Of a stretch of DNA of 64,000 nt, positions 1 through 64,000 are shown one piece after another. Each line of letters begins with the position of its first letter. Position 1 is the stretch's first letter. A program made the position numbers and the translations under genes. The notes beneath the pieces are model-generated. The model had not been told where the DNA came from, made no database searches, and saw nothing but the letters and a program-made list of their open reading frames with translations. Source of the stretch: Methanobacteriota archaeon (GTDB lineage Archaea; Thermoplasmatota; Poseidoniia; Poseidoniales; Thalassarchaeaceae); the NCBI GenBank assembly GCA_002716085.1, contig PAYZ01000009.1, positions 91,768 through 155,767 on the forward strand, in the 5' to 3' direction.

Positions 1-1001
1 TCCTCAAACGCCCTTCCATACCTCTCCCGTTGCCAGTTGTAGTGCTTCTCGACGGCTAGTCGCGCCTTTTTTACACGACTTTGCTCAAGGAGCTTGACAG
101 CGTATAGCTGCGATGGGTGACTAACACCGCCCATGCCGAAGCTCGAGAAATTTGCCAGAGTCTCGATATTCCTCTTGCTGGAAACGATCCACCCCACCCT
201 GATCCCTGGAGACTGGAGCCCCTTGGTACAGGCACAAGCAATGAACACATTGCTGTCGTCCAAATCCTCAACGTACTGTATCCCGCTAACTGAGGGAGTA
301 TGGAACATCTCGTAGGCCTCATCCAGCAAAATCCCGTTACCTGGTTGCTCAGCCATCTGAATAAGCTCCCTCAATTCTTCTCCATAACGAGTCTGTCCTG
401 ATGGATTCTGCGGATTAGAAATCACGGGCATTATGAAGGCCTCCGGATCGAGCCCCGATCTATCGAAATATAGCGAATTATCTGGATGGAAGTTGTTTTC
501 CTTAGTGAATGGAACTACTTCGTAATCGGTATTGCTCTGTTCCAAGATGTCCAGATATGCCGGCCACTCAATGTTTCCTATCCTTACCTTTACATGCTCC
601 TTTAGGAAAGCCATCACGGTGTAGATTCCAGGCCTCCCTCCAGCGAAAATCATCACGTTGTCTGCTGTGATGCTGGATCCGTATTGCGAGTTGTAGTAAT
701 CCACGATAGAATCGCGCAATTCCGGATGCCCCCATGCTTTGGGATAGAAACGATCCTCCGAAGAGACACCAATGCTGTCTGGCAACGGGGGGCCATCGAA
801 CTTCTCAAGCTGAGTAGTTAGTGGGAATCCTTGGGACCAGGGATGAGTTCCCTCTGAGCCCATGAAGCTTCCAAAGGAGTCCCTGAAGGCGTAAAGAGTC
901 TCATAGATTCCCATTGGGGGGCAATTGTCAGACAGGAAAGACTCCACACCGGGCCCCTCGGATTCATTTGTGATCCCATTTCCGTTCCCTTGCTCACCCA
1001 T
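1..1001 (-). CDS. Class I/II PLP-dependent aminotransferase (C-terminus truncated by window edge)
   Basis: Manual reverse-strand translation from ATG at 1001: MGEQGNGNGITNESEGPGVESFLSDNCPPMGIYETLYAFRDSFG...; contains NPQNPSG, LLDEAYEMF and CTKGLQSPGIRVGWI typical of fold-type I aminotransferases. Absent from ORF track because it runs off the edge. Confidence 0.9.
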   Translation of the reverse strand, partial: MGEQGNGNGITNESEGPGVESFLSDNCPPMGIYETLYAFRDSFGSFMGSEGTHPWSQGFPLTTQLEKFDGPPLPDSIGVSSEDRFYPKAWGHPELRDSIVDYYNSQYGSSITADNVMIFAGGRPGIYTVMAFLKEHVKVRIGNIEWPAYLDILEQSNTDYEVVPFTKENNFHPDNSLYFDRSGLDPEAFIMPVISNPQNPSGQTRYGEELRELIQMAEQPGNGILLDEAYEMFHTPSVSGIQYVEDLDDSNVFIACACTKGLQSPGIRVGWIVSSKRNIETLANFSSFGMGGVSHPSQLYAVKLLEQSRVKKARLAVEKHYNWQRERYGRAFE

Positions 1002-1106
1002 GCTTCCCCGGGGGGTAGCATACAAATTAGCTTGACCATCGCGACTTCACAGATACATGAGGTCACCGAAAAGAACTGTTAATACGAAAAATCCCTGTCA
1101 GGGGTC

Positions 1107-4100
1107 ATGAGCGATCCACGCACTTCAGAGAGAATAATTCCAGTCGCAATATGTTTGCTAATTCTAGGAATGTCGGCATCTACATTCCAGATGGAAATAG
1201 AATCGGGGGAATTGAGGGAAAGAACGGAAAGGTCAGAAACTCATGAATCAGTAAATTTCCAGGGCTTCACGCCAGGATCAATTTACTCAGATGCGACCAT
1301 ATCCAATGCTAGAGGGACTGTTTGCTATGTCAGGCACGATGGCACCATAGGGTGCTGGGGAGGTAACGATAACGGCCAGCTCGCAACAGGGTACAGTGGT
1401 TGGGGAATGGAAAGTACATACTCGACAGAAGACATAATCGGAGTCGGGGGACTCCAGTTCAGGGAGGTAGCAGTAGGTCACATGAGCGCCTGCGCAATCA
1501 CTGAGGGCGACGAATTATACTGCTGGGGGGGAGGCCAATATGGTCAGCTCGGCCGCCCAGTCTGCGTCGAGAACACCACAGGTGGTGGATATTTTCATTG
1601 CAGGCACGCAATGAACAAGCCCCCCCAGAAAGTCAACTTCACTAACAACGAAACTGTCCTCACCATTTCCGGTACCGGGGGTTCGGGTCACTTCTGTGCA
1701 ATCATGGAAACTGGAGAGGTAATGTGCTGGGGACAGAATTTGTACGGCCAGGTCGATGGTAGCGATTTCTGCTCCAAGATGACTTCCTACGCGATACCCG
1801 CCGTTGGGGATGACTGCAATTGGAATTATGGGAAAACAAGGCCCCAGCTGGTCCCCTTCCCAGATAACAGGAGCGCCATAGCGGTAACCACCGGCGACCA
1901 ATTCTCATGCGCTGTCCTGGATAACAATAGCGTGTACTGCTGGGGATCTACCCTAGCCGGTAGAATGGGCCTGGGGGAAGACCACTTCACGACAGTCACC
2001 ACATCTTCATGGGACGTCTCCATGTCATCAATCGAGGTGGAAAACCCCGACGCCTTCCCAGATTCGGGCTACGCAGTCTTAGGTTGGCGTGAAGGCTACT
2101 GGTCTGGGAAGAGCGGCAACAACCTCACCGGGTTTGAACTGGTTGATACCGAGGGCGTCGGCACCATAGCCGCTGGAACTTACATCGCCAACGCAATCCA
2201 GAGGGAACCGATACACATCCCGATGCCCAACGACGAACCCGCATTGGCAATAGACTCAGGCGGGGCCATTACAACAGCGATCGTTGGCGACGGGAAAGCC
2301 GTATTCTGGGGGCATGACGGCGACAACTCAACGCCTGTTATTCAAACTGCAATCCCTCAGGGTAGGACCGTGATCTCATTCTCGCAGAGCGAGAGCCACG
2401 GATGCGGGATCCTGGATAACTTCGAGGCATGGTGCGGGGGCCAAAACGGATGGGGCCAACTTGGCCTGGGCTCAACCGGAGGAAATACCCCCTTCTCTAT
2501 GGTCACTGGAGGCCAAGAGTTCGTGGGGATAGCTACCGGCTCATATTACTTCAACGAAAACTCAAGGTGGAACTCTACTTACCAGGGAGCGCAGACCGCA
2601 TCCTCTTGCGCCATCAACGTGACTGGTTACGTTTTCTGCTGGGGGACAGACGAGCTTGGAACACTAGGAGATGGGCCGCCATGCTGCTCTAGAAACGCAC
2701 CCAACTTGATCTACAGCCCCGGTAGGGACGGAAGGGCAGACGTTTCAGACAGGGACCCGGACGGAGACGGCGTAATCTCCATCCTAGACGACTTGCCTTA
2801 TGGGTGCCCATCAGGAGTGTACCTGGTCAACGGTGCTTGCACCGGAGTCACAACTGCTGGATTCTACTCCTTGGAGTACTCTACCATCCAACACCCCTGT
2901 CCCGCAGGAACTTTCCAACCCTCGCCCGGTCAGGATAACTGCCTGACCTCATCTGCGGGCCACTACAGCCCAGAGGGATCTGCGAGCGAGATCATTTGCC
3001 CAACAGGGCACTACCAGCCCGATGAGGGGCAAGGAGCTTGCCTCGAGGCAGACTCGGGCAACTACGTCTCCATCGAGGGCGAGACTCGCCAGTACGAGTG
3101 CACCCCGGGCAATTACCAGCCGTGGTCGGGTCAGGACGGGTGCCTCGAGGCCCAACCAGGCAACTTCGTATCGGGGTTCGGCTCCGACCGGCAGACTTCC
3201 TGCGCTGAGGGGTCCTACCAGGAATCCAGCGGCATGGATTCCTGCACCCAAGCAGATCCCGGCTTCTACGTGTCTTCCGAGGGATCAACTTCTCAAGAGC
3301 CATGCCAGCCGGGATCATTCTCCAGCTCCCAGGGCCAGGATACCTGCACAGAAGCTTCACCAGGATTCTTTGTCTTGGAGGCCGAGAGCACGGCCCAATC
3401 AGCATGCCAACCCGGAGATTACCAACCCGACTCTGGACAGGTGCAATGCCTGACGGCAGATCCAGGGAACTTCACTTCGAGCGAGTCTGCTACTGAGCAG
3501 ACCCCCTGCCCCAGCGGGTATTACCAACCAGATCCTGGACAGACTTCCTGCATTGAGTCCGAGGCAGGGTACTTCTCTCAAGAGGGAGCAAGCTCTCAGA
3601 CCCAATGCCCATCTGGAACCTACTCGTCCTCATCAGGCGAATCGGAGTGTACTGCAGCCGACCCAGGTTACTACGTTGAACTGGATGGGGCGACCGGTCA
3701 GACTGCCTGCCCTCCCGGCCAGTTCCAGGGGTCATCTGGCTCAGGTTCTTGCGAGGAGGCACCTCCAGGTCAGATAGTCAGCCCGGATGGGACCTCCACA
3801 TTGGAGTGCAGCCCCGGCACATACAAGCCCGAGAACCAGTCCACTTGCCTAGAGGCATCCCCGGGGCACTTCGTTAACGAGTCGGGGGCATCCTCTCAGA
3901 CGCCTTGTGCACCAGGTTCTTACCGATCCACTTCAGGAAAGACGGACTGCGTCTTGGCCAGCCCTGGAAACTATGTCCCAGAGGAGGGATCCTCAGGCCA
4001 GACCCAGTGCCCCAAGGGAGAATTCCAGTCTTTCGGAGGCGAGTCATCGTGCAACCAGGCAATGCCCGGGCATTACGTTCCAGAGGAGGGAGCCAGATCC

Positions 4101-4532
4101 CAGACCAGCTGCAAGGTAGGTAACTACCAGCCCGAATCAGGGCAGGAGGATTGCATGCCAGCTGACCCTGGGAACTTCGTGTCTCAGAGCGGGGCAACCT
4201 CCCAGTTTGCATGCCAGCCGGGAACATTCCAAGGTGACTCCGGATCATCATCCTGCGATCCAGCCCAACCAGGGAATTTCGTTCCCAACGCTGGAGCTAC
4301 CGAGCAGAGCAAGTGCCCTGGAGGGCAAGAGCAGGAGCTTAGCGGACAGGCTTCCTGCGTTGACGTGGAGAGGCCACTATGGCTGTCACTACTAATCTTC
4401 GGAGTCCCATCCATTATTCTGGGCACTATGGCTATCCTATACATCTCGAACAGGAAGAAGGGCGGCGGCGGTGGCCGAGGAAAGGCCTACATGTACTCCG
4501 AGGATCTAACGGTAGGACAGCTCAAGAAATAG
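1107..4532 (+). CDS. Large cell-surface protein: N-terminal signal/TM, RCC1-like repeats, Ca-binding-like linker, Cys-rich (ephrin-receptor/GCC2-GCC3-like) repeats, C-terminal TM and basic tail
   Basis: 1141 aa ORF; about seven CWG...GQLG RCC1-type motifs, DRDPDGDGVISILDD linker, 15 C-x14-C units, C-terminal hydrophobic segment LWLSLLIFGVPSIILGTMAILYI followed by NRKKGGGGGRGK. Confidence 0.88.
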   Translation: MSDPRTSERIIPVAICLLILGMSASTFQMEIESGELRERTERSETHESVNFQGFTPGSIYSDATISNARGTVCYVRHDGTIGCWGGNDNGQLATGYSGWGMESTYSTEDIIGVGGLQFREVAVGHMSACAITEGDELYCWGGGQYGQLGRPVCVENTTGGGYFHCRHAMNKPPQKVNFTNNETVLTISGTGGSGHFCAIMETGEVMCWGQNLYGQVDGSDFCSKMTSYAIPAVGDDCNWNYGKTRPQLVPFPDNRSAIAVTTGDQFSCAVLDNNSVYCWGSTLAGRMGLGEDHFTTVTTSSWDVSMSSIEVENPDAFPDSGYAVLGWREGYWSGKSGNNLTGFELVDTEGVGTIAAGTYIANAIQREPIHIPMPNDEPALAIDSGGAITTAIVGDGKAVFWGHDGDNSTPVIQTAIPQGRTVISFSQSESHGCGILDNFEAWCGGQNGWGQLGLGSTGGNTPFSMVTGGQEFVGIATGSYYFNENSRWNSTYQGAQTASSCAINVTGYVFCWGTDELGTLGDGPPCCSRNAPNLIYSPGRDGRADVSDRDPDGDGVISILDDLPYGCPSGVYLVNGACTGVTTAGFYSLEYSTIQHPCPAGTFQPSPGQDNCLTSSAGHYSPEGSASEIICPTGHYQPDEGQGACLEADSGNYVSIEGETRQYECTPGNYQPWSGQDGCLEAQPGNFVSGFGSDRQTSCAEGSYQESSGMDSCTQADPGFYVSSEGSTSQEPCQPGSFSSSQGQDTCTEASPGFFVLEAESTAQSACQPGDYQPDSGQVQCLTADPGNFTSSESATEQTPCPSGYYQPDPGQTSCIESEAGYFSQEGASSQTQCPSGTYSSSSGESECTAADPGYYVELDGATGQTACPPGQFQGSSGSGSCEEAPPGQIVSPDGTSTLECSPGTYKPENQSTCLEASPGHFVNESGASSQTPCAPGSYRSTSGKTDCVLASPGNYVPEEGSSGQTQCPKGEFQSFGGESSCNQAMPGHYVPEEGARSQTSCKVGNYQPESGQEDCMPADPGNFVSQSGATSQFACQPGTFQGDSGSSSCDPAQPGNFVPNAGATEQSKCPGGQEQELSGQASCVDVERPLWLSLLIFGVPSIILGTMAILYISNRKKGGGGGRGKAYMYSEDLTVGQLKK
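2898..4358 (+). repeat. Tandem in-frame coding repeat, about 15 units of about 34 aa (about 102 bp), consensus CxPGxYQPxSGQxxCxxAxPGxFVxxxGAxxQ
   Basis: Direct reading of the translation; each unit has two Cys and a PG(N/H/F)(F/Y)V motif. Confidence 0.9.
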
Positions 4533-4582
4533 GATAGATCTCCATAGGACCTGTTATTTGAGCAAATCCCCCCCGGATTTCC

Positions 4583-5629
4583 ATGAGAGACTATCCCGGC
4601 GACAGGGTGGACCTCCGCAGCGACACCGTCACCCAGCCAACTCCTGGGATGAGAGAGGCCATGGCAAACGCCATCCTAGGAGACGACGTCCTGGGAGACG
4701 ACTCCACAGTGGCCGAGTTGCAAAAAAGGCTGGCAGCTATGTTGGGTAAGGAAGCAGCACTTTTCGTCCCCTCAGGGACCATGTCCAACACCGTCGCCAT
4801 AAATTCCCAGACCAGACACGGGGACGAGATCGTCGCTCATCGAAAGAGCCACATCTACCTCTACGAAGCAGGCGCATACGCAGCTCTAGCCGGCTGCTCC
4901 ATCGCCTTAGTGGACGGCGACTGGGGGCAGATGACACCAGAGGGAGTTCAAAACGCAATCAGGAAGTCTGCAGGAAGCGACTCCCATTATCCCGATTGCA
5001 AGCTGGTATGCGTAGAGAACACCTCAAATGTCGGAGGGGGCTCAATCTACGACCAGGAGACTCTAGACGCAATATGCGAGATTGCCCACATTAACGACTG
5101 CCGTGTCCACTTGGATGGAGCCCGAATGTTCAACGCAGTAGTTGGAAGTAACACCGATCCAGATAGGATGGTTCGGGACTTCGATACGATTTCGGTTTGT
5201 CTGTCCAAGGGCCTGGGTGCCCCGGTAGGTTCTGTTCTAGTCGGAGACACGCATATTATCCAAGAGGCCCATAGGTCCCGGAAGAGGTTGGGAGGAGGGA
5301 TGAGGCAGTCGGGAATGCTTGCAGCCGCAGGCATTTATGCCTTGGACAACAACATAGAGAGGCTTTCGGAGGACCACTCCAGAGCTAGGGTTCTCGCAGA
5401 GGCCATCGAAAAAATGCCCAATTTCTCAGTCGATCTAGATGCAGTTCAGTCCAACATGGTGTATGTCAACTGCCTGGAGTCGGACTCTAAGCAGATTATG
5501 GGAAGGCTTTCCCAAAGGGGCGTCGACGTGCTCGATGAATCGGAATCAATCGTCAGGGCTGTGGTGCATTTGCACATTACAGACGAGGACATAGAAAGGG
5601 CGATAGGGGCCTTCGACGAGTCACAATAA
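4583..5629 (+). CDS. ltaE: Low-specificity L-threonine aldolase / beta-eliminating lyase family
   Basis: DLRSDTVTQPTPGMREAMANAILGDDVLGDDSTVAELQKRLA..., HRKSHIYLYEAG, SKGLGAPVGSVLVG. Confidence 0.9.
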   Translation: MRDYPGDRVDLRSDTVTQPTPGMREAMANAILGDDVLGDDSTVAELQKRLAAMLGKEAALFVPSGTMSNTVAINSQTRHGDEIVAHRKSHIYLYEAGAYAALAGCSIALVDGDWGQMTPEGVQNAIRKSAGSDSHYPDCKLVCVENTSNVGGGSIYDQETLDAICEIAHINDCRVHLDGARMFNAVVGSNTDPDRMVRDFDTISVCLSKGLGAPVGSVLVGDTHIIQEAHRSRKRLGGGMRQSGMLAAAGIYALDNNIERLSEDHSRARVLAEAIEKMPNFSVDLDAVQSNMVYVNCLESDSKQIMGRLSQRGVDVLDESESIVRAVVHLHITDEDIERAIGAFDESQ

Positions 5630-5668
5630 CCCGTAAGCGTTCAATAACCCGCCCTCTTCGAGACAGCT

Positions 5669-6616
5669 ATGAGGAAGTTAGTGGCCCTGATCTTAGTCTC
5701 CATCATCATCATTCCAATCCAGGCTTCGGCGTCGAGCGAGGGCCTCTGGGATGATGCTAGGATTCTGGGCGGTGGAGGGCAATTAGCAGGAACAATAGGG
5801 ACACTCCCCATTGATCTGACAAACAATACCACCGAAACATCAGCTTCTTTTGGCATATCCGATTTGCCTAGCATAGTAGAGGTATACACGGCCACTTGGT
5901 GCACTAACTGCATCACCACTGAACAGGCTTTGGATGAGGCTCTCGGGGATCAGAAAGTGACAAGGATACACTACCACAGACACCTCTTCGAACCCACCGA
6001 TCCCTTCGGTAGCAATTCCACAGAATCCCGATGGATCGATTCCTACGGCATGGGCTCTATCGAGTCCAGCAAGACGGATTTCTTAGACGGACAGGAGAGA
6101 GTAGCACCATCCAAGGTTTTCGACGGGGAGAGAATGTACACTGGGATCAGCACCAAATCAAACAGCCTTGTTACCGATTATTCTACTGCATTGGTACTCG
6201 GCTCTAGCCACCCATTCTACGATAACGGATCATTGGCCCTCTCGGCAGAAAGGCAGGGGGACTCGAGAGAGTTCTCGTTTTCTTGGGACAATGTTTTCTC
6301 CTCTAGTACCGAAAACTGGGAGGCTAACGGCTGGCTTATGTTCGTTGAGAAAACAGCTAAATTTCCCGAAGGAAGCAACAGGAAGGAGAACTACAGCCAC
6401 GTTCTCCATGAGGCAGTAAACATAGGGCCCAGCCAAAATGGCTCCATACTTATGGAACCGCCCAGAACTTGGGACGGAGATGATTTGACAGTTGTCTTGG
6501 TAATCGACTGGCAAACTTTCGGCATTGAGAATTCTCTGCCAGCTCCTGCAGTTTCCACTCTCTTGTGCATGCTTGCTGCGTTTGCCCCGAGAAGGCAACA
6601 ACAACAACAAGACTAG
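5669..6616 (+). CDS. Secreted/membrane-anchored thioredoxin-like protein with C-terminal sorting-like tail
   Basis: N-terminal signal peptide (MRKLVALILVSIIIIPIQASAS), VEVYTATWCTNC CxxC motif, C-terminal PAPAVSTLLCMLAAFAPRRQQQQQD. Confidence 0.65.
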   Translation: MRKLVALILVSIIIIPIQASASSEGLWDDARILGGGGQLAGTIGTLPIDLTNNTTETSASFGISDLPSIVEVYTATWCTNCITTEQALDEALGDQKVTRIHYHRHLFEPTDPFGSNSTESRWIDSYGMGSIESSKTDFLDGQERVAPSKVFDGERMYTGISTKSNSLVTDYSTALVLGSSHPFYDNGSLALSAERQGDSREFSFSWDNVFSSSTENWEANGWLMFVEKTAKFPEGSNRKENYSHVLHEAVNIGPSQNGSILMEPPRTWDGDDLTVVLVIDWQTFGIENSLPAPAVSTLLCMLAAFAPRRQQQQQD

Positions 6617-6732
6617 CACTGGGTAACGGCAGTGGGTTCAATAACCATCGTCGAGCATGGCCAACGCTCGGAGATGACCCATTGCCGCCAGCCGAACACT
6701 GTGTAACGAGTGAGGAGGTACCCATTGGGGGG

Positions 6733-9700
6733 ATGCCAGGATGGCTGAAGGAACAAATCCGACTCCAATCCCTTGGAATTCCCAGCGACGATCCTAGCTT
6801 TCTTGGGCGAATTCTCATAATCTATCCAACCGAGAACTCTCGTAGACAGGCACTGTCATCTATCGACCTCCATGGAGGCGTGGACCGCACTCTCCATCAC
6901 ACCATGGAGTCATTGCTATCTTCTTTGATTGCGGATCTAAGACTCCCTCGAGTGATTCAAAATGAAGGGCCTCTGACTTCCATACTTCACAGTGAGTGCA
7001 AGAAGGAAGCAGCCAGACTCGGGTTCCCCTTAATCAACCCCCTTCCAGAAATGAAATGGGGAAAGGGGAAGACCGAGGCCCTTGTCACACTCCACCGCCA
7101 TCTTTCAAGAGATTTGGTAGCAAATACATGGGATGGCCCCGGGATTACAACCTTCAGAAGAATAATTCACAGGATGGAGAAGAAGCTTCGATTCACTCAT
7201 CCAGACATGGTATGTGAACGAATTATCGATTCCCTAGAGGGTGGAAGAGTTCCATTCACGATCTCCGACATAGATGGAATAATCATGCTCGACCAATCAC
7301 CAGTAATGTGCAGATCCTTTTCTGAGACCCTTCTATCCCTATCTAAGCTGCGTCCAATACACCAGTTGACGTATCCTGGAAATTTCCGCCTGGGGCATCA
7401 CGGCTTCATGCTCGTCGACGAGCACCCAATAAAAGATCCGAAAGACCTTCCCAAATGGGTGCCTCCTGGAAGGATACCACAAGAAGAATCTTCAGTCCAA
7501 GTAAACCGAATTCTGCTTAGGAGAGAGCAACACTCCTTTCAAAAGGCAGTAAGTATTGTTGCTAACAGACTCGATAGAGGTGATGCCGAGGTAATTATCG
7601 TAGACCCAGCTCTGGAGAAAAACAGACACAGGTGGGAACAACTTCTTGGGGAGATTGGGATCAGTCTCGAAAGGAGAAAAAAACCACCATCTTCCCACCC
7701 GATTGGTCATTGGATCCTATGTCTAGCAAGATTGGGCCATGGAGCCGAAGCATTCTCTCTTGACAACCTGAGAGCCCTATCTCTACAGTCTTCAATTGTG
7801 CCCTTTGAGGAACCTAAACAGCACCCATCAGGAAAAGAATTCTCCCCAATTGCCGACTCAGAACTTCTAACCAGACTAGCTAGGAACGAGCATGTTCTGG
7901 GAGGCCCAGGAGCACTCTTCAAGTGGATAGAGACCCTCTCTCGAGCTCCCAGAGATGAGAAAGATGGAGTAAAAAAGGAATCGACACAATGGTGGATTCT
8001 ATGCCTAGCCAAGTCACTATGGCCGTTGCTCCGAGAATCGGACAGACAACAAATTAGCAAACTTGGAAATCCAATAGGGTGCCATTCAGGCCAACCACTG
8101 CCCCTCCCGATGGCCGCAACGGAAGGTGATGTCTGGCTAATCCATACGCTGTCTCTAATTGACATGGAATCCCAGATGAAACGATTCTCCGGCCGGGGAC
8201 TTTCTCCTGCCTCCGCAGTAAAAGCCCTGATCGATGAACGACTAATTCTCAGGAAGATGCAGCGAATATCTGGCCAGGTAATTCCAACCCTCGGATCCGA
8301 GTGGGTGGATGAGCTCACCTCACTAGCCCAGAAGACGAGGGCTATGACCGGTGGACCAAACTTCTCTGGAAGCGTTTCGGTAATGAGGCCCGAGGAGGCC
8401 TTGGGGTGCACTGCTGACTTGTTCGTGATGGCTAACTTGTCCAGCTCATCCTGGGATCTCAGAGTCCCAAAGGCTCCTTTCTTGGGTGAGGATGAACGCC
8501 ATTCGTTGGGAATTCTCAGACCCGACGGGCCGATTAGAGAAGCTAGACACTGCTTTCAGCACATTCTTAGCTCATCCCCAGAGGTGTTTGTTCTAGACCC
8601 AAGTCTGGACGAAACAGCCCCACCAGCAGCACCAATTAGGGAATGGGCCCAGGAGTTTGAATTAACTGAGAGCAAAGGACACAACGAACAAAACTCCATG
8701 CACCCATCTCCTCGCCATTCAAGGCAGATAGATGGATCCCTAATCAGAAAGGGGAGGCCACCAATTCACCCCCCACTAAATCCCAGTTCTGTATCCATAC
8801 CCTTGGATAAAGTTGTACAGAGGGATCGAGAGAGGAGGCAACCCTCAATTGCCGGAACCGATGGATACTTGGGAGAGAAAAACTATCCACACCTGCTCTC
8901 CTTGGACAAACTCAAATTCCATGCAAAGACTCCAGAAGGAGTAGAATCGCCCAGAACAAACAACAGATGGCCAGTGGTCGGTGGAACTTACAATGGAAAG
9001 ACGACCCCTTCAATAGATCCAAGACCTCTGTCCCCACTAGCTACTGGCGCTCAAGTTAGCGACTCTCGGCATGGCCACTCTGGGGAATCGCCACAGAAAA
9101 TTCCCGTGTGGTCACCCACTAGGCTTCAGTCATGGTTACAGTGTCCAAGGAAGGGTTGGCTATCCAAGGAACTAGGGGCAGACAGACAAGAATTGCAGGA
9201 TGAGAATATCGACAGCAGGACATTTGGAGAACTGCTTCACAACGTTCATCACGATATTATCGCCCAGGTTCTGGGTTTTGAGACCAGTGAGGAACGTTTT
9301 CTTGATGGTGGTTCGGGGCAAATCAGCGTTCAAAGGTCTGGCCTAGACAAGTATGAAGTTATGCAAATAGCCCTCGAGTCATTGGACTCAAGAGCTCCTT
9401 GGTTGGAGAGAACAGATGCGGTTTCCATCCAACGACTTAGGTCACTGACTGGAATGACCAAGGAGGAATGGAGTAGCTGGCTAGCAGACCCAAAACCCAC
9501 TCCCCCAAAAGGCAGAATCGGGGGGATAGTCACTGCGGAGCTAGAAGTGGGCGATTCTGCACCTCTGTCAATAGAGTGGAGGATTGGAATAGAAGACTCT
9601 GAAGGCATGCTAATTGGACTCGATCCCGAGATTACCGGGAAAGAGGGATATGAACCAATCAAGATTCGGGGGTCAATAGATAGGGTCGACATTCTGCCTA

Positions 9701-10242
9701 TAGACTCGGACTCAGATACATGGATTGACCATGAAGGGGATGATTCTGTCGCACCATTAAGAGTCCATGGTTCGGGTTGGAAACCGAGAAGAATAGTTGC
9801 AATTAGAGATCTAAAGACATCTGAATCAGACTCTCCAAAGAACCGCCATTACAAGGGCCTCCTCGCAGAACTTCAACTTGCAATATATTCCAGAGCATGG
9901 GAGGAAGCACACCCGGGGGACCTGGTTCTAGCAGCCGGGATTTCGGTGTTCGGTCACAAACCAGAACACTTCCTCGAAACCTCATCACTTTACGACTCTT
10001 CTAAAGGAAATAAAATCGGCACACGAACATCAATTACTAGAGATTTACACAGATTCCAAGATGAGGACGAGAACCCTTCATCGGATCATTTCAGGGCTTG
10101 GCTGGCACAACGCCTCTCAGTAGCATTGAGGGTTGCTAACAATGCCAGATTAGGGAAGGTTCACCCCACACCCTCCAGAGCCGTTTGCACGTATTGTCCG
10201 GTAAGCGAAATCTGCAATGTTAGGATGGAGGGTTCATTCTGA
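6733..10242 (+). CDS. AddB-like protein: inactive helicase-like region plus C-terminal PD-(D/E)XK nuclease with predicted 4Fe-4S staple
   Basis: ADLFVMANLSSSSWD...PFLGEDERHSLGI is AddB-like; nuclease motifs GSIDRVD, IRDLKTS, ELQLAIYSRAW; Cys residues LQSWLQCPRKGW and CTYCPVSEIC. No Walker A. Start uncertain (ORF open from 6565; ATG at 6733 is next in frame). Confidence 0.72.
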   Translation: MPGWLKEQIRLQSLGIPSDDPSFLGRILIIYPTENSRRQALSSIDLHGGVDRTLHHTMESLLSSLIADLRLPRVIQNEGPLTSILHSECKKEAARLGFPLINPLPEMKWGKGKTEALVTLHRHLSRDLVANTWDGPGITTFRRIIHRMEKKLRFTHPDMVCERIIDSLEGGRVPFTISDIDGIIMLDQSPVMCRSFSETLLSLSKLRPIHQLTYPGNFRLGHHGFMLVDEHPIKDPKDLPKWVPPGRIPQEESSVQVNRILLRREQHSFQKAVSIVANRLDRGDAEVIIVDPALEKNRHRWEQLLGEIGISLERRKKPPSSHPIGHWILCLARLGHGAEAFSLDNLRALSLQSSIVPFEEPKQHPSGKEFSPIADSELLTRLARNEHVLGGPGALFKWIETLSRAPRDEKDGVKKESTQWWILCLAKSLWPLLRESDRQQISKLGNPIGCHSGQPLPLPMAATEGDVWLIHTLSLIDMESQMKRFSGRGLSPASAVKALIDERLILRKMQRISGQVIPTLGSEWVDELTSLAQKTRAMTGGPNFSGSVSVMRPEEALGCTADLFVMANLSSSSWDLRVPKAPFLGEDERHSLGILRPDGPIREARHCFQHILSSSPEVFVLDPSLDETAPPAAPIREWAQEFELTESKGHNEQNSMHPSPRHSRQIDGSLIRKGRPPIHPPLNPSSVSIPLDKVVQRDRERRQPSIAGTDGYLGEKNYPHLLSLDKLKFHAKTPEGVESPRTNNRWPVVGGTYNGKTTPSIDPRPLSPLATGAQVSDSRHGHSGESPQKIPVWSPTRLQSWLQCPRKGWLSKELGADRQELQDENIDSRTFGELLHNVHHDIIAQVLGFETSEERFLDGGSGQISVQRSGLDKYEVMQIALESLDSRAPWLERTDAVSIQRLRSLTGMTKEEWSSWLADPKPTPPKGRIGGIVTAELEVGDSAPLSIEWRIGIEDSEGMLIGLDPEITGKEGYEPIKIRGSIDRVDILPIDSDSDTWIDHEGDDSVAPLRVHGSGWKPRRIVAIRDLKTSESDSPKNRHYKGLLAELQLAIYSRAWEEAHPGDLVLAAGISVFGHKPEHFLETSSLYDSSKGNKIGTRTSITRDLHRFQDEDENPSSDHFRAWLAQRLSVALRVANNARLGKVHPTPSRAVCTYCPVSEICNVRMEGSF

Positions 10243-13200
10243 TTCGCCTCAATTCCGCACAGCGCCTAGCTCTTAACCTGGACTCGCACATCGTGATTGA
10301 TGCTGGTGCCGGTACTGGAAAGACCAGCACCATAGTCGATCGGGTAATTGAGCACTATCTGGCTAGCGATCAAAGGGCAACACGCCTCCTTCCCAAGCCA
10401 GCGAGAGCCCCAAGCATAGGAGCGGGCTTGGTCACATCGCCTAGCTCGGAGAGGACCAATCTGCAGAATTGGGAAGGGCTCCTACCCAGCGAGGTCGTTC
10501 TACTTACTTTCACAAACAGGGCGGCTGACGAGATGAAGGACCGCCTTAGGAAGGCGATTTCGAGAATTAGGCCAGGACCATTGGGGGACGACGGCCGCTA
10601 TCGTTACGATCCGAGAGTAAAGAGCCAGGGTTTCATCGAACAACTCCTCACTCTTCTCGAAGATGCACCAATCGGAACCATAGACTCCTTCCTTTCTCAA
10701 TTGGTGTCCCCGTACCGAGGAAAATTGGGAGATGCTCTCAGTAGGGAGAATGTATCTGATGCATCAAGGGCAATTCTGGTGGAGACCGCACTCAGAACAA
10801 TTTGGAGGCTAGCAAGCGATAGATCCAGAATTGGAGATGCAGTTGATGCTGGAATACCAGCTCAAATAGTTTCGGAAGTTCTCTCAGCAAGGGATCGAGT
10901 AGCCCAGCACTACTCCGGGAGAACCTCTGCTTCTCGAGTTCTTCGTACTCTTGTAGGCAAATCGGTGTTCGTAGAAGAGTCTTCTAGGAAGGTCATGGAC
11001 GATGAGGGAAACGTAGATCGAGACAAGTTGCTAACTATGTTAATGTCATCCATAAATGAGGAGGACATTAATGACCAGGCCGAGAGGCTTCACAATATTG
11101 TAAGTGAGATATGCGAGACCATAAAGGAATGCATCCAATCTCCTTCTTCTGTTGGTTGGGCATCTGGGACTAGAATGGCCTGTCTGGAGGAGCTAGACAG
11201 AATTGGGCCACCTTCCAATGCATGGGGGAAGCTATGCTGGATGGGTCATCTGCTAACATGCACAGTCAGCCCATCTTCCTTAATGGCGAGAGACATGAAA
11301 CCCTTCCCAGGAATGAAGCTACCATCGGACGATTGGGAAGCAGGAATAAGGAGTTACTCCAAAATCGAAGACGCGAACCTCAAGAACAGATACAAATCCA
11401 CACTCAAGCAGAAAAAAGCAGAACTAACCAGAATCTGGTCAGATGATTTGGGCAGAATGGCTCTTCACTTTGTTCGAACTGCAATCCTTCTTGACGAAAC
11501 AAAACCCCCTCATTCTCCCAATAGATGGATGAAGCCGATTATTACACTGCCTACCGAGATCCCAGAGAGTCTAGAGAATCCGAACAAGAATCATCATTTC
11601 AGCCTTGAAGGAGAGATTCGGAACCTCAGGGACCTGCATCTTCTGCATCTCGGATTCCAAGGAGTGATGAAGAATCTAAAGCAACGAAATGAGGTCCATG
11701 ACTTCGATGACATACAGAGGCTTGCAGGCGACCTACTCCTAGCAAAATGCCCAGATGTATGTCGAACTTTCTACCACCCCTCTGTCCAACTGGCCTTAGA
11801 CTCAATCAATCCTGACCAACCATGGAGAGATGATCACATAGACCGTGCATTGGAAGCCATTTCGTATTTGGAGGAAAATCGGTATTCTGCCGGCGAAGCG
11901 ATATCAAGACTTGCCGCCATGCGTTCTGACCTCGAGAGCCGACTCCTCATACTTGGAGAAATTAGAAGGAGGTTCAGGGCGTTCATCGTCGATGAGGCTC
12001 AGGACAACTCGCCTCTCCAATGGAGGCTTCTATCTCGTTTATGGGGGCCTCGTGAGATCAGAGATGATGACAACCCAAGGCCAGACACTCCTTGGGAACC
12101 TACGGTTTGCTATGTCGGCGATGTCAAGCAGAGCATCTATGCCTTTAGACAGGCGGAAGTAACAGGATTCCTCGATTTCGCAAAGTCCCTCAGAGCAATA
12201 AACGTCCACGAGCTCTCTAGCGTTCCAGAACTTACTAGAAAGCCCCCACTCAGGCGGGAGTCTCACAGCAGGGATCCTAGAAACGACCACATTTCATCCA
12301 TTGCCAAGGCATCTGAGTACATGGAGAGGGGGGGAAGAGACCTAGTTCCTTGGATCCCCTTCGATGCAACCGACTGGGACCTTCCAGCCCCGTCAATAGA
12401 AGAGGTCAAAGCACGACAAGAGGGAATGGTCTCTCTCCAGGTAAATTATCGATCCGAGGGAGGACTCCTCGAGGTGATGAACGAGTGGTGGATGGACATT
12501 TTCTCCGACAGACACAGAATACTGTCCGAAGCCGATTTCTACGCATCTGCTCAGACTCTACACTCATTTCCCGAGAAGAGGAACAATAGGGGGGCAATCG
12601 AGTGGATTTGTCCCCCCGATTCAGAGCTCTCGACCAACCCTCCTGTGGATTTGGAGAAGCACCTCGATCCCTTTGGACCAGGCATCTCGGATAGACTCGA
12701 GAGGCAGGCCATGCTAATTGCTCTGAGGGCTAGAAGCCTTATTGAAGGAAATCCGATAAGAGTTAGGTCCTCTAGCGGGGAATGGAAAGAAGCCGATTCA
12801 GGGGGCCCAGTCGAACCACAGGACATCACAATCCTACTACCAAACAGAGTGAATCTGAGAGACGTTATAGTCCGGCACCTGAATGATGCCGGGGTTCCAG
12901 TACAAGTTGACCGGGAGGGTCCTCTGTTGGACCGTCCTGCAGCTTCGACCTTGGAGGGCCTAGTTCAGTTTGTAGCTAGGCCACAATCTCGTCACAATGC
13001 AGCTCGGGTCGCCAGCTCCCCTCTGGTCGGAATGAGCGATGGACAACTGCAGAGGTATCTTTCTTCGACAAATAGGGGGGAAGATTTGCTTTCTGCCATG
13101 CTAAACCATTCTATTGGCGAAAGACAGAGGTCATTGGTCTCCAGATGGCGCGAACTCTCTTCCTCTTCTATGCTTGCAGAACTTCTCGAGGACACTATCG

Positions 13201-15161
13201 ATAGATCAGACTTGCTTGTAGCTTATCCAGACGAAGTATCTCGACAGGATGCCGAGCAATTTGTTGAGATCTTCAGAAAATTGTCGGACGAGGTAGGCGG
13301 GGATCCAATTGTTCTCGCAGACCGATTGAGGGATTTGAGGGAGCAGAGCTCTCACGCTCTTGAGGCCAGCACTATCCCCCAAACGGATGCAGTCCGAGTG
13401 ATGACAATTCACAGCTCAAAGGGACTAGAGGCAAAGGTCATCATTCTTGCAGACCTATTTTCGACTAGACAGACCAATATGAAGAATGAGCAGAACAGCA
13501 GACTCATCGTCGGTCCAGAGATGTTTGCTGGACACCCCAAACCATGGCCCTCAGGAAAGACCCCAATATCCCCCCTCTGGGAACACGCTAAGCTTCTGAA
13601 CAGAGCTAGAAAGAACGCCGAGGCAAGGAGACTCCTCTACGTAGCTGCTACCCGAGCCGAGGAGAGGCTGATTATCGCTGGCTCCCCAAGTGGAACCGAG
13701 TGGGCTGAACACGAGGGAATCGTGATTCCTTGGGCCTACGACAAGTACGCTCCACAACTTGGCCAGATGTGGCTCGAGTCATTGAGGCAGGGATCTTTGA
13801 GGAGAGGGGAGCGAAGCTCGCCTTGGCTGAGCCAGACGGCCATTGAATCAGAACGAGAATCGCCTGCTAGTGGGAGCATCGCTCTCTGTCCAGAGGCACT
13901 TCTCGAAGACTCCTATCTTGGGGGGAGGAAGAAGGCCGGAATCCTGATGCTGCATCACCCAGATTGCTTCTCGGTCAACGGAAGCGATGGAAAGAGCTTC
14001 ACTACCCCAATCCAGAGGCTCGAAATAGTTGATCGGGCATCCCGAATCTATCGAGAGCCAGACTCGGATCCAATTCGTCCTGAAATCAACCAATATTCTA
14101 CAGTGGTCAGAGTTAATCCAAGCAAACTACCATCCTACTACGAGTGCCCTAGGTGCCATTGGATGGAAGTCAGGGCCGGTTTAGAACCGGGCCCAATAGT
14201 TGCTGATAGGGAATCCTCAGATTTCACTGATTCATCACTATCCTTCGACCCAGCAACGTTTGGAACTGTTTTCCATAGGATTATCGAGATCGGGATTGGA
14301 AACCCAGGCCCTGGAGAGAAAGGACCGAGCAGACCACTTCCCAAATCCTGGTCAACCCCTGCAGAAGACAGAATTACAGATGAAGGGATCCATAGAACCG
14401 CGTTCAATGAGCTACTCCCCCCAGGCACGGATATAGAAAAGGTAGCAGAGGCCACACGCATCATGGCCAAAAGAATCTCTGAGGGAAAAATAGGAGAGAT
14501 GGTCAGAGGTAAGACCGTAGATGGTAGGGATCTGGAGGGTCTCAGGACAGAGTTGCCATTCCACATTTCAATTCCGGTAAATTTCGACCCTATCACTAGG
14601 GGCAAGTGGTCTCCTGAAGGGGAGGAGGAACTAATCTCCATCGACTCTACGACAATAGAACTGAGTGGAGTAATCGACTTGGTTGTATGCACTACCAGCG
14701 TCGACGACAAATCCACCATTAGGGCCATTGATCTCAAGACTACAGACGCAAACTCCCTGAATAGCTCACCCCAAAGCGATCTACTTGAAGCACTTGGAGA
14801 CGACTCAATCGGTCCTTGCTGCCATGCAGAGAAATCTCTTCTTCACAAGCATAGACTCCAGATGGCCCTATATCACCTAGCTCTGGAAGGATTGGAATCC
14901 GACAGGGGAATAGAGGGCTTGCTCGAGCGAGAAACTCTGCCTCCGGCAATTCTTGTTGGACTTACCGGGAGACTAGTGGAGTATCCACTTGAGGTTCTTG
15001 AAAGGGCAAAGGAGGAACTCTTTGAAACACTGGCCCTTACAGCTCGAATGTCTCTTGCTTCCGAATTCCCCCTCTCTGTGGTCGAGGAACAACACGGAGC
15101 ACGAATCTCAAAGTGCCAGATCTGCACGCTTTCTGAGGGAATCCAGTCGAAGAGTCCATGA
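10239..15161 (+). CDS. AddA/UvrD-like SF1 helicase with C-terminal PD-(D/E)XK nuclease
   Basis: Q-motif LNSAQRLAL, Walker A DAGAGTGKTS, LLTFTNRAADEMKDRL, FIVDEAQDNSP, YVGDVKQSIYAFR, VMTIHSSKGLEAKVIILA, LLYVAATRAEERLIIAG; nuclease VIDLVV...AIDLKTT...LQMALYHLAL; Cys pairs YYECPRCHW and KCQIC. The track's start is GTG at 10293, which would remove the Q-motif; upstream in-frame candidates are only CTG/ATT (10236-10242). Confidence 0.82.
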   Translation: MIRLNSAQRLALNLDSHIVIDAGAGTGKTSTIVDRVIEHYLASDQRATRLLPKPARAPSIGAGLVTSPSSERTNLQNWEGLLPSEVVLLTFTNRAADEMKDRLRKAISRIRPGPLGDDGRYRYDPRVKSQGFIEQLLTLLEDAPIGTIDSFLSQLVSPYRGKLGDALSRENVSDASRAILVETALRTIWRLASDRSRIGDAVDAGIPAQIVSEVLSARDRVAQHYSGRTSASRVLRTLVGKSVFVEESSRKVMDDEGNVDRDKLLTMLMSSINEEDINDQAERLHNIVSEICETIKECIQSPSSVGWASGTRMACLEELDRIGPPSNAWGKLCWMGHLLTCTVSPSSLMARDMKPFPGMKLPSDDWEAGIRSYSKIEDANLKNRYKSTLKQKKAELTRIWSDDLGRMALHFVRTAILLDETKPPHSPNRWMKPIITLPTEIPESLENPNKNHHFSLEGEIRNLRDLHLLHLGFQGVMKNLKQRNEVHDFDDIQRLAGDLLLAKCPDVCRTFYHPSVQLALDSINPDQPWRDDHIDRALEAISYLEENRYSAGEAISRLAAMRSDLESRLLILGEIRRRFRAFIVDEAQDNSPLQWRLLSRLWGPREIRDDDNPRPDTPWEPTVCYVGDVKQSIYAFRQAEVTGFLDFAKSLRAINVHELSSVPELTRKPPLRRESHSRDPRNDHISSIAKASEYMERGGRDLVPWIPFDATDWDLPAPSIEEVKARQEGMVSLQVNYRSEGGLLEVMNEWWMDIFSDRHRILSEADFYASAQTLHSFPEKRNNRGAIEWICPPDSELSTNPPVDLEKHLDPFGPGISDRLERQAMLIALRARSLIEGNPIRVRSSSGEWKEADSGGPVEPQDITILLPNRVNLRDVIVRHLNDAGVPVQVDREGPLLDRPAASTLEGLVQFVARPQSRHNAARVASSPLVGMSDGQLQRYLSSTNRGEDLLSAMLNHSIGERQRSLVSRWRELSSSSMLAELLEDTIDRSDLLVAYPDEVSRQDAEQFVEIFRKLSDEVGGDPIVLADRLRDLREQSSHALEASTIPQTDAVRVMTIHSSKGLEAKVIILADLFSTRQTNMKNEQNSRLIVGPEMFAGHPKPWPSGKTPISPLWEHAKLLNRARKNAEARRLLYVAATRAEERLIIAGSPSGTEWAEHEGIVIPWAYDKYAPQLGQMWLESLRQGSLRRGERSSPWLSQTAIESERESPASGSIALCPEALLEDSYLGGRKKAGILMLHHPDCFSVNGSDGKSFTTPIQRLEIVDRASRIYREPDSDPIRPEINQYSTVVRVNPSKLPSYYECPRCHWMEVRAGLEPGPIVADRESSDFTDSSLSFDPATFGTVFHRIIEIGIGNPGPGEKGPSRPLPKSWSTPAEDRITDEGIHRTAFNELLPPGTDIEKVAEATRIMAKRISEGKIGEMVRGKTVDGRDLEGLRTELPFHISIPVNFDPITRGKWSPEGEEELISIDSTTIELSGVIDLVVCTTSVDDKSTIRAIDLKTTDANSLNSSPQSDLLEALGDDSIGPCCHAEKSLLHKHRLQMALYHLALEGLESDRGIEGLLERETLPPAILVGLTGRLVEYPLEVLERAKEELFETLALTARMSLASEFPLSVVEEQHGARISKCQICTLSEGIQSKSP

Positions 15162-15183
15162 GTGAGCACTCTGGGAAGAGGTC

Positions 15184-16602
15184 ATGGCCCTTGACCTAGG
15201 ACACATGATGAATAGAAGTGATGAGATCTGGGAGGAATCAATATTGCCCAGCCTTTCTGAATTCATAGAAATCAAGGCACTTTCACCACTCTTTGAGCCC
15301 AAGTGGGCTGAGATCGGGGAGCTAGATGCCACCATAGAACTATTTTGCCAATGGTTGGATAGTCAAGGAATTGAGGGCCTGTCCTACCAGACTCATAGGA
15401 TAGAAAACCTATCGCCAGTATTACTTGTGACAATAGAGGGAACCGGTCCGGGAGAAGTGATCTTCTACTCCCATCTAGACAAGCAGCCGTCAAAGCCAGA
15501 GCTATGGTCGGAGGGACTCCATCCCCTCAAAGCAGTACGGAGGGATCCATGGCTGTTCGGTCGTGGTTCTGTAGACGACGGATACGGGGGATATCTTTGT
15601 GCCACCTCAGTTAGGCTTCTTCAGGAAGCCGGAGAACCCCATCCTCGTTGCACGATGATAATCGAGACCTGCGAGGAATCAGGATCATTTGATCTACCTC
15701 CATACTTAGAGGCCTTGACAGAACAACTCGGTGATCCCGACATGGTTGTGGTTATGGATAGCGGAGGGCCAGATTATGATCATATTTGGATGACTGAAGC
15801 CCTAAGGGGGCTTGTTTCGGGGACGCTTTCGGTGAAAGTCTCCAATGAAGGAATCCATTCAGGAAACTCAGGGGGCTCGATACCCTCTTCGTTCAGAATT
15901 CAGAGGATTCTTCTCGATAGAGTTGAAGATTCAGCCACTGGGAGAGTTTTGATTCCAGAGATGCATGTAGAGATTTCTCAGGAAGTCATGGAGAAAGCCT
16001 CCGCACTAACCGAAATAGTGGGTAATAGCATCTGGGAGCAATTCCCCACAGTCGACACCCTGAAGCAAGCATCGGATACTACAGAGGACATGATTATCGC
16101 TATGAATTGGGAGCCAACTCTGTCAATTATCGGAGCAGACGGCATACCTTCTGTCCAGGATGCGGGTAACGTTCTTCGTACAAACACAGACCTGAAGCTT
16201 AGCTTCAGGATTCCCCCCGGGGTCGATTCTCAGTCGGCACTAGAACGAGCAAAGGAAACTCTAGAGGACAATCCCCCCTATGGGGCAGAAGTAACTTTCA
16301 CTCCAGACTCTTGTGCAGATGGATTCCACGCCCCTCCCCTTGAAGGATACATTTCAGAAGCTATTCAGAAAGCTTCCACAGAGCTAACAGGGCTGCCTCC
16401 TTTGGCAACATGGACCGGGGGAACGATCCCCTTCATGGCAATGATGCAGGGCAAATATCCTGAGTCAATGTTCCTGTGTACTGGAGCCTCAGGACCAGGG
16501 AATAACGCCCATGGTCCTGACGAAAAGTTGCATATCCCTTCATCCAAAAGACTCACAGTAGCGCTATCAGCAACAATCGCAGCTATTTCACAAACCCCCT
16601 GA
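15184..16602 (+). CDS. M20-family metallopeptidase (dipeptidase / ArgE-DapE-like)
   Basis: VIFYSHLDKQP, FGRGSVDDGYGGYL, IIETCEESGSFDL, VVMDSGGPDYDHIWMTEALRGL, HGPDEKLHIPS. Confidence 0.88.
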   Translation: MALDLGHMMNRSDEIWEESILPSLSEFIEIKALSPLFEPKWAEIGELDATIELFCQWLDSQGIEGLSYQTHRIENLSPVLLVTIEGTGPGEVIFYSHLDKQPSKPELWSEGLHPLKAVRRDPWLFGRGSVDDGYGGYLCATSVRLLQEAGEPHPRCTMIIETCEESGSFDLPPYLEALTEQLGDPDMVVVMDSGGPDYDHIWMTEALRGLVSGTLSVKVSNEGIHSGNSGGSIPSSFRIQRILLDRVEDSATGRVLIPEMHVEISQEVMEKASALTEIVGNSIWEQFPTVDTLKQASDTTEDMIIAMNWEPTLSIIGADGIPSVQDAGNVLRTNTDLKLSFRIPPGVDSQSALERAKETLEDNPPYGAEVTFTPDSCADGFHAPPLEGYISEAIQKASTELTGLPPLATWTGGTIPFMAMMQGKYPESMFLCTGASGPGNNAHGPDEKLHIPSSKRLTVALSATIAAISQTP

Positions 16603-16668
16603 TTAGCCCGTACTTTCCAATCCTGATGCCGCCGGGGTTATATCGGGGTCACCTGCGCACCACGTAGG

Positions 16669-17298
16669 ATGATCGGCCAAGACGAGTCCGCAGGAGCGGA
16701 TACTCAACAGACTATTCAGGACCTAGAGCAGCAGGCTGCAAAGGACAAGGAAGCTCTGGACAAACTCCTGGTCGCCTATCAGGCCCAAGAGGCCGACATT
16801 GGTGAGCTAAAGGCGCAGGTTGAGACGCTTAACAGGGAACTTATCGATAAGGAGACTGAGAAGGAGGGGATAAACAACCTACTCTCCAATCTTAGGAGGC
16901 AGAAGGATGAGATGGAGGTCGATCTCGCGAAGGCGAACACAAAAATCCCCTACTTAGAAAGCAAGCTGGAGAAAACGGAGGAGTTGCTTGATAGAGAGAA
17001 GGCAAGACTGGGCACCGCAATCACCCTCGCCGAGGAGATTGACGAGTCTAACCAGGCTGCACAGGCAGAACTTGCCGCAAGGGATGATTGGTATATCCAG
17101 CATATGCAAGTTTTCGAGGAGCTAAACGAGGCGATCAAGACTAGACATGACATGATTGACAGGGCTGTGGAAACCGCTAAGGAGATCCAATCTAAGCAGG
17201 AGACTTTCCAAGCTCAGAAGCAGGCTGTAATTGAGGAAATTAAGCAAATGGAATCGGAAGAGGAAGAGTCAGAAGACTCTGAGCTAGAGAACGAATAA
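16669..17298 (+). CDS. Predicted coiled-coil protein, function unknown
   Basis: 209 aa, dominated by heptad-like K/E/L/A sequence; preceded by GTTATATCGGGG (possible TATA-like box). Confidence 0.7.
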   Translation: MIGQDESAGADTQQTIQDLEQQAAKDKEALDKLLVAYQAQEADIGELKAQVETLNRELIDKETEKEGINNLLSNLRRQKDEMEVDLAKANTKIPYLESKLEKTEELLDREKARLGTAITLAEEIDESNQAAQAELAARDDWYIQHMQVFEELNEAIKTRHDMIDRAVETAKEIQSKQETFQAQKQAVIEEIKQMESEEEESEDSELENE

Positions 17299-17300
17299 CT

Positions 17301-18014
17301 CTACTCTCCCACATTCTTGATGAATCTAGCCGGAATTCCTGCCCAGACCTCTCCTGAAGGGACATCTGTCCACTTTGGTACTACCGCCCTGGATCCAATC
17401 ACAGCACCATCACCAATTGTGCATCCTGGTTGAACTATGCTCCCTCCACCAATCAAAGCACCATTTCCGACTCTGACGGGGGCGAGAACAATCTCTCCGC
17501 TTTCTACAAGATGCCCGTTAATCGTAGCGCCCCCGCCGACTACAACCCCGTCGCCGAAGATCAACATCGATGCGTCGTTTATGTTCTCTGAGTTTAGCTG
17601 GACTCCCTTTCCGATCTTAGCCCCCATCATTCTGTAGTACAGGTTTGCCAGGAAGGAAGGCACAACCTGCTTTAGGAACATCTGGGCCACCCTGTGGAAA
17701 ACTAAAGAGAAGGCCCACTGTATTGTGATGAACGACCTCAGTGGATACCTTCCTTCAGGCTTCCTGATCCTGAACATACCTCCGAGTACCCCGCATATTA
17801 CAATCAGGCTAACACCCCAAATGATGTATCCGAGGCCCAATGAGATACAAGTCACTACAACCTCGATAACCCTGTCTTGGCCATCTGTGGTTGCAGTCAT
17901 CCAGTCGAAGAAAAGATAGGATGGGACAATGGCAAGTCCGATAATTACACCTACCAGTGCCATTACCAAGACTGACAGAACGTGTTGGACCCTTCCGAAG
18001 GAGTTCAAACTCAC
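17301..18014 (-). CDS. Membrane protein with C-terminal left-handed beta-helix (hexapeptide repeat) acyltransferase-like domain
   Basis: Two or more N-terminal TM segments, then hexapeptide-type repeats VGNGALIGGGSIVQPGCTIGDGAVIGSRAVV. Confidence 0.75.
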   Translation of the reverse strand: MSLNSFGRVQHVLSVLVMALVGVIIGLAIVPSYLFFDWMTATTDGQDRVIEVVVTCISLGLGYIIWGVSLIVICGVLGGMFRIRKPEGRYPLRSFITIQWAFSLVFHRVAQMFLKQVVPSFLANLYYRMMGAKIGKGVQLNSENINDASMLIFGDGVVVGGGATINGHLVESGEIVLAPVRVGNGALIGGGSIVQPGCTIGDGAVIGSRAVVPKWTDVPSGEVWAGIPARFIKNVGE

Positions 18015-19789
18015 TCCTCCTCCGAAATTAACCCGGCATCTATGTCAGCCTGCCTAGCTACCTTCTTCCCCTCTTCCACGTCAATGAATGGAAAGAGCAT
18101 CAAACCCATGATGAGAATTACCAGCAGGATCATTATACCGAATCTAGTATCGTATGCAGCAGAGAAAAACGCGAATACGAAGGGGCCAATAACTGCCGCA
18201 GCCTTCCCCATGAACCCGAAGAACCCGAAGAACTCCGTAGTTCTGGATTTTGGAACCAGATATGAGAATAGACTCCTAGCCTGTGCACCAGCAGAACCCT
18301 GCACGAATCCCACCATTGTCCCAAGTAGAAGCCATTGAAGGGTAACTCCGAAATTTAGCGGCCCCCATACATTATCTCTGAGGAAATTTGGCCACCAATC
18401 AATCGGCCCGCCTTCAATCACTGTAATGTGCTCGTCTCCTACTGAGGAATTACCGTCCAAGATACCTCCTCTGAAGGAGAAAGACCATCTGTGACTCTTC
18501 ATTAGTTCCATTTCAGAAGCTAGAATTGAAGCCTCATCGGATGAAATCCTCGTCTTTTCGATGTCAGAGTCAGACCATACATCACCCTCAAGGCTCCCTT
18601 CGATCAAATAGGAGAGAAATGCATTTCTGAAATCCTCGTCCCCCGGACCAGACTTGCTAACCCATCCCGTGACCCCCCTATCGTGGAGGGTGCTGAGCTC
18701 ATACTCATCGGTTTCCTCAATGTAATCATAGCGAAAGTCGAACCTTTCGTGATCGTCTCCTAGGTCCAGAGGGGCGAATCCCGTTGCAATGATTAGAACT
18801 GCCATGTACACCCCTATCGCTCCTCCGAGTACAGCCTTGGTTCCATACCTTACAGCGAGCATACCACCAACTATCGACATGGGTATGGCAATAATGTTCG
18901 CCAATAGGATTAGAGCGATATTCATCACCACGGGAAGCCTAAGGTCATTCTCAGCGAACGAGCTCGCAACACCCCCCACCGTGTGAAGAACGTCATAGAA
19001 CAGAAGATAGGCAAGAAGGTAAATGACTAGAATTCTATATTTCCTAACCTCTCTGAAAGTTCCCTTTACCTCGTTAATTCCGTCTCTCAAGGCCTCCATT
19101 GCAGACTCGTAAGTCTTCTCATTGGGAATCTTCGGCTCGGGTGTATTCCTAAAGAATGGCAGACCGAACCCAAGCCACCATAGAGAAGTTGTAACAAACG
19201 CAAAGGTAAGGGTCCAATCACCATATTCCGAAGTTAGCCCGAACGCACCGGAGCCCATTACAATTAGATGAATGATTAGAATCAGAGATCCTCCTGCAAA
19301 ACCATAGGAATAACCCCAACTAGAGATTTTCTCCATCTGACTTTCATCTGAAAGATAGGGCATGAATGCATAGTAAATCGTGTTTCCACCCGCCATGCCA
19401 ATCTGCCCCATAAGAAAGCAGAAGGCTAGAAGTCTGTAAGCAGAATTCTCATCTAAGTGCGGGGCTATTCCCATGAAAGCAGTGAAGACCACTCCAATAA
19501 TCGTGTAAATCCATACTATCTTCTTCTTTATTGGAATTCTATCGGCAATTGCTCCCAATATTGGACTAGAAATTGCAACAAAGACCATCGATAAACCCAG
19601 TACTGCAGCGTAGAAAGAAGTCCCTGTAACGTTCAATCCAGCAATCTGAGAAGTACCGCCAGTTGCCAGATTGAAGTATCTGGTAATTAGCTGACCGCCA
19701 AGCACCGTGCCCACAGTCAAAGCGAAAGCTTGGTTCGCCCAATCGTACCAGTACCAACTTCTCAGCGACTTATTTTGCTCATCGCTCAT
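18011..19789 (-). CDS. MFS transporter, UMF1/Atg22-like family
   Basis: SWYWYDWANQAFALTVGTVLGG N-terminal signature, many TM segments, large central hydrophilic insert; ORF open to 19813; overlaps the next gene by 4 nt. Confidence 0.8.
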   Translation of the reverse strand: MSDEQNKSLRSWYWYDWANQAFALTVGTVLGGQLITRYFNLATGGTSQIAGLNVTGTSFYAAVLGLSMVFVAISSPILGAIADRIPIKKKIVWIYTIIGVVFTAFMGIAPHLDENSAYRLLAFCFLMGQIGMAGGNTIYYAFMPYLSDESQMEKISSWGYSYGFAGGSLILIIHLIVMGSGAFGLTSEYGDWTLTFAFVTTSLWWLGFGLPFFRNTPEPKIPNEKTYESAMEALRDGINEVKGTFREVRKYRILVIYLLAYLLFYDVLHTVGGVASSFAENDLRLPVVMNIALILLANIIAIPMSIVGGMLAVRYGTKAVLGGAIGVYMAVLIIATGFAPLDLGDDHERFDFRYDYIEETDEYELSTLHDRGVTGWVSKSGPGDEDFRNAFLSYLIEGSLEGDVWSDSDIEKTRISSDEASILASEMELMKSHRWSFSFRGGILDGNSSVGDEHITVIEGGPIDWWPNFLRDNVWGPLNFGVTLQWLLLGTMVGFVQGSAGAQARSLFSYLVPKSRTTEFFGFFGFMGKAAAVIGPFVFAFFSAAYDTRFGIMILLVILIMGLMLFPFIDVEEGKKVARQADIDAGLISEEE

Positions 19790-19924
19790 TCCTTCTATTG
19801 TCCCGAATGACATGCTATCACAATACCGAGGAGACTCACCTGTTTAGTGTATACTACAACATCTGGCGTAACATCAAACCTAATTCATCACGTAATATCA
19901 AGTGCAAAGGTACCTACGAGTGCC

Positions 19925-21058
19925 ATGGCCAACTCATCGGGAATACTGGGAGATGGTTCGAAAGCCATCAAGATTCACCATCTGATAAAGGCCCCTGAGA
20001 ATAGCCCCGAGTCGATCTCATTCCGAGAATCATGGGATGCTACCAAACCAGTTACTGTGTACAAGACCCCAGAGAATCTACCAGATGGCACTCCCTGCAC
20101 GGCTGCCACAGTAATTCTAAGGACAAAGGGATGTGCATGGTGGTGGAAGTCAGGTTGCACATTCTGTGGCTATTTCAACGATGTTAGAGATGATGTTTCC
20201 ATTCGTGATATGTTCTCTCAGTGGGAATCTGCCAAGGAATCGACAAATAATTTTGAAGGATGCTCAATGGTAAAAGTGTACACATCCGGAACTTTCTTCG
20301 AGGACAGGGAGAATCCACCTGAGTGGCAAGAGTGTGTTCTTAGAGAGACTGCAGAAATGGGACTTCATCTAGTCGTCGAAGCCCAAGCACAGATGTGCAC
20401 TCCAGAGAAAATAAAGTGGGTTGCTGAGAGGCATCCTGGTTGCACCGTGGCTATTGGTTTAGAGGCATACGACGACAAGGTCCTTCGTTTTCATGTCAAC
20501 AAGGGCTTCACTACTAAGCAGTGGCATAGGGCAGTCGAGATGCTTAGAGAGAACGAATTACGAGTAAAGACATACCTAATTTTCAAACCTCCATTCATGT
20601 CAGAGGGAGACGCACTTAACCATACAACAAAATGGATTTCTCAAGTTTCAAAATATTCTGATGAGGTTTCCGTAAATCCGATGAACATACAGAAGAATAC
20701 GGTTGTTGACAGACTTTTCAGGAATGGTGAGTATAGGCCACCCTGGTTATGGTCATTAGTTGAAATGGTAAAACGCTCATATGAAGAGATAAGCAGCTCT
20801 CAATGCAGGATCATTATACATCCGACTGCTGGGGGAAAGATCAGAGGGGCCCATAACTGCGGATCGTGTGACGATGACGTAGTCGCAGCTATCGAAAGAT
20901 TCTCCGTTTCTGCAGATATCGGGGAGTTCGAAGGTCTCGGATGCCAATGCGAGGAACACTGGAAGGCAGAGTTAGGCATTGATCAAACCCTCCCATTGCC
21001 CCTTGGAACAGGAGCATTCAGAAGAGGAAATCCGATAGATCTCGTTCGTGCCCCTTGA
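19925..21058 (+). CDS. raSEA: Archaeosine synthase-associated radical SAM protein RaSEA
   Basis: TPCTAATVILRTKGCAWWWKSGCTFCGYFNDVRDDVS, EAQAQMCTPEKIKWVAERHPGCTVAIGLEAYDD; ATG at 19925. Confidence 0.85.
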   Translation: MANSSGILGDGSKAIKIHHLIKAPENSPESISFRESWDATKPVTVYKTPENLPDGTPCTAATVILRTKGCAWWWKSGCTFCGYFNDVRDDVSIRDMFSQWESAKESTNNFEGCSMVKVYTSGTFFEDRENPPEWQECVLRETAEMGLHLVVEAQAQMCTPEKIKWVAERHPGCTVAIGLEAYDDKVLRFHVNKGFTTKQWHRAVEMLRENELRVKTYLIFKPPFMSEGDALNHTTKWISQVSKYSDEVSVNPMNIQKNTVVDRLFRNGEYRPPWLWSLVEMVKRSYEEISSSQCRIIIHPTAGGKIRGAHNCGSCDDDVVAAIERFSVSADIGEFEGLGCQCEEHWKAELGIDQTLPLPLGTGAFRRGNPIDLVRAP

Positions 21059-21140
21059 TGACATCACCAAACCCAATCCGCCCAATGCTTAAGGGCGAAT
21101 CTTTCGTGGTAGTGGCGTAATCTATGAATTACGAGGTGTA

Positions 21141-21422
21141 ATGATGTCCGATGAAGTAGGCTCATTGATTGGAGAATTTATCCAAGGGGAGAGCGAGCCT
21201 CCGTCTTCCTGGGTCTTCTTGGTCTTGGGTTTTGTTTCCACAATAATCTTCCTAATTCTATATGGAATTCTATTTCCAAATAGCGATCTTCCAGTGATTT
21301 CCACAGTACTTCCTGTGTTCGATGGAGTTTTCGACTCAGGAATATGGTTCTTTATCCTGGGAGCGATGATTGGGGTTTTCGCTATTCTTGGAACTATGCT
21401 AACTGAGGCTACTAGTGAGTGA
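21141..21422 (+). CDS. Small membrane protein, unknown function
   Basis: 93 aa with two predicted TM helices; immediately upstream of another membrane protein on the same strand. Confidence 0.65.
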   Translation: MMSDEVGSLIGEFIQGESEPPSSWVFLVLGFVSTIIFLILYGILFPNSDLPVISTVLPVFDGVFDSGIWFFILGAMIGVFAILGTMLTEATSE

Positions 21423-21431
21423 GGTGATATC

Positions 21432-23093
21432 TTGGGCCTGCTAACTACGATGACGATATTTTGGGCAGCAACATTAGCGATCTTCTTTTTGTTGAACCGA
21501 GGGATATGGGTTTTCACAGATGTCAGCAAGAGTTTGAGCATGTTCATGCTCGAGAAGGCTCTGGGACCTCCCATAGACTTCGTAGAAGGAAGAAAGGGCT
21601 CAGCTTCGACGACTTGGATAATTCAGGGAGCGCTATGGCTAATCCCAGCATCAATCCTCACCTTCTGCGGACTATGGCTGCAACATGATCCAGATGCCAT
21701 CCATAGCCTGTCATCATGGGGAATGTCTCCTTCATCTTCATCATTGATACTGGCAGGAATTCTAACTGCGAGCTACGGCTCTGGAGGCATGTTATTGAAC
21801 GGAGCTGCAATGCACATTGTACCAGAATTGGGTGGAACGAAATTAGCCAGTGAGAAGAACGCCTCTCTGATGTCTTTCCTCTGGACTCTAGCGGTTGTAG
21901 TTCTAATCATAGGCGCAAATAAGCCGGAGATTCTAGGAGTCAAGATTTTATTCATTGCAACTGGTTTACTTTCTCTTTCTGGCCTTGCTGTAATTGTAAA
22001 CATGCTACTAACTGCAGCCTCTAGAAGTAGGAAGATGCCACTTCCTGCTTGGATGATGATTATGGGAATGATTGCAGGCCCGCTTTCAGTAGTTTCCGTT
22101 GTAATCTCGGGATCATTGGATACCGGGATCGGTCAGTGGCTTGTAACTAGGCTTTCAGGAACATCATTCTCTCTAATGGTGGCCGGAGCTATCCTTTACG
22201 CTGCATCCAGGGGAAGCGGCAATCCCCTCTGGTCAAGGTCACTCGCGGCAGTAACATTAGCTGGAACTGTTCTAACAATTAACTCAGCAGGATTCTTCGA
22301 TGGCGAGGTTGCTTCCAACTTTCTTGCGGTAGACTCAGCTGCTTTCCAACCGTCTAGGAACGAGGTAATTGCAGGCTCATTCCTACTCGCTCTTTCACTG
22401 ATTCCTGTGATTTCTCTTTCTGCAAACGTTTTGGCTACCATGAGAGGGGACGATGTTTTCATGGAGAATCCCGATTCTCCAGGAATGCCAGAGATAAACC
22501 TCGCAGCAATAATGTTAGTTCCAATTTCAGTCGGAGCTCTTTTCGTTCACACAGACTATCTTACTGGAACAAATGACCTCTCCGGGATACAAACATCCCT
22601 TCTTTTGATGGGAGTTTGGCTAGTCTTTATTCCAGCATCACTAGGCTCTACTTTGTGTATTTTCCCAGAGGTATCAGGTAGGAATGTCTTATCGGTCAAC
22701 CGCTCCAGATGGGCCTTCTGGCTAATGACAGGTGGCGCATTCGGTCTAGTATTCACTATGATGTCAGACTTCTCCGACATTTCCCTTGTAGAAGTCGCAG
22801 TAGAGGAAGAGGCCTCTATTTCGAATCGCCTAAGGGTCCTTGGCTCGACTCTTTTCTATGGAACAGTTATCGGGTCAATCTATCACTGCTTGAACATTAT
22901 CAGTGGCTCTTTCAGAGGAAGTATTGTTGGCACTGAATCGACATCTGTTTCATCAACATCAATTTCAAGCCCATATAGGCTCACAAAAGAGACAACAGTT
23001 AGGAAGATATTGGCTCAAAGGGAGGGCAAGCTAGATACCGTGGTAGTTCCGGAAACAGCTTCGGAAGTACCAGGAAGTCCAATAGAGCTCTGA
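21432..23093 (+). CDS. Polytopic membrane protein; heme-copper oxidase subunit I-like appearance cannot be confirmed
   Basis: 553 aa with roughly 12-14 hydrophobic helices, some carrying histidines. Confidence 0.65.
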   Translation: MGLLTTMTIFWAATLAIFFLLNRGIWVFTDVSKSLSMFMLEKALGPPIDFVEGRKGSASTTWIIQGALWLIPASILTFCGLWLQHDPDAIHSLSSWGMSPSSSSLILAGILTASYGSGGMLLNGAAMHIVPELGGTKLASEKNASLMSFLWTLAVVVLIIGANKPEILGVKILFIATGLLSLSGLAVIVNMLLTAASRSRKMPLPAWMMIMGMIAGPLSVVSVVISGSLDTGIGQWLVTRLSGTSFSLMVAGAILYAASRGSGNPLWSRSLAAVTLAGTVLTINSAGFFDGEVASNFLAVDSAAFQPSRNEVIAGSFLLALSLIPVISLSANVLATMRGDDVFMENPDSPGMPEINLAAIMLVPISVGALFVHTDYLTGTNDLSGIQTSLLLMGVWLVFIPASLGSTLCIFPEVSGRNVLSVNRSRWAFWLMTGGAFGLVFTMMSDFSDISLVEVAVEEEASISNRLRVLGSTLFYGTVIGSIYHCLNIISGSFRGSIVGTESTSVSSTSISSPYRLTKETTVRKILAQREGKLDTVVVPETASEVPGSPIEL

Positions 23094-23142
23094 AATAACC
23101 ACATACTCCTTGTCTCGATAGGTTCTGCCAGGGGCGGATAGC

Positions 23143-24423
23143 ATGCGCATCGGTCTTGTTGGAAAGCCAAATGTTGGGAAGTCAACAGCCTTTTCAGCAC
23201 TAACTGAAATCCCAGTAGACATAGCCAATTATCCATTTACTACTATTGATCCTAATGTTGGAGTCACTTGGCTGCCACTTCCAGAAGATTGTGCATGTCG
23301 CAGTCTTAGGCAGCGTAGGGAGTCCTCGGGGAGAATCGGTCCAGTCAGTGATGATGACCCCAGAAAGGGTAGCATTTGTTCCCCCAATTCAGGATCTTGT
23401 ACAGGCTTCAAGAGATTGGTTCCAGTAACTCTGATTGATGTAGCTGGCCTGGTTCCAGGAGCTCACGAAGGTAGAGGAAGGGGTAACCAGTTTCTCTCGG
23501 ACTTATCCAGATGTGATGCTCTAGTACAGGTTGTCGACGTTTCAGGCTCAACTGACTTGGAAGGAAATCCAGTCGGATCCGGCGGATCAGATCCATTGGA
23601 GGAACACGTGTTCCTGCTCAAAGAGATCGACTCATGGATTTTCGGAATTATCTCCAATGGTTGGGATAGAGCTTCTAGGAAGGCACAGGCTGAAGGCGAG
23701 AGGGCAATCAAAGAACACTTGATTGGCAGACTCTCAGGAATAGGAGCCAGCGAATCTAACGTCTCAACTGGAATCTCCACATTGCAGAGAGACCATACCA
23801 ACTCAGAACCATCTTCATGGGGGCATGAGGAACTTTTTTTCTTGGCCAGCTCAATTAGGAAGTCGATTTTTCCAATATCAGTAGCTGCCAACAAGTCTGA
23901 CAAGAAGACTTCGGAGGCATCAGATTTGGCTAAAGAAGTAGAATCTAATGGGGGCAAGATGACCTATACTAGCGCAGAAGCCGAGCTTGCATTGCGAAGA
24001 GCATCCAGTTCGGGATTGATTTCATACAACCCTGGGGATTCCACTTTCAATCTAACAGAAAAGGGGGATAAGGAACTCTCAGTCAAGCAGAGGGAGGCTC
24101 TAGAATCAATCTCCGAGTCAATCTCTTCTTGGGAAGGCGGTGGCCTTGTGGGACTAATAGGAGAAGTTGTTTTTGGACAACTCTCTAGAATAGTCACATA
24201 TCCAGTTCAGGACGAGACACATTGGATTGATGGGGATGGAAACTCCCTTCCTGATGCTGTCCTTGCACCATCTGGAACTACCGCTAGGGGCCTCGCCTAC
24301 CAGGTTCATTCAGATCTAGGTGATGGTTTTGTTCGAGCTATAGACGCTAATTCAGGCAGGATTATTGGTGCGGATCAAGAGCTAAATGACGGAGACATAA
24401 TCAGCATTCAAGCCAAAATCTAG
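23143..24423 (+). CDS. YchF/Obg-like GTPase (TRAFAC class) with C-terminal TGS domain
   Basis: GLVGKPNVGKSTAFSALT, NYPFTTIDPNVGV, LIDVAGLVPGAHEGRGRGNQFLSDLSRCDALVQVVD, NKSDKK, C-terminal TGS-like segment. Confidence 0.9.
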   Translation: MRIGLVGKPNVGKSTAFSALTEIPVDIANYPFTTIDPNVGVTWLPLPEDCACRSLRQRRESSGRIGPVSDDDPRKGSICSPNSGSCTGFKRLVPVTLIDVAGLVPGAHEGRGRGNQFLSDLSRCDALVQVVDVSGSTDLEGNPVGSGGSDPLEEHVFLLKEIDSWIFGIISNGWDRASRKAQAEGERAIKEHLIGRLSGIGASESNVSTGISTLQRDHTNSEPSSWGHEELFFLASSIRKSIFPISVAANKSDKKTSEASDLAKEVESNGGKMTYTSAEAELALRRASSSGLISYNPGDSTFNLTEKGDKELSVKQREALESISESISSWEGGGLVGLIGEVVFGQLSRIVTYPVQDETHWIDGDGNSLPDAVLAPSGTTARGLAYQVHSDLGDGFVRAIDANSGRIIGADQELNDGDIISIQAKI

Positions 24424-24425
24424 AT

Positions 24426-25094
24426 CTACTCAGCATCGATTGTCAAATTGTAGAAAACTGCGGTCCAGTTTATTTCGAAGTCCTCATCATTGTCGATAAT
24501 CCCCCCAGCAACGGGAACTGGGGCATTTTCGATTGTTGCAGTAATTGTCGCAGACCACTCCCCTCTTCCATTTCCGCCATCATTCCACAACTGCCTAATT
24601 TCACCCTCACTCATCTCCTCTTCAGAATATTCCGATCCAGAATAGTTCTCAGTAACATCCCATCTGATTGTGAAACCCCCCTCTCCTCCTCCGGAGCAGT
24701 CTCCTTCTGCATTCTGATCCTCCACCCCTTCTATTTCGCTCAGCTCGCTTTGCCCCTCAACACTGTCTGTAAACCCTGGACCAGGATCGTCGTTATCGAA
24801 ACAGGAAACTTGCAACTCTACGTATCCAATGCTCATACCAGGCTCCACTATCAAGTCGAAAGTTGTCTCATAACTATCACCGTCTCCTAAGGTTACTGAC
24901 TCACTTTGAGTATTCTCACTCTCCTCAAAACTCACCTTAAGGGTTCCAGTCAACCCAGAAGAACCTCCTGCGATATCTCCTTCAACTAACGAAGGAAGAG
25001 CTGCGAAATAAACAGGAAAGGCTACTAGGAACACAACAGTACCAGCAAGAGTCTTCACCTTTTGAGGGGTATCTACTAGATCTTGGAAGTCCAT
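24426..25094 (-). CDS. Membrane-anchored extracytoplasmic protein, unknown function
   Basis: N-terminal TM TVVFLVAFPVYFAALPSLV followed by an acidic beta-rich ectodomain. Confidence 0.65.
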   Translation of the reverse strand: MDFQDLVDTPQKVKTLAGTVVFLVAFPVYFAALPSLVEGDIAGGSSGLTGTLKVSFEESENTQSESVTLGDGDSYETTFDLIVEPGMSIGYVELQVSCFDNDDPGPGFTDSVEGQSELSEIEGVEDQNAEGDCSGGGEGGFTIRWDVTENYSGSEYSEEEMSEGEIRQLWNDGGNGRGEWSATITATIENAPVPVAGGIIDNDEDFEINWTAVFYNLTIDAE

Positions 25095-25181
25095 GCTCCT
25101 CTATTGTGTCGTCTTAGGTCACCCTTTCAAACACTATGCCGTTTTTACTTTCAGAATTGTGAAAACTATCAGAATGGGAAT

Positions 25182-25679
25182 CTAACTGGGGTTTTCTTTC
25201 CATCTCTTGATATCGACTCCTTCTTGAGAGAATAATTTCCTCGACTTTCTGAATTCTGGGAGGAGATATCCAACAACTGACCTCTCCATAAAAGTCCATT
25301 TCCACGGGCACCTAGGTAGAAGATCTACCCATTCATTTAGCAAACCTCTCCATAAAGAAGCATCCACAGTTTCCGGGATTCTGAAGGAAACAAATGACAA
25401 GCGACCTGCAGATCCAGGAACATAGCTCCATGTTCGAATGGATAACCCTTCAATCTCTCCTTCATCAAATGATAGCCCAAAGACTCTAGTCCTATTTGCA
25501 AGAGGTACGATAATTGCCCATCTATGTACCATTGTCGTTTCCTCGAAACGACTCATTTTCCAACCATGGTTTTCACCTATTACGCGCATCGCCCTGATTG
25601 CTTCAGTTGGCACCACGCTCACTGGAATCTCAAGCGTCCGCTCCATTAGTATCGGCCCACCCTCGAGGCCCTCGCCCAT
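25182..25679 (-). CDS. Conserved hypothetical protein
   Basis: 165 aa ORF in the same-strand cluster, coding-like composition. Confidence 0.55.
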   Translation of the reverse strand: MGEGLEGGPILMERTLEIPVSVVPTEAIRAMRVIGENHGWKMSRFEETTMVHRWAIIVPLANRTRVFGLSFDEGEIEGLSIRTWSYVPGSAGRLSFVSFRIPETVDASLWRGLLNEWVDLLPRCPWKWTFMERSVVGYLLPEFRKSRKLFSQEGVDIKRWKENPS

Positions 25680-25712
25680 AGCGGCTTCGCGTCGTAAGTT
25701 CTAATCGTTCAT

Positions 25713-26039
25713 TCAGCCGAACAGGGAGCCCAGGCCCTCGAACCCGCCCGCTTCTTCCTCTGGCTCTTCAGCTGCCTCTTCCTCAGCAGGAGCAGCATCA
25801 GCCGCCCCTCCACTGGAAGAAGCAGACGGAGCAGCAGAGGCCACTGGGGCGGCGACCGAGGTCGCCATGGCCTCATCGATGTCCACGGAGCCTAGAGAAG
25901 CTACCAAGGCCTTCACTCTGGCCCCGTCAGCCTCAACTCCTGCGGCCTTCAGCACTGAGCTTACAGCCTTGTCATCGATGCCCTTTCCTGCAGAATGCAA
26001 CAACATTGCAGCATACACATATTCCATTTCATTCACCAT
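25713..26039 (-). CDS. rpl12: Ribosomal protein P1 (archaeal L12)
   Basis: [34 protein letters not shown]..., acidic C-terminus ending GLGSLFG. Confidence 0.95.
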
Positions 26040-26042
26040 TTT

Positions 26043-27059
26043 TCATCCGAAGAGATCGCCAAGTCCTCCGAACTCAGCTTCTTCTTCCTCTTCCTCCTCC
26101 TCGTTGGAAGAGCCATCCTCTGACTCTTCCGACTTCGTCGCTTCGGAAACCGCGACTTCAGCGCTCTGAGATGCTGCTCCTATAGCAGCTAGCAGCTCTT
26201 CGTCGAGAGCTGAGGAATCTAGTTGTCCGGCAAGGGACAGAGCTCGAGTGCGTGCACTCGAAAGAATGGCCGTAGCAGTTTTTTCGTTGATAATTTCTGC
26301 CTCCATAGCCACTGAAAGCGACTCTGATGAGGCCTTGGAAAGAAGAGTAGGAAGTGTTGTTGAGGAAAGCCATCGCACATTGCATGCAAGGTTGAATGCA
26401 CCTGAAGTAGCACTCAAGATATCGTTCCTTAGGCCATCCGTGTCCAAGTCAAGATCAGAGGATGAGAAAATGTGACCCTCCTCTATCGCTCCAGTGAGTA
26501 TCAGTCCAATTTCAATTGGGTTAACTCCAAGCTTTGAAAGCATAATTCCCAAATCTGCGGAAATTTCCTCCCCTTTCGAGAAGGTAGTAGCCTTCTGAAT
26601 CGCAACCTTCCCTTTGTCTATCTTTGCTGGAATTCCTACGGCATTGAATTCTCCTACAATAGGTCCCGGACCGAACTCAGTTGGTCCAGCCGGAATTGTT
26701 ACGTCGTCAGGGAACGTTTCTCCTGCCTTAGCAGCCCTTCCTTGGCGTGTCTTCTCCAATTCTCCGAAGATCTCGAAGGCATTCATTGAATCACTATGAA
26801 CTACGCAAGGCTGATCAGCTCCATCAAGAAGAATCTCAATCTCATCAGGTGATCTCCCTGCTTCATTCCATGCAATTCTCATCAGAGACTTCTTTGCCAT
26901 AGTAATTGACATCCTTTCCCTGAGTGTTTTCCTCATATCTATCATGTTCTTTGCGGGAACTCCAGAGACATCGATCACTGCAACTACTCCATCGCTGCTG
27001 AAAATCTCAGTCAGCTCAGAGACACTATCTTTCTTCCAACCTGCAACTTTCGGAATCAT
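26043..27059 (-). CDS. rplP0: Ribosomal protein P0 (uL10)
   Basis: Operon context; VAVIDVSGVPAKNMIDMRKTLRER, PAGPTEFGPGPIVGEFNAVGIPAKIDKGKVAI, C-terminus EEEEEEEEAEFGGLGDLFG shared with P1. Confidence 0.95.
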   Translation of the reverse strand: MIPKVAGWKKDSVSELTEIFSSDGVVAVIDVSGVPAKNMIDMRKTLRERMSITMAKKSLMRIAWNEAGRSPDEIEILLDGADQPCVVHSDSMNAFEIFGELEKTRQGRAAKAGETFPDDVTIPAGPTEFGPGPIVGEFNAVGIPAKIDKGKVAIQKATTFSKGEEISADLGIMLSKLGVNPIEIGLILTGAIEEGHIFSSSDLDLDTDGLRNDILSATSGAFNLACNVRWLSSTTLPTLLSKASSESLSVAMEAEIINEKTATAILSSARTRALSLAGQLDSSALDEELLAAIGAASQSAEVAVSEATKSEESEDGSSNEEEEEEEEAEFGGLGDLFG

Positions 27060-27700
27060 AGTACCACCTCTACCTTAACGGACGGCCCCATTGAAGTCTT
27101 AACATAGCAAGAGCGTATGTTTCCTGCACCCCTCTCTAGCTTTCCAGTAACCCTGTCCCATATTGCCACGGCGTTGGATGTCAGGTCTTCTATCCCCTGT
27201 TCCCTAGAACCTAGGGCAGTGTGGAACGTCACTTTGTCCCTCGAGCGAACAATCGCTGTGTCTTTTAGTCCAGAGGCAAGAGCAGACGGATCTAGTGTTG
27301 GAGGAACCGGACGAGGCATCTTTCCTCTAGGTCCCAGTACTCCTCCCAGGAACCTACCCACTGTCCCCATGTGTGGAATCTCTGAGAGGAAGAAGTCGTA
27401 TTGTTTTGCTATCTTCCTAGCTCTCTGTCTATTTCCACCTAAGTCCTCAATCGTCGAAGGATCGATAACATCCAGTCCAGCTGCTTTAGCTTTCGAAGCC
27501 ATCTCCCCTCCAGCGAACATCGCTATCTTCACAGGCTTCCCCCTTCCGGATGGCAGCCTGACCTCTTCCTGGATCCTATTGGTTGGAATCTTCAGGTCAA
27601 CGTCTTTGATAGTAAATGACATCTCTATGGATTCAACGAAGCTTCTCTCAGGAGCCCCTTCGATGGCCTGTTGGATTGCAGTTTGCAGATTCTCTTTCAT
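27056..27700 (-). CDS. rpl1: Ribosomal protein L1 (uL1)
   Basis: IKDVDLKIPTNRIQEEVRLPSGRGKPVKIAMFAGG, VGRFLGGVLGPRGKMPRPVPP, KTSMGPSVKVEV. Confidence 0.95.
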   Translation of the reverse strand: MKENLQTAIQQAIEGAPERSFVESIEMSFTIKDVDLKIPTNRIQEEVRLPSGRGKPVKIAMFAGGEMASKAKAAGLDVIDPSTIEDLGGNRQRARKIAKQYDFFLSEIPHMGTVGRFLGGVLGPRGKMPRPVPPTLDPSALASGLKDTAIVRSRDKVTFHTALGSREQGIEDLTSNAVAIWDRVTGKLERGAGNIRSCYVKTSMGPSVKVEVVL

Positions 27701-27752
27701 TTTCCTCACCTCTGCGGTCAACGAGGCTCACCTCTCCCGCAACTCGTGAAAT

Positions 27753-28031
27753 TTAACTAAAATGCTCGTTAAATGCCCCCTCGCTCATCTCTTTGAGAGC
27801 GACCTTTGGTTCCAGACCCTCTACCCTAACTCTCATTCCCACGCAAGTACCCATTACTTCTCTGCATCGTGCGTAAAGAGACTTCCCGGTAAGCCTGCCC
27901 TTCTGATCCTCAGCAATGCTCTTTACTTGATCCATCGTTAGATTTTCTGTGGAGGCTTCCCACGACCCGTTGCACTTCTTCTTCCCTAATGCCTGTATCA
28001 CCTTGTGGGGCGTTTCGTTTCGTGCAGACAA
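27753..28031 (-). CDS. rpl11: Ribosomal protein L11 (uL11), C-terminal domain only
   Basis: TTG start preceded by GGAGGT-N7-TTG; NETPHKVIQALG...NLTMDQVKSIAEDQKGRLTGKSLYARCREVMGTCVGMRVRVEG aligns to the uL11 CTD; N-terminal PPLGP-type domain absent. Confidence 0.85.
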   Translation of the reverse strand: MSARNETPHKVIQALGKKKCNGSWEASTENLTMDQVKSIAEDQKGRLTGKSLYARCREVMGTCVGMRVRVEGLEPKVALKEMSEGAFNEHFS

Positions 28032-28113
28032 GAAAATTACCTCCTTTGCGGGACTCGCCGACCTGCTCTCCCTATTTGATGATGATGCAATAAGAAAATC
28101 TCGATTATTCAGG

Positions 28114-28980
28114 TTACTCTACCCTCTGAGTCACTCTTACTTGGTCAGCTCTTACAGTTAGGGCAACAGGGACTGCTGCTTCGAATAGCTCTACAGTAAC
28201 CTCTTCCTTTGACTCAGCAACCCTGGTTACTCTTGCAGCCTGCCCTCTAAATGCCCCTCCAGAAATTTCGACAATACAACCTTCTTCTATTCCGGAAGTA
28301 GCTGCTTTGGGCTCAAGGTATGGCAGGACATCTTCCAATGGTGCCTCTCCATCCAGAACCTTGCTACAATTCTTTAGTGGAGTAACCCCCACTCCGACCC
28401 TGCCAATCAACTTCTGAACGTGATGCATTGCTGCTGCCTCCACAAAAATGAATCCCTTCATGTAATGAGGGCTGAGAACCCCGAAAATTTTGTCTTGGAT
28501 ATCTTTGAGAGAACCAGTACCCGAAAGCCTAGCTCTAATCTCGCCAGCAACGTTCTGCTCCTGACCTATCGAGGTTTTCAGGATGTAGAGGTATGAAGCC
28601 ACATCACCATACATCTCTTTCAGTTGGGGGGTTGCGTAATCCTTGGTCTGAATTGCCCCAGGATCAACCCATTCGAAGCTCTTGTATAGTGTTCCTGGGT
28701 TGACCTCGGTCTCTTCGGTTAAGTAAAGAATCGGTGTCACGTCGTTTAGTCGGTTTCCATAAGCCAGCCCCCTAGCCATATCAGATCTAACTCTCTCCAT
28801 CTTTTCTGGAGGGATTCCAGTGCACTCAGAGACTCTAGACAATACTAAATCCTCATCATAGGGATCTCCAACTCCATAGATTCCATCCCATGCACCGGGG
28901 AAGTCTGCGACCTCATCGGCTCTTTGCATTAGTAGAACTCTCTCTCCGCTTCGAAGATAAACCGTGAAAGCCTCAGACAA
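28114..28980 (-). CDS. spt5: Spt5/NusG transcription elongation factor with N-terminal Nudix-like domain
   Basis: C-terminal half: LYILKTSIGQEQNVAGEI...SPHYMKGFIFVEA...GRVGVGVTPLKN (NGN) and EEGCIVEISGGAFRGQAARVTRV (KOW). N-terminal half: VLLMQRADEVADFPGAWDGIYGVGDPYDEDLVLSRVSECTGI (Nudix-like). ORF starts GTG 28989 or, with better SD placement, TTG 28980. Confidence 0.85.
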   Translation of the reverse strand: MSEAFTVYLRSGERVLLMQRADEVADFPGAWDGIYGVGDPYDEDLVLSRVSECTGIPPEKMERVRSDMARGLAYGNRLNDVTPILYLTEETEVNPGTLYKSFEWVDPGAIQTKDYATPQLKEMYGDVASYLYILKTSIGQEQNVAGEIRARLSGTGSLKDIQDKIFGVLSPHYMKGFIFVEAAAMHHVQKLIGRVGVGVTPLKNCSKVLDGEAPLEDVLPYLEPKAATSGIEEGCIVEISGGAFRGQAARVTRVAESKEEVTVELFEAAVPVALTVRADQVRVTQRVE

Positions 28981-28990
28981 GAAACACACC

Positions 28991-29254
28991 TCACCCAGTT
29001 AACCACTCGAAGAAAGGTGGGAAAACATTCACCATCAGCGCGAGAATCACGAAACCGATTGCGCCAAGAACGAACATCCCGATTCCACAAACAATCACAG
29101 TCTGTCTGAATTCTTGTTTAGATGGCTTCTTTGCCATTTTTAATATTCTAGCATATGAGCCAGTCTGTAGCCCCTTTAGACGCCCTTCTATTTCATCTTG
29201 CCACGATTGAGCAACTCCCTCAATCGGGCCTACCTTTGAGTTCTCAACTGCCAT
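28991..29254 (-). CDS. secE: Protein translocase subunit SecE/Sss1
   Basis: Single C-terminal TM; LKMAKKPSKQEFRQTVIVCGIGMFVLGAIGFVILALM; SD GGTGG upstream of ATG 29254; adjacent to spt5 as in archaea. Confidence 0.88.
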   Translation of the reverse strand: MAVENSKVGPIEGVAQSWQDEIEGRLKGLQTGSYARILKMAKKPSKQEFRQTVIVCGIGMFVLGAIGFVILALMVNVFPPFFEWLTG

Positions 29255-29341
29255 TCTACCACCTAGAAGCACCACGGCGACCTACAGATTCCATTTAAGG
29301 ACGACGGGAAGAAAGCAGAAGACAAACACCTCATTTTTCAA

Positions 29342-30493
29342 CTAGCTAACGAATTCTACGGTTCTGTTTCTGAGGTTACGCATCTGAGTATGGAGTGCCG
29401 CTCCGTGAATCTGCTCGCTCTTTACTCCAGTTAGTACTAGTAGAACTCTGATATCATTACCCATGGAATCATCCGTTGTTACCCCCCAAATCATCCTAGC
29501 ATATGGGTTGATGCTCTCACGGATTATCTTTGCACATTGCTCTGCCTCTCCAAGAGTCAGACCAGGGCCCCCTACTACGTTTACCAAGGCCCCCCTTGCA
29601 TCTGAAATGTCGATATCTAGAAGAGGCGACTCCAGAGCCTCCATCGTGGCCTTTTCTGCCCCCTCTTCGGCCGTTGCCTCTCCTAGTCCAATCATTGCCA
29701 CTCCTCCTCCGTTTTCCATTACTGACCTCAAGTCTTGGAAGTCCAGGTTCACCACACCCTCCTTTGCAATCATCTCTGAGACTCCAGAGATACTTCTCAT
29801 TAGCAATTCGTCTGCTACTCTGAATGCAGCGTCTAGAGGAAGGTCCCGAACCCCTTCAACTTCCAGAAGCCTCTCATTTGGTAGGACTATCACGGTATCG
29901 CAAACCTCCCTGAGTCTCTCGAGGCCCCATTCAGCATTTTGCCTCCTCACTGCTCCTTCGGAAACAAACGGGTAACTTACTACGGCAATGGTCAACGCTT
30001 CTGATGCCTTTGCTAGCCTGGCAACGACATGAGCACTACCAGTGCCCGTGCCGCCGCCGAGGCCAGCGGTGATGAAAGCAAGATCGCATTTCTCCACCTC
30101 AGTTTTTAGAACACGCTCGGACTCATATGCCGCCTGCTCTCCCTTTTCCGGGTCGCCCCCCGCCCCCCTGCCTCGGGCGGACCGACCAATCAGGACCTTG
30201 TTCTCTACGCTCACTCTCAACAGATGTTGAGCATCAGTGTTTACTGCCATCCCCTTGACGTAATCTCCATCGAACAAACCCTCCTGCTCTAATCGGGCGA
30301 CTGTGTTTGATCCACATCCTCCGCAACCGAAAACCCGGATCTTCGGCTGTAGTGATTTTAGAAGACTCTCAAGATCTGGAACTTCCTCAGGTTCCGATAC
30401 CGTTGGAGCCTGTGTTTCCTCCTCTTGGAGTTCTAGAACCCTCTCAATAAGGTGCTTCACAAACTTCAGGCGCGTTGAATAGAGGATAACCAT
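29342..30493 (-). CDS. ftsZ: Cell division protein FtsZ
   Basis: VFGCGGCGSNTVARL, GLGGGTGTGSAHVVARLAK tubulin signature, NLDFQDLRSVM, GVTTDDSM. Confidence 0.96.
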   Translation of the reverse strand: MVILYSTRLKFVKHLIERVLELQEEETQAPTVSEPEEVPDLESLLKSLQPKIRVFGCGGCGSNTVARLEQEGLFDGDYVKGMAVNTDAQHLLRVSVENKVLIGRSARGRGAGGDPEKGEQAAYESERVLKTEVEKCDLAFITAGLGGGTGTGSAHVVARLAKASEALTIAVVSYPFVSEGAVRRQNAEWGLERLREVCDTVIVLPNERLLEVEGVRDLPLDAAFRVADELLMRSISGVSEMIAKEGVVNLDFQDLRSVMENGGGVAMIGLGEATAEEGAEKATMEALESPLLDIDISDARGALVNVVGGPGLTLGEAEQCAKIIRESINPYARMIWGVTTDDSMGNDIRVLLVLTGVKSEQIHGAALHTQMRNLRNRTVEFVS

Positions 30494-30547
30494 TGCCCCA
30501 CTCTTCCTATGTGAAACAGGGGTTTCACTAGACCACTGGGATGGCCA

Positions 30548-31228
30548 CTAATTCAACAATCCGTTTCTAGTCTTGGTAAATCTAACGAGAAACGTATAGA
30601 CTCCCCCCCATGCAGAAATTGCCAGAGCGAAGGTCATTCCATTGAGCTCACTGTTTCCAAGAATTATCCACTCTACCGCGTCATTTATCTCTGACACGAC
30701 AAAACCAGAAACACCAGCATGAGCCTGCCATGCCGCAGCAACCAAAGCAACCAGAGTTAGCACCATTCTGTCTGCCCTGGAAAATCCCCCGTAGATCCTA
30801 TCCAGGCCAACCGATTGTGCTTGGGTACCCATGTATGATCCGAAAAGAGTCAGCAGGCCAGCAAGGTATCCAGAACTAGGGTTGTCAACGAAAGACCCAT
30901 TCATCCCTATAGCTACTAATAGGCCTACATCGACTATTCTATCTATAGTATGGTCTAGGAAATCCCCATACGGCCCATCAGTTCCCTGATGGCGAGCAAG
31001 GGCTCCGTCTAGACCATCCAAGACGCCAGCTACTAGGATGATAACAATCCCGATTACAATTGCTAGAGATCCCTTGCTGTCCAAATCAGCTTCCATTAGA
31101 AGATAGAAAGCCACAAGAGACAGGATTAGACTGGACCAAGTTAGGAAGCTAGGATCAACACCCTCCATCCTCATAATTAGGGGGTTTATTGCCTTGGTCC
31201 ACCTATCTCGAAATTTTTCGAACATCAT
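30548..31228 (-). CDS. CDP-alcohol phosphatidyltransferase family (archaetidylinositol phosphate synthase-like)
   Basis: DGLDGALARHQGTDGPYGDFLDHTIDR matches D-G-x2-AR-x8-G-x3-D-x3-D. Confidence 0.9.
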   Translation of the reverse strand: MMFEKFRDRWTKAINPLIMRMEGVDPSFLTWSSLILSLVAFYLLMEADLDSKGSLAIVIGIVIILVAGVLDGLDGALARHQGTDGPYGDFLDHTIDRIVDVGLLVAIGMNGSFVDNPSSGYLAGLLTLFGSYMGTQAQSVGLDRIYGGFSRADRMVLTLVALVAAAWQAHAGVSGFVVSEINDAVEWIILGNSELNGMTFALAISAWGGVYTFLVRFTKTRNGLLN

Positions 31229-31767
31229 ACCGCCCCCATCTCAACCCAGTCAATAGGATTGGCTGGCCTTTCGGGCTTGAATCCATCTACTATCCATTCC
31301 AAAATAGATTCAAAAATAGCCTCAGGTGAATCTGACGAGGAGTCGAACTCGAGAATTGGGATCTCTTCTTCAATATCATTCCAAGGACCACCTAGTATCT
31401 CCCAATCCACGTTCTGCAAGACCTTTCTTTCCCCATAATCCCTCTGTTCCAACCTCTTCTGCAGATCAACAGGATTGCATCTCAGGATTATTACGCAATC
31501 TACTGGAAGAAGATGGGAGAGGTGCCCATCAACAAACAAAGAACCATCTGGACTCTCACCCCATTCATCTAGAGCCCTAGAATAAAGCTGTGGGATATCT
31601 ATTGGTCTGGCCCCATCATCGGGATCAGCATCCCCTATACAATCGAATCTCTCTGCTAGAATCTCTATCGAAGCAACCCTATTCCCAGCCTCTCTAAGTA
31701 ATGAGGAAACCGTGGTCTTTCCAGTGCCAGGAGTACCAGTCAATGCCACTCTTACTGGCCCTCGCAT
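31225..31767 (-). CDS. Adenylate kinase family protein (Fap7/hCINAP-like)
   Basis: VALTGTPGTGKTTVSSLL P-loop, LFVDGHLSHLLPVDCVIILRCNPVDLQKRLEQRDYGERKVLQNVDWE. Confidence 0.88.
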   Translation of the reverse strand: MRGPVRVALTGTPGTGKTTVSSLLREAGNRVASIEILAERFDCIGDADPDDGARPIDIPQLYSRALDEWGESPDGSLFVDGHLSHLLPVDCVIILRCNPVDLQKRLEQRDYGERKVLQNVDWEILGGPWNDIEEEIPILEFDSSSDSPEAIFESILEWIVDGFKPERPANPIDWVEMGAV

Positions 31768-31850
31768 GGTTTATCCCGTGAAGACAGTCAACAAGAACGC
31801 TCCTCTCAAGCCGCAACATTGACCTAGATTCTATTACGCGACTAATCGTA

Positions 31851-32975
31851 ATGACCGAGACCGTAAGTTGGATACAGGCATTCAACCCTAGAGAGACCAA
31901 ACTCAATCTGCTATTGATTGCAGTCCCAATCACTGTATATTTCAACTACATTGAGCACGACTCTTCCCTTGCTTTCTTTTCTTCGTTAGTAGCAATAATG
32001 CCTCTAGCATTCCTTATGGGAAGGGCTACTGAGGAGATAGCTCTTAGGACTTCAGAGTCCCTCGGAGGTCTCCTGAATGCAACATTTGGCAATGCTGCCG
32101 AGATGATCATTGCGCTTCTTCTCATCTACAGTGCCTATCAGGAAGCAGACCCAGATGTGCAGATGTTCTACGTTCACTTAGTTCAAGCCAGCCTAATTGG
32201 GAGCATTCTCGGAAACCTGCTATTAGTAATGGGGTTGGCATTCGTATGGGGCGGGTTACACTTCGACGAGCAGAAGTTCTCAGAAACTCAAGTCAGCTCA
32301 AACGGCTCCCTTCTCCTCCTTTCAATGATCGTTCTAATTATTCCAACAGTTTTCCATTCAACCGTAGGAGGCGAAGCCGGGGAAGAGCCATTAAAGCACC
32401 TCAGCCATATTGCCGCCATCATTCTACTACTGATTTACGGCATGTTCCTATTCTTCCAGTTCAGAAGTCATGTACACTTGTTTGCCACCGATGGATCCCA
32501 TCATGAGGAGCCTGAAATGACCCAACGTGATGCTGTCACACTTCTTGTGGTTTCTACAATCCTAGTTTCTTGGATGGCGGAAATACTAGTGCACTCGGTA
32601 GAGTATGCAGCCGACGATATGGGATTGCCACACCTATTCATCGGTGTGATACTTCTCCCGCTCTTCGGAAATGCAGCTGAACACTTCACTGCTGTTTCCG
32701 TTGCAGCTAAGGACAAGATGGATCTTTCTTTCGCCATTTCTATGGGTTCTTCGACTCAAATAGCGGTTTTCGTAGCCCCCATGATGGTGATTTTTGCTTG
32801 GGCCCTAGGAGTGCCCCTTACCTTTGAGTTTGGGATGATAGAAACCGTGTCTGCGTTCCTAGCAGTGTTGATTGTGAACTCGATTGCCTCCGATGGAAAG
32901 TCAAATTGGCTAGAGGGATCCATGCTTCTGGCATCGTACGCTGTCCTAGGAGCCGCGTTCCTATTCCATCCTTAG
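31851..32975 (+). CDS. cax: Ca2+/H+ antiporter (CaCA/CAX family)
   Basis: Two alpha-repeat motifs: NATFGNAAEMIIALLLI and LPLFGNAAEHFTAVSVA; about 11 TM. Confidence 0.93.
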   Translation: MTETVSWIQAFNPRETKLNLLLIAVPITVYFNYIEHDSSLAFFSSLVAIMPLAFLMGRATEEIALRTSESLGGLLNATFGNAAEMIIALLLIYSAYQEADPDVQMFYVHLVQASLIGSILGNLLLVMGLAFVWGGLHFDEQKFSETQVSSNGSLLLLSMIVLIIPTVFHSTVGGEAGEEPLKHLSHIAAIILLLIYGMFLFFQFRSHVHLFATDGSHHEEPEMTQRDAVTLLVVSTILVSWMAEILVHSVEYAADDMGLPHLFIGVILLPLFGNAAEHFTAVSVAAKDKMDLSFAISMGSSTQIAVFVAPMMVIFAWALGVPLTFEFGMIETVSAFLAVLIVNSIASDGKSNWLEGSMLLASYAVLGAAFLFHP

Positions 32976-34243
32976 ACGCCAATCTCCCGATAATAGTCCT
33001 CTACTGAAATCTCGAGCTGTTCGCCTGCTTTCTTCTCATCAATTGTTAGAGTAACACCATCTTTTCGTAAGGCCTCACCGTCTACGAACACGTCAAGCAC
33101 TTTTGCTCCTGAATAGATTAGATTCGAAAGCAAGCGCCTTCCATCTCTTCCTCGGGGTCTCATCCTGATATCATCTAGGTCCCAGGTTACCCAGTCTCTA
33201 GATCCCTTTGTGGCAAGCTTCCAAACCTCTTCTGGACCAAGAATCCTGGCATCCCAGTGATCGTGCCTCTGGACTAGACTTGCAGCCTTAGCCTCCGATC
33301 TCATGTCCAGGGAGTTGTTGCTAGCAGCGCCATCTGTGCCAAGCCTGACATCGACACCTGCTTCCTTCATCGCTGGATATGACATGGTGCCTCCGCAAGC
33401 CAGCTTCTGGTTGGAGGTAGGGCAGTGAACAGCATGGGCCCCGTGCATTGCAAGAATCCTCATCTCCTTCTTTGTAACCCAGCCACAATGGGCACATACC
33501 GTCCCTCCTTCGTCCGCGCTCACGAAATAGTCCATAGAATCAAGATATTCTATTGGGTACATTCCATGCTTAGAGAAACAGTCCGCAACTTCTTTCCGAG
33601 TCTCTGAGGTGTGGATGTGCAACATCGATCCTGTCTTCTTTGCAAGCTCTGAACCCTTTAGCAAAGTCTCCTGATCACAAACATACACCGAGTGGGTACC
33701 TACTCCGTATTCGATCCGACCAGGTCTGGGAGAGGGACCAGCGATCAGACTCTCCATTTGCCTCAGGGCTTCTCCTGAGCCGTGTTCGGAGTTTGGAGTC
33801 AGACCATCCGAGATAGGTCCGCAAAGTGTAGCCCTTACTCCAGTTTCCGCTAGTGTCTCTCCGATCGTCTGAGTGAAATAATACATGTCACAAGAATAGG
33901 TACTACCAGAAGCAATCATCTCTGCTGCAGCCGCCCTAGTGCCTATTTCTACTAGCTCAGCTGTGAGATTCTTCTCGACTGGGAATATAGCCTCTTCAAG
34001 CCACTCCATCAGGGGCAAACCTTCTCCCATTCCACGATTGAGGACCATCCCGAGGTGAGTATGCCAGTTCTGTAGAGAGCGAGTCACTAGGCGGGAAGAG
34101 CCATCGATAGTCTCTATGACGTCCTCATCTCCCTTACTTTCTGAGACTGATCCATCTCCATGGAGGAGATAGTCGCCTCTGCTAACTAAACCATCGTCTC
34201 CAGCTAACCACGTTTTGGTGATTCTCCTAGTTTCGGAGTCCAT
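32972..34243 (-). CDS. Amidohydrolase, ATZ/TRZ (S-adenosylhomocysteine/5'-deoxyadenosine deaminase-like) family
   Basis: LQNWHTHLGMVLNRGMGEGLPLMEWLEEAIFP, LHIHTSETRKEVADC, AHCGWVTKKEM, LGTDGAASNNSLDM. Confidence 0.9.
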   Translation of the reverse strand: MDSETRRITKTWLAGDDGLVSRGDYLLHGDGSVSESKGDEDVIETIDGSSRLVTRSLQNWHTHLGMVLNRGMGEGLPLMEWLEEAIFPVEKNLTAELVEIGTRAAAAEMIASGSTYSCDMYYFTQTIGETLAETGVRATLCGPISDGLTPNSEHGSGEALRQMESLIAGPSPRPGRIEYGVGTHSVYVCDQETLLKGSELAKKTGSMLHIHTSETRKEVADCFSKHGMYPIEYLDSMDYFVSADEGGTVCAHCGWVTKKEMRILAMHGAHAVHCPTSNQKLACGGTMSYPAMKEAGVDVRLGTDGAASNNSLDMRSEAKAASLVQRHDHWDARILGPEEVWKLATKGSRDWVTWDLDDIRMRPRGRDGRRLLSNLIYSGAKVLDVFVDGEALRKDGVTLTIDEKKAGEQLEISVEDYYREIGV

Positions 34244-34263
34244 CTTAGCACTCCTGAAAATTC

Positions 34264-34863
34264 CTATTTGCATACAGCATTTAGTACGCTAATCGTCTCT
34301 CCTTCCGAATTCTTCATCCATGCATGCACTGAATCGCCTGGACTCATAGGGCTCACTCCCTTGGGGGTTCCTGTCCATACTAAATCTCCCTGCTCTAGAT
34401 CGTACCAGTTTTTTAGATGCTCAAGCAATGAGTTTACAGAATGCACCATCAATTCGGTTGATGCCAATTGCTTTGTCTCACCATTCAAAGACAACCCTAT
34501 CTCAACGGGCCTCTCATCCCAATCGGCCCATGTTCCAAGAACCCCGGATCCTCTGAACCCCTTTCCTTCTAGCCAAGGCCATCCTTTCTTCTTCGCCATT
34601 GTCTGACGAGTCCTATTCGTGGTATCAATTCCGACACACATCTGAATTGGTCCAAGATCACTTCCTATTCTGAAAACCATCTCGACTTCATGATCTATGT
34701 GTTCTTCCGGCTCAAGGAGTGTTACCACATTTGTCCCATCACCGGTTGCTTCTACCATTGCGGATGGTGGCATCAGAAAGAATCGAGGATAGTCTGTCAC
34801 GTCCCCAAGGATCTCCTTGGCATGTCCAGAATAGTTTCTGAATACAGCCCAGCCAACTCCCAT
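34264..34863 (-). CDS. Fumarylacetoacetate hydrolase family protein
   Basis: HIDHEVEMVFRIG, DLVWTGTPKGVSPMSPGDSV. Confidence 0.88.
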   Translation of the reverse strand: MGVGWAVFRNYSGHAKEILGDVTDYPRFFLMPPSAMVEATGDGTNVVTLLEPEEHIDHEVEMVFRIGSDLGPIQMCVGIDTTNRTRQTMAKKKGWPWLEGKGFRGSGVLGTWADWDERPVEIGLSLNGETKQLASTELMVHSVNSLLEHLKNWYDLEQGDLVWTGTPKGVSPMSPGDSVHAWMKNSEGETISVLNAVCK

Positions 34864-34922
34864 GATGCCCCTAGAAAGACACTAATGATTAGCGCATCGG
34901 TTCTAAATTCTCACTCATCAGG

Positions 34923-35906
34923 TTGAAGGACGATGCCCTCCAGAGAACTAACGTGTCAGAAGACCCGTACCGAACACTGGATGTCTCGAAGGATGCTACT
35001 GATGCAGAGATTAAGAGGTCGTATAGGAAGCTAGCTAGGCAATACCATCCTGATAGAAATCCAGGAGATGCAGCTGCCGAGGAGAGGTTCAAGTCCATTC
35101 AGTCAGCATATGAAGAAATAGGAACTGCTGAAGCTAGAAGCAATCACGATCAACAAAAAAGGATGGAAGAGATGTTCAGTAGAGGGGGGGTAAGCTCCCC
35201 ATTCGGGGGCTCAGATCTGGGAGACATATTCTCACAGTTTTTTGGAGGCAGGGGGGGAAAAACTTCGGGATTCGATTTCAATTTTGAAGGAAATCACCAG
35301 GGCCGTAAAAAAAGCCACGAAACTCCAAGGGGTGCGAATATCGAGGCAGGCATCGATATTTCTATGAATCAGGCAATTCGAGGAGCAGATGTAAAGTTCA
35401 GTCATCGAAGGATGCGCATATGTTCAAAGTGTAAAGGAACTAGCTTTGGCTCATCCAGCCAGTGCTCTTCCTGCAACGGCTATGGAGTTCAAACCAAGGG
35501 AAGTACAATAACAGTTCGTGTTCCCAAAGGGGCGGAGCACGGCCATCTTCTACGTCTGAAGGGAATGGGCCACGAGCACCCAGAGGGAGAATCTGGAGAT
35601 TTGCTTATCACCGTTCGTCTGGATGCCGAAGATGGACGTAGATGGGAGGAAGGGAGACTTGTCCAAGAGGTAAGGATTCCATACTCAACTTTAGTTATGG
35701 GCGGAAAGGTCAGAATAACTACTCCCGACAGAAAAAAGGTGCAAATTGAAATTCCAGAGGGAGCCAGAATTGGAGATAGGAGGAGACTGCAGGGACACGG
35801 TCACTCAGGAGGACCACTAGATGTCGAATTCGTGCTCTCCGAGCCAGAAAAGCTAACAAAATCTCAGAGAGAGGCGCTTGAGATTCTAAGAGAATCAGGG
35901 CTGTGA
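34923..35906 (+). CDS. DnaJ/CbpA-like J-domain protein with single zinc-binding module
   Basis: DPYRTLDVSKDATDAEIKRSYRKLARQYHPDRNPGD, CSKCKGT...CSSCNGYG, DnaJ C-terminal domain; TTG start. Confidence 0.88.
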   Translation: MKDDALQRTNVSEDPYRTLDVSKDATDAEIKRSYRKLARQYHPDRNPGDAAAEERFKSIQSAYEEIGTAEARSNHDQQKRMEEMFSRGGVSSPFGGSDLGDIFSQFFGGRGGKTSGFDFNFEGNHQGRKKSHETPRGANIEAGIDISMNQAIRGADVKFSHRRMRICSKCKGTSFGSSSQCSSCNGYGVQTKGSTITVRVPKGAEHGHLLRLKGMGHEHPEGESGDLLITVRLDAEDGRRWEEGRLVQEVRIPYSTLVMGGKVRITTPDRKKVQIEIPEGARIGDRRRLQGHGHSGGPLDVEFVLSEPEKLTKSQREALEILRESGL

Positions 35907-35948
35907 CTACACGCAATTAGTGAAATATCCCATTGTTCTCGAATATCT

Positions 35949-38900
35949 GTGAGGAGCTTCGAGGGTCTTGCTGATTATATAATTCCCAGACGAAGGAAAG
36001 TACATTTTCTTGTAGTAGTGGTCTCTATCCTAATGGTTCCGGGAATCATTGCTTCTTTCGAACCAATTGATATTGAGTCTTACGATATGGAGTCCCCTGA
36101 GCTCGATGCAAACCAGGTTCTGAGGGAGGAATTTACTGCTGCAGGTAATATTTGGGGATTCGGAATTTTCGTCAGAGATCCAAGCTATTTCGGAGAGTCA
36201 GATTCGGATGTGGGGATGATTGCAGAATATCGAGGTGGTGGCCAAGGTATTGTCGAGCCCATAGGGGGGATACTGAACTTATCAGTACTAAGGGAGATCG
36301 ATGAGGACGCTCGAGAGCTAAAGAATAATGAGATTTCAGAATTCTACTTACCAATGGCTTCTGAGATTTCAGGAGATCCAGTGAACGGGATATTGGATCT
36401 GGCCACAGAGTTCCGTGCATTCATGTCAGGGCAGTCGTCTCTCACTTCTCCCAGAATAAATCCTTTCAAATTGCAAGCTACACTGGACATCAATGCCTCT
36501 ACCGACCCTGCTCCTACGAACTGGTCGAATTGCGGGCACTTGGAATGCCTTTCTTTTGACGATCCAAATGTCACCCAAGAGCACATCGATTTGGCTGCAC
36601 ACAGAATGGCAAACAACAGCAATGGTGCCTTTCTCAGATTTCTTTCCAACGATAGGGCTTTTCTTCCGGACGAACTCAGCTCAGTAATCGGACCAGTAGA
36701 TCACAGTATTTCAGAAAACGGGACATTACTTTCCGAGAACTGGGTGCCTGGAAGATGGTCAGCATCGGCTGCTTGGTTGATTGTCAATTTCGATAGGAAC
36801 GAGATGCAGAAGAATGGGTGGACATTCTCATGGAAAAACGCTAGTTCAGAATTTGGGTATGAGAGAAAAGGATTTAATTTAGAGACAAAGCCAATTAGAT
36901 ACTCAGTTGTGGATTGCAGGAATAGGGAGGAAAACGATCAGCCACTATGCTCCGTTGAGTGGCTTTACTTATCTCTAGAAGAAGATCTCAGGAAGAGCGA
37001 TGAGAACATCGTTTCTCTGATGTTCGCAGAATCAATAAATGTAGAGATAAACCGCGAGCTTCTCTCAAGTGCCTACTTGATTCTGCTTATGGGGGCAGCA
37101 ATCCTAATTCTACTATGGGCCAGTCTCAGGAGAGCGTCTGATGTGGCGATAGTTGCTACTAGTTTGGGAGTATCTCTGATATGGATGTACGGGCTAATCG
37201 GCTGGGCCATAATCATAGGAAAGTGGGCAGATAACGAGATAATTTTCAGATCACAATTCTCCAATCTGCTGCCTATACTGATTCTCGCCTTAGAAATTGA
37301 CGATAGTCTGCATAGTCTACACAGATACAAGGAAGAGAGAAGATTGGGAAAAACATCCGAAGAAGCAGTACATAAGGCGATTAGTAAGATTGGATTGGCA
37401 ATCCTGCTAACTTCAGTCACAACCATTGTCGCCTTCATGGCAAACATGACTTCGAGTATTGCCGCATTACGCTCATTTGGAATCGAAGCAGGATTGGGCG
37501 TATTATGCGCATTCTTCCTTACAGGACTTTGGGTTCCTCTTGCTAGACTGGATATCGACATCTGGCTGGAATCTAAAGGGAGGCTAGAGGAAGAGAGATC
37601 AGACATTATTCACATGATTCCTAGCTCTTGGCTGTCAAATCTTGCAACTTTGTCTGCTAGGTACTCTCCAATAGTTGTAGCAGTCTCGATTCTTATCACA
37701 ATATTTGCTACTCCAATAATGCTTTCTCTCGAGGGTGATTTTCAAGTAGAAGATTTCATCGAAGAGGACTCCGATTTAGCAGTAGGTGTTGGACTAATCA
37801 ATGAAAGATTCAGTGATGAGGGCGAGCCAGCTTTCCTCTTGATAGAGGGAAACATCTCGAACCCATTAATTATTGATGCAATCGATGAGCTTAGGAACAA
37901 TATGAACTCCCATGGTCCGGACGAACCAGATCAGATTTCAAAGATGCCCAATGGGCAAGTTGAGCTTATTGGAATAGATCTGATGCTATGGTACACCAGG
38001 GCAGCCATGGCTTGGAATCAAACGCCATTCGAACAAGCAGGATGGGACTTCGACTCTAACGAAGGAGGCATAGGTTGTGATGCCATTCAGATACCAAATA
38101 GGGAAATGGAATTCATCTATGTTCCTTCCATTGATGACAGCACATGCCTCAATTTCCTTTACGGATTCATGGTGACTCGCGGAGTTCCTGCTAGTGGAGG
38201 TTATCCTTCATTATCAACAAGCATAGTAGGCGAGTTTATTCAAGTCGAGGGAGAATTGGATTTCGAGAAGCCTTGGCTAACTAGCTCAGGAGACACGCCA
38301 AGATTCCCCAGAACATCCCTTAGATTCGGCCTCTCCAGTCCCGAGCAGTTCGCTCTCGTCGAGCCAGCATTGGAACAATTAGTAGTGGACATGGCACCAC
38401 TTCAGAATCTCTCAACAAATCCGATACACGAGAGAGGCAGTATTAATTCTGCTTTTGAGAACGAAGAATACCCCGTCTCCTGGGCAATTCCCACAGGGGA
38501 GCCAATTGTCAGATTCGTAGCTGCCGACTCCATGCAAGATGATTTGCAAGATACACTCCTTCTAGGAGTGATATTCTGTATCCTAGCACTCTGGTGGGGG
38601 TTCCGTGAGGAGAATTCCCCAATTGAAAGATTCAATGCCGAGAAAAAGAACCCAATTAGACTCGCTTCTAAGATTTCACTCAACACAATCATGCTGTCTT
38701 CTATTTCTCTATTTCTAGTCGGCCAGGATTATTTGCTAATCCTAGCTTCTCTATCTGTAATCCTATCCATTTTATGGGGCACAAGACCGTTTATCCTCGC
38801 AACAATTACTACTGCCCCTATTTTCTTGATGATCGTGTGGCTTTACGCAATAGTGGGAATGGCAGGTTATGGGCTTAACATGGTTACAGTCTCTATAGCG

Positions 38901-39236
38901 GCAATCTCGTTAGGAGTTGGGATTGACTACGTGATTCACGTTATTCAGCGATTTAGAGAGGAAAAGGAAGCAGGGTCTTCAACCATTTCTTCTATTGGCG
39001 CTGTAGGGGGGGCTTCCGGAATTGCACTCTTCGGTTCGGCGGTATCTGACATGACAGGATTTCTAATCATAAATCAGTCTGAAATGGGCTTCTTTTCGAC
39101 TTTCGGCCTGTTCTGTGCGGTAATGATTCTTCTCTCACTGATAGCCAGCCTCATTTTAGCGCCTGCAGCTCTGGCGCTCTCACACCCGGATAATGGGATT
39201 CTAGGATTTAGTAGAGATCAAGCAGCTCAATACTAG
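35949..39236 (+). CDS. RND superfamily (MMPL-like) transporter
   Basis: 1095 aa, duplicated TM architecture, LALEIDDSLHSLHRYKEERR and GVGIDYVIHVIQRFREEKE signatures; GTG start. Confidence 0.87.
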   Translation: MRSFEGLADYIIPRRRKVHFLVVVVSILMVPGIIASFEPIDIESYDMESPELDANQVLREEFTAAGNIWGFGIFVRDPSYFGESDSDVGMIAEYRGGGQGIVEPIGGILNLSVLREIDEDARELKNNEISEFYLPMASEISGDPVNGILDLATEFRAFMSGQSSLTSPRINPFKLQATLDINASTDPAPTNWSNCGHLECLSFDDPNVTQEHIDLAAHRMANNSNGAFLRFLSNDRAFLPDELSSVIGPVDHSISENGTLLSENWVPGRWSASAAWLIVNFDRNEMQKNGWTFSWKNASSEFGYERKGFNLETKPIRYSVVDCRNREENDQPLCSVEWLYLSLEEDLRKSDENIVSLMFAESINVEINRELLSSAYLILLMGAAILILLWASLRRASDVAIVATSLGVSLIWMYGLIGWAIIIGKWADNEIIFRSQFSNLLPILILALEIDDSLHSLHRYKEERRLGKTSEEAVHKAISKIGLAILLTSVTTIVAFMANMTSSIAALRSFGIEAGLGVLCAFFLTGLWVPLARLDIDIWLESKGRLEEERSDIIHMIPSSWLSNLATLSARYSPIVVAVSILITIFATPIMLSLEGDFQVEDFIEEDSDLAVGVGLINERFSDEGEPAFLLIEGNISNPLIIDAIDELRNNMNSHGPDEPDQISKMPNGQVELIGIDLMLWYTRAAMAWNQTPFEQAGWDFDSNEGGIGCDAIQIPNREMEFIYVPSIDDSTCLNFLYGFMVTRGVPASGGYPSLSTSIVGEFIQVEGELDFEKPWLTSSGDTPRFPRTSLRFGLSSPEQFALVEPALEQLVVDMAPLQNLSTNPIHERGSINSAFENEEYPVSWAIPTGEPIVRFVAADSMQDDLQDTLLLGVIFCILALWWGFREENSPIERFNAEKKNPIRLASKISLNTIMLSSISLFLVGQDYLLILASLSVILSILWGTRPFILATITTAPIFLMIVWLYAIVGMAGYGLNMVTVSIAAISLGVGIDYVIHVIQRFREEKEAGSSTISSIGAVGGASGIALFGSAVSDMTGFLIINQSEMGFFSTFGLFCAVMILLSLIASLILAPAALALSHPDNGILGFSRDQAAQY

Positions 39237-40633
39237 TCATTCCACATCCCCAATGTGTCCCTAAGTGCGTGTTCCAAGTCCGAATGAAGGAACTCGTAAC
39301 CCTCGTCCACCAGTCTATTTGGCAAAACTCTCTGACTCTCCAAGGTAAGGCTTACTCCCATTTCACCGAACATTACTCTGATTGCTAAACCTGGAATAGG
39401 TGCTATAGCTGGTCGCCTTAGTACACGTCCCAGAACTCTAGCAAACAATTTCTGCCTTACGGGCTCAGGAGCTGTGAGGTTGTATTTCCCAGTCGAACCA
39501 CTGTTCATTATCAGGTGATGAATTGCATAAATTTCGTCATCTAATGAAATCCATGACATCCACTGCTTACCTCCTCCCATGGGGCCACCACCACCTAGCT
39601 TGAATGGAAGAAGCATCTTCTCTAGTGCGCCTCCTGTTGCTGTCAGAACTATGCCGCTTCTGAGAAATACAGTCCTAACCCCCGACTCTTCGACTTTTGA
39701 AGCTGCATCTTCCCATTCCCTGCAAATATCAGGAAGGAAACCATCTCCAGGGGGGCTATTCTCGTCTAGCTCCTCATCACCCCTATCTCCATACCACCCT
39801 ATGGCACTTGCTACAATGAAGACTTCCGGCTTACTTTTCATCTCCCGAATAGCATTGGATAAGATCAGGGTGCTGTCGACCCTTGAATCCCTAATCGCCT
39901 TCTTCCTTCTCGAGCTCCATCTCTTGTCGCCTATCCCCTCTCCTCCTAGGTGAATAATGGTATCAAAACCCTCGAGAATTCCATGGTCTAATTTTCCTGA
40001 AATAGGATCCCAATTAAGCTCCTTAGAACCTTCCTTTATTTCTCTCCTGACAAGTCTCCATACTTCATGACCTCCTGTGTCAAGGAACGCTACTAGCTGA
40101 GTACCAATGGTCCCAGATGATCCTGCAACCAGAATTCTCCTACGGGGTTTATCAGCAAACTTGGAGTGATGAAACAAGTCTCTCTTTAGTCGCAATTCAC
40201 GGGCTGTGAACATCTGGGAAATCCTCTTCCTGACCAGTAGTCCACCTAAGATCCTGTCAACGAGATTACCAAGACGACCGAAGGGAACTTGGTAAGTCAC
40301 CTCGTCGATTACCTTTGTCACATCCCCTTCTTCGACAAGATGATGTTCGTGATTCCAAGATTTGAAGGGACCTTTCAGCATTCTATCTGAGAAGAATCTG
40401 GGTGGATCGTAACCTGTGTGCTCTGCTACCCAAGTCATTTTTAGGGGCCCCATGGGGAATTTGAAGATCCTCTTAGAACCGACTTCAAGTGAGTCGTCAG
40501 CTCGTACTTCTTCCGCAACTTCCCAAGGGGGCATTAGTCTCCTAAAGGAACCCTCATGCTCGAACCAAGCGAAGGTAGTCTCTGCATCAGCTTCTACAAC
40601 TGTTTCATGTCTGTAGTTGTACATTAATTCCAT
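39233..40633 (-). CDS. SRPBCC-domain / TIGR01777-type NAD-epimerase fusion
   Basis: N-terminal SRPBCC-like region, then ILVAGSSGTIGTQLVAFLDTGGHEV, GGEGIGDKRWSSRRKKAIRDSRV, ASAIGWYGDRGDE. Confidence 0.9.
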   Translation of the reverse strand: MELMYNYRHETVVEADAETTFAWFEHEGSFRRLMPPWEVAEEVRADDSLEVGSKRIFKFPMGPLKMTWVAEHTGYDPPRFFSDRMLKGPFKSWNHEHHLVEEGDVTKVIDEVTYQVPFGRLGNLVDRILGGLLVRKRISQMFTARELRLKRDLFHHSKFADKPRRRILVAGSSGTIGTQLVAFLDTGGHEVWRLVRREIKEGSKELNWDPISGKLDHGILEGFDTIIHLGGEGIGDKRWSSRRKKAIRDSRVDSTLILSNAIREMKSKPEVFIVASAIGWYGDRGDEELDENSPPGDGFLPDICREWEDAASKVEESGVRTVFLRSGIVLTATGGALEKMLLPFKLGGGGPMGGGKQWMSWISLDDEIYAIHHLIMNSGSTGKYNLTAPEPVRQKLFARVLGRVLRRPAIAPIPGLAIRVMFGEMGVSLTLESQRVLPNRLVDEGYEFLHSDLEHALRDTLGMWND

Positions 40634-40691
40634 CCTCGTTATTGATCCAATGGCAATATTTTCTGTATTTCATCTTTCATCCATATCCAGC

Positions 40692-41273
40692 TCACTCATC
40701 CGGCATACTGGACTTCCATTTCTCTATTGCATAATCTTCGAAGTCACTCAAAGTAAGCCTGTATGCCCAGTGTTGCAGGGATTGTCGTATCACTGGGCTA
40801 ACTCGCTCATCATCAAAAGTAGCATCGGCTCCAATAATCCGGTTAATTAGTTGAATTCTGAACCTCCCCTTTGGTCCAGCAAATGAATTCCATCTTCTTA
40901 TCTGCCTGTAATCATCTTCACTTCTCCTTCCCGAGAAGAATCTGCAATACCACTGAATCCAACCATACGGGTCTTGTTCCCTTATCCATCCCTTTGATTC
41001 CCACATTTCTAGTGACGTACCGGAGGAAACTGAATATTTGTTCAATTTCTTGTCATACTCTTCGTTACAGATCAGCTTCTCATCCAGTCCAATCCACCAA
41101 TCTTTGAATTCTAGATGCTGCCCATTCAGATTCTCTGAGATTATTGATGAGAATATAGGTCTCCAGTAGCTTCCTCCGAAACTTCCCTCAGAGAAAACCT
41201 CCCTAGGGGTCATGTTCGGCCTGAATTCTGGCCAGTCCGGAAAGCTAAGGAAATCTCCTATCTCCCTCCCCAT
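40692..41273 (-). CDS. Conserved hypothetical protein (SYWRPI...DPYGWIQWYCRFFSGRR family)
   Basis: 193 aa with strongly aromatic, conserved-looking motifs (YDKKLNKYSVSSGTSLEMWESKGWI, DPYGWIQWYCRFFSGRRSEDDYRQI). Confidence 0.7.
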   Translation of the reverse strand: MGREIGDFLSFPDWPEFRPNMTPREVFSEGSFGGSYWRPIFSSIISENLNGQHLEFKDWWIGLDEKLICNEEYDKKLNKYSVSSGTSLEMWESKGWIREQDPYGWIQWYCRFFSGRRSEDDYRQIRRWNSFAGPKGRFRIQLINRIIGADATFDDERVSPVIRQSLQHWAYRLTLSDFEDYAIEKWKSSMPDE

Positions 41274-41370
41274 GTTAGATTGAAACAGACTAGGTCTAAT
41301 TTATTTCTTGCCATTTGAAATAAACTCATATGTCTAACAGCATGGCGAGTTTGTTTCACTGGGGTCTAGC

Positions 41371-41694
41371 ATGTCACGAGATGTTCTTTCTGACTTTGAG
41401 AGAGGTGACGAGAGCTGCATCATGAGATTCGAAGATGGAGCATCATTCAGGGTAAGCTATCTGGTAATCCGCTCAAATTGCCAGTGTGCCAAATGTAAAC
41501 CTAGGCAGCAGAACGAGCAACGCAAAATTGAGTTAGAAGAGGAGATTGCGAGACTGATGCTTGAGAAGCCACGGGTTTCCCCGGTAGGGAGGTATGGTAT
41601 ACAACTTGAATGGCCCACTGGGTGCTCTAGTGGAATTCACTCCTTTTCGCATCTCAGAGAGATTTGTGAAGAACACGGGCAAAATCTGGAATAG
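41371..41694 (+). CDS. DUF971 family protein
   Basis: FEDGASFRVSYLVIRSNCQCAKCKP...VGRYGIQLEWPTGCSSGIHSFSHLREIC. Confidence 0.85.
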   Translation: MSRDVLSDFERGDESCIMRFEDGASFRVSYLVIRSNCQCAKCKPRQQNEQRKIELEEEIARLMLEKPRVSPVGRYGIQLEWPTGCSSGIHSFSHLREICEEHGQNLE

Positions 41695-41778
41695 AGGCTT
41701 AGCGAAGAAGTCAAATCCTCCAATCATTGCCGAACGACGTCAGAGACACAGGTCCCCCCTGTTCTGTGTGGCGATACT

Positions 41779-43206
41779 ATGGAAACAAACGAGCCGAAGG
41801 ATGATGACTCGGAGATAGACTCTGAGGACGAATGGCAGCTCTACGCGTCTGCTGGTTATGCTTCTACAGAAATGCTTTCTGAGGAGGAAAATGAAGAGAG
41901 CATAGAGTCAGAGGAAGCCTGGTTCGATGGAGATGATTTCGATTTCCAGGGCAGTACTCTGAATTGGGACGCTCCACCCTGTCCAGCGCCATTGGGAATA
42001 GCACACGTAATTAAGATCGGAGTTTGTGACCATTGCTTGGGCAGAATTTCTGGGTCTAGCACTGGTATCGGAGGGTCTGATGCCGGATCCATTGTTAGGT
42101 CAGAGGCATTTGAGAGGGATGAGAATCTACAGTCAAAGATCACTCAGGATTACTGCCCACTTTGCGAGAATCTGTTTGAAGATGTAGAAAACATTGTTTC
42201 TAGGGTTTTCGAGACCCTCTCAGAAACTCAATTCTCTACGATGCAATTTGGAATTCATCTTCCCAAGGATTTGATCCAGGAGGAAGACAGAATCAGAACC
42301 AAATATGGAGCTCCAGGATCTTATCCACTCAAAGGAGCTCTAGTAGAAGGAATTCACAGGAGAATTAGAGAGATCAACCAGGAGGTAGAATTCGTAAAAG
42401 AAAGGCCTGATGTAATGATTCTGGTCGATGGGTTGACCCTGAGAGTTGATGTAGACGTAAGGCCAATTTTCCTATACGGGAGGTACAGGAAACTTTCCAG
42501 AGGAATTCCACAGACTCGTTGGCCATGTAGGGCATGCAGAGGGAGGGCAGAAGGGTGCGACTCCTGTGGAGAATCAGGACTCCAGTATCCAGATTCTGTT
42601 CAAGACCTAATTGGGGAGCCAATCAGGGAAGCTTTGGGAGCAGAAGACACTTCATTCCACGGAATGGGCAGAGAAGACATTGACGTTAGGTGCCTCGGAT
42701 CTGGACGGCCTTTTGTATTGGAAATTAAGAGGCCAAGACAGAGATCGTTCCCACTAGAAGATCTCGTTGAAATGGTTAATGAAAATGGTAACGAAAAGGT
42801 AGAGGTTGGAAATTTTGAGTGGTGTACTAGGAAGAAAGTAAACGAGGTCAAACAGTCCAGATCGGAAAAGACTTACACTATTCGGTTTGAAGTTGAAGAG
42901 TTGGCCGAAATCGAGAACCCGGAGGAGGCAATTATGTCTCTATCCGGAAAAGTAATCGATCAAGAAACCCCAAAGAGAGTATCTCATAGAAGAGCTGCGA
43001 AGACTAGGAGGAGGAAGGTCTCTTCAGTAGATAGAATAGAGATTGATGGAAGTCAGGTAGAATTGACCCTTCGGTGCGAAGCGGGGACCTACGTCAAGGA
43101 ATTAGTCCACTCTGACGAGGGTAGGACAAATCCTTCGGTGCAGAGTGTATTGGGTGCGGCTTGCGAAGTCATTTGGCTAGACGTTGAGGAGATTCACGAC
43201 GACTAG
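41779..43206 (+). CDS. pus10: tRNA pseudouridine(54/55) synthase Pus10
   Basis: CDHCLGRISG, CPLCENLF, GMGREDIDVRCLGSGRPFVLEIKRPR, CEAGTYVKELVHSDEGRTNPSVQSVLG. Confidence 0.92.
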   Translation: METNEPKDDDSEIDSEDEWQLYASAGYASTEMLSEEENEESIESEEAWFDGDDFDFQGSTLNWDAPPCPAPLGIAHVIKIGVCDHCLGRISGSSTGIGGSDAGSIVRSEAFERDENLQSKITQDYCPLCENLFEDVENIVSRVFETLSETQFSTMQFGIHLPKDLIQEEDRIRTKYGAPGSYPLKGALVEGIHRRIREINQEVEFVKERPDVMILVDGLTLRVDVDVRPIFLYGRYRKLSRGIPQTRWPCRACRGRAEGCDSCGESGLQYPDSVQDLIGEPIREALGAEDTSFHGMGREDIDVRCLGSGRPFVLEIKRPRQRSFPLEDLVEMVNENGNEKVEVGNFEWCTRKKVNEVKQSRSEKTYTIRFEVEELAEIENPEEAIMSLSGKVIDQETPKRVSHRRAAKTRRRKVSSVDRIEIDGSQVELTLRCEAGTYVKELVHSDEGRTNPSVQSVLGAACEVIWLDVEEIHDD

Positions 43207-43282
43207 TCCGAAAATATACATCCGAGTCCTTAAGAACGCCCCACAGGTCGCCCGGATTCGCGATAATGGATTCAGTGAGAGC

Positions 43283-43576
43283 ATGGTGACTAGGACAAAG
43301 GGATCTAGGCAGGGAACTCGAAGCATCCTGAAAAAGGGAAAGAGAGAGCGGAGAAGGCTGTTCATAGGAAGGGCCATGCACTCATACAACGAAGGCGATA
43401 AAGTAGCCATTGTCTTGGACGGCGCTCAGCAGAAGGGAATGCCCCACCGCAGATTCCAAGGACGAACTGGAGTCATTGAGAGCTCACAAGGTAGGGCTTA
43501 TGTGGTGAAGGTTGCCGATGGCAATAAGATGAAGACTGTAGTCTCAAGGCCCGAGCACCTTAGGCCAATTGAGTAG
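43283..43576 (+). CDS. rpl21e: Ribosomal protein L21e
   Basis: MVTRTKGSRQGTRSILKKGKRERRR...YNEGDKVAIVLDGAQQKGMPHRRFQGRTGVI. Confidence 0.93.
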   Translation: MVTRTKGSRQGTRSILKKGKRERRRLFIGRAMHSYNEGDKVAIVLDGAQQKGMPHRRFQGRTGVIESSQGRAYVVKVADGNKMKTVVSRPEHLRPIE

Positions 43577-43586
43577 AGGTGAAAAG

Positions 43587-43949
43587 ATGTCAGAAAGGGA
43601 ATTCGTGGACTTTGTGACAGTAAGAGATAAGCTTCTAGAGGCCATCGAAAGGAGAGGAGAGATTTCCTACGAGCAGACTATGGCTCTTCAACACGCAGAA
43701 TGGAAGGCAAGCAAAGGGGGCCATCCTACGGGTGAGATAAAGATAGATCCATCTGTTTTCGGCAATCTGCTGGCAGCTCTGATGGAGAACGAGAAGCTCA
43801 AGGAACACCCCGAGGTCTGTTCTAAACTGGCTGAGCTCTCCCCATTGACTGTAGCCGATGTGAGAGTCATAATTGCCAGCAAGAGGATTGCCATGGATAC
43901 TTCAGAGGTAGAGGAAGTAATTACGACCATTAGACAGCATGTTCTCTAG
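43587..43949 (+). CDS. rpoF: DNA-directed RNA polymerase subunit F (Rpb4-like)
   Basis: 120 aa, EISYEQTMALQHAEWKASK..., syntenic between L21e and DUF655. Confidence 0.87.
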   Translation: MSEREFVDFVTVRDKLLEAIERRGEISYEQTMALQHAEWKASKGGHPTGEIKIDPSVFGNLLAALMENEKLKEHPEVCSKLAELSPLTVADVRVIIASKRIAMDTSEVEEVITTIRQHVL

Positions 43950-44586
43950 TATTGTGAAATTTTCTGAAAACAACTTATTCATGAAGGAGAGCCCTTCTGG
44001 GAGGATGAAAGATATGGAGAAAGGGAGTGCAACAGACCCGAATGAGGATGAAAAGGGACCCTTTGAAGAAGAGACCGGTCTAAGAATCCTAGATATTCAA
44101 GATAGGAGGCCCATAGGTCATGAGGTCCAGTGTATTAGTGAGCCATCTTTGTTCATCCTTAGGACTAGGGTAACAGAAGTCACGGGGATTTCTGTAGGTG
44201 AAAGGGTGGATCTCCCATCAGGAAACATCGGAGCTTTGTCCGAGGTCCGGCTAAAGGATCTAAGCGGATCTTCACAACAGGAGTTAGTTGGTGCACTTTC
44301 AAACTCAATTAGAGAGGATCAGGATAGACACATATCATTCTACAATAGCGCAGGACCAATGTCACTGAAGTTCCACGCATTCCAATTATTGCCCGGAATT
44401 GGCAATTCAAAGGCGATCCAGATGGTCCAACAAAGAGGACTATCCGGATGGGCTACTTTTGAGGAAGTTGACGAGGCATGTGGTATTGAATCAGTCAGAC
44501 TGCTAGCTGAAAGGTACGTTAAGGAGATGGAGGATGTAGCCCAGACTCCCCGTTTACTTGATTTGCTAGTGCGGTCAGAGAAGTGA
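43939..44586 (+). CDS. DUF655 family protein
   Basis: HhH-containing FHAFQLLPGIGNSKAIQMVQQRG; canonical archaeal neighbourhood L21e-rpoF-DUF655-ksgA. Confidence 0.88.
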   Translation: MFSSIVKFSENNLFMKESPSGRMKDMEKGSATDPNEDEKGPFEEETGLRILDIQDRRPIGHEVQCISEPSLFILRTRVTEVTGISVGERVDLPSGNIGALSEVRLKDLSGSSQQELVGALSNSIREDQDRHISFYNSAGPMSLKFHAFQLLPGIGNSKAIQMVQQRGLSGWATFEEVDEACGIESVRLLAERYVKEMEDVAQTPRLLDLLVRSEK

Positions 44587-44587
44587 C

Positions 44588-45493
44588 ATGAATCCTCTGG
44601 AGAGCCTGGACACGCGACTTCTAGTAGATCTTCTTATGGACAGGATTGAACCCAGAAAATCACTAGGGCAGCATTATCTTATTGACGACGAGGTAATCGA
44701 AAGGACCTTGCAGATTTCAGCGGAGCAAGGAAGCCCAATTTCAGAAAATTCCCATGTCCTAGAGGTAGGTCCAGGACCAGGATCTCTGACATTGGCAATG
44801 CTCAAAAGGTCAGCAAGAATAACTGCAATTGAGATAGATGAGAAGTCTGTAAATCACTTGAACAGGGTATTTCGAGATAAGGCATGCAATCTAGAGATTA
44901 TCCAAGGCGATGCGCTTTCGATAGGTTGGCCCGAAGGGATTACTCATATGATTTCCAACATTCCATACCAGATTTCTAGCCCTATTCTCGATAGACTGAC
45001 AAAACTACATTCTTCATTACCAATCGAACTATCTATTCTCCTTGTGCAGGACGATTTCGCTCAAAGGATGGCAATGACATCTGCTCCCTACGACATTGGC
45101 CCTCTAGGGTTGAACCTGTGGCTCGACTTCGAAGTGGAAATTGACAAGAAAGTGGCACCACACTCATTCATACCATCCCCTAGGGTCAACTCCAGATTGG
45201 TTATACTTAGACCTGTAAAGAGGCCAGAGGTAGAGGGCATAAACAAGCAACTTTTCAGGATTTTAACCAAGCACTGCTTCTCGAACAGGAGGAGAAAGAT
45301 TAGCACTCTTCTGAAAAAAACTCCTTCTCGAATTTCAAGGGTTTCGGGTTGGCATAGGGAAAGGTGGGAATCGAGTACTTCCAAACTAATACAATCTGGA
45401 ATCCCAGAATTGGAAGAAGGATGGTATAATCTTAGGCCAGAAAATCTAGAGCCAGAAGATTGGGTCTCTATAGTTAGGAACATATCTTCATGA
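44588..45493 (+). CDS. rsmA: 16S rRNA (adenine-N6,N6)-dimethyltransferase KsgA/Dim1
   Basis: KSLGQHYLIDDEVIERTL, VLEVGPGPGSLTLAML, HMISNIPYQISSPIL. Confidence 0.95.
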   Translation: MNPLESLDTRLLVDLLMDRIEPRKSLGQHYLIDDEVIERTLQISAEQGSPISENSHVLEVGPGPGSLTLAMLKRSARITAIEIDEKSVNHLNRVFRDKACNLEIIQGDALSIGWPEGITHMISNIPYQISSPILDRLTKLHSSLPIELSILLVQDDFAQRMAMTSAPYDIGPLGLNLWLDFEVEIDKKVAPHSFIPSPRVNSRLVILRPVKRPEVEGINKQLFRILTKHCFSNRRRKISTLLKKTPSRISRVSGWHRERWESSTSKLIQSGIPELEEGWYNLRPENLEPEDWVSIVRNISS

Positions 45494-45593
45494 TTGCCTT
45501 GTCTAGCATATTGACATCGACTTGATAGGCCCCCACCCTCTCCGATGGGTAGGGCCGGAGTGCGATGTAGCCCGGTTCAGGGGAAGGGATGTA

Positions 45594-46682
45594 ATGGCGA
45601 AGAAGGACACCTATCTCGCTCTACTTCGGAGAGGGATTGATGAGACTACTGCCCAGATTCTAGCTGATGGCGGAATAAAGATTGGAGACCTGAAGAAGTT
45701 AGACGCCGAGACCCTGATCAATAATTACGGAATCAAGAAGGAAGTTGCCAACTCAGTACTTGATGCTGTAAAATCAGGCCCCAGATCTTCCAGCAGACAG
45801 AGGTTCCTAGCAGACGTACTTTCCGATGATAAGAAGAAGGTAGACAAGATTGAAGAGACCCGTTTCAAGAGGGAACAGAAGGACATCTACGCAGAACTTC
45901 AGGAGAAGAAAGAGCAGCTTAGGCTTGCAAGGGTCGAAGATTTCAGAAACAAGAAGCTTGTAATGAACCGCTTGGGCAAGACAATCGAGCTAATTGTGAA
46001 GTTGGAAAACAACCTTGACGACGAGTCAAAGGACGAACAGAGGTCCAAGCTCAGAGACCAGCTCGAGACAAGAGGACTTGAGGCCGCTAGGGATCACGAG
46101 ATGCTGGAACTATCTGGGACGCCACAAGACATAGTAGACTTCAGGAGAAAAATTGCACCTGTGCTTTGTCTCCATGCCTGTCCACATTGTGGCGAGGAAA
46201 TGGACCCCAGGGGGAGTAACATTATGGAAGGAACTTCGGACTTCTCATTTATCTGCTGGGACTGTGAGGAGGAGTTCCATGCCCCAATGGCTCAATCTGT
46301 CGAGGTAAGACTTGACAACGGTTCTAGAATTCAGATAAATCCAAAGATTAAACCTAGGATGCCTGTAATTAGAGCCCCAAGTAAGGCCAAAGCAGGCTCC
46401 ATTACGGACCTGATGAAGAGGGACCTAGAATCGGCAGGTGCATCAGCCGAGGAGTTGGAAGCAGCCTTGGAGGCCAGCTCCTTGACTGGGGTTCTAATGA
46501 GCATAGATGAGTGGATTGACCAGACCATTGCCGCAAAGGGATACATTCAGGCTCAGGAGGACAGAGAGGAATTCATTATCGCCACAGGAGCAGGTGCTAC
46601 AAAGTTCAACAAGTGGATGAAGAAAGCAGGCCTAGTTTTCAACAAGCAAACAGGTAGATGGACTAGATGGGAGGACCGGTGA
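45594..46682 (+). CDS. HhH-like + coiled coil + zinc-ribbon protein, unknown function
   Basis: N-terminal HhH-like GIDETTAQILADGGIKIGDLKKLD, central charged helical region, CLHACPHCGEEMD...FICWDCEEEFHAP zinc ribbon. Confidence 0.75.
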   Translation: MAKKDTYLALLRRGIDETTAQILADGGIKIGDLKKLDAETLINNYGIKKEVANSVLDAVKSGPRSSSRQRFLADVLSDDKKKVDKIEETRFKREQKDIYAELQEKKEQLRLARVEDFRNKKLVMNRLGKTIELIVKLENNLDDESKDEQRSKLRDQLETRGLEAARDHEMLELSGTPQDIVDFRRKIAPVLCLHACPHCGEEMDPRGSNIMEGTSDFSFICWDCEEEFHAPMAQSVEVRLDNGSRIQINPKIKPRMPVIRAPSKAKAGSITDLMKRDLESAGASAEELEAALEASSLTGVLMSIDEWIDQTIAAKGYIQAQEDREEFIIATGAGATKFNKWMKKAGLVFNKQTGRWTRWEDR

Positions 46683-46689
46683 ATTCCGG

Positions 46690-46989
46690 ATGTCAGGAAA
46701 CCTCCCAGTTGTCAGATTCTTCCGCGGAAAACAAATAATCGGCTCTGCAAATGCTGAGCCAGAAACCCCTCTGGCAGAAGTTGCTGATCTTGCAGGAGTA
46801 ATAATTCCCACTAACTGCACTTCGGGAAACTGTGGAACTTGTCTAGCCAGACTTATTTCAGGTGATGTGGAAATTCCAAATCCTCTCCCGCCCGGATTGG
46901 ACGATTTTTTGGTCAATGAGGGAGGAATCCTCACATGTTGTTTGTTTGCTACCAGTGACTGTGACATTGACGTAATCCCTCCATTGTAG
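46690..46989 (+). CDS. 2Fe-2S ferredoxin
   Basis: PTNCTSGNCGTCLARLISGD...GILTCCLFAT; plant-type 2Fe-2S Cys pattern. Confidence 0.87.
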   Translation: MSGNLPVVRFFRGKQIIGSANAEPETPLAEVADLAGVIIPTNCTSGNCGTCLARLISGDVEIPNPLPPGLDDFLVNEGGILTCCLFATSDCDIDVIPPL

Positions 46990-46997
46990 GTGATAGA

Positions 46998-47162
46998 TTG
47001 AGCTATTGGTCCGAACCAGATTTCCTGTTTTCTCTATCCATATCTGTGTTTGGAATCTCATTGATGTCATGGTGGCTATTCACTCGGATAATCCAGAAAC
47101 TCAAAGAGGTAGAGGAGCGGAACAATTGGGCGCCAACATTTGGTCCAACCGATGAAGAATAG
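46998..47162 (+). CDS. Small single-TM protein (54 aa), unannotated in the track
   Basis: TTG start after AGGTGATAGA: LSYWSEPDFLFSLSISVFGISLMSWWLFTRIIQKLKEVEERNNWAPTFGPTDEE*; fills the gap between ferredoxin and next gene. Confidence 0.55.
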   Translation: MSYWSEPDFLFSLSISVFGISLMSWWLFTRIIQKLKEVEERNNWAPTFGPTDEE

Positions 47163-47165
47163 GTA

Positions 47166-47459
47166 CTACTCATTCACTGCCGCTGTCCATCTATCCGATT
47201 GAGGGATTCCCACAACCTGAATGATGCAACCTCGAACTCCCTTCTGCAGGTTAACTTCCGCTCTAAGTTTGATTAGGTCATCCAGGCAGGATGGACAATG
47301 TGGATGGTCTGGCTTTATCCAGAGCTCCACAATTCCCGAACTATCGATTTCCACTCCCTTCAGAATTGAAGAATCAACGATTGGCTTTCCATGGGGGTCG
47401 CTACGCTTTCTTAGAACTCTAGCAACGCTGCGATGAACCCCAGTAACACCATTTGCCAT
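47166..47459 (-). CDS. MIP18/DUF59-like or NifU-C-like Fe-S assembly-related small protein
   Basis: GIVELWIKPDHPHCPSCLDDLIKLRAEVNLQKGVRGCIIQVVG pattern. Confidence 0.55.
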   Translation of the reverse strand: MANGVTGVHRSVARVLRKRSDPHGKPIVDSSILKGVEIDSSGIVELWIKPDHPHCPSCLDDLIKLRAEVNLQKGVRGCIIQVVGIPQSDRWTAAVNE

Positions 47460-47460
47460 T

Positions 47461-48747
47461 TTACCACTCCTTTAGATATGGCAACTCTTCACCAGCAGTA
47501 AGGCATTTCATCCCCTCAGTGTTTCTTGCCCAAGTATCTTCAACTCCAATCGCTCCATCATCAAAAACCAGCTTTGGCTCTATTGCCATGACTCCACCGA
47601 ATTCTAGTTGTCTATCGAATCCTTTTGCCACCACTGGGGACTCATCCAACTCCAGTCCAACTGAATGACCTAGGAACTTAGCTTGGTTCGGGGGAACTCC
47701 CATTAGATTTACCCCATGTCCCATTTCTTGGGCTGCATCGATAGCAATTTCCCAAGCCTTGGAGCACTCATCTCCTCTTCCTAGGCTATATTTTACCAGT
47801 GAACTAATCTCCACCATGTCTTCCAACCTTTGCATCCATTCCTGTGAAAGGGAACCCGCACTGAACATCCTGGTGCAGTCAGAAACGTAACCTCTGTGGA
47901 CGTGAACAATATCGACAAGAACGGGCTGGCTTTCTTTGACCCTGGAAAATCCTGCACCAAGGGGAGAAATAGGACTCCCGCCAGTTCCACCTAAAGCCGC
48001 ATCAAAGTAAGATGGTACTCCTCCGGATCTTCCTGCTGCAATAACTACTCTATCGCAGTCCATTGGCCACTTCCTCATCCTAATCCTCCCACCAAAGCCT
48101 GATGATCTGCTAAGCTCCTCAGCAGCACCGGCCATCTCTAACTCACTTTTGCCAAGTCCCCCAAAATCGGCTATCAAATCGAACATTTGTCGATTTATCT
48201 CGCCACTCTCTCTAATTCTGGAAATCTCCCAATCCGACTTTTTCTCTCTTAATTCATACAAGATTCTAGAGCAGTCCGAACCAATCCCTCCAAGGCCGTT
48301 AATCTTCTGATGAATGAAATCTAGCCTACTACCTGGAACCTTTTCTCCTTGCATTGCAGGAACATTTGTACATCCTGCCTTTGCCAACGTTCCCTCTAGT
48401 TCAGCCATTCTAGGATGTGTTTCCGTAATGTGGGGAGAATCTCCCCCCCCTCCTTCAAAAATAGCCCTATCCAGAGATCTTCTAACCCAGTGGCGCGTCT
48501 CGATTCCAGAACCCTCAGACCCCAGAAGCAATGATGAATTCTGCCTTCCCCCTGTCAACCAATAAATCTCCACTGGATCCTCGATGAAAACCGACTGTGT
48601 CCCTTCTTCTGCAAGCTTCCGAGCAAGTCTTTTCTGCCTATCCTCCAACTCGGATACTGGGATTCTCCAATCCTCCCCCTCAGGTCCGGAGAGCAACGAG
48701 GAATCCCATGCCATATGTCCACTTGACTCGCCATAACAGAAAGGCAT
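47461..48747 (-). CDS. M24-family peptidase (Xaa-Pro aminopeptidase-like)
   Basis: VLVDIVHVHRGYVSDCTRMFSAG, GHGVNLMGVPPNQAKFLGHSVGLELDESPVVAKG; ATG at 48747, ORF open further upstream. Confidence 0.88.
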   Translation of the reverse strand: MPFCYGESSGHMAWDSSLLSGPEGEDWRIPVSELEDRQKRLARKLAEEGTQSVFIEDPVEIYWLTGGRQNSSLLLGSEGSGIETRHWVRRSLDRAIFEGGGGDSPHITETHPRMAELEGTLAKAGCTNVPAMQGEKVPGSRLDFIHQKINGLGGIGSDCSRILYELREKKSDWEISRIRESGEINRQMFDLIADFGGLGKSELEMAGAAEELSRSSGFGGRIRMRKWPMDCDRVVIAAGRSGGVPSYFDAALGGTGGSPISPLGAGFSRVKESQPVLVDIVHVHRGYVSDCTRMFSAGSLSQEWMQRLEDMVEISSLVKYSLGRGDECSKAWEIAIDAAQEMGHGVNLMGVPPNQAKFLGHSVGLELDESPVVAKGFDRQLEFGGVMAIEPKLVFDDGAIGVEDTWARNTEGMKCLTAGEELPYLKEW

Positions 48748-48812
48748 TTTGGATATCTGAATCCATGAATTGAATCCAAAACGGCCAAAACCATCCTCTG
48801 CTTGGGAAAAGT

Positions 48813-50078
48813 GTGGAAGGGGTTCTGACCCTAGACGATGTCGACTTATCCGGGCGAACTGTTCTGTACAGGGTTGACGTAAACTCCCCACTGGAACCTT
48901 CCTCAGGAAAGCTGCTTGATGACGGTAGACTGCGTGCGATTGTGCCAACCCTCAGTCGCCTAAAATCATCAAGAGTGATTATCCTTGCCCACCAGTCCAG
49001 ACCCGGAAAATCTGACTTCACAGACATGTCTCCACACTGCGAAAGACTTTCTGAGATCATGGGAAAATCAATCACACTCATTCCAGACGTTTGTGGCGAT
49101 GCTGTCTTGGAAGAAATTGGAAAGATTCCGGAGGGGGAGATAATCTTCCTAGATAATGTCAGATCGAATGACGAAGAGTACGGAAAAATATACGATTCCA
49201 ACAAGCAGACCGAATCTACAGAAATAGTGTCTCGATTATCTGGAGTTTCGGATGTTTATGTCACTGATGCATTCGCTGCAGCACATAGAAGATCACCGAC
49301 TCTAACTGGATTCACAAACTCAATGCCTTGCATTGCTGGGACACTAATGGAAAGCGAGATCAGCAATCTCAGAATCGCCCTAAATGACCCTCCAAGGCCA
49401 TATCTTGCAATACTAGGGGGAGCCAAGTGCGATGATTCGGTTAGGGTAGCTCACAACCTTCTTTCCAAGGAAAAAGTCGACTACATTTCATTCGTCGGAG
49501 TTACTGGAAATTTGATGCTTTGGATTTCAGGCAAAGACATAGGGGAGAGAAACAAGGACTTCATCAGGAATACACTAGGGGGCCAATTCAATTCTGCCTG
49601 GGATGCAGGCAAGGGAATATTCTCAAATCACTCTGAGATGTTGCTTCTGCCAATAGATGTTGCAATCGAGTCGGATGGGGCAAGAGTGCCCTTGTCCATA
49701 GAAGACCTGCCCTCGGAGGACCCCATATACGATATAGGGATAGAGACCCTAAGGAAACTCTCTCCAATAGTCAAGGAAGCTGGCTGCATCCTCTGGAACG
49801 GACCGGCATCTTACTTCGAACATTCGGAGTTCGCATTTGGTACCATAGAGATCCTAAACATGTGTACTGAGACTGATGCAATGACAATTATCGGGGGCGG
49901 CCACACTAGTGCCCTAGTTAACAGCAGAGGGGTTTCGGATAAGGTAACTCATAACAGCACAGGGGGGGGCTCAACTATGTGCTTCCTATCAGGAGAACCA
50001 ATGCCAGTAATTGCTTCACTGAAGGAATCGTTCAAAAAATTCGGAGAGAGACTGTCTGATCTGGGTCTTAAATCCTGA
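48813..50078 (+). CDS. pgk: Phosphoglycerate kinase
   Basis: LYRVDVNSPLEPSSGKLLDDGRLRAIVPTL, VYVTDAFAAAHRRSPTLTGF, AILGGAKCDDSVRV, IIGGGHTSALV; GTG start. Confidence 0.95.
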   Translation: MEGVLTLDDVDLSGRTVLYRVDVNSPLEPSSGKLLDDGRLRAIVPTLSRLKSSRVIILAHQSRPGKSDFTDMSPHCERLSEIMGKSITLIPDVCGDAVLEEIGKIPEGEIIFLDNVRSNDEEYGKIYDSNKQTESTEIVSRLSGVSDVYVTDAFAAAHRRSPTLTGFTNSMPCIAGTLMESEISNLRIALNDPPRPYLAILGGAKCDDSVRVAHNLLSKEKVDYISFVGVTGNLMLWISGKDIGERNKDFIRNTLGGQFNSAWDAGKGIFSNHSEMLLLPIDVAIESDGARVPLSIEDLPSEDPIYDIGIETLRKLSPIVKEAGCILWNGPASYFEHSEFAFGTIEILNMCTETDAMTIIGGGHTSALVNSRGVSDKVTHNSTGGGSTMCFLSGEPMPVIASLKESFKKFGERLSDLGLKS

Positions 50079-50155
50079 TGGAGCCACTGGGGAGATTCGA
50101 ACTCCCGGCCTTCTGATTACGAATCAGACGCTCTACCAGGCTAAGCTACAGTGGC
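50079..50155 (-). tRNA. tRNA-Thr (anticodon CGT), CCA encoded
   Basis: Reverse strand: GCCACTG TA GCTT AGCCTGGTA GAGC G TCTGA TTCGTAA TCAGA AGGCC GGGAG TTCGAAT CTCCC CAGTGGC T CCA; full cloverleaf, no intron. Confidence 0.97.
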
Positions 50156-50222
50156 AGCATCGCGCCCACCTTTGCTCTTGGCATAAGAGAATCGGTAAAG
50201 TAAATGAGAATGATTCCCGAAC

Positions 50223-51608
50223 TCACTGCAGCTTGTCAATATCTGCCAGATGGCCTATTCTTTCTTCTACGTCTGCGATTATTGAATCCAGAGTTTCATG
50301 ATCCCTGGCCTCAGCCCTCATTACTAGGATAGGCTCAGTGTTGCTGGGTCGGCAGAGATACCAACCTCCATCATATCTAACCCTCACACCATCGACACTG
50401 GAGAAATCCTTGTCTGAGAATGCTTCCATTACCGCTTCCATCACTTCCTCTCTTTTCCCAACCAGTGGGACCTTCCCTTCGTCTGTAGAAGGGTACTCTG
50501 GCATAAATGAAAATCTTTCAGAGAACACAACTCCACCTTGCTCGGGCGAAACATCCCGGCCAACTATTTCCATCAGTCTGGCAGCATTGTAGATTGCATC
50601 GTCAAAGCCATCCCAGTGGTCATTCATGAAGAAATGACCAGACATCTCTCCCGCCATTGGCGAACTAGGATTGTTTCTAAGCTCCATTTTCATGAAAGTA
50701 TGTCCAGTCCTAACCATCTTCGGAATCCCTCCCGATTGTAGAATAGCCTCCTCCAAAGCCATACTGCATTTCACATCATAGAATATCGTCCTTTCTTCAT
50801 CAGTTGCGTGTTCATCGACTTTAGCAAGAACATCTTTGACAAAGAGGGCCATTAACCGATCCGGGTGAATGAATCTGCCCTTCTCGTCCACCACACCAAG
50901 TCGATCACCATCGCCATCCATCCCAATGCCGAACTCAGCGCCATGCTCGATCACGGCCTTTCCTAGATCTAGCATGTTCTTCTGACGAGTTGGATCTGGT
51001 GGATGGTTTGGAAACGAGCTATCCCAGTCACAGAAAATTGGAATCACATCAACACCAAGGCTTTCCAGAGTTCTCAAGGCAAGTGGCCCTGGAACTGCAT
51101 TTCCACAATCCAGAACCACCCTGATGTCCCTTTCCGGCTTACCAACACTGCCTACCACCGAATCGATATAGGAGTCCTCATAGTCATCCCTGACCTCTAG
51201 AGAACCATCTCCAACTCTGAAATCCCCAGACTCGAAAGTTCTCCTAATGTCTTGTAGCTCCTCCCCTCCGAGAGGCCTCTTTCCATGGCAGATCTTGAAA
51301 CCGTTGTATTCGGGAGGATTATGGCTTGCAGTGATAGCCACTGCAACATCAACGGGAAGGTCTACCGTCGATCTGTATAGTACACCCGTAGTAGAGATTC
51401 CCAAATCTAGAACATCCGCTCCAGCTGACATCAAACCACGAACGAACGCCTCGTGATAGGAAGGACTTGAGTCTCTGATGTCCCTGACAACAGAAACACA
51501 ATCAGCATCTAGATGAGTTGCAATGGCCTTCCCCAGACGATTGGCGAATTCGACGTCCAACTCCTCTCCAACTATCCCTCTAATGTCGTAGGCCTTGAAA
51601 ACGCTCAT
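50223..51608 (-). CDS. manB: Phosphomannomutase/phosphoglucomutase
   Basis: VAVAITASHNPPEYNGFKI, GIGMDGDGDRLGVVDE, GEMSGHFFM, RPSNTEPILVMRAEA. Confidence 0.95.
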   Translation of the reverse strand: MSVFKAYDIRGIVGEELDVEFANRLGKAIATHLDADCVSVVRDIRDSSPSYHEAFVRGLMSAGADVLDLGISTTGVLYRSTVDLPVDVAVAITASHNPPEYNGFKICHGKRPLGGEELQDIRRTFESGDFRVGDGSLEVRDDYEDSYIDSVVGSVGKPERDIRVVLDCGNAVPGPLALRTLESLGVDVIPIFCDWDSSFPNHPPDPTRQKNMLDLGKAVIEHGAEFGIGMDGDGDRLGVVDEKGRFIHPDRLMALFVKDVLAKVDEHATDEERTIFYDVKCSMALEEAILQSGGIPKMVRTGHTFMKMELRNNPSSPMAGEMSGHFFMNDHWDGFDDAIYNAARLMEIVGRDVSPEQGGVVFSERFSFMPEYPSTDEGKVPLVGKREEVMEAVMEAFSDKDFSSVDGVRVRYDGGWYLCRPSNTEPILVMRAEARDHETLDSIIADVEERIGHLADIDKLQ

Positions 51609-51649
51609 GCATATTACTCCTGTAAGCTCACCTAATTATTATCCATAAT

Positions 51650-51672
51650 GAAAATTACTTTACGTAATTTTC
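51650..51672. promoter_or_regulatory. Perfect 9-bp inverted repeat GAAAATTAC-TTTAC-GTAATTTTC upstream of manB
   Basis: Read directly from the intergenic sequence between RidA (51695) and manB (51608). Confidence 0.5.
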
Positions 51673-51694
51673 TTACGATTTAGATGAGAATATT

Positions 51695-52111
51695 TCATAT
51701 AAAAGCCTCTTCCAATTCAGCAGGTAAATCTGTCCTATAATCTCCAGAATTCCTCACAGCTTCACATACTATCTCAACCAATGCTCCAAGAGGAAGTTTT
51801 GCTGGAGAATAAGCTGCTCTGGCCGGAGGAATTGTGTCTCCAAGCCATTCTCCATAAATCTCATTAATTTTCGAATAATAGTCAATATCTGCCATCAGTA
51901 TTGTTACTTTAACCAAATCAGCCTTTGAACTGTTTGAGGCTGCCAACAGGTCATCAATTTTTGTTAGAGTGCCCCTAGTCTGTGACTCGATGTCATCTCC
52001 GGAATCCACATCAACTTGCCCCGAAAGCCAGATGTGGTCTCCAGATACAATTCCGGGGCTGTATGGACCGAACTTGATTCCTCCGGTATCAATCTTCAAC
52101 TTCCTGCTCAT
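51695..52111 (-). CDS. RidA/YjgF family protein
   Basis: GPYSPGIVSGDHIWLSGQV, TRGTLTKIDDLLAASNSSKADLVKVTILMADI, PPARAAYSPAKLPLGALVEIVCEAV. Confidence 0.9.
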   Translation of the reverse strand: MSRKLKIDTGGIKFGPYSPGIVSGDHIWLSGQVDVDSGDDIESQTRGTLTKIDDLLAASNSSKADLVKVTILMADIDYYSKINEIYGEWLGDTIPPARAAYSPAKLPLGALVEIVCEAVRNSGDYRTDLPAELEEAFI

Positions 52112-52140
52112 GGTGGTCCTAAGGGGTATTGGGTATAGCC

Positions 52141-52563
52141 TTACTTGCGAAGTTGCTCCACTATCTCCATATGGTCTCCGGCCAGATCCTCTGACCCTAG
52201 ATCATCAAGACTCAACCACTGAGCATCCGATGCGTCATCCCCAGCATTTGGTATTGCAGCTTCATCAACTTCGACTAGGTAGAATATTGATATCACATGC
52301 TTTCTAGGATCACGCCGTGGGTCCCCATTAACTGAAAATAACTCTGGATTTCTACCTTCAAGCCCTGTCTCTTCCAACAGCTCTCGTAATACTGCATCCT
52401 CCGGATCCTCCCCGTAGTCAACAAATCCCCCAGGAAATGCCAGCCTGTCTTTCCAGGGGGCAAACTTCCTCCTGATAAGAAGAACCTGAGTACCTTGTTC
52501 GCTCTCCCTAAGTGATATGGCATCCACGGCCAGCGATGGATTCCTAAATTCTTCACCCGCCAT
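52141..52563 (-). CDS. NUDIX hydrolase
   Basis: Intact Nudix box GGFVDYGEDPEDAVLRELLEETGLEG. Confidence 0.93.
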   Translation of the reverse strand: MAGEEFRNPSLAVDAISLRESEQGTQVLLIRRKFAPWKDRLAFPGGFVDYGEDPEDAVLRELLEETGLEGRNPELFSVNGDPRRDPRKHVISIFYLVEVDEAAIPNAGDDASDAQWLSLDDLGSEDLAGDHMEIVEQLRK

Positions 52564-53434
52564 ATCTCCTCCTCCTCATCTGAAATGTCTCTATTGCCTC
52601 GTAAAGGTCACCCTTCGAGAATGAAGGCCAGTGGACATCAGTAAAATACAGCTCCGAGTAGGCGATTTGCCATAGGAGAAAGTTCGAAACCCTCTCCTCC
52701 CCACTGGTCCTGATTACTAGATCAGGATCTGGAATCTCAGAATCGTAAAGCCTATTGGAGATTTCACTTGTATCAATCTGATCAATTGTCAGGCTTCCAG
52801 ATGCATGGTCCGAGGCAATTTCCTTCACTGCATCAACAATTTCCTCCCTTCCCCCGTATGCAAGGCAAACTGTGAAGGTGAAGTTTGAGTAGCCATTCGT
52901 CCTTTCTTCAGCGAATTTTATTGCCTCCCTGACTCTCTCTGGGAGATTTCCAATCCTTCCTGCTGCCCTAACTCTCACCTCTTCGGAGTGAATCCTCGGA
53001 TCTTCGGCTATCTCATTCAGTCCGGAAACATATAGGTCGTATAGGGAATCCAACTCGTCAACATCTCTAGTTGAAATGTTTTCAGTGGAGAGTGCATAGA
53101 CAGTAAGATAAGGAATACCCAGATCCATAATCCAGTCCATAACCTCCTTCAATTTCTCCTTCCCATACTTGTGACCAATCTCCGTCCCAGCGCTAATGTT
53201 CCATGCAAATCTACGATTTCCGTCCATGATTATGGAGATGTGTTTTGGCAGTTCCCCAGAAATTACCCTATCCCTCCTTCTATTGGCCCTGACCCTATCT
53301 AATCTAGAAACAAAGCTCCATGCTAACCAGGAGTCGGAAATCTTCCTAGCAGGCCAGGAGAAAATTCTGAATCGAAGAAGCCACTTTGCCAAACCGTCGA
53401 TTCGACGACCAATGCCCCCCCTGCGCCTTGCCAT
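52553..53434 (-). CDS. uppS: cis-Prenyltransferase (undecaprenyl/dehydrodolichyl diphosphate synthase)
   Basis: HISIIMDGNRRFAWN, GHKYGKEKLKEVMDWIMDLGIPYLTVYALSTEN, DLVIRTSGEERVSNFLLWQIAYSELYFTDVHWPSF. Confidence 0.95.
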   Translation of the reverse strand: MARRRGGIGRRIDGLAKWLLRFRIFSWPARKISDSWLAWSFVSRLDRVRANRRRDRVISGELPKHISIIMDGNRRFAWNISAGTEIGHKYGKEKLKEVMDWIMDLGIPYLTVYALSTENISTRDVDELDSLYDLYVSGLNEIAEDPRIHSEEVRVRAAGRIGNLPERVREAIKFAEERTNGYSNFTFTVCLAYGGREEIVDAVKEIASDHASGSLTIDQIDTSEISNRLYDSEIPDPDLVIRTSGEERVSNFLLWQIAYSELYFTDVHWPSFSKGDLYEAIETFQMRRRRYGG

Positions 53435-53482
53435 TAGATGCGCCGAGGCATCTAACCGTTAATACAACTGACTAGGAATGCG

Positions 53483-54028
53483 CTATTCAAAAATGATGTC
53501 AGCAGAGTCACCCACCCTGTCTAGAAGTCCCCTTTCTGGATTGACGACAATAACCTCTCCAGCATGGTCCCAGACGGGAATATCGTGCCTGCTATTTCCA
53601 GCATATGAGAAGCCACCCTCTCCGAACCTTGAAACTAGTGCCTCTGCCTTCTTTTCCCCTCTGAGGTTAAACGACCTATCAGATGCGATTACGTCTGAGA
53701 ATATCCCTACCTGCCCAGCTACCTGTTCAGCAATCAGTCTATCAGAAGCCGTAGCTAGAACAATCAACCTCCCCTTTGCATGTTCTCCAGTCAACCAGTC
53801 AAGAAACTCAACATGATAACTTAGGCTAGCAGGGTCGAATACCAGTCTATTGGCAAGCTCTCTTTTCCATTCTGCCCTTCTGCCGGAAAACTCCAACATC
53901 AGCATCCTAGGTAGCATCCAAGGACGTCTAAGCATCAAGCTTCGAAAGCTAACCCAACTCATGTCCGTGAGAATTAGGGTCCCATCCATGTCCACTGCCA
54001 ATGGCAGCCCCTGCTCGGCCTGACTCAC
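53483..54028 (-). CDS. HAD-superfamily phosphatase
   Basis: LAVDMDGTLILTDM, LIVLATASDRLIAEQVA, SYAGNSRHDIPVWDHAG. Confidence 0.88.
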   Translation of the reverse strand: MSQAEQGLPLAVDMDGTLILTDMSWVSFRSLMLRRPWMLPRMLMLEFSGRRAEWKRELANRLVFDPASLSYHVEFLDWLTGEHAKGRLIVLATASDRLIAEQVAGQVGIFSDVIASDRSFNLRGEKKAEALVSRFGEGGFSYAGNSRHDIPVWDHAGEVIVVNPERGLLDRVGDSADIIFE

Positions 54029-54112
54029 GACCCGCGCTCGGGCAGCTTCGATTCAAGTCTTTGCAGACCGATTCAATGAAGCCATACACCCTTTCCTAGT
54101 AACCGAGGGAAA

Positions 54113-55360
54113 ATGGCAGAGTGGAAGAGGAACTGGAGGCCGGCAGCAATGACGCCTCTGGAAAGCGACAATTCAGCACCTAAAGGATTCGAGAAATTCA
54201 CATTCGCCGGTATCGGGATGAAATGCAGTATAATTGAACCAAAGTCATTGAGTAAGACTTCTGATTGGGCAAGCATCGTTTCAGAATTGGAACAATGGGG
54301 GGAAGTCCCAGATACGTCATCTCTGCAGTCAATTTCAATTTCCGAGGATGAGAGCGGGCCAATCGCCATACTTCATGCTGGAAGTGAATGGTTTGCTGAA
54401 TTCCTCCCTTGGGGATCTGATGGGATGCTACGAAGAAGGTCTGAATCCGCCTCAGAAATATGTGACGCGCCATGTGGCGGGTATTCTTGGGAGGGAATCG
54501 ACATCATGGTCATTAGGAAGAACCCACCTATGGGTATTGACTCCGATGAAAATCTTAGAGAAGCACTGCAAGCTGGAGAAGTTGGAGTAGCAAGGGAAAT
54601 TCTCGGAGCATGCGGAAAATCACTAGGCCTCTACCACCAACATGTTAATTCTGAGAGAGTCACTCCCGCAGACCCAATTAGATGGAATCAGAGGCTTGCC
54701 GGAATCGAGGAGTCTCTCAGGGCCCACTCAATGTGGAGGGCCCCACACTCTAGAGATGCAGAATGCATGCTTGGACTGGGTAGCGTGAGATTCCAGGACT
54801 TCAAAGAGGGGAAAATAAGGATCGGCAGGCCAAGGCTCAGCGATGCCCTCTTCCCCCCAAAGTGCGAATTCCCTGCAATCAGGGATTTAGCCTCATTGGT
54901 ACATGACCTTTCTAGGATCCATCACAACACCGCTTGCAATCTAGACATTGTTGACCTCAGATCAGCTCTGATAGGTGGTTGGAGAGAATCAGCTCCTAGT
55001 AATTGGTCGTCAGACAGTGTGTTTTACACCCATAGGGGGGGTTTGGCGATTTGGGAGTATGAGCAGTGCCTATTGGATGTGGTAGAGGCGGTTTCGAACC
55101 AATCCGGAGCCCCTCAGCCATCTACTAACCTGATTAGTTATGTCCGTCCATTTCAGAAGAGGATGTTCAACAACAGAACAATCGCAGCCCTCTCAGTGTT
55201 GTTGGCTTTCCTCGGGGCATCATCATTGGCAAACACATTCCCATTCTCCGGAGAGGAGCTGCCCATTCCACTAGCATGCTTTCTTTCAAGTGCTGCTCTG
55301 ATGAGGTATTACAGGAGATTGGCACCCCCTCCTGAGATGCCTTTCTCTAGGTTCTTCTGA
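54113..55360 (+). CDS. Hypothetical protein with weak kinase-like character and C-terminal TM
   Basis: 415 aa; GACGKSLGLYHQHV and IRDLASLVHDLSRIHHNTACNLDIVD faintly resemble RIO/APH-type kinase folds; hydrophobic C-terminal hairpin. Confidence 0.6.
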   Translation: MAEWKRNWRPAAMTPLESDNSAPKGFEKFTFAGIGMKCSIIEPKSLSKTSDWASIVSELEQWGEVPDTSSLQSISISEDESGPIAILHAGSEWFAEFLPWGSDGMLRRRSESASEICDAPCGGYSWEGIDIMVIRKNPPMGIDSDENLREALQAGEVGVAREILGACGKSLGLYHQHVNSERVTPADPIRWNQRLAGIEESLRAHSMWRAPHSRDAECMLGLGSVRFQDFKEGKIRIGRPRLSDALFPPKCEFPAIRDLASLVHDLSRIHHNTACNLDIVDLRSALIGGWRESAPSNWSSDSVFYTHRGGLAIWEYEQCLLDVVEAVSNQSGAPQPSTNLISYVRPFQKRMFNNRTIAALSVLLAFLGASSLANTFPFSGEELPIPLACFLSSAALMRYYRRLAPPPEMPFSRFF

Positions 55361-55943
55361 CTTTCCCATCTTCGAAGATATAGTACAAAGGTACTCCAGT
55401 GGGGATCTCCAGAGAGACAATATCCTCCGGGCTAATTTTCTCAATGTGCATAACAATGGAACGGAGAGAGTTGCCATGTGCAGAAACTAGAACGTTCAGA
55501 CCATCCTCTAAGTTTGGTATTATCTCTTCTTCGAAGTATGGTATTGTCCTATCCGCAGTCATCTTCAGGCTCTCTCCTCCGGGTGGAGCAATGTCGTAAG
55601 ACCTCCTCCAGGTTCGAACCTGCTCTTGACCGTGCTTCTCGGCAGTCTCTGCTTTGTTTAGTCCTTGTAGGGAGCCATAGTTCCTCTCGTTCAATCTCCA
55701 GTCATACCTTCTTTCAGCTTCACTTGATGATTCGTTGTGCTCAAGTATTATGTCGGCTGTCATCTGAGCCCTAACCAAATCACTCGTATGAACTATGTCA
55801 ATTCTAATTCCGCTTAGCTCAATACCAGCATCCTTTGCTTCCATTATTCCTTTCTCCGACAGTTCCACGTCAGTCCAACCTGTGAACCGATTTGTAGCAT
55901 TCCAAACCGACTGTCCATGACGGATTAGGATTAGTTCGGCCAT
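55347..55943 (-). CDS. gpmA: 2,3-bisphosphoglycerate-dependent phosphoglycerate mutase
   Basis: LILIRHGQSVWNATNRFTGWTDVELSEKG, RRYDWRLNERNYGSLQGLNKAETAEKHG, SAHGNSLRSIVMHI. Confidence 0.94.
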   Translation of the reverse strand: MAELILIRHGQSVWNATNRFTGWTDVELSEKGIMEAKDAGIELSGIRIDIVHTSDLVRAQMTADIILEHNESSSEAERRYDWRLNERNYGSLQGLNKAETAEKHGQEQVRTWRRSYDIAPPGGESLKMTADRTIPYFEEEIIPNLEDGLNVLVSAHGNSLRSIVMHIEKISPEDIVSLEIPTGVPLYYIFEDGKVRRT

Positions 55944-55953
55944 GCCCGGTCAC

Positions 55954-57051
55954 CTATAGTTGGCGCCTTCTTCGTGGCTCGTGGAAACTGAGGCCGCACT
56001 CTAATCCGACAGACCTCCCCATGAGAAGGATGTCCTCCCTGAACTCCCTGTGGGTCTTCCCACTGGACTCGCAGTAGAAGTTGCAAGAAACTGTAACCTT
56101 TGGGGGTTGACTAGCAGTTATCTTCACCCAAGAGTCCTCTGCTTTGGTAGCCCTAGAGTCCTTGAGAACCTCTTCACATAGGCTATCGCAGAACTTCTTG
56201 AGCGCAGACTGGTCACTTTCCTCCTCAAACTCGAATATTGGTCTTATTCTCCTAAATCTCCTCATTGTGAAATTCTCCACTGGCGAGTTGGTGATGTTCG
56301 AATTAGGCATAGTGATTATCGTGTCATTTCCAGATCTGATAACTGTGGTCCTAAGTCCTATGCTTATGACCTCTCCCTCAACTCCATCGACAATTATCCA
56401 GTCTCCCACATTGAAGGGCTGATCAACAATTATTGAAATGGCCCCGAACACATTTGCAACTGAGTCTCTTGCTGCCAGTGCAAGTGCAAGACCTGTAATG
56501 CCAAGCCCAGCAATCATACCATTCAGATTCAATCCAATTAGACCCGCAATCACGAAAACCCCGATTACCACCACTGCCATCCTTCCTATGGCCTCGGCAA
56601 CGCTAGCGAGTGACTTCCTCGCCGCAACATCGTCCCCCTCGACTACGATGAAGGCATCGAGGTAGTCGACTAGCCTATAGGCTGCAATCAACATCAGAAT
56701 TACGAAACCCGCACGACAGATTTCAGCAACGTTCTCCATCCACCCTACTCTCCAAACGACCTCTCCAGGGGAAGCCTCTACATTTGCCAGCAACCAGTCA
56801 AGTGACTGCCACATTACAAGTAGCCCTACCATCCATCCCAGCGATTTTGGAGCGAACAGGGTCTTCCCATCTATCCTCTCAGTCTTGGAGAAAAGATCCA
56901 TAATTCTTGGGAAAAGGACCTTCCTAGACACTAGGCCCAATCCAACACTAATTACTACTAGTAGAATTACTAGGAAGAATCCCCCGGACGAGAACCCGTA
57001 GGCAAAGTCCTCCCCCGAAACTTTTCCACCTATCCCAAAACTATCAGCCAT
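55954..57051 (-). CDS. MscS-family mechanosensitive channel
   Basis: GITGLALALAARDSVANVFGAISIIVDQPFNVGDWIIVDGVEGEVISIGLRTTVIRSGNDTIITMPNSNITNSPV. Confidence 0.93.
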   Translation of the reverse strand: MADSFGIGGKVSGEDFAYGFSSGGFFLVILLVVISVGLGLVSRKVLFPRIMDLFSKTERIDGKTLFAPKSLGWMVGLLVMWQSLDWLLANVEASPGEVVWRVGWMENVAEICRAGFVILMLIAAYRLVDYLDAFIVVEGDDVAARKSLASVAEAIGRMAVVVIGVFVIAGLIGLNLNGMIAGLGITGLALALAARDSVANVFGAISIIVDQPFNVGDWIIVDGVEGEVISIGLRTTVIRSGNDTIITMPNSNITNSPVENFTMRRFRRIRPIFEFEEESDQSALKKFCDSLCEEVLKDSRATKAEDSWVKITASQPPKVTVSCNFYCESSGKTHREFREDILLMGRSVGLECGLSFHEPRRRRQL

Positions 57052-57147
57052 GTGCTTCCGACAAAGACCTACTCAAAAAATGAACCCGGTCCTACGGACC
57101 GTAACCCGTGCGTTTCAATACCTACAGTCGTCCCGGCGATTCGTAGC

Positions 57148-59310
57148 ATGTCAGGAATAGAGACCATCGAGATTCGACCAAGATCCCATTCCAGTCCAAA
57201 GGCAACTATAGTCGCTATCATCCTCCCCTTCCTTCTTTCGATGATCTCTCCAGTAGCTCTGGCACCTATTGCCTCGGGCCAAGAATCCCCGCCTGAAGCA
57301 TCCCCTAACGATATCTGGTCCGAGGACTATGTCAACCAGTTCTTCCCATGGGGGGGAGACGAAAAGGCCCAGTTCAGGGAGTACCACGACTATTTCACGT
57401 TGAAGAGCAGGATGCAGTACCTTGCAGATAGGAACCCAGAGATAATGACATTCCACGAGGGACTGATGGGCGGTGTGAATGCTCGTGGAGACGAGATGGT
57501 AGCAACAGACTATGAGGGATGGTTCTACAATCATAGAAGCCCATGGATGAAGATCACCCGAGACGCAACTGGTGGGGACTGCAATATTTTCGTGGGCGAT
57601 TGCGGAAACTATGAGGAAAGGCCCGATGTAATGCTAGTTGGTAACCATCATGCTAGGGAGTGGATGTCTTTCGAGGTTCCCATGCTATTCCTTGAGACAG
57701 TAGCCCACTACTATGGTAAGGCAGGAATAGACAACGACGGCGACGGTCTGATTGACGAGGATCCCTGGAACGGGATAGACGACGATGGCGACTGCAGCCT
57801 ACTCAATGCTTCCAACCAGGATAGCAATGGAGATGGGAAACCATGTGGCCCGGGAGATCTGGGGGTCGACGAGGACTTCTCTGAGCAGTTCATCACCGAT
57901 CTTGTTGATTCCAGGGAGATTTACTTGATTCCAATGCTAAATGTGGATGGAGTTAGGTACGACATGGAGGTTTTCTGTGGCCCCACGGCTTGGGAAAACT
58001 GCTATCAGAGCGGCTGGAGGAAGAACCTCAGAGATAACACCGTCACGGGGATCACTCCCCTCCCAGATATCGACGAAGAGGTCGACGAAGGATGCGACGG
58101 AGTTGACCTGAACAGGAACTACCAGTATGAGTGGGGGGCCCCATTGGGGGCTACAGGCCCGCTTTTCCCTGGAATGTGTTACGTTGATGGGGCTAACAAT
58201 GACGTCTACAATGGGCCAGTGAATTTCGAGGACAATGATGGGGACGGGGCAATCAACGAGGATCACGTAGATGGGCATGACGACGACGCCGACGGGCAGA
58301 TTGACGAGGACTGGATGGGTGGCAATACCGAACCCGAGACGAAGTTCATCCAAGACATGACCGAGATGAATGACGATGACGGGGATGGCGCTTCCGAGTT
58401 CAAGACCACACTGACTTGGCACTCCTTCTCAGAGCTAGTCCTATGGCCATGGGGACACTGCACTGGATGCTACGCTCCAGATGATGAGTACCTAGTTTTC
58501 CATGGTGAGGTCATGGGGCAGATGACCGATTACGAGCCAATGCAATCCTCAGGACTATATCCCACAACGGGTGACTTCTGCGATTGGCACTACGGTGTCC
58601 ACAACTCCTACTGCTACACGATTGAAATCGGGACTGCATTCCACCAGTATCCCGAGGACATTGCACACATTGCTGTTAGGAACATAGGGATTGCATTCTA
58701 CATGGCCGAGATCGCCGATGACCCAAGATACAGGGCTATTGTCGGGATAGAAAATACCACTGCGAGGCAGTGGCTTTCCGGACCCGACAATGTTTCCGTA
58801 CCCTCCAAAGGTGACATTCCGATAGGATTCTGCCTCGACGAGACATTCCCATACTCAACAGACATCAACATGACTCACCTGATGTGGAGATTCGTAGAGC
58901 CGACTAGACAGCAGGACGACTTCGGCCCCACAGAGTGGTCAGATGTCTCCTGGGACATGGCCGCCTTTGGGGAGACTGGCATGGCTTGCTCTCTAAGGGA
59001 CGGATCAAACGGTACTATGCTGGAGGCAAATATTCCATTGCCGGATACTTCTGTCGGCAAGATACAGTATAAGGCCATGCTTGGCACCACAAATGGTGCA
59101 TTCCCATTCATCTACCCTACAGTAGACGAGGGAGGGAACTACTACGAGCTCTCAATCCCATACAGGGCGAGCTTCGGAGACGCCGTTTTCAGTATCCTAA
59201 TGTTCCTCGTCATTGCCACATTCGTTTGGGGAGGATTAGGTTTCTCGCTCAATGAGATGTTCTCTGAAAACGGCTATCTGGCAAGGTCCGAAGAGGGCCA
59301 AGATGGCTGA
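57148..59310 (+). CDS. Secreted/membrane-anchored M14-family zinc carboxypeptidase with DxDxDG calcium-binding-like inserts
   Basis: Signal peptide; GNHHAREWMSFE (Zn ligands), LTWHSFSELVLWPWG, YCYTIEIGTAFHQ; inserts DNDGDGLIDEDPWNGIDDDGDC, DNDGDGAINEDHVDGHDDDADGQIDED; C-terminal TM. Confidence 0.92.
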   Translation: MSGIETIEIRPRSHSSPKATIVAIILPFLLSMISPVALAPIASGQESPPEASPNDIWSEDYVNQFFPWGGDEKAQFREYHDYFTLKSRMQYLADRNPEIMTFHEGLMGGVNARGDEMVATDYEGWFYNHRSPWMKITRDATGGDCNIFVGDCGNYEERPDVMLVGNHHAREWMSFEVPMLFLETVAHYYGKAGIDNDGDGLIDEDPWNGIDDDGDCSLLNASNQDSNGDGKPCGPGDLGVDEDFSEQFITDLVDSREIYLIPMLNVDGVRYDMEVFCGPTAWENCYQSGWRKNLRDNTVTGITPLPDIDEEVDEGCDGVDLNRNYQYEWGAPLGATGPLFPGMCYVDGANNDVYNGPVNFEDNDGDGAINEDHVDGHDDDADGQIDEDWMGGNTEPETKFIQDMTEMNDDDGDGASEFKTTLTWHSFSELVLWPWGHCTGCYAPDDEYLVFHGEVMGQMTDYEPMQSSGLYPTTGDFCDWHYGVHNSYCYTIEIGTAFHQYPEDIAHIAVRNIGIAFYMAEIADDPRYRAIVGIENTTARQWLSGPDNVSVPSKGDIPIGFCLDETFPYSTDINMTHLMWRFVEPTRQQDDFGPTEWSDVSWDMAAFGETGMACSLRDGSNGTMLEANIPLPDTSVGKIQYKAMLGTTNGAFPFIYPTVDEGGNYYELSIPYRASFGDAVFSILMFLVIATFVWGGLGFSLNEMFSENGYLARSEEGQDG

Positions 59311-61063
59311 ACCCGAGGCGAAAAGGATGGATGGCGACTCTTCTAGCAATAGCGACCAGTTCAGCGGAAGGCTAGGACTGATTTTCGCCACTATAGGGGC
59401 CGCGATCGGAACGGGAAACATCTGGAGATTCCCCAGAATGGTAGGGGCGAACGGAGGTGGCTCCTTCCTAATCCCATGGTTGATTTTCCTCTTTCTATGG
59501 TCAGTACCTCTAATAATCGCAGAGTTTGCTCTCGGAAAGAGAAGCAGAGTCGGAACTGTGGGGACATTCAGGATTTTCGCAGGAAGGAGATTTGCGTGGA
59601 TGGGCCTGTGGACGGCTTGGATCAACGTAGCAATCGGATTCTACTACGCCGTGGTCACAGGATGGTGTCTGAACTACTTCCAAATTGCCATCAGGGGAGG
59701 CCTCTCCGAAGGAGTAGACACAATCGAGGTGTGGAACTCGTTCCTGGAATCTCCAATGCAGGTAATTTTCTTCCAGTGGATAACTGTCCTGATCACTCTA
59801 GCAGCAATTTGGGGAGGGGCGAAAGCGATCGAGAAGGCAAACGTAACCCTGATGACCTCTCTGTTCGTCCTACTATTTACTGCACTCTTCCTCTCTTTCG
59901 TTATGGACGTCAAAGACGGGTCCCTAGACGGATTCATCTACATGTTCAGCATTCAGCCAGAGTATCTGGTCCAACCAGAGACTTGGATAAATGGCCTTTC
60001 CCAGTCTGCTTGGTCCTGCTCTGCGGGAATGGGCATGGCGATAACGTATTCCGTATACATGAGGAAGGACGAGGACACCACCCTAAACGCAGCCACAATG
60101 TGCCTGGCAAACAACAGCATCAGCATCATTGCCGGTCTCACGGTAATGATGGCAGTATTCTCGGTTTCAGCTGATCCCCTAGGTGCAGTTAGCGGAGGAA
60201 GCTCAGCGATCACTTTCCTGGTCCTCCCAGAGGTATTCGCACAGGCACCGGGAGGCCCGGTAGTGCAGCTTATCATGGTCGCTGTGTTCTTCCTAGCCCT
60301 ATCCTTCGCTGCACTGACTTCGATGATCTCGACAGTCGAGCTATGCGTTAGGAATTTCGTTGACCATGGCTTCGACAGATCGAAGTCAGTCGCCCTAACT
60401 GGTCTGGCAATCTTCCTCTTTGGCCTTCCCAGCGCAGCCCTGTGGATCAAGATGGACCCCACTACTGGGGTTCTCTTCCCGCAGTTCCTAGAGGTCCAGG
60501 ATCACATCTGGGGTTACGGCCTAATGTTCAGCGGACTGTTCATGGCATACACTATCTGGAACTACGGGTGGTCTAGGTACAGGGCATGGCAGGACGAAAA
60601 CGGAATTGAGGGATTCGATTTCATGGATTACATCGACCATGGGGTTTCTTCGTTCCGTGATGACTTCATCAATACGGGCGACAACGACTGGTGGATCGGT
60701 AGGTGGTGGGACATTGTGATGTACCTCGGCTTCCCGATCATGTTCACAGTACTCATGCTTTCGTACTTCACCGATCTGCTTGCAAACGTAGATGACCCCT
60801 GGAATCCAGCCAACCCCCATGGAATATCCATAATCCTACTATTCTGGGGTGTCACTGCCTCTTTGTTCATCGGTTTCAACAAGCTACTGATATCCCGTCC
60901 AGTTTTCAGGAACGTCCCCGAGGGGGCCGATGTCCCCATCGACATGCTTCCTGGGGGAGAAGACCCGTACGTGTTGATCGCTGGAGAGGACCCACCAGAG
61001 ACTCCCCGAGAAAAAGGACAATCCAGGGGTGGAAAAAAGGCCATAGATGCTGAGATCGCGTAG
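59303..61063 (+). CDS. Neurotransmitter:sodium symporter (SNF) family transporter
   Basis: GLIFATIGAAIGTGNIWRFPRMVGANGGGSFLIPWLIFLFLWSVPLIIAEFALG; about 11-12 TM. Confidence 0.95.
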   Translation: MAEPEAKRMDGDSSSNSDQFSGRLGLIFATIGAAIGTGNIWRFPRMVGANGGGSFLIPWLIFLFLWSVPLIIAEFALGKRSRVGTVGTFRIFAGRRFAWMGLWTAWINVAIGFYYAVVTGWCLNYFQIAIRGGLSEGVDTIEVWNSFLESPMQVIFFQWITVLITLAAIWGGAKAIEKANVTLMTSLFVLLFTALFLSFVMDVKDGSLDGFIYMFSIQPEYLVQPETWINGLSQSAWSCSAGMGMAITYSVYMRKDEDTTLNAATMCLANNSISIIAGLTVMMAVFSVSADPLGAVSGGSSAITFLVLPEVFAQAPGGPVVQLIMVAVFFLALSFAALTSMISTVELCVRNFVDHGFDRSKSVALTGLAIFLFGLPSAALWIKMDPTTGVLFPQFLEVQDHIWGYGLMFSGLFMAYTIWNYGWSRYRAWQDENGIEGFDFMDYIDHGVSSFRDDFINTGDNDWWIGRWWDIVMYLGFPIMFTVLMLSYFTDLLANVDDPWNPANPHGISIILLFWGVTASLFIGFNKLLISRPVFRNVPEGADVPIDMLPGGEDPYVLIAGEDPPETPREKGQSRGGKKAIDAEIA

Positions 61064-61076
61064 GTCGTTGGTGTCC

Positions 61077-62540
61077 ATGAATGCCCAGTCACTTTGGCCG
61101 ATGCACCGGGAAGAAGTAGCCGTCTTCGACCGCAACGCGATCTCCCTTGGAATCGATGAGTTCGACCTGATGTCTTCTGCTGCCGAGGCCTTGGCCGAGG
61201 AGGCAAAACGAATGTGCGGCGAGGGCAGAGTCCTGTTCCTATGCGGTCCAGGCAACAACGGTGGGGACGGATTCTTGGCTTCCATCTCCGAGCACCTGTC
61301 CGGAAGGGCGGATGTGATCGCAAGCCATGCCGATTCGAAGACTGAGGTATCATCCAGAGCCAGGGTTACTGCGGGGAGCTTGATTGAAATCGACGTCTGG
61401 CCTTCTGTGCCACATGGCGATTGGTCACTGGTGGTGGACTGCCTCCTTGGGGCGGGAGGAACAGGACCCGAGTCACCTCTGAGATCGCCGATAAGAGATA
61501 TTGTATATTGGGCAAGGTCCATCGATCTCCCCGTTCTTTCATGCGACATCCCAACAGGCTTGGGCAGAGAGGAGTGCCTAGTAGCCGACAGAACGATCAC
61601 GTTCCACTCGAAGAAGATGGGAATGGACCCCACCGATTGCGGGGAGATCGTTGTTTGCCCGCTTCCTTGGCCAGAGGAGGTACAGGACTGTGGAATAGGA
61701 GACTCAGAGAGGTACCCCCCAATCAGAGTTGACGCCAAGAAGGGGGACCGAGGCAGACTACTGGTAATCGGGGGCGGCCCATACCACGGCGCACCCATCC
61801 TCTCCGGCCTGGCTGCGGCTAGAAGCGGGTGCGACCTCGTCCACGTGGCAATGCCCTCGGACGCCTCAAAGAGGGTCGATTGGCCTGCAAGTCTGATACC
61901 CCACAATCTCCCAGACGAGCAGTCGCTTTCATTGGAGTCTCTTAGCTCAGTGGCTTCTTTACTTGACTCAAACAGGTCTCCAAACGCCCTCGTAATCGGT
62001 CCCGGACTAGGCAGGGAAGAAATCACCATAGAAGCCTCTACTAGGGTCATCTCTATGGCAAAGGAAAGGCGCATCCCGGTGGTAGTGGACGCCGACGCAA
62101 TCTCTTCGCTTCCACAGGGACTCTGGCCAGAAGGGGTGACGGGGGTTGCAACCCCACACCCCATAGAGGCTGAGAGGTGGCTTTCTGAAGCGACTCCAGA
62201 AGAAGCCCTCTCGGGAGTCAAGGGAGAGGACTCCTGCATCGTGATTACTGGGCCTGTGGATTTGATCATTGGAGCGGAAGGAAGGTCCACTCGGGCTTCT
62301 GGTGGCCATCCCAGGATGGCTGTGGGTGGGACTGGGGACCTATTGGCCGGAAGCATCGGGGGACTCATTGCCCAGGGGATGCCTCCTTGGCCAGCAGCTA
62401 GGCTAGGGTGCGCACTACTAAGGGAGGCCGGAAACAGGGCTGCAAGTGAAAAGGGCCCAGGACTACTGGCGGAAGACGTGCCGATTCATATTGCACACAC
62501 TCTCTCAGACTGGACGGGGGTAAATGATGCTGGTAAGTGA
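61077..62540 (+). CDS. nnr: Bifunctional NAD(P)H-hydrate epimerase / ADP-dependent dehydratase
   Basis: LFLCGPGNNGGDGFLA (YjeF-N), VIGGGPYHGAPILSGLAAARSGCDLVHVAMP and GGTGDLLAGSIGGLIAQG (carbohydrate kinase-like domain). Confidence 0.94.
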   Translation: MNAQSLWPMHREEVAVFDRNAISLGIDEFDLMSSAAEALAEEAKRMCGEGRVLFLCGPGNNGGDGFLASISEHLSGRADVIASHADSKTEVSSRARVTAGSLIEIDVWPSVPHGDWSLVVDCLLGAGGTGPESPLRSPIRDIVYWARSIDLPVLSCDIPTGLGREECLVADRTITFHSKKMGMDPTDCGEIVVCPLPWPEEVQDCGIGDSERYPPIRVDAKKGDRGRLLVIGGGPYHGAPILSGLAAARSGCDLVHVAMPSDASKRVDWPASLIPHNLPDEQSLSLESLSSVASLLDSNRSPNALVIGPGLGREEITIEASTRVISMAKERRIPVVVDADAISSLPQGLWPEGVTGVATPHPIEAERWLSEATPEEALSGVKGEDSCIVITGPVDLIIGAEGRSTRASGGHPRMAVGGTGDLLAGSIGGLIAQGMPPWPAARLGCALLREAGNRAASEKGPGLLAEDVPIHIAHTLSDWTGVNDAGK

Positions 62541-63000
62541 GGACTATCCGTGGCAGAAGCTATTCAGAGAGTACGCGATGTATTGCACAGTGGGGTGCCT
62601 AAACGTAACCATCTTCGCAGCCCTCTACATCCTATTCAAGAACTACAATTCATGGACCAGCTACGTAGAAACGGTGGCCTGGGCGACCTCTTTCTTGATC
62701 AGCTCAGCTCAGGCATACGCTCTGCACAGGTGGATCACCTTCGAGTCAGACTCGGTCGTTATTACCAGCTTCTCCAAGCTCATGACGGTTTACGGAATTC
62801 TATGGGCGGTTTCTACCATCACTTTCCACGTAATGTTGGAGATAATCGGCATCAGCCAGTTGGTGTCCTGGGTAATCAACACAACAGCGTTCGGATTCCT
62901 GACTTTCCTGGCCCTCAGGTTCTACGCCTTCCCGCTCTCGGACGGTAGGGTAACACGCAGAGAAAGGCTGGATGCCTTCCTCGAGAGACGTAGGGCTTGA
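62524..63000 (+). CDS. GtrA-family membrane protein
   Basis: Four TM; REYAMYCTVGCLNVTIFAALYILFKNY...SSAQAYALHRWITFES. Confidence 0.8.
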   Translation: MMLVSEDYPWQKLFREYAMYCTVGCLNVTIFAALYILFKNYNSWTSYVETVAWATSFLISSAQAYALHRWITFESDSVVITSFSKLMTVYGILWAVSTITFHVMLEIIGISQLVSWVINTTAFGFLTFLALRFYAFPLSDGRVTRRERLDAFLERRRA

Positions 63001-63018
63001 AGTCACCCCGTTCTTGGC

Positions 63019-64000
63019 ATGGCCATGACGCAGGGGGTTCGTGGCACCCGAGACTTCTACCCGGAGGACATGAGGCTGCGAAACTGGCTGTTCCAGAAGT
63101 TCCACCACTCTGCCCTGTCTCACGGCTTCGAGGAGTACGACGCACCAATGCTGGAGATGGAGGAGCTATACACTAGGAAGTCCGGGGAGGAAATCACCCA
63201 GCAGCTCTACAACTTCGAGGACAAGGGGGGTCGCAGAATCTCCCTCAGGCCGGAGATGACCCCATCGCTTGCAAGGATGGTCATGGCTCGTTCAGGGGCA
63301 CTCCCTCTGCCGCTGAAGTGGTACTCGATTCCCCAGTGCTGGAGGTACGAGAGGACGCAGAGGGGCAGAGGAAGGGAGCACTACCAGTGGAACGTTGACA
63401 TCTGGGGCGCAGCAGGCGTCGAGGCCGACGCAGAGCTGATTTCTGTCTTGGTCCACTTCTTCCGGAGCGTCGGGCTCACCTCGGAAGACTTGGTCATCAG
63501 GGTCAGCAGCAGGAAGGTACTGGAGGAGGTCCTTGGGTCCCTGGGAATCACTGGTGAGGACTTCTCGAAGACTTGCGTGGTCGTCGACAAGATGGACAAG
63601 CTCCCTGCAGAGGCGATAGAGGGGCAGTTATCCGAGCTAGGGCTGGATAATGAGGCAGTATCAACTATCCAGTCAGTACTAGGAATACGCGACATGGGAT
63701 CTCTACAGGACTCCCTTGGAGGCGATAGCGAGGCCGTCTTGGAGCTAGACTCCCTATTCGGGCTAATCGAGGCCTACGGAGCGAGCGACTGGGTGGCGTT
63801 AGACGCATCCGTCGTCAGGGGTCTGGCTTACTACACAGGCCCGGTCTTCGAGGCAAGCGATCGCTCTGGTGAGCTTAGGGCCATTTGCGGGGGAGGACGC
63901 TATGACCGATTGATCGGTACCCTCGGGGGGAAGGACCTCCCAGCCACCGGATTCGGGTTCGGTGACATGGTCGTAATCGAGCTACTTCAGACGAAGGGAC
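63019..64000 (+). CDS. hisS: Histidyl-tRNA synthetase (C-terminus truncated by window edge)
   Basis: Manual translation: MAMTQGVRGTRDFYPEDMRLRNWLFQKFHHSALSHGFEEYDAPMLE..., LRPEMTPSLARMV, QCWRYERTQRGRGREHYQWNVDIWG, VVRGLAYYTGPVFEA, GGGRYDRL. Absent from track because it runs off the edge. Confidence 0.96.
   Translation, partial: MAMTQGVRGTRDFYPEDMRLRNWLFQKFHHSALSHGFEEYDAPMLEMEELYTRKSGEEITQQLYNFEDKGGRRISLRPEMTPSLARMVMARSGALPLPLKWYSIPQCWRYERTQRGRGREHYQWNVDIWGAAGVEADAELISVLVHFFRSVGLTSEDLVIRVSSRKVLEEVLGSLGITGEDFSKTCVVVDKMDKLPAEAIEGQLSELGLDNEAVSTIQSVLGIRDMGSLQDSLGGDSEAVLELDSLFGLIEAYGASDWVALDASVVRGLAYYTGPVFEASDRSGELRAICGGGRYDRLIGTLGGKDLPATGFGFGDMVVIELLQTKG

Follow-up and report, generated by a model that had tools for sequence, protein, structure and literature searches.

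In a Thalassarchaeaceae (Marine Group IIb) genome, the gene for ribosomal protein uL11 encodes only the C-terminal domain (CTD), and the N-terminal domain (NTD) is absent across the order Poseidoniales. Poseidoniales (Marine Group II) are among the commonest archaea of the surface ocean. uL11 is a universal ribosomal protein, and its NTD, which is ancient and normally highly conserved, counts as a standard element of both the factor-binding site and the thiopeptide target. The usual jobs of the NTD are to touch EF-2, the release and recycling factors and the stalk base. We hold it very probable that the short gene is a true uL11 orthologue kept by selection, that the NTD was lost once, in the Poseidoniales ancestor, that the remainder binds and folds H43/H44, and that the jobs of the NTD are either dispensed with or done by P0/P1 and rRNA.

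We analyzed a 64,000-nt stretch of the genome (the window), and coordinates count from its first letter. The rpl11 gene lies at 27753..28031 on the minus strand, starts with TTG and encodes 92 aa; it was identified by a PF00298 match, a profile and an AlphaFold2 model. An earlier reading of the sequence alone (the sequence-only reading) had marked positions 27753–28113, which take in the spacer as well as the ORF (the ORF ends at 28031). It described a product of about 92 aa corresponding to the C-terminal rRNA-binding domain, and the Pfam results agree. PF00298 matches residues 10–66 (E 5.8e-7, 30.3 bits versus a cut-off of 21.4), and PF03946 (L11_N) has no match in the protein. The NCBIfam archaeal L11 equivalog NF002232 is not reached (51.8 bits versus 162 needed), and only model positions 78–158 of 164 are covered. 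A profile built from short uL11 proteins matches archaeal L11 of known structure, beginning at about residue 72 and running to the C-terminus, and in alignment the short protein begins at the inter-domain linker. The alignment also contains a conserved EVxGTCVxMRV block and an invariant CNG where GSG is usual. The AlphaFold2 model drew on 12 sequences and is of moderate confidence (mean pLDDT 80, pTM 0.72). Its top PDB match is the CTD of Methanocaldococcus jannaschii L11 in 5D8H, a structure of the P-stalk base (5d8h_C; TM 0.86, rmsd 1.5, 87 columns). Pairwise dN/dS has a median of 0.044 and a maximum of 0.26 over 201 unsaturated pairs; judged by these substitution rates, the short uL11 is under strong purifying selection. 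By its CTD and its position, and on sequence evidence, the window gene is a uL11 orthologue. It is not a standard two-domain uL11, because the NTD with its GPPLGPALGP motif is absent from the protein, the genome and the order.

A short ribosomal protein gene in a MAG, starting with TTG, could reflect an assembly error, a frameshift, a pseudogene or a wrongly chosen start. A Shine-Dalgarno sequence, GGAGGT, is located at 28039..28044 (minus strand), 7 nt before the TTG, as the sequence-only reading had it. We compared the gene with 80 named loci, the best 80 of 396 places encoding a relative. These belong to Marine Group II, Candidatus Poseidoniales, Candidatus Thalassarchaeaceae, Thalassarchaeum, or Euryarchaeota/Thermoplasmatota MAGs. 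The product is 91–92 aa in all 80; 79 begin with ATG and one, which is identical to the window, with TTG; and an SD-like string stands upstream in 60. An in-frame stop precedes the gene in 79 of the 80, at 0–53 codons before the start in 78 of them and at 66 in the other (median about 11). The window has an in-frame upstream extension of 29 codons. The sequence-only reading found no NTD similarity in this extension, and neither did we; among relatives the extension differs in sequence or meets a stop within a few codons. Because of the in-frame stops and the lack of frame conservation, we reject an alternative upstream start. The short architecture is the same in all of these loci, which include single-cell genomes, and throughout the order. 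With this agreement, the upstream stops and the low dN/dS, we give the idea of an artefact next to no credence.

The distribution of the two domains was determined with Pfam profiles. The source genome (1.58 Mb in 27 contigs, 82% complete) has a single PF00298 match, the window gene, and no PF03946 match. Its 60 nearest relatives span two families and 17 genera; 57 of them have PF00298 and none has PF03946, while all 14 control genomes have PF03946. Beyond Thermoplasmatota, these 14 controls are the only comparison. In a draw of 244 genomes from the class, PF00298 was present in 211 and PF03946 in 18. The two Poseidoniales families, Thalassarchaeaceae (MGIIb) and what we infer to be Poseidoniaceae (MGIIa), had PF00298 in 193/223 genomes and PF03946 in 0/223. 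All 18 PF03946 matches fell in the sister family, by inference Marine Group III, where the same 18 of 21 genomes carry both domains. A phylum draw of 390 genomes had PF03946 in 247, made up of 7/7 in the sister family, 240/255 outside the class and 0/128 in the two Poseidoniales families. The 15 misses outside the class are scattered and compatible with incomplete genomes.

Most genomes surveyed are MAGs. One NTD-less genome of the second Poseidoniales family (G037) is a single contig of 2.06 Mb, and relatives with the short uL11 include the records AG-457-A01, AG-422-I22, AH-287-M04 and AG-447-I14, which we take from their naming style to be single-cell genomes and so independent of metagenome binning. 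Assembly error is excluded because hundreds of independent genomes agree, single-cell and one-contig genomes among them; the sequence-only reading had argued against a simple assembly deletion from the window alone. That reading concerned one genome, proposed HMM searches of it and its relatives, and would have been refuted by a full-length L11 in a relative. We found none in Poseidoniales, in the slot or elsewhere, and the pattern of PF00298 without PF03946 holds order-wide. As far as profile searches can establish it, a domain loss spanning the whole order is confirmed, wider than the original claim.

The NTD might be supplied in trans by a separate protein, either too diverged or too different in origin for profiles to find. 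Replacement would be an easy way to keep the function, since the NTD is ancient and highly conserved. The sequence-only reading had raised the question of a stand-alone NTD, and PF03946 finds none in the Poseidoniales genomes surveyed. We also built an NTD profile from the sister family and other Thermoplasmatota and ran it at E<=10; it gave no match in 12 Poseidoniales genomes and recovered the positive control (G064) at E 5.3e-43. For the genomes searched, these two profiles rule out a recognizable stand-alone NTD elsewhere. Profile searches cannot exclude an unrelated protein, but spt5 and P1 have no additional conserved gene between them in Poseidoniales loci, and P0 is not enlarged. We consider supply in trans very improbable.

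The gene order supports orthology of the short gene. The conserved neighbourhood starts at ftsZ (29342..30493) and continues, all on the minus strand, with secE (28991..29275; PF00584), spt5 (28114..28989), rpl11, rpl1 (uL1; 27056..27721; PF00687, E 9e-42) and the genes for P0 and P1. The spt5-rpl11-rpl1-P0-P1 neighbourhood is conserved, and in outgroups a full L11 occupies the same slot. Pfam matches to the neighbours bear out the earlier placement of the short gene in the L11 slot of a SecE-Spt5-L11-L1-P0-P1 operon. Unlike Poseidoniales and most outgroups, the sister family (probably Marine Group III) showed none of rpl1, P0 and P1 adjoining rpl11. Two minus-strand ORFs downstream of P1, of 222 and 165 aa (24426–25094 and 25182–25679), have no Pfam match. 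The window Spt5 has an N-terminal extension; in Poseidoniales this extension, about 130 aa before the NGN domain, is much longer than in a sister-family copy, and in two relatives it matches NUDIX below threshold (E 0.01 and 0.03).

Between spt5 and rpl11 there is a spacer (28032..28113, minus strand) in place of the roughly 210 nt that an NTD would take. The sequence-only reading put the spt5 stop at 28114, which is right (the codon is 28114–28116), and the gap at 83 nt, which we count as 82 nt. Its argument that the gap is too short for the missing domain of about 70 aa extends to relatives: the spacer is 57–102 nt in 20 Poseidoniales loci from both families. In those NTD-bearing relatives whose two genes were read, spt5 and full rpl11 overlap or lie almost end to end.

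The spacer contains a conserved promoter-like block, TCAAATAGGGAGAGCAGGTCGGCG (28056..28079, minus strand), which occurs once in the window and includes a TATA-like box, TCAAATA (28073–28079, minus strand); the sequence-only reading had not noticed it. A box of the form T[CTA]A[AT]ATA stands 46–51 nt before the rpl11 start in 76 of 78 loci of the family; such a box occurs in 0.55% of 90-nt stretches drawn at random from the window. The other Poseidoniales family has GCGCGATTAAATAGGG or GCGCGATTATATAGGG at the equivalent position, which to our eye resemble an archaeal BRE plus TATA box. We considered an RNA leader and rejected it, as the block matches no Rfam family and folds are not shared. 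That the block is a promoter is inferred from sequence, because its position and the BRE/TATA-like sequence in both families fit. This suggests that rpl11-rpl1-P0-P1 has its own promoter. A transcript starting about 25 nt downstream of the box would have its 5' end immediately ahead of the short ORF and could not include an NTD.

The partners of uL11 are in place. P0 (uL10; 26043..27059, minus strand; PF00466, PF17777 and alignment) is full length, with an intact N-domain, insertion domain and GLGDLFG tail; the stalk protein P1 (rpl12; 25713..26039, minus strand; PF00428 and alignment) is ordinary. The 58-nt GTPase-associated 23S rRNA (H43/H44) is present and its A1067 and A1095 loops are intact (23S positions follow E. 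coli numbering by hand alignment). A short contig of the source assembly (C27:1307–2667) carries another 23S rRNA, which looks bacterial and is likely contamination (listed at 5.85% for the assembly); another genome (G099) has a similar one.

P0 and the GTPase-associated rRNA might have been remodelled to compensate, giving a re-wired factor-docking site. The P0 N-domain has order-specific residues, and 36 Poseidoniales genomes having this stretch carry G at 23S position 1083, versus U in most relatives. The change at 1083, at first seemingly confined to Poseidoniales, proved to have exceptions inside and outside the order. It is not tied to NTD loss, because Poseidoniales genome G166 (whose 23S is 82–84% identical to Poseidoniales 23S) has U and G499, outside the order and NTD-bearing, has G. 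On the alignment we treat U1083G as a lineage mark, not a proven compensation. G1056A and a U-A pair at 1091–1100 are common to Poseidoniales and the sister family, which has the NTD, and H43/H44 is otherwise ordinary. An enlarged P0, or one with an extra domain to substitute for the NTD, was not seen in alignment. EF-2 is present in 25/25 genomes searched, full-length except where contig ends cut it. Its domain V has no excess of lineage-diagnostic residues (3/15, Fisher P 0.40), and no compensation there was detected. Remodelling remains possible but unlikely.

The loss may instead have been fixed as antibiotic resistance, by removal of the cleft for thiopeptides of the thiostrepton type. 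Thiostrepton binds between the uL11 NTD and H43/H44 (PMC5960728), and resistance arises from uL11 changes (PMC8614978). Nothing indicates that the ancestor was exposed to thiopeptides, however, and A1067 and A1095 are unchanged. We think this origin improbable; it bears on the cause of the loss, not on the identity of the protein.

The explanation that we prefer is a true uL11 reduced by a single ancestral NTD loss at the base of Poseidoniales. The retained CTD would act as an rRNA clamp on H43/H44 and support the base of P0. The factor contacts of the NTD may have been dropped, or passed to the P0/P1 stalk, which is intact, and to the bare tips of the rRNA. In known ribosomes, the uL11 CTD is the rRNA-binding part, and the NTD uses its GPLG helix to touch factors, eEF2 among them (PMC9122527); domain III of aRF1 touches the L11 stalk (PMC10516650). 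From these contacts it follows that NTD loss should alter the GTPase-associated centre, as the sequence-only reading proposed, although this has not been shown experimentally. Without protein or ribosome data, we infer that the CTD occupies its usual ribosomal site and that factors function in the absence of the NTD. With the domain missing order-wide, Poseidoniales ribosomes must presumably handle translation factors without it. Whether the whole order translates with neither the NTD nor a substitute, so that EF-2, aRF1 and ABCE1 dock unlike on any solved ribosome, we regard as evenly balanced. If it does, translation does not universally require the NTD lever at the factor-binding site.

We found no earlier report of a CTD-only uL11 in Poseidoniales in searchable open-access full texts; neither the Poseidoniales genome papers nor the prokaryotic ribosomal protein papers that we found refer to one. 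A natural, ancient and order-wide loss is a ready-made test of what the uL11 NTD is for. It predicts that Poseidoniales are intrinsically insensitive to thiostrepton-type drugs. Marker models of full-length L11 will under-score Poseidoniales genomes.

Three known systems are comparable. Archaeal uL11 (PF03946 plus PF00298; M. jannaschii, 5D8H) has a common CTD fold (33% identity at the TM-score given above) and the same operon place, rRNA target and P0/P1 partners. The Poseidoniales form differs in starting at the inter-domain linker and lacking the whole NTD of about 70 aa. Ribosomes also work without the uL11 NTD when the entire protein is missing: E. coli strain AM68 gives ribosomes without L11 (PMC4490557), and yeast survives deletion of RPL12A/B, though it is slow and error-prone (PMC9122527). 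Both are laboratory mutants with no uL11 at all, whereas Poseidoniales keep the CTD and their loss is natural, ancient and order-wide. L11-C76 (1HC8) is, like Poseidoniales uL11, the CTD alone, and it binds the GTPase-centre rRNA; it is an experimental fragment, whereas the short uL11 of Poseidoniales is a natural gene product.
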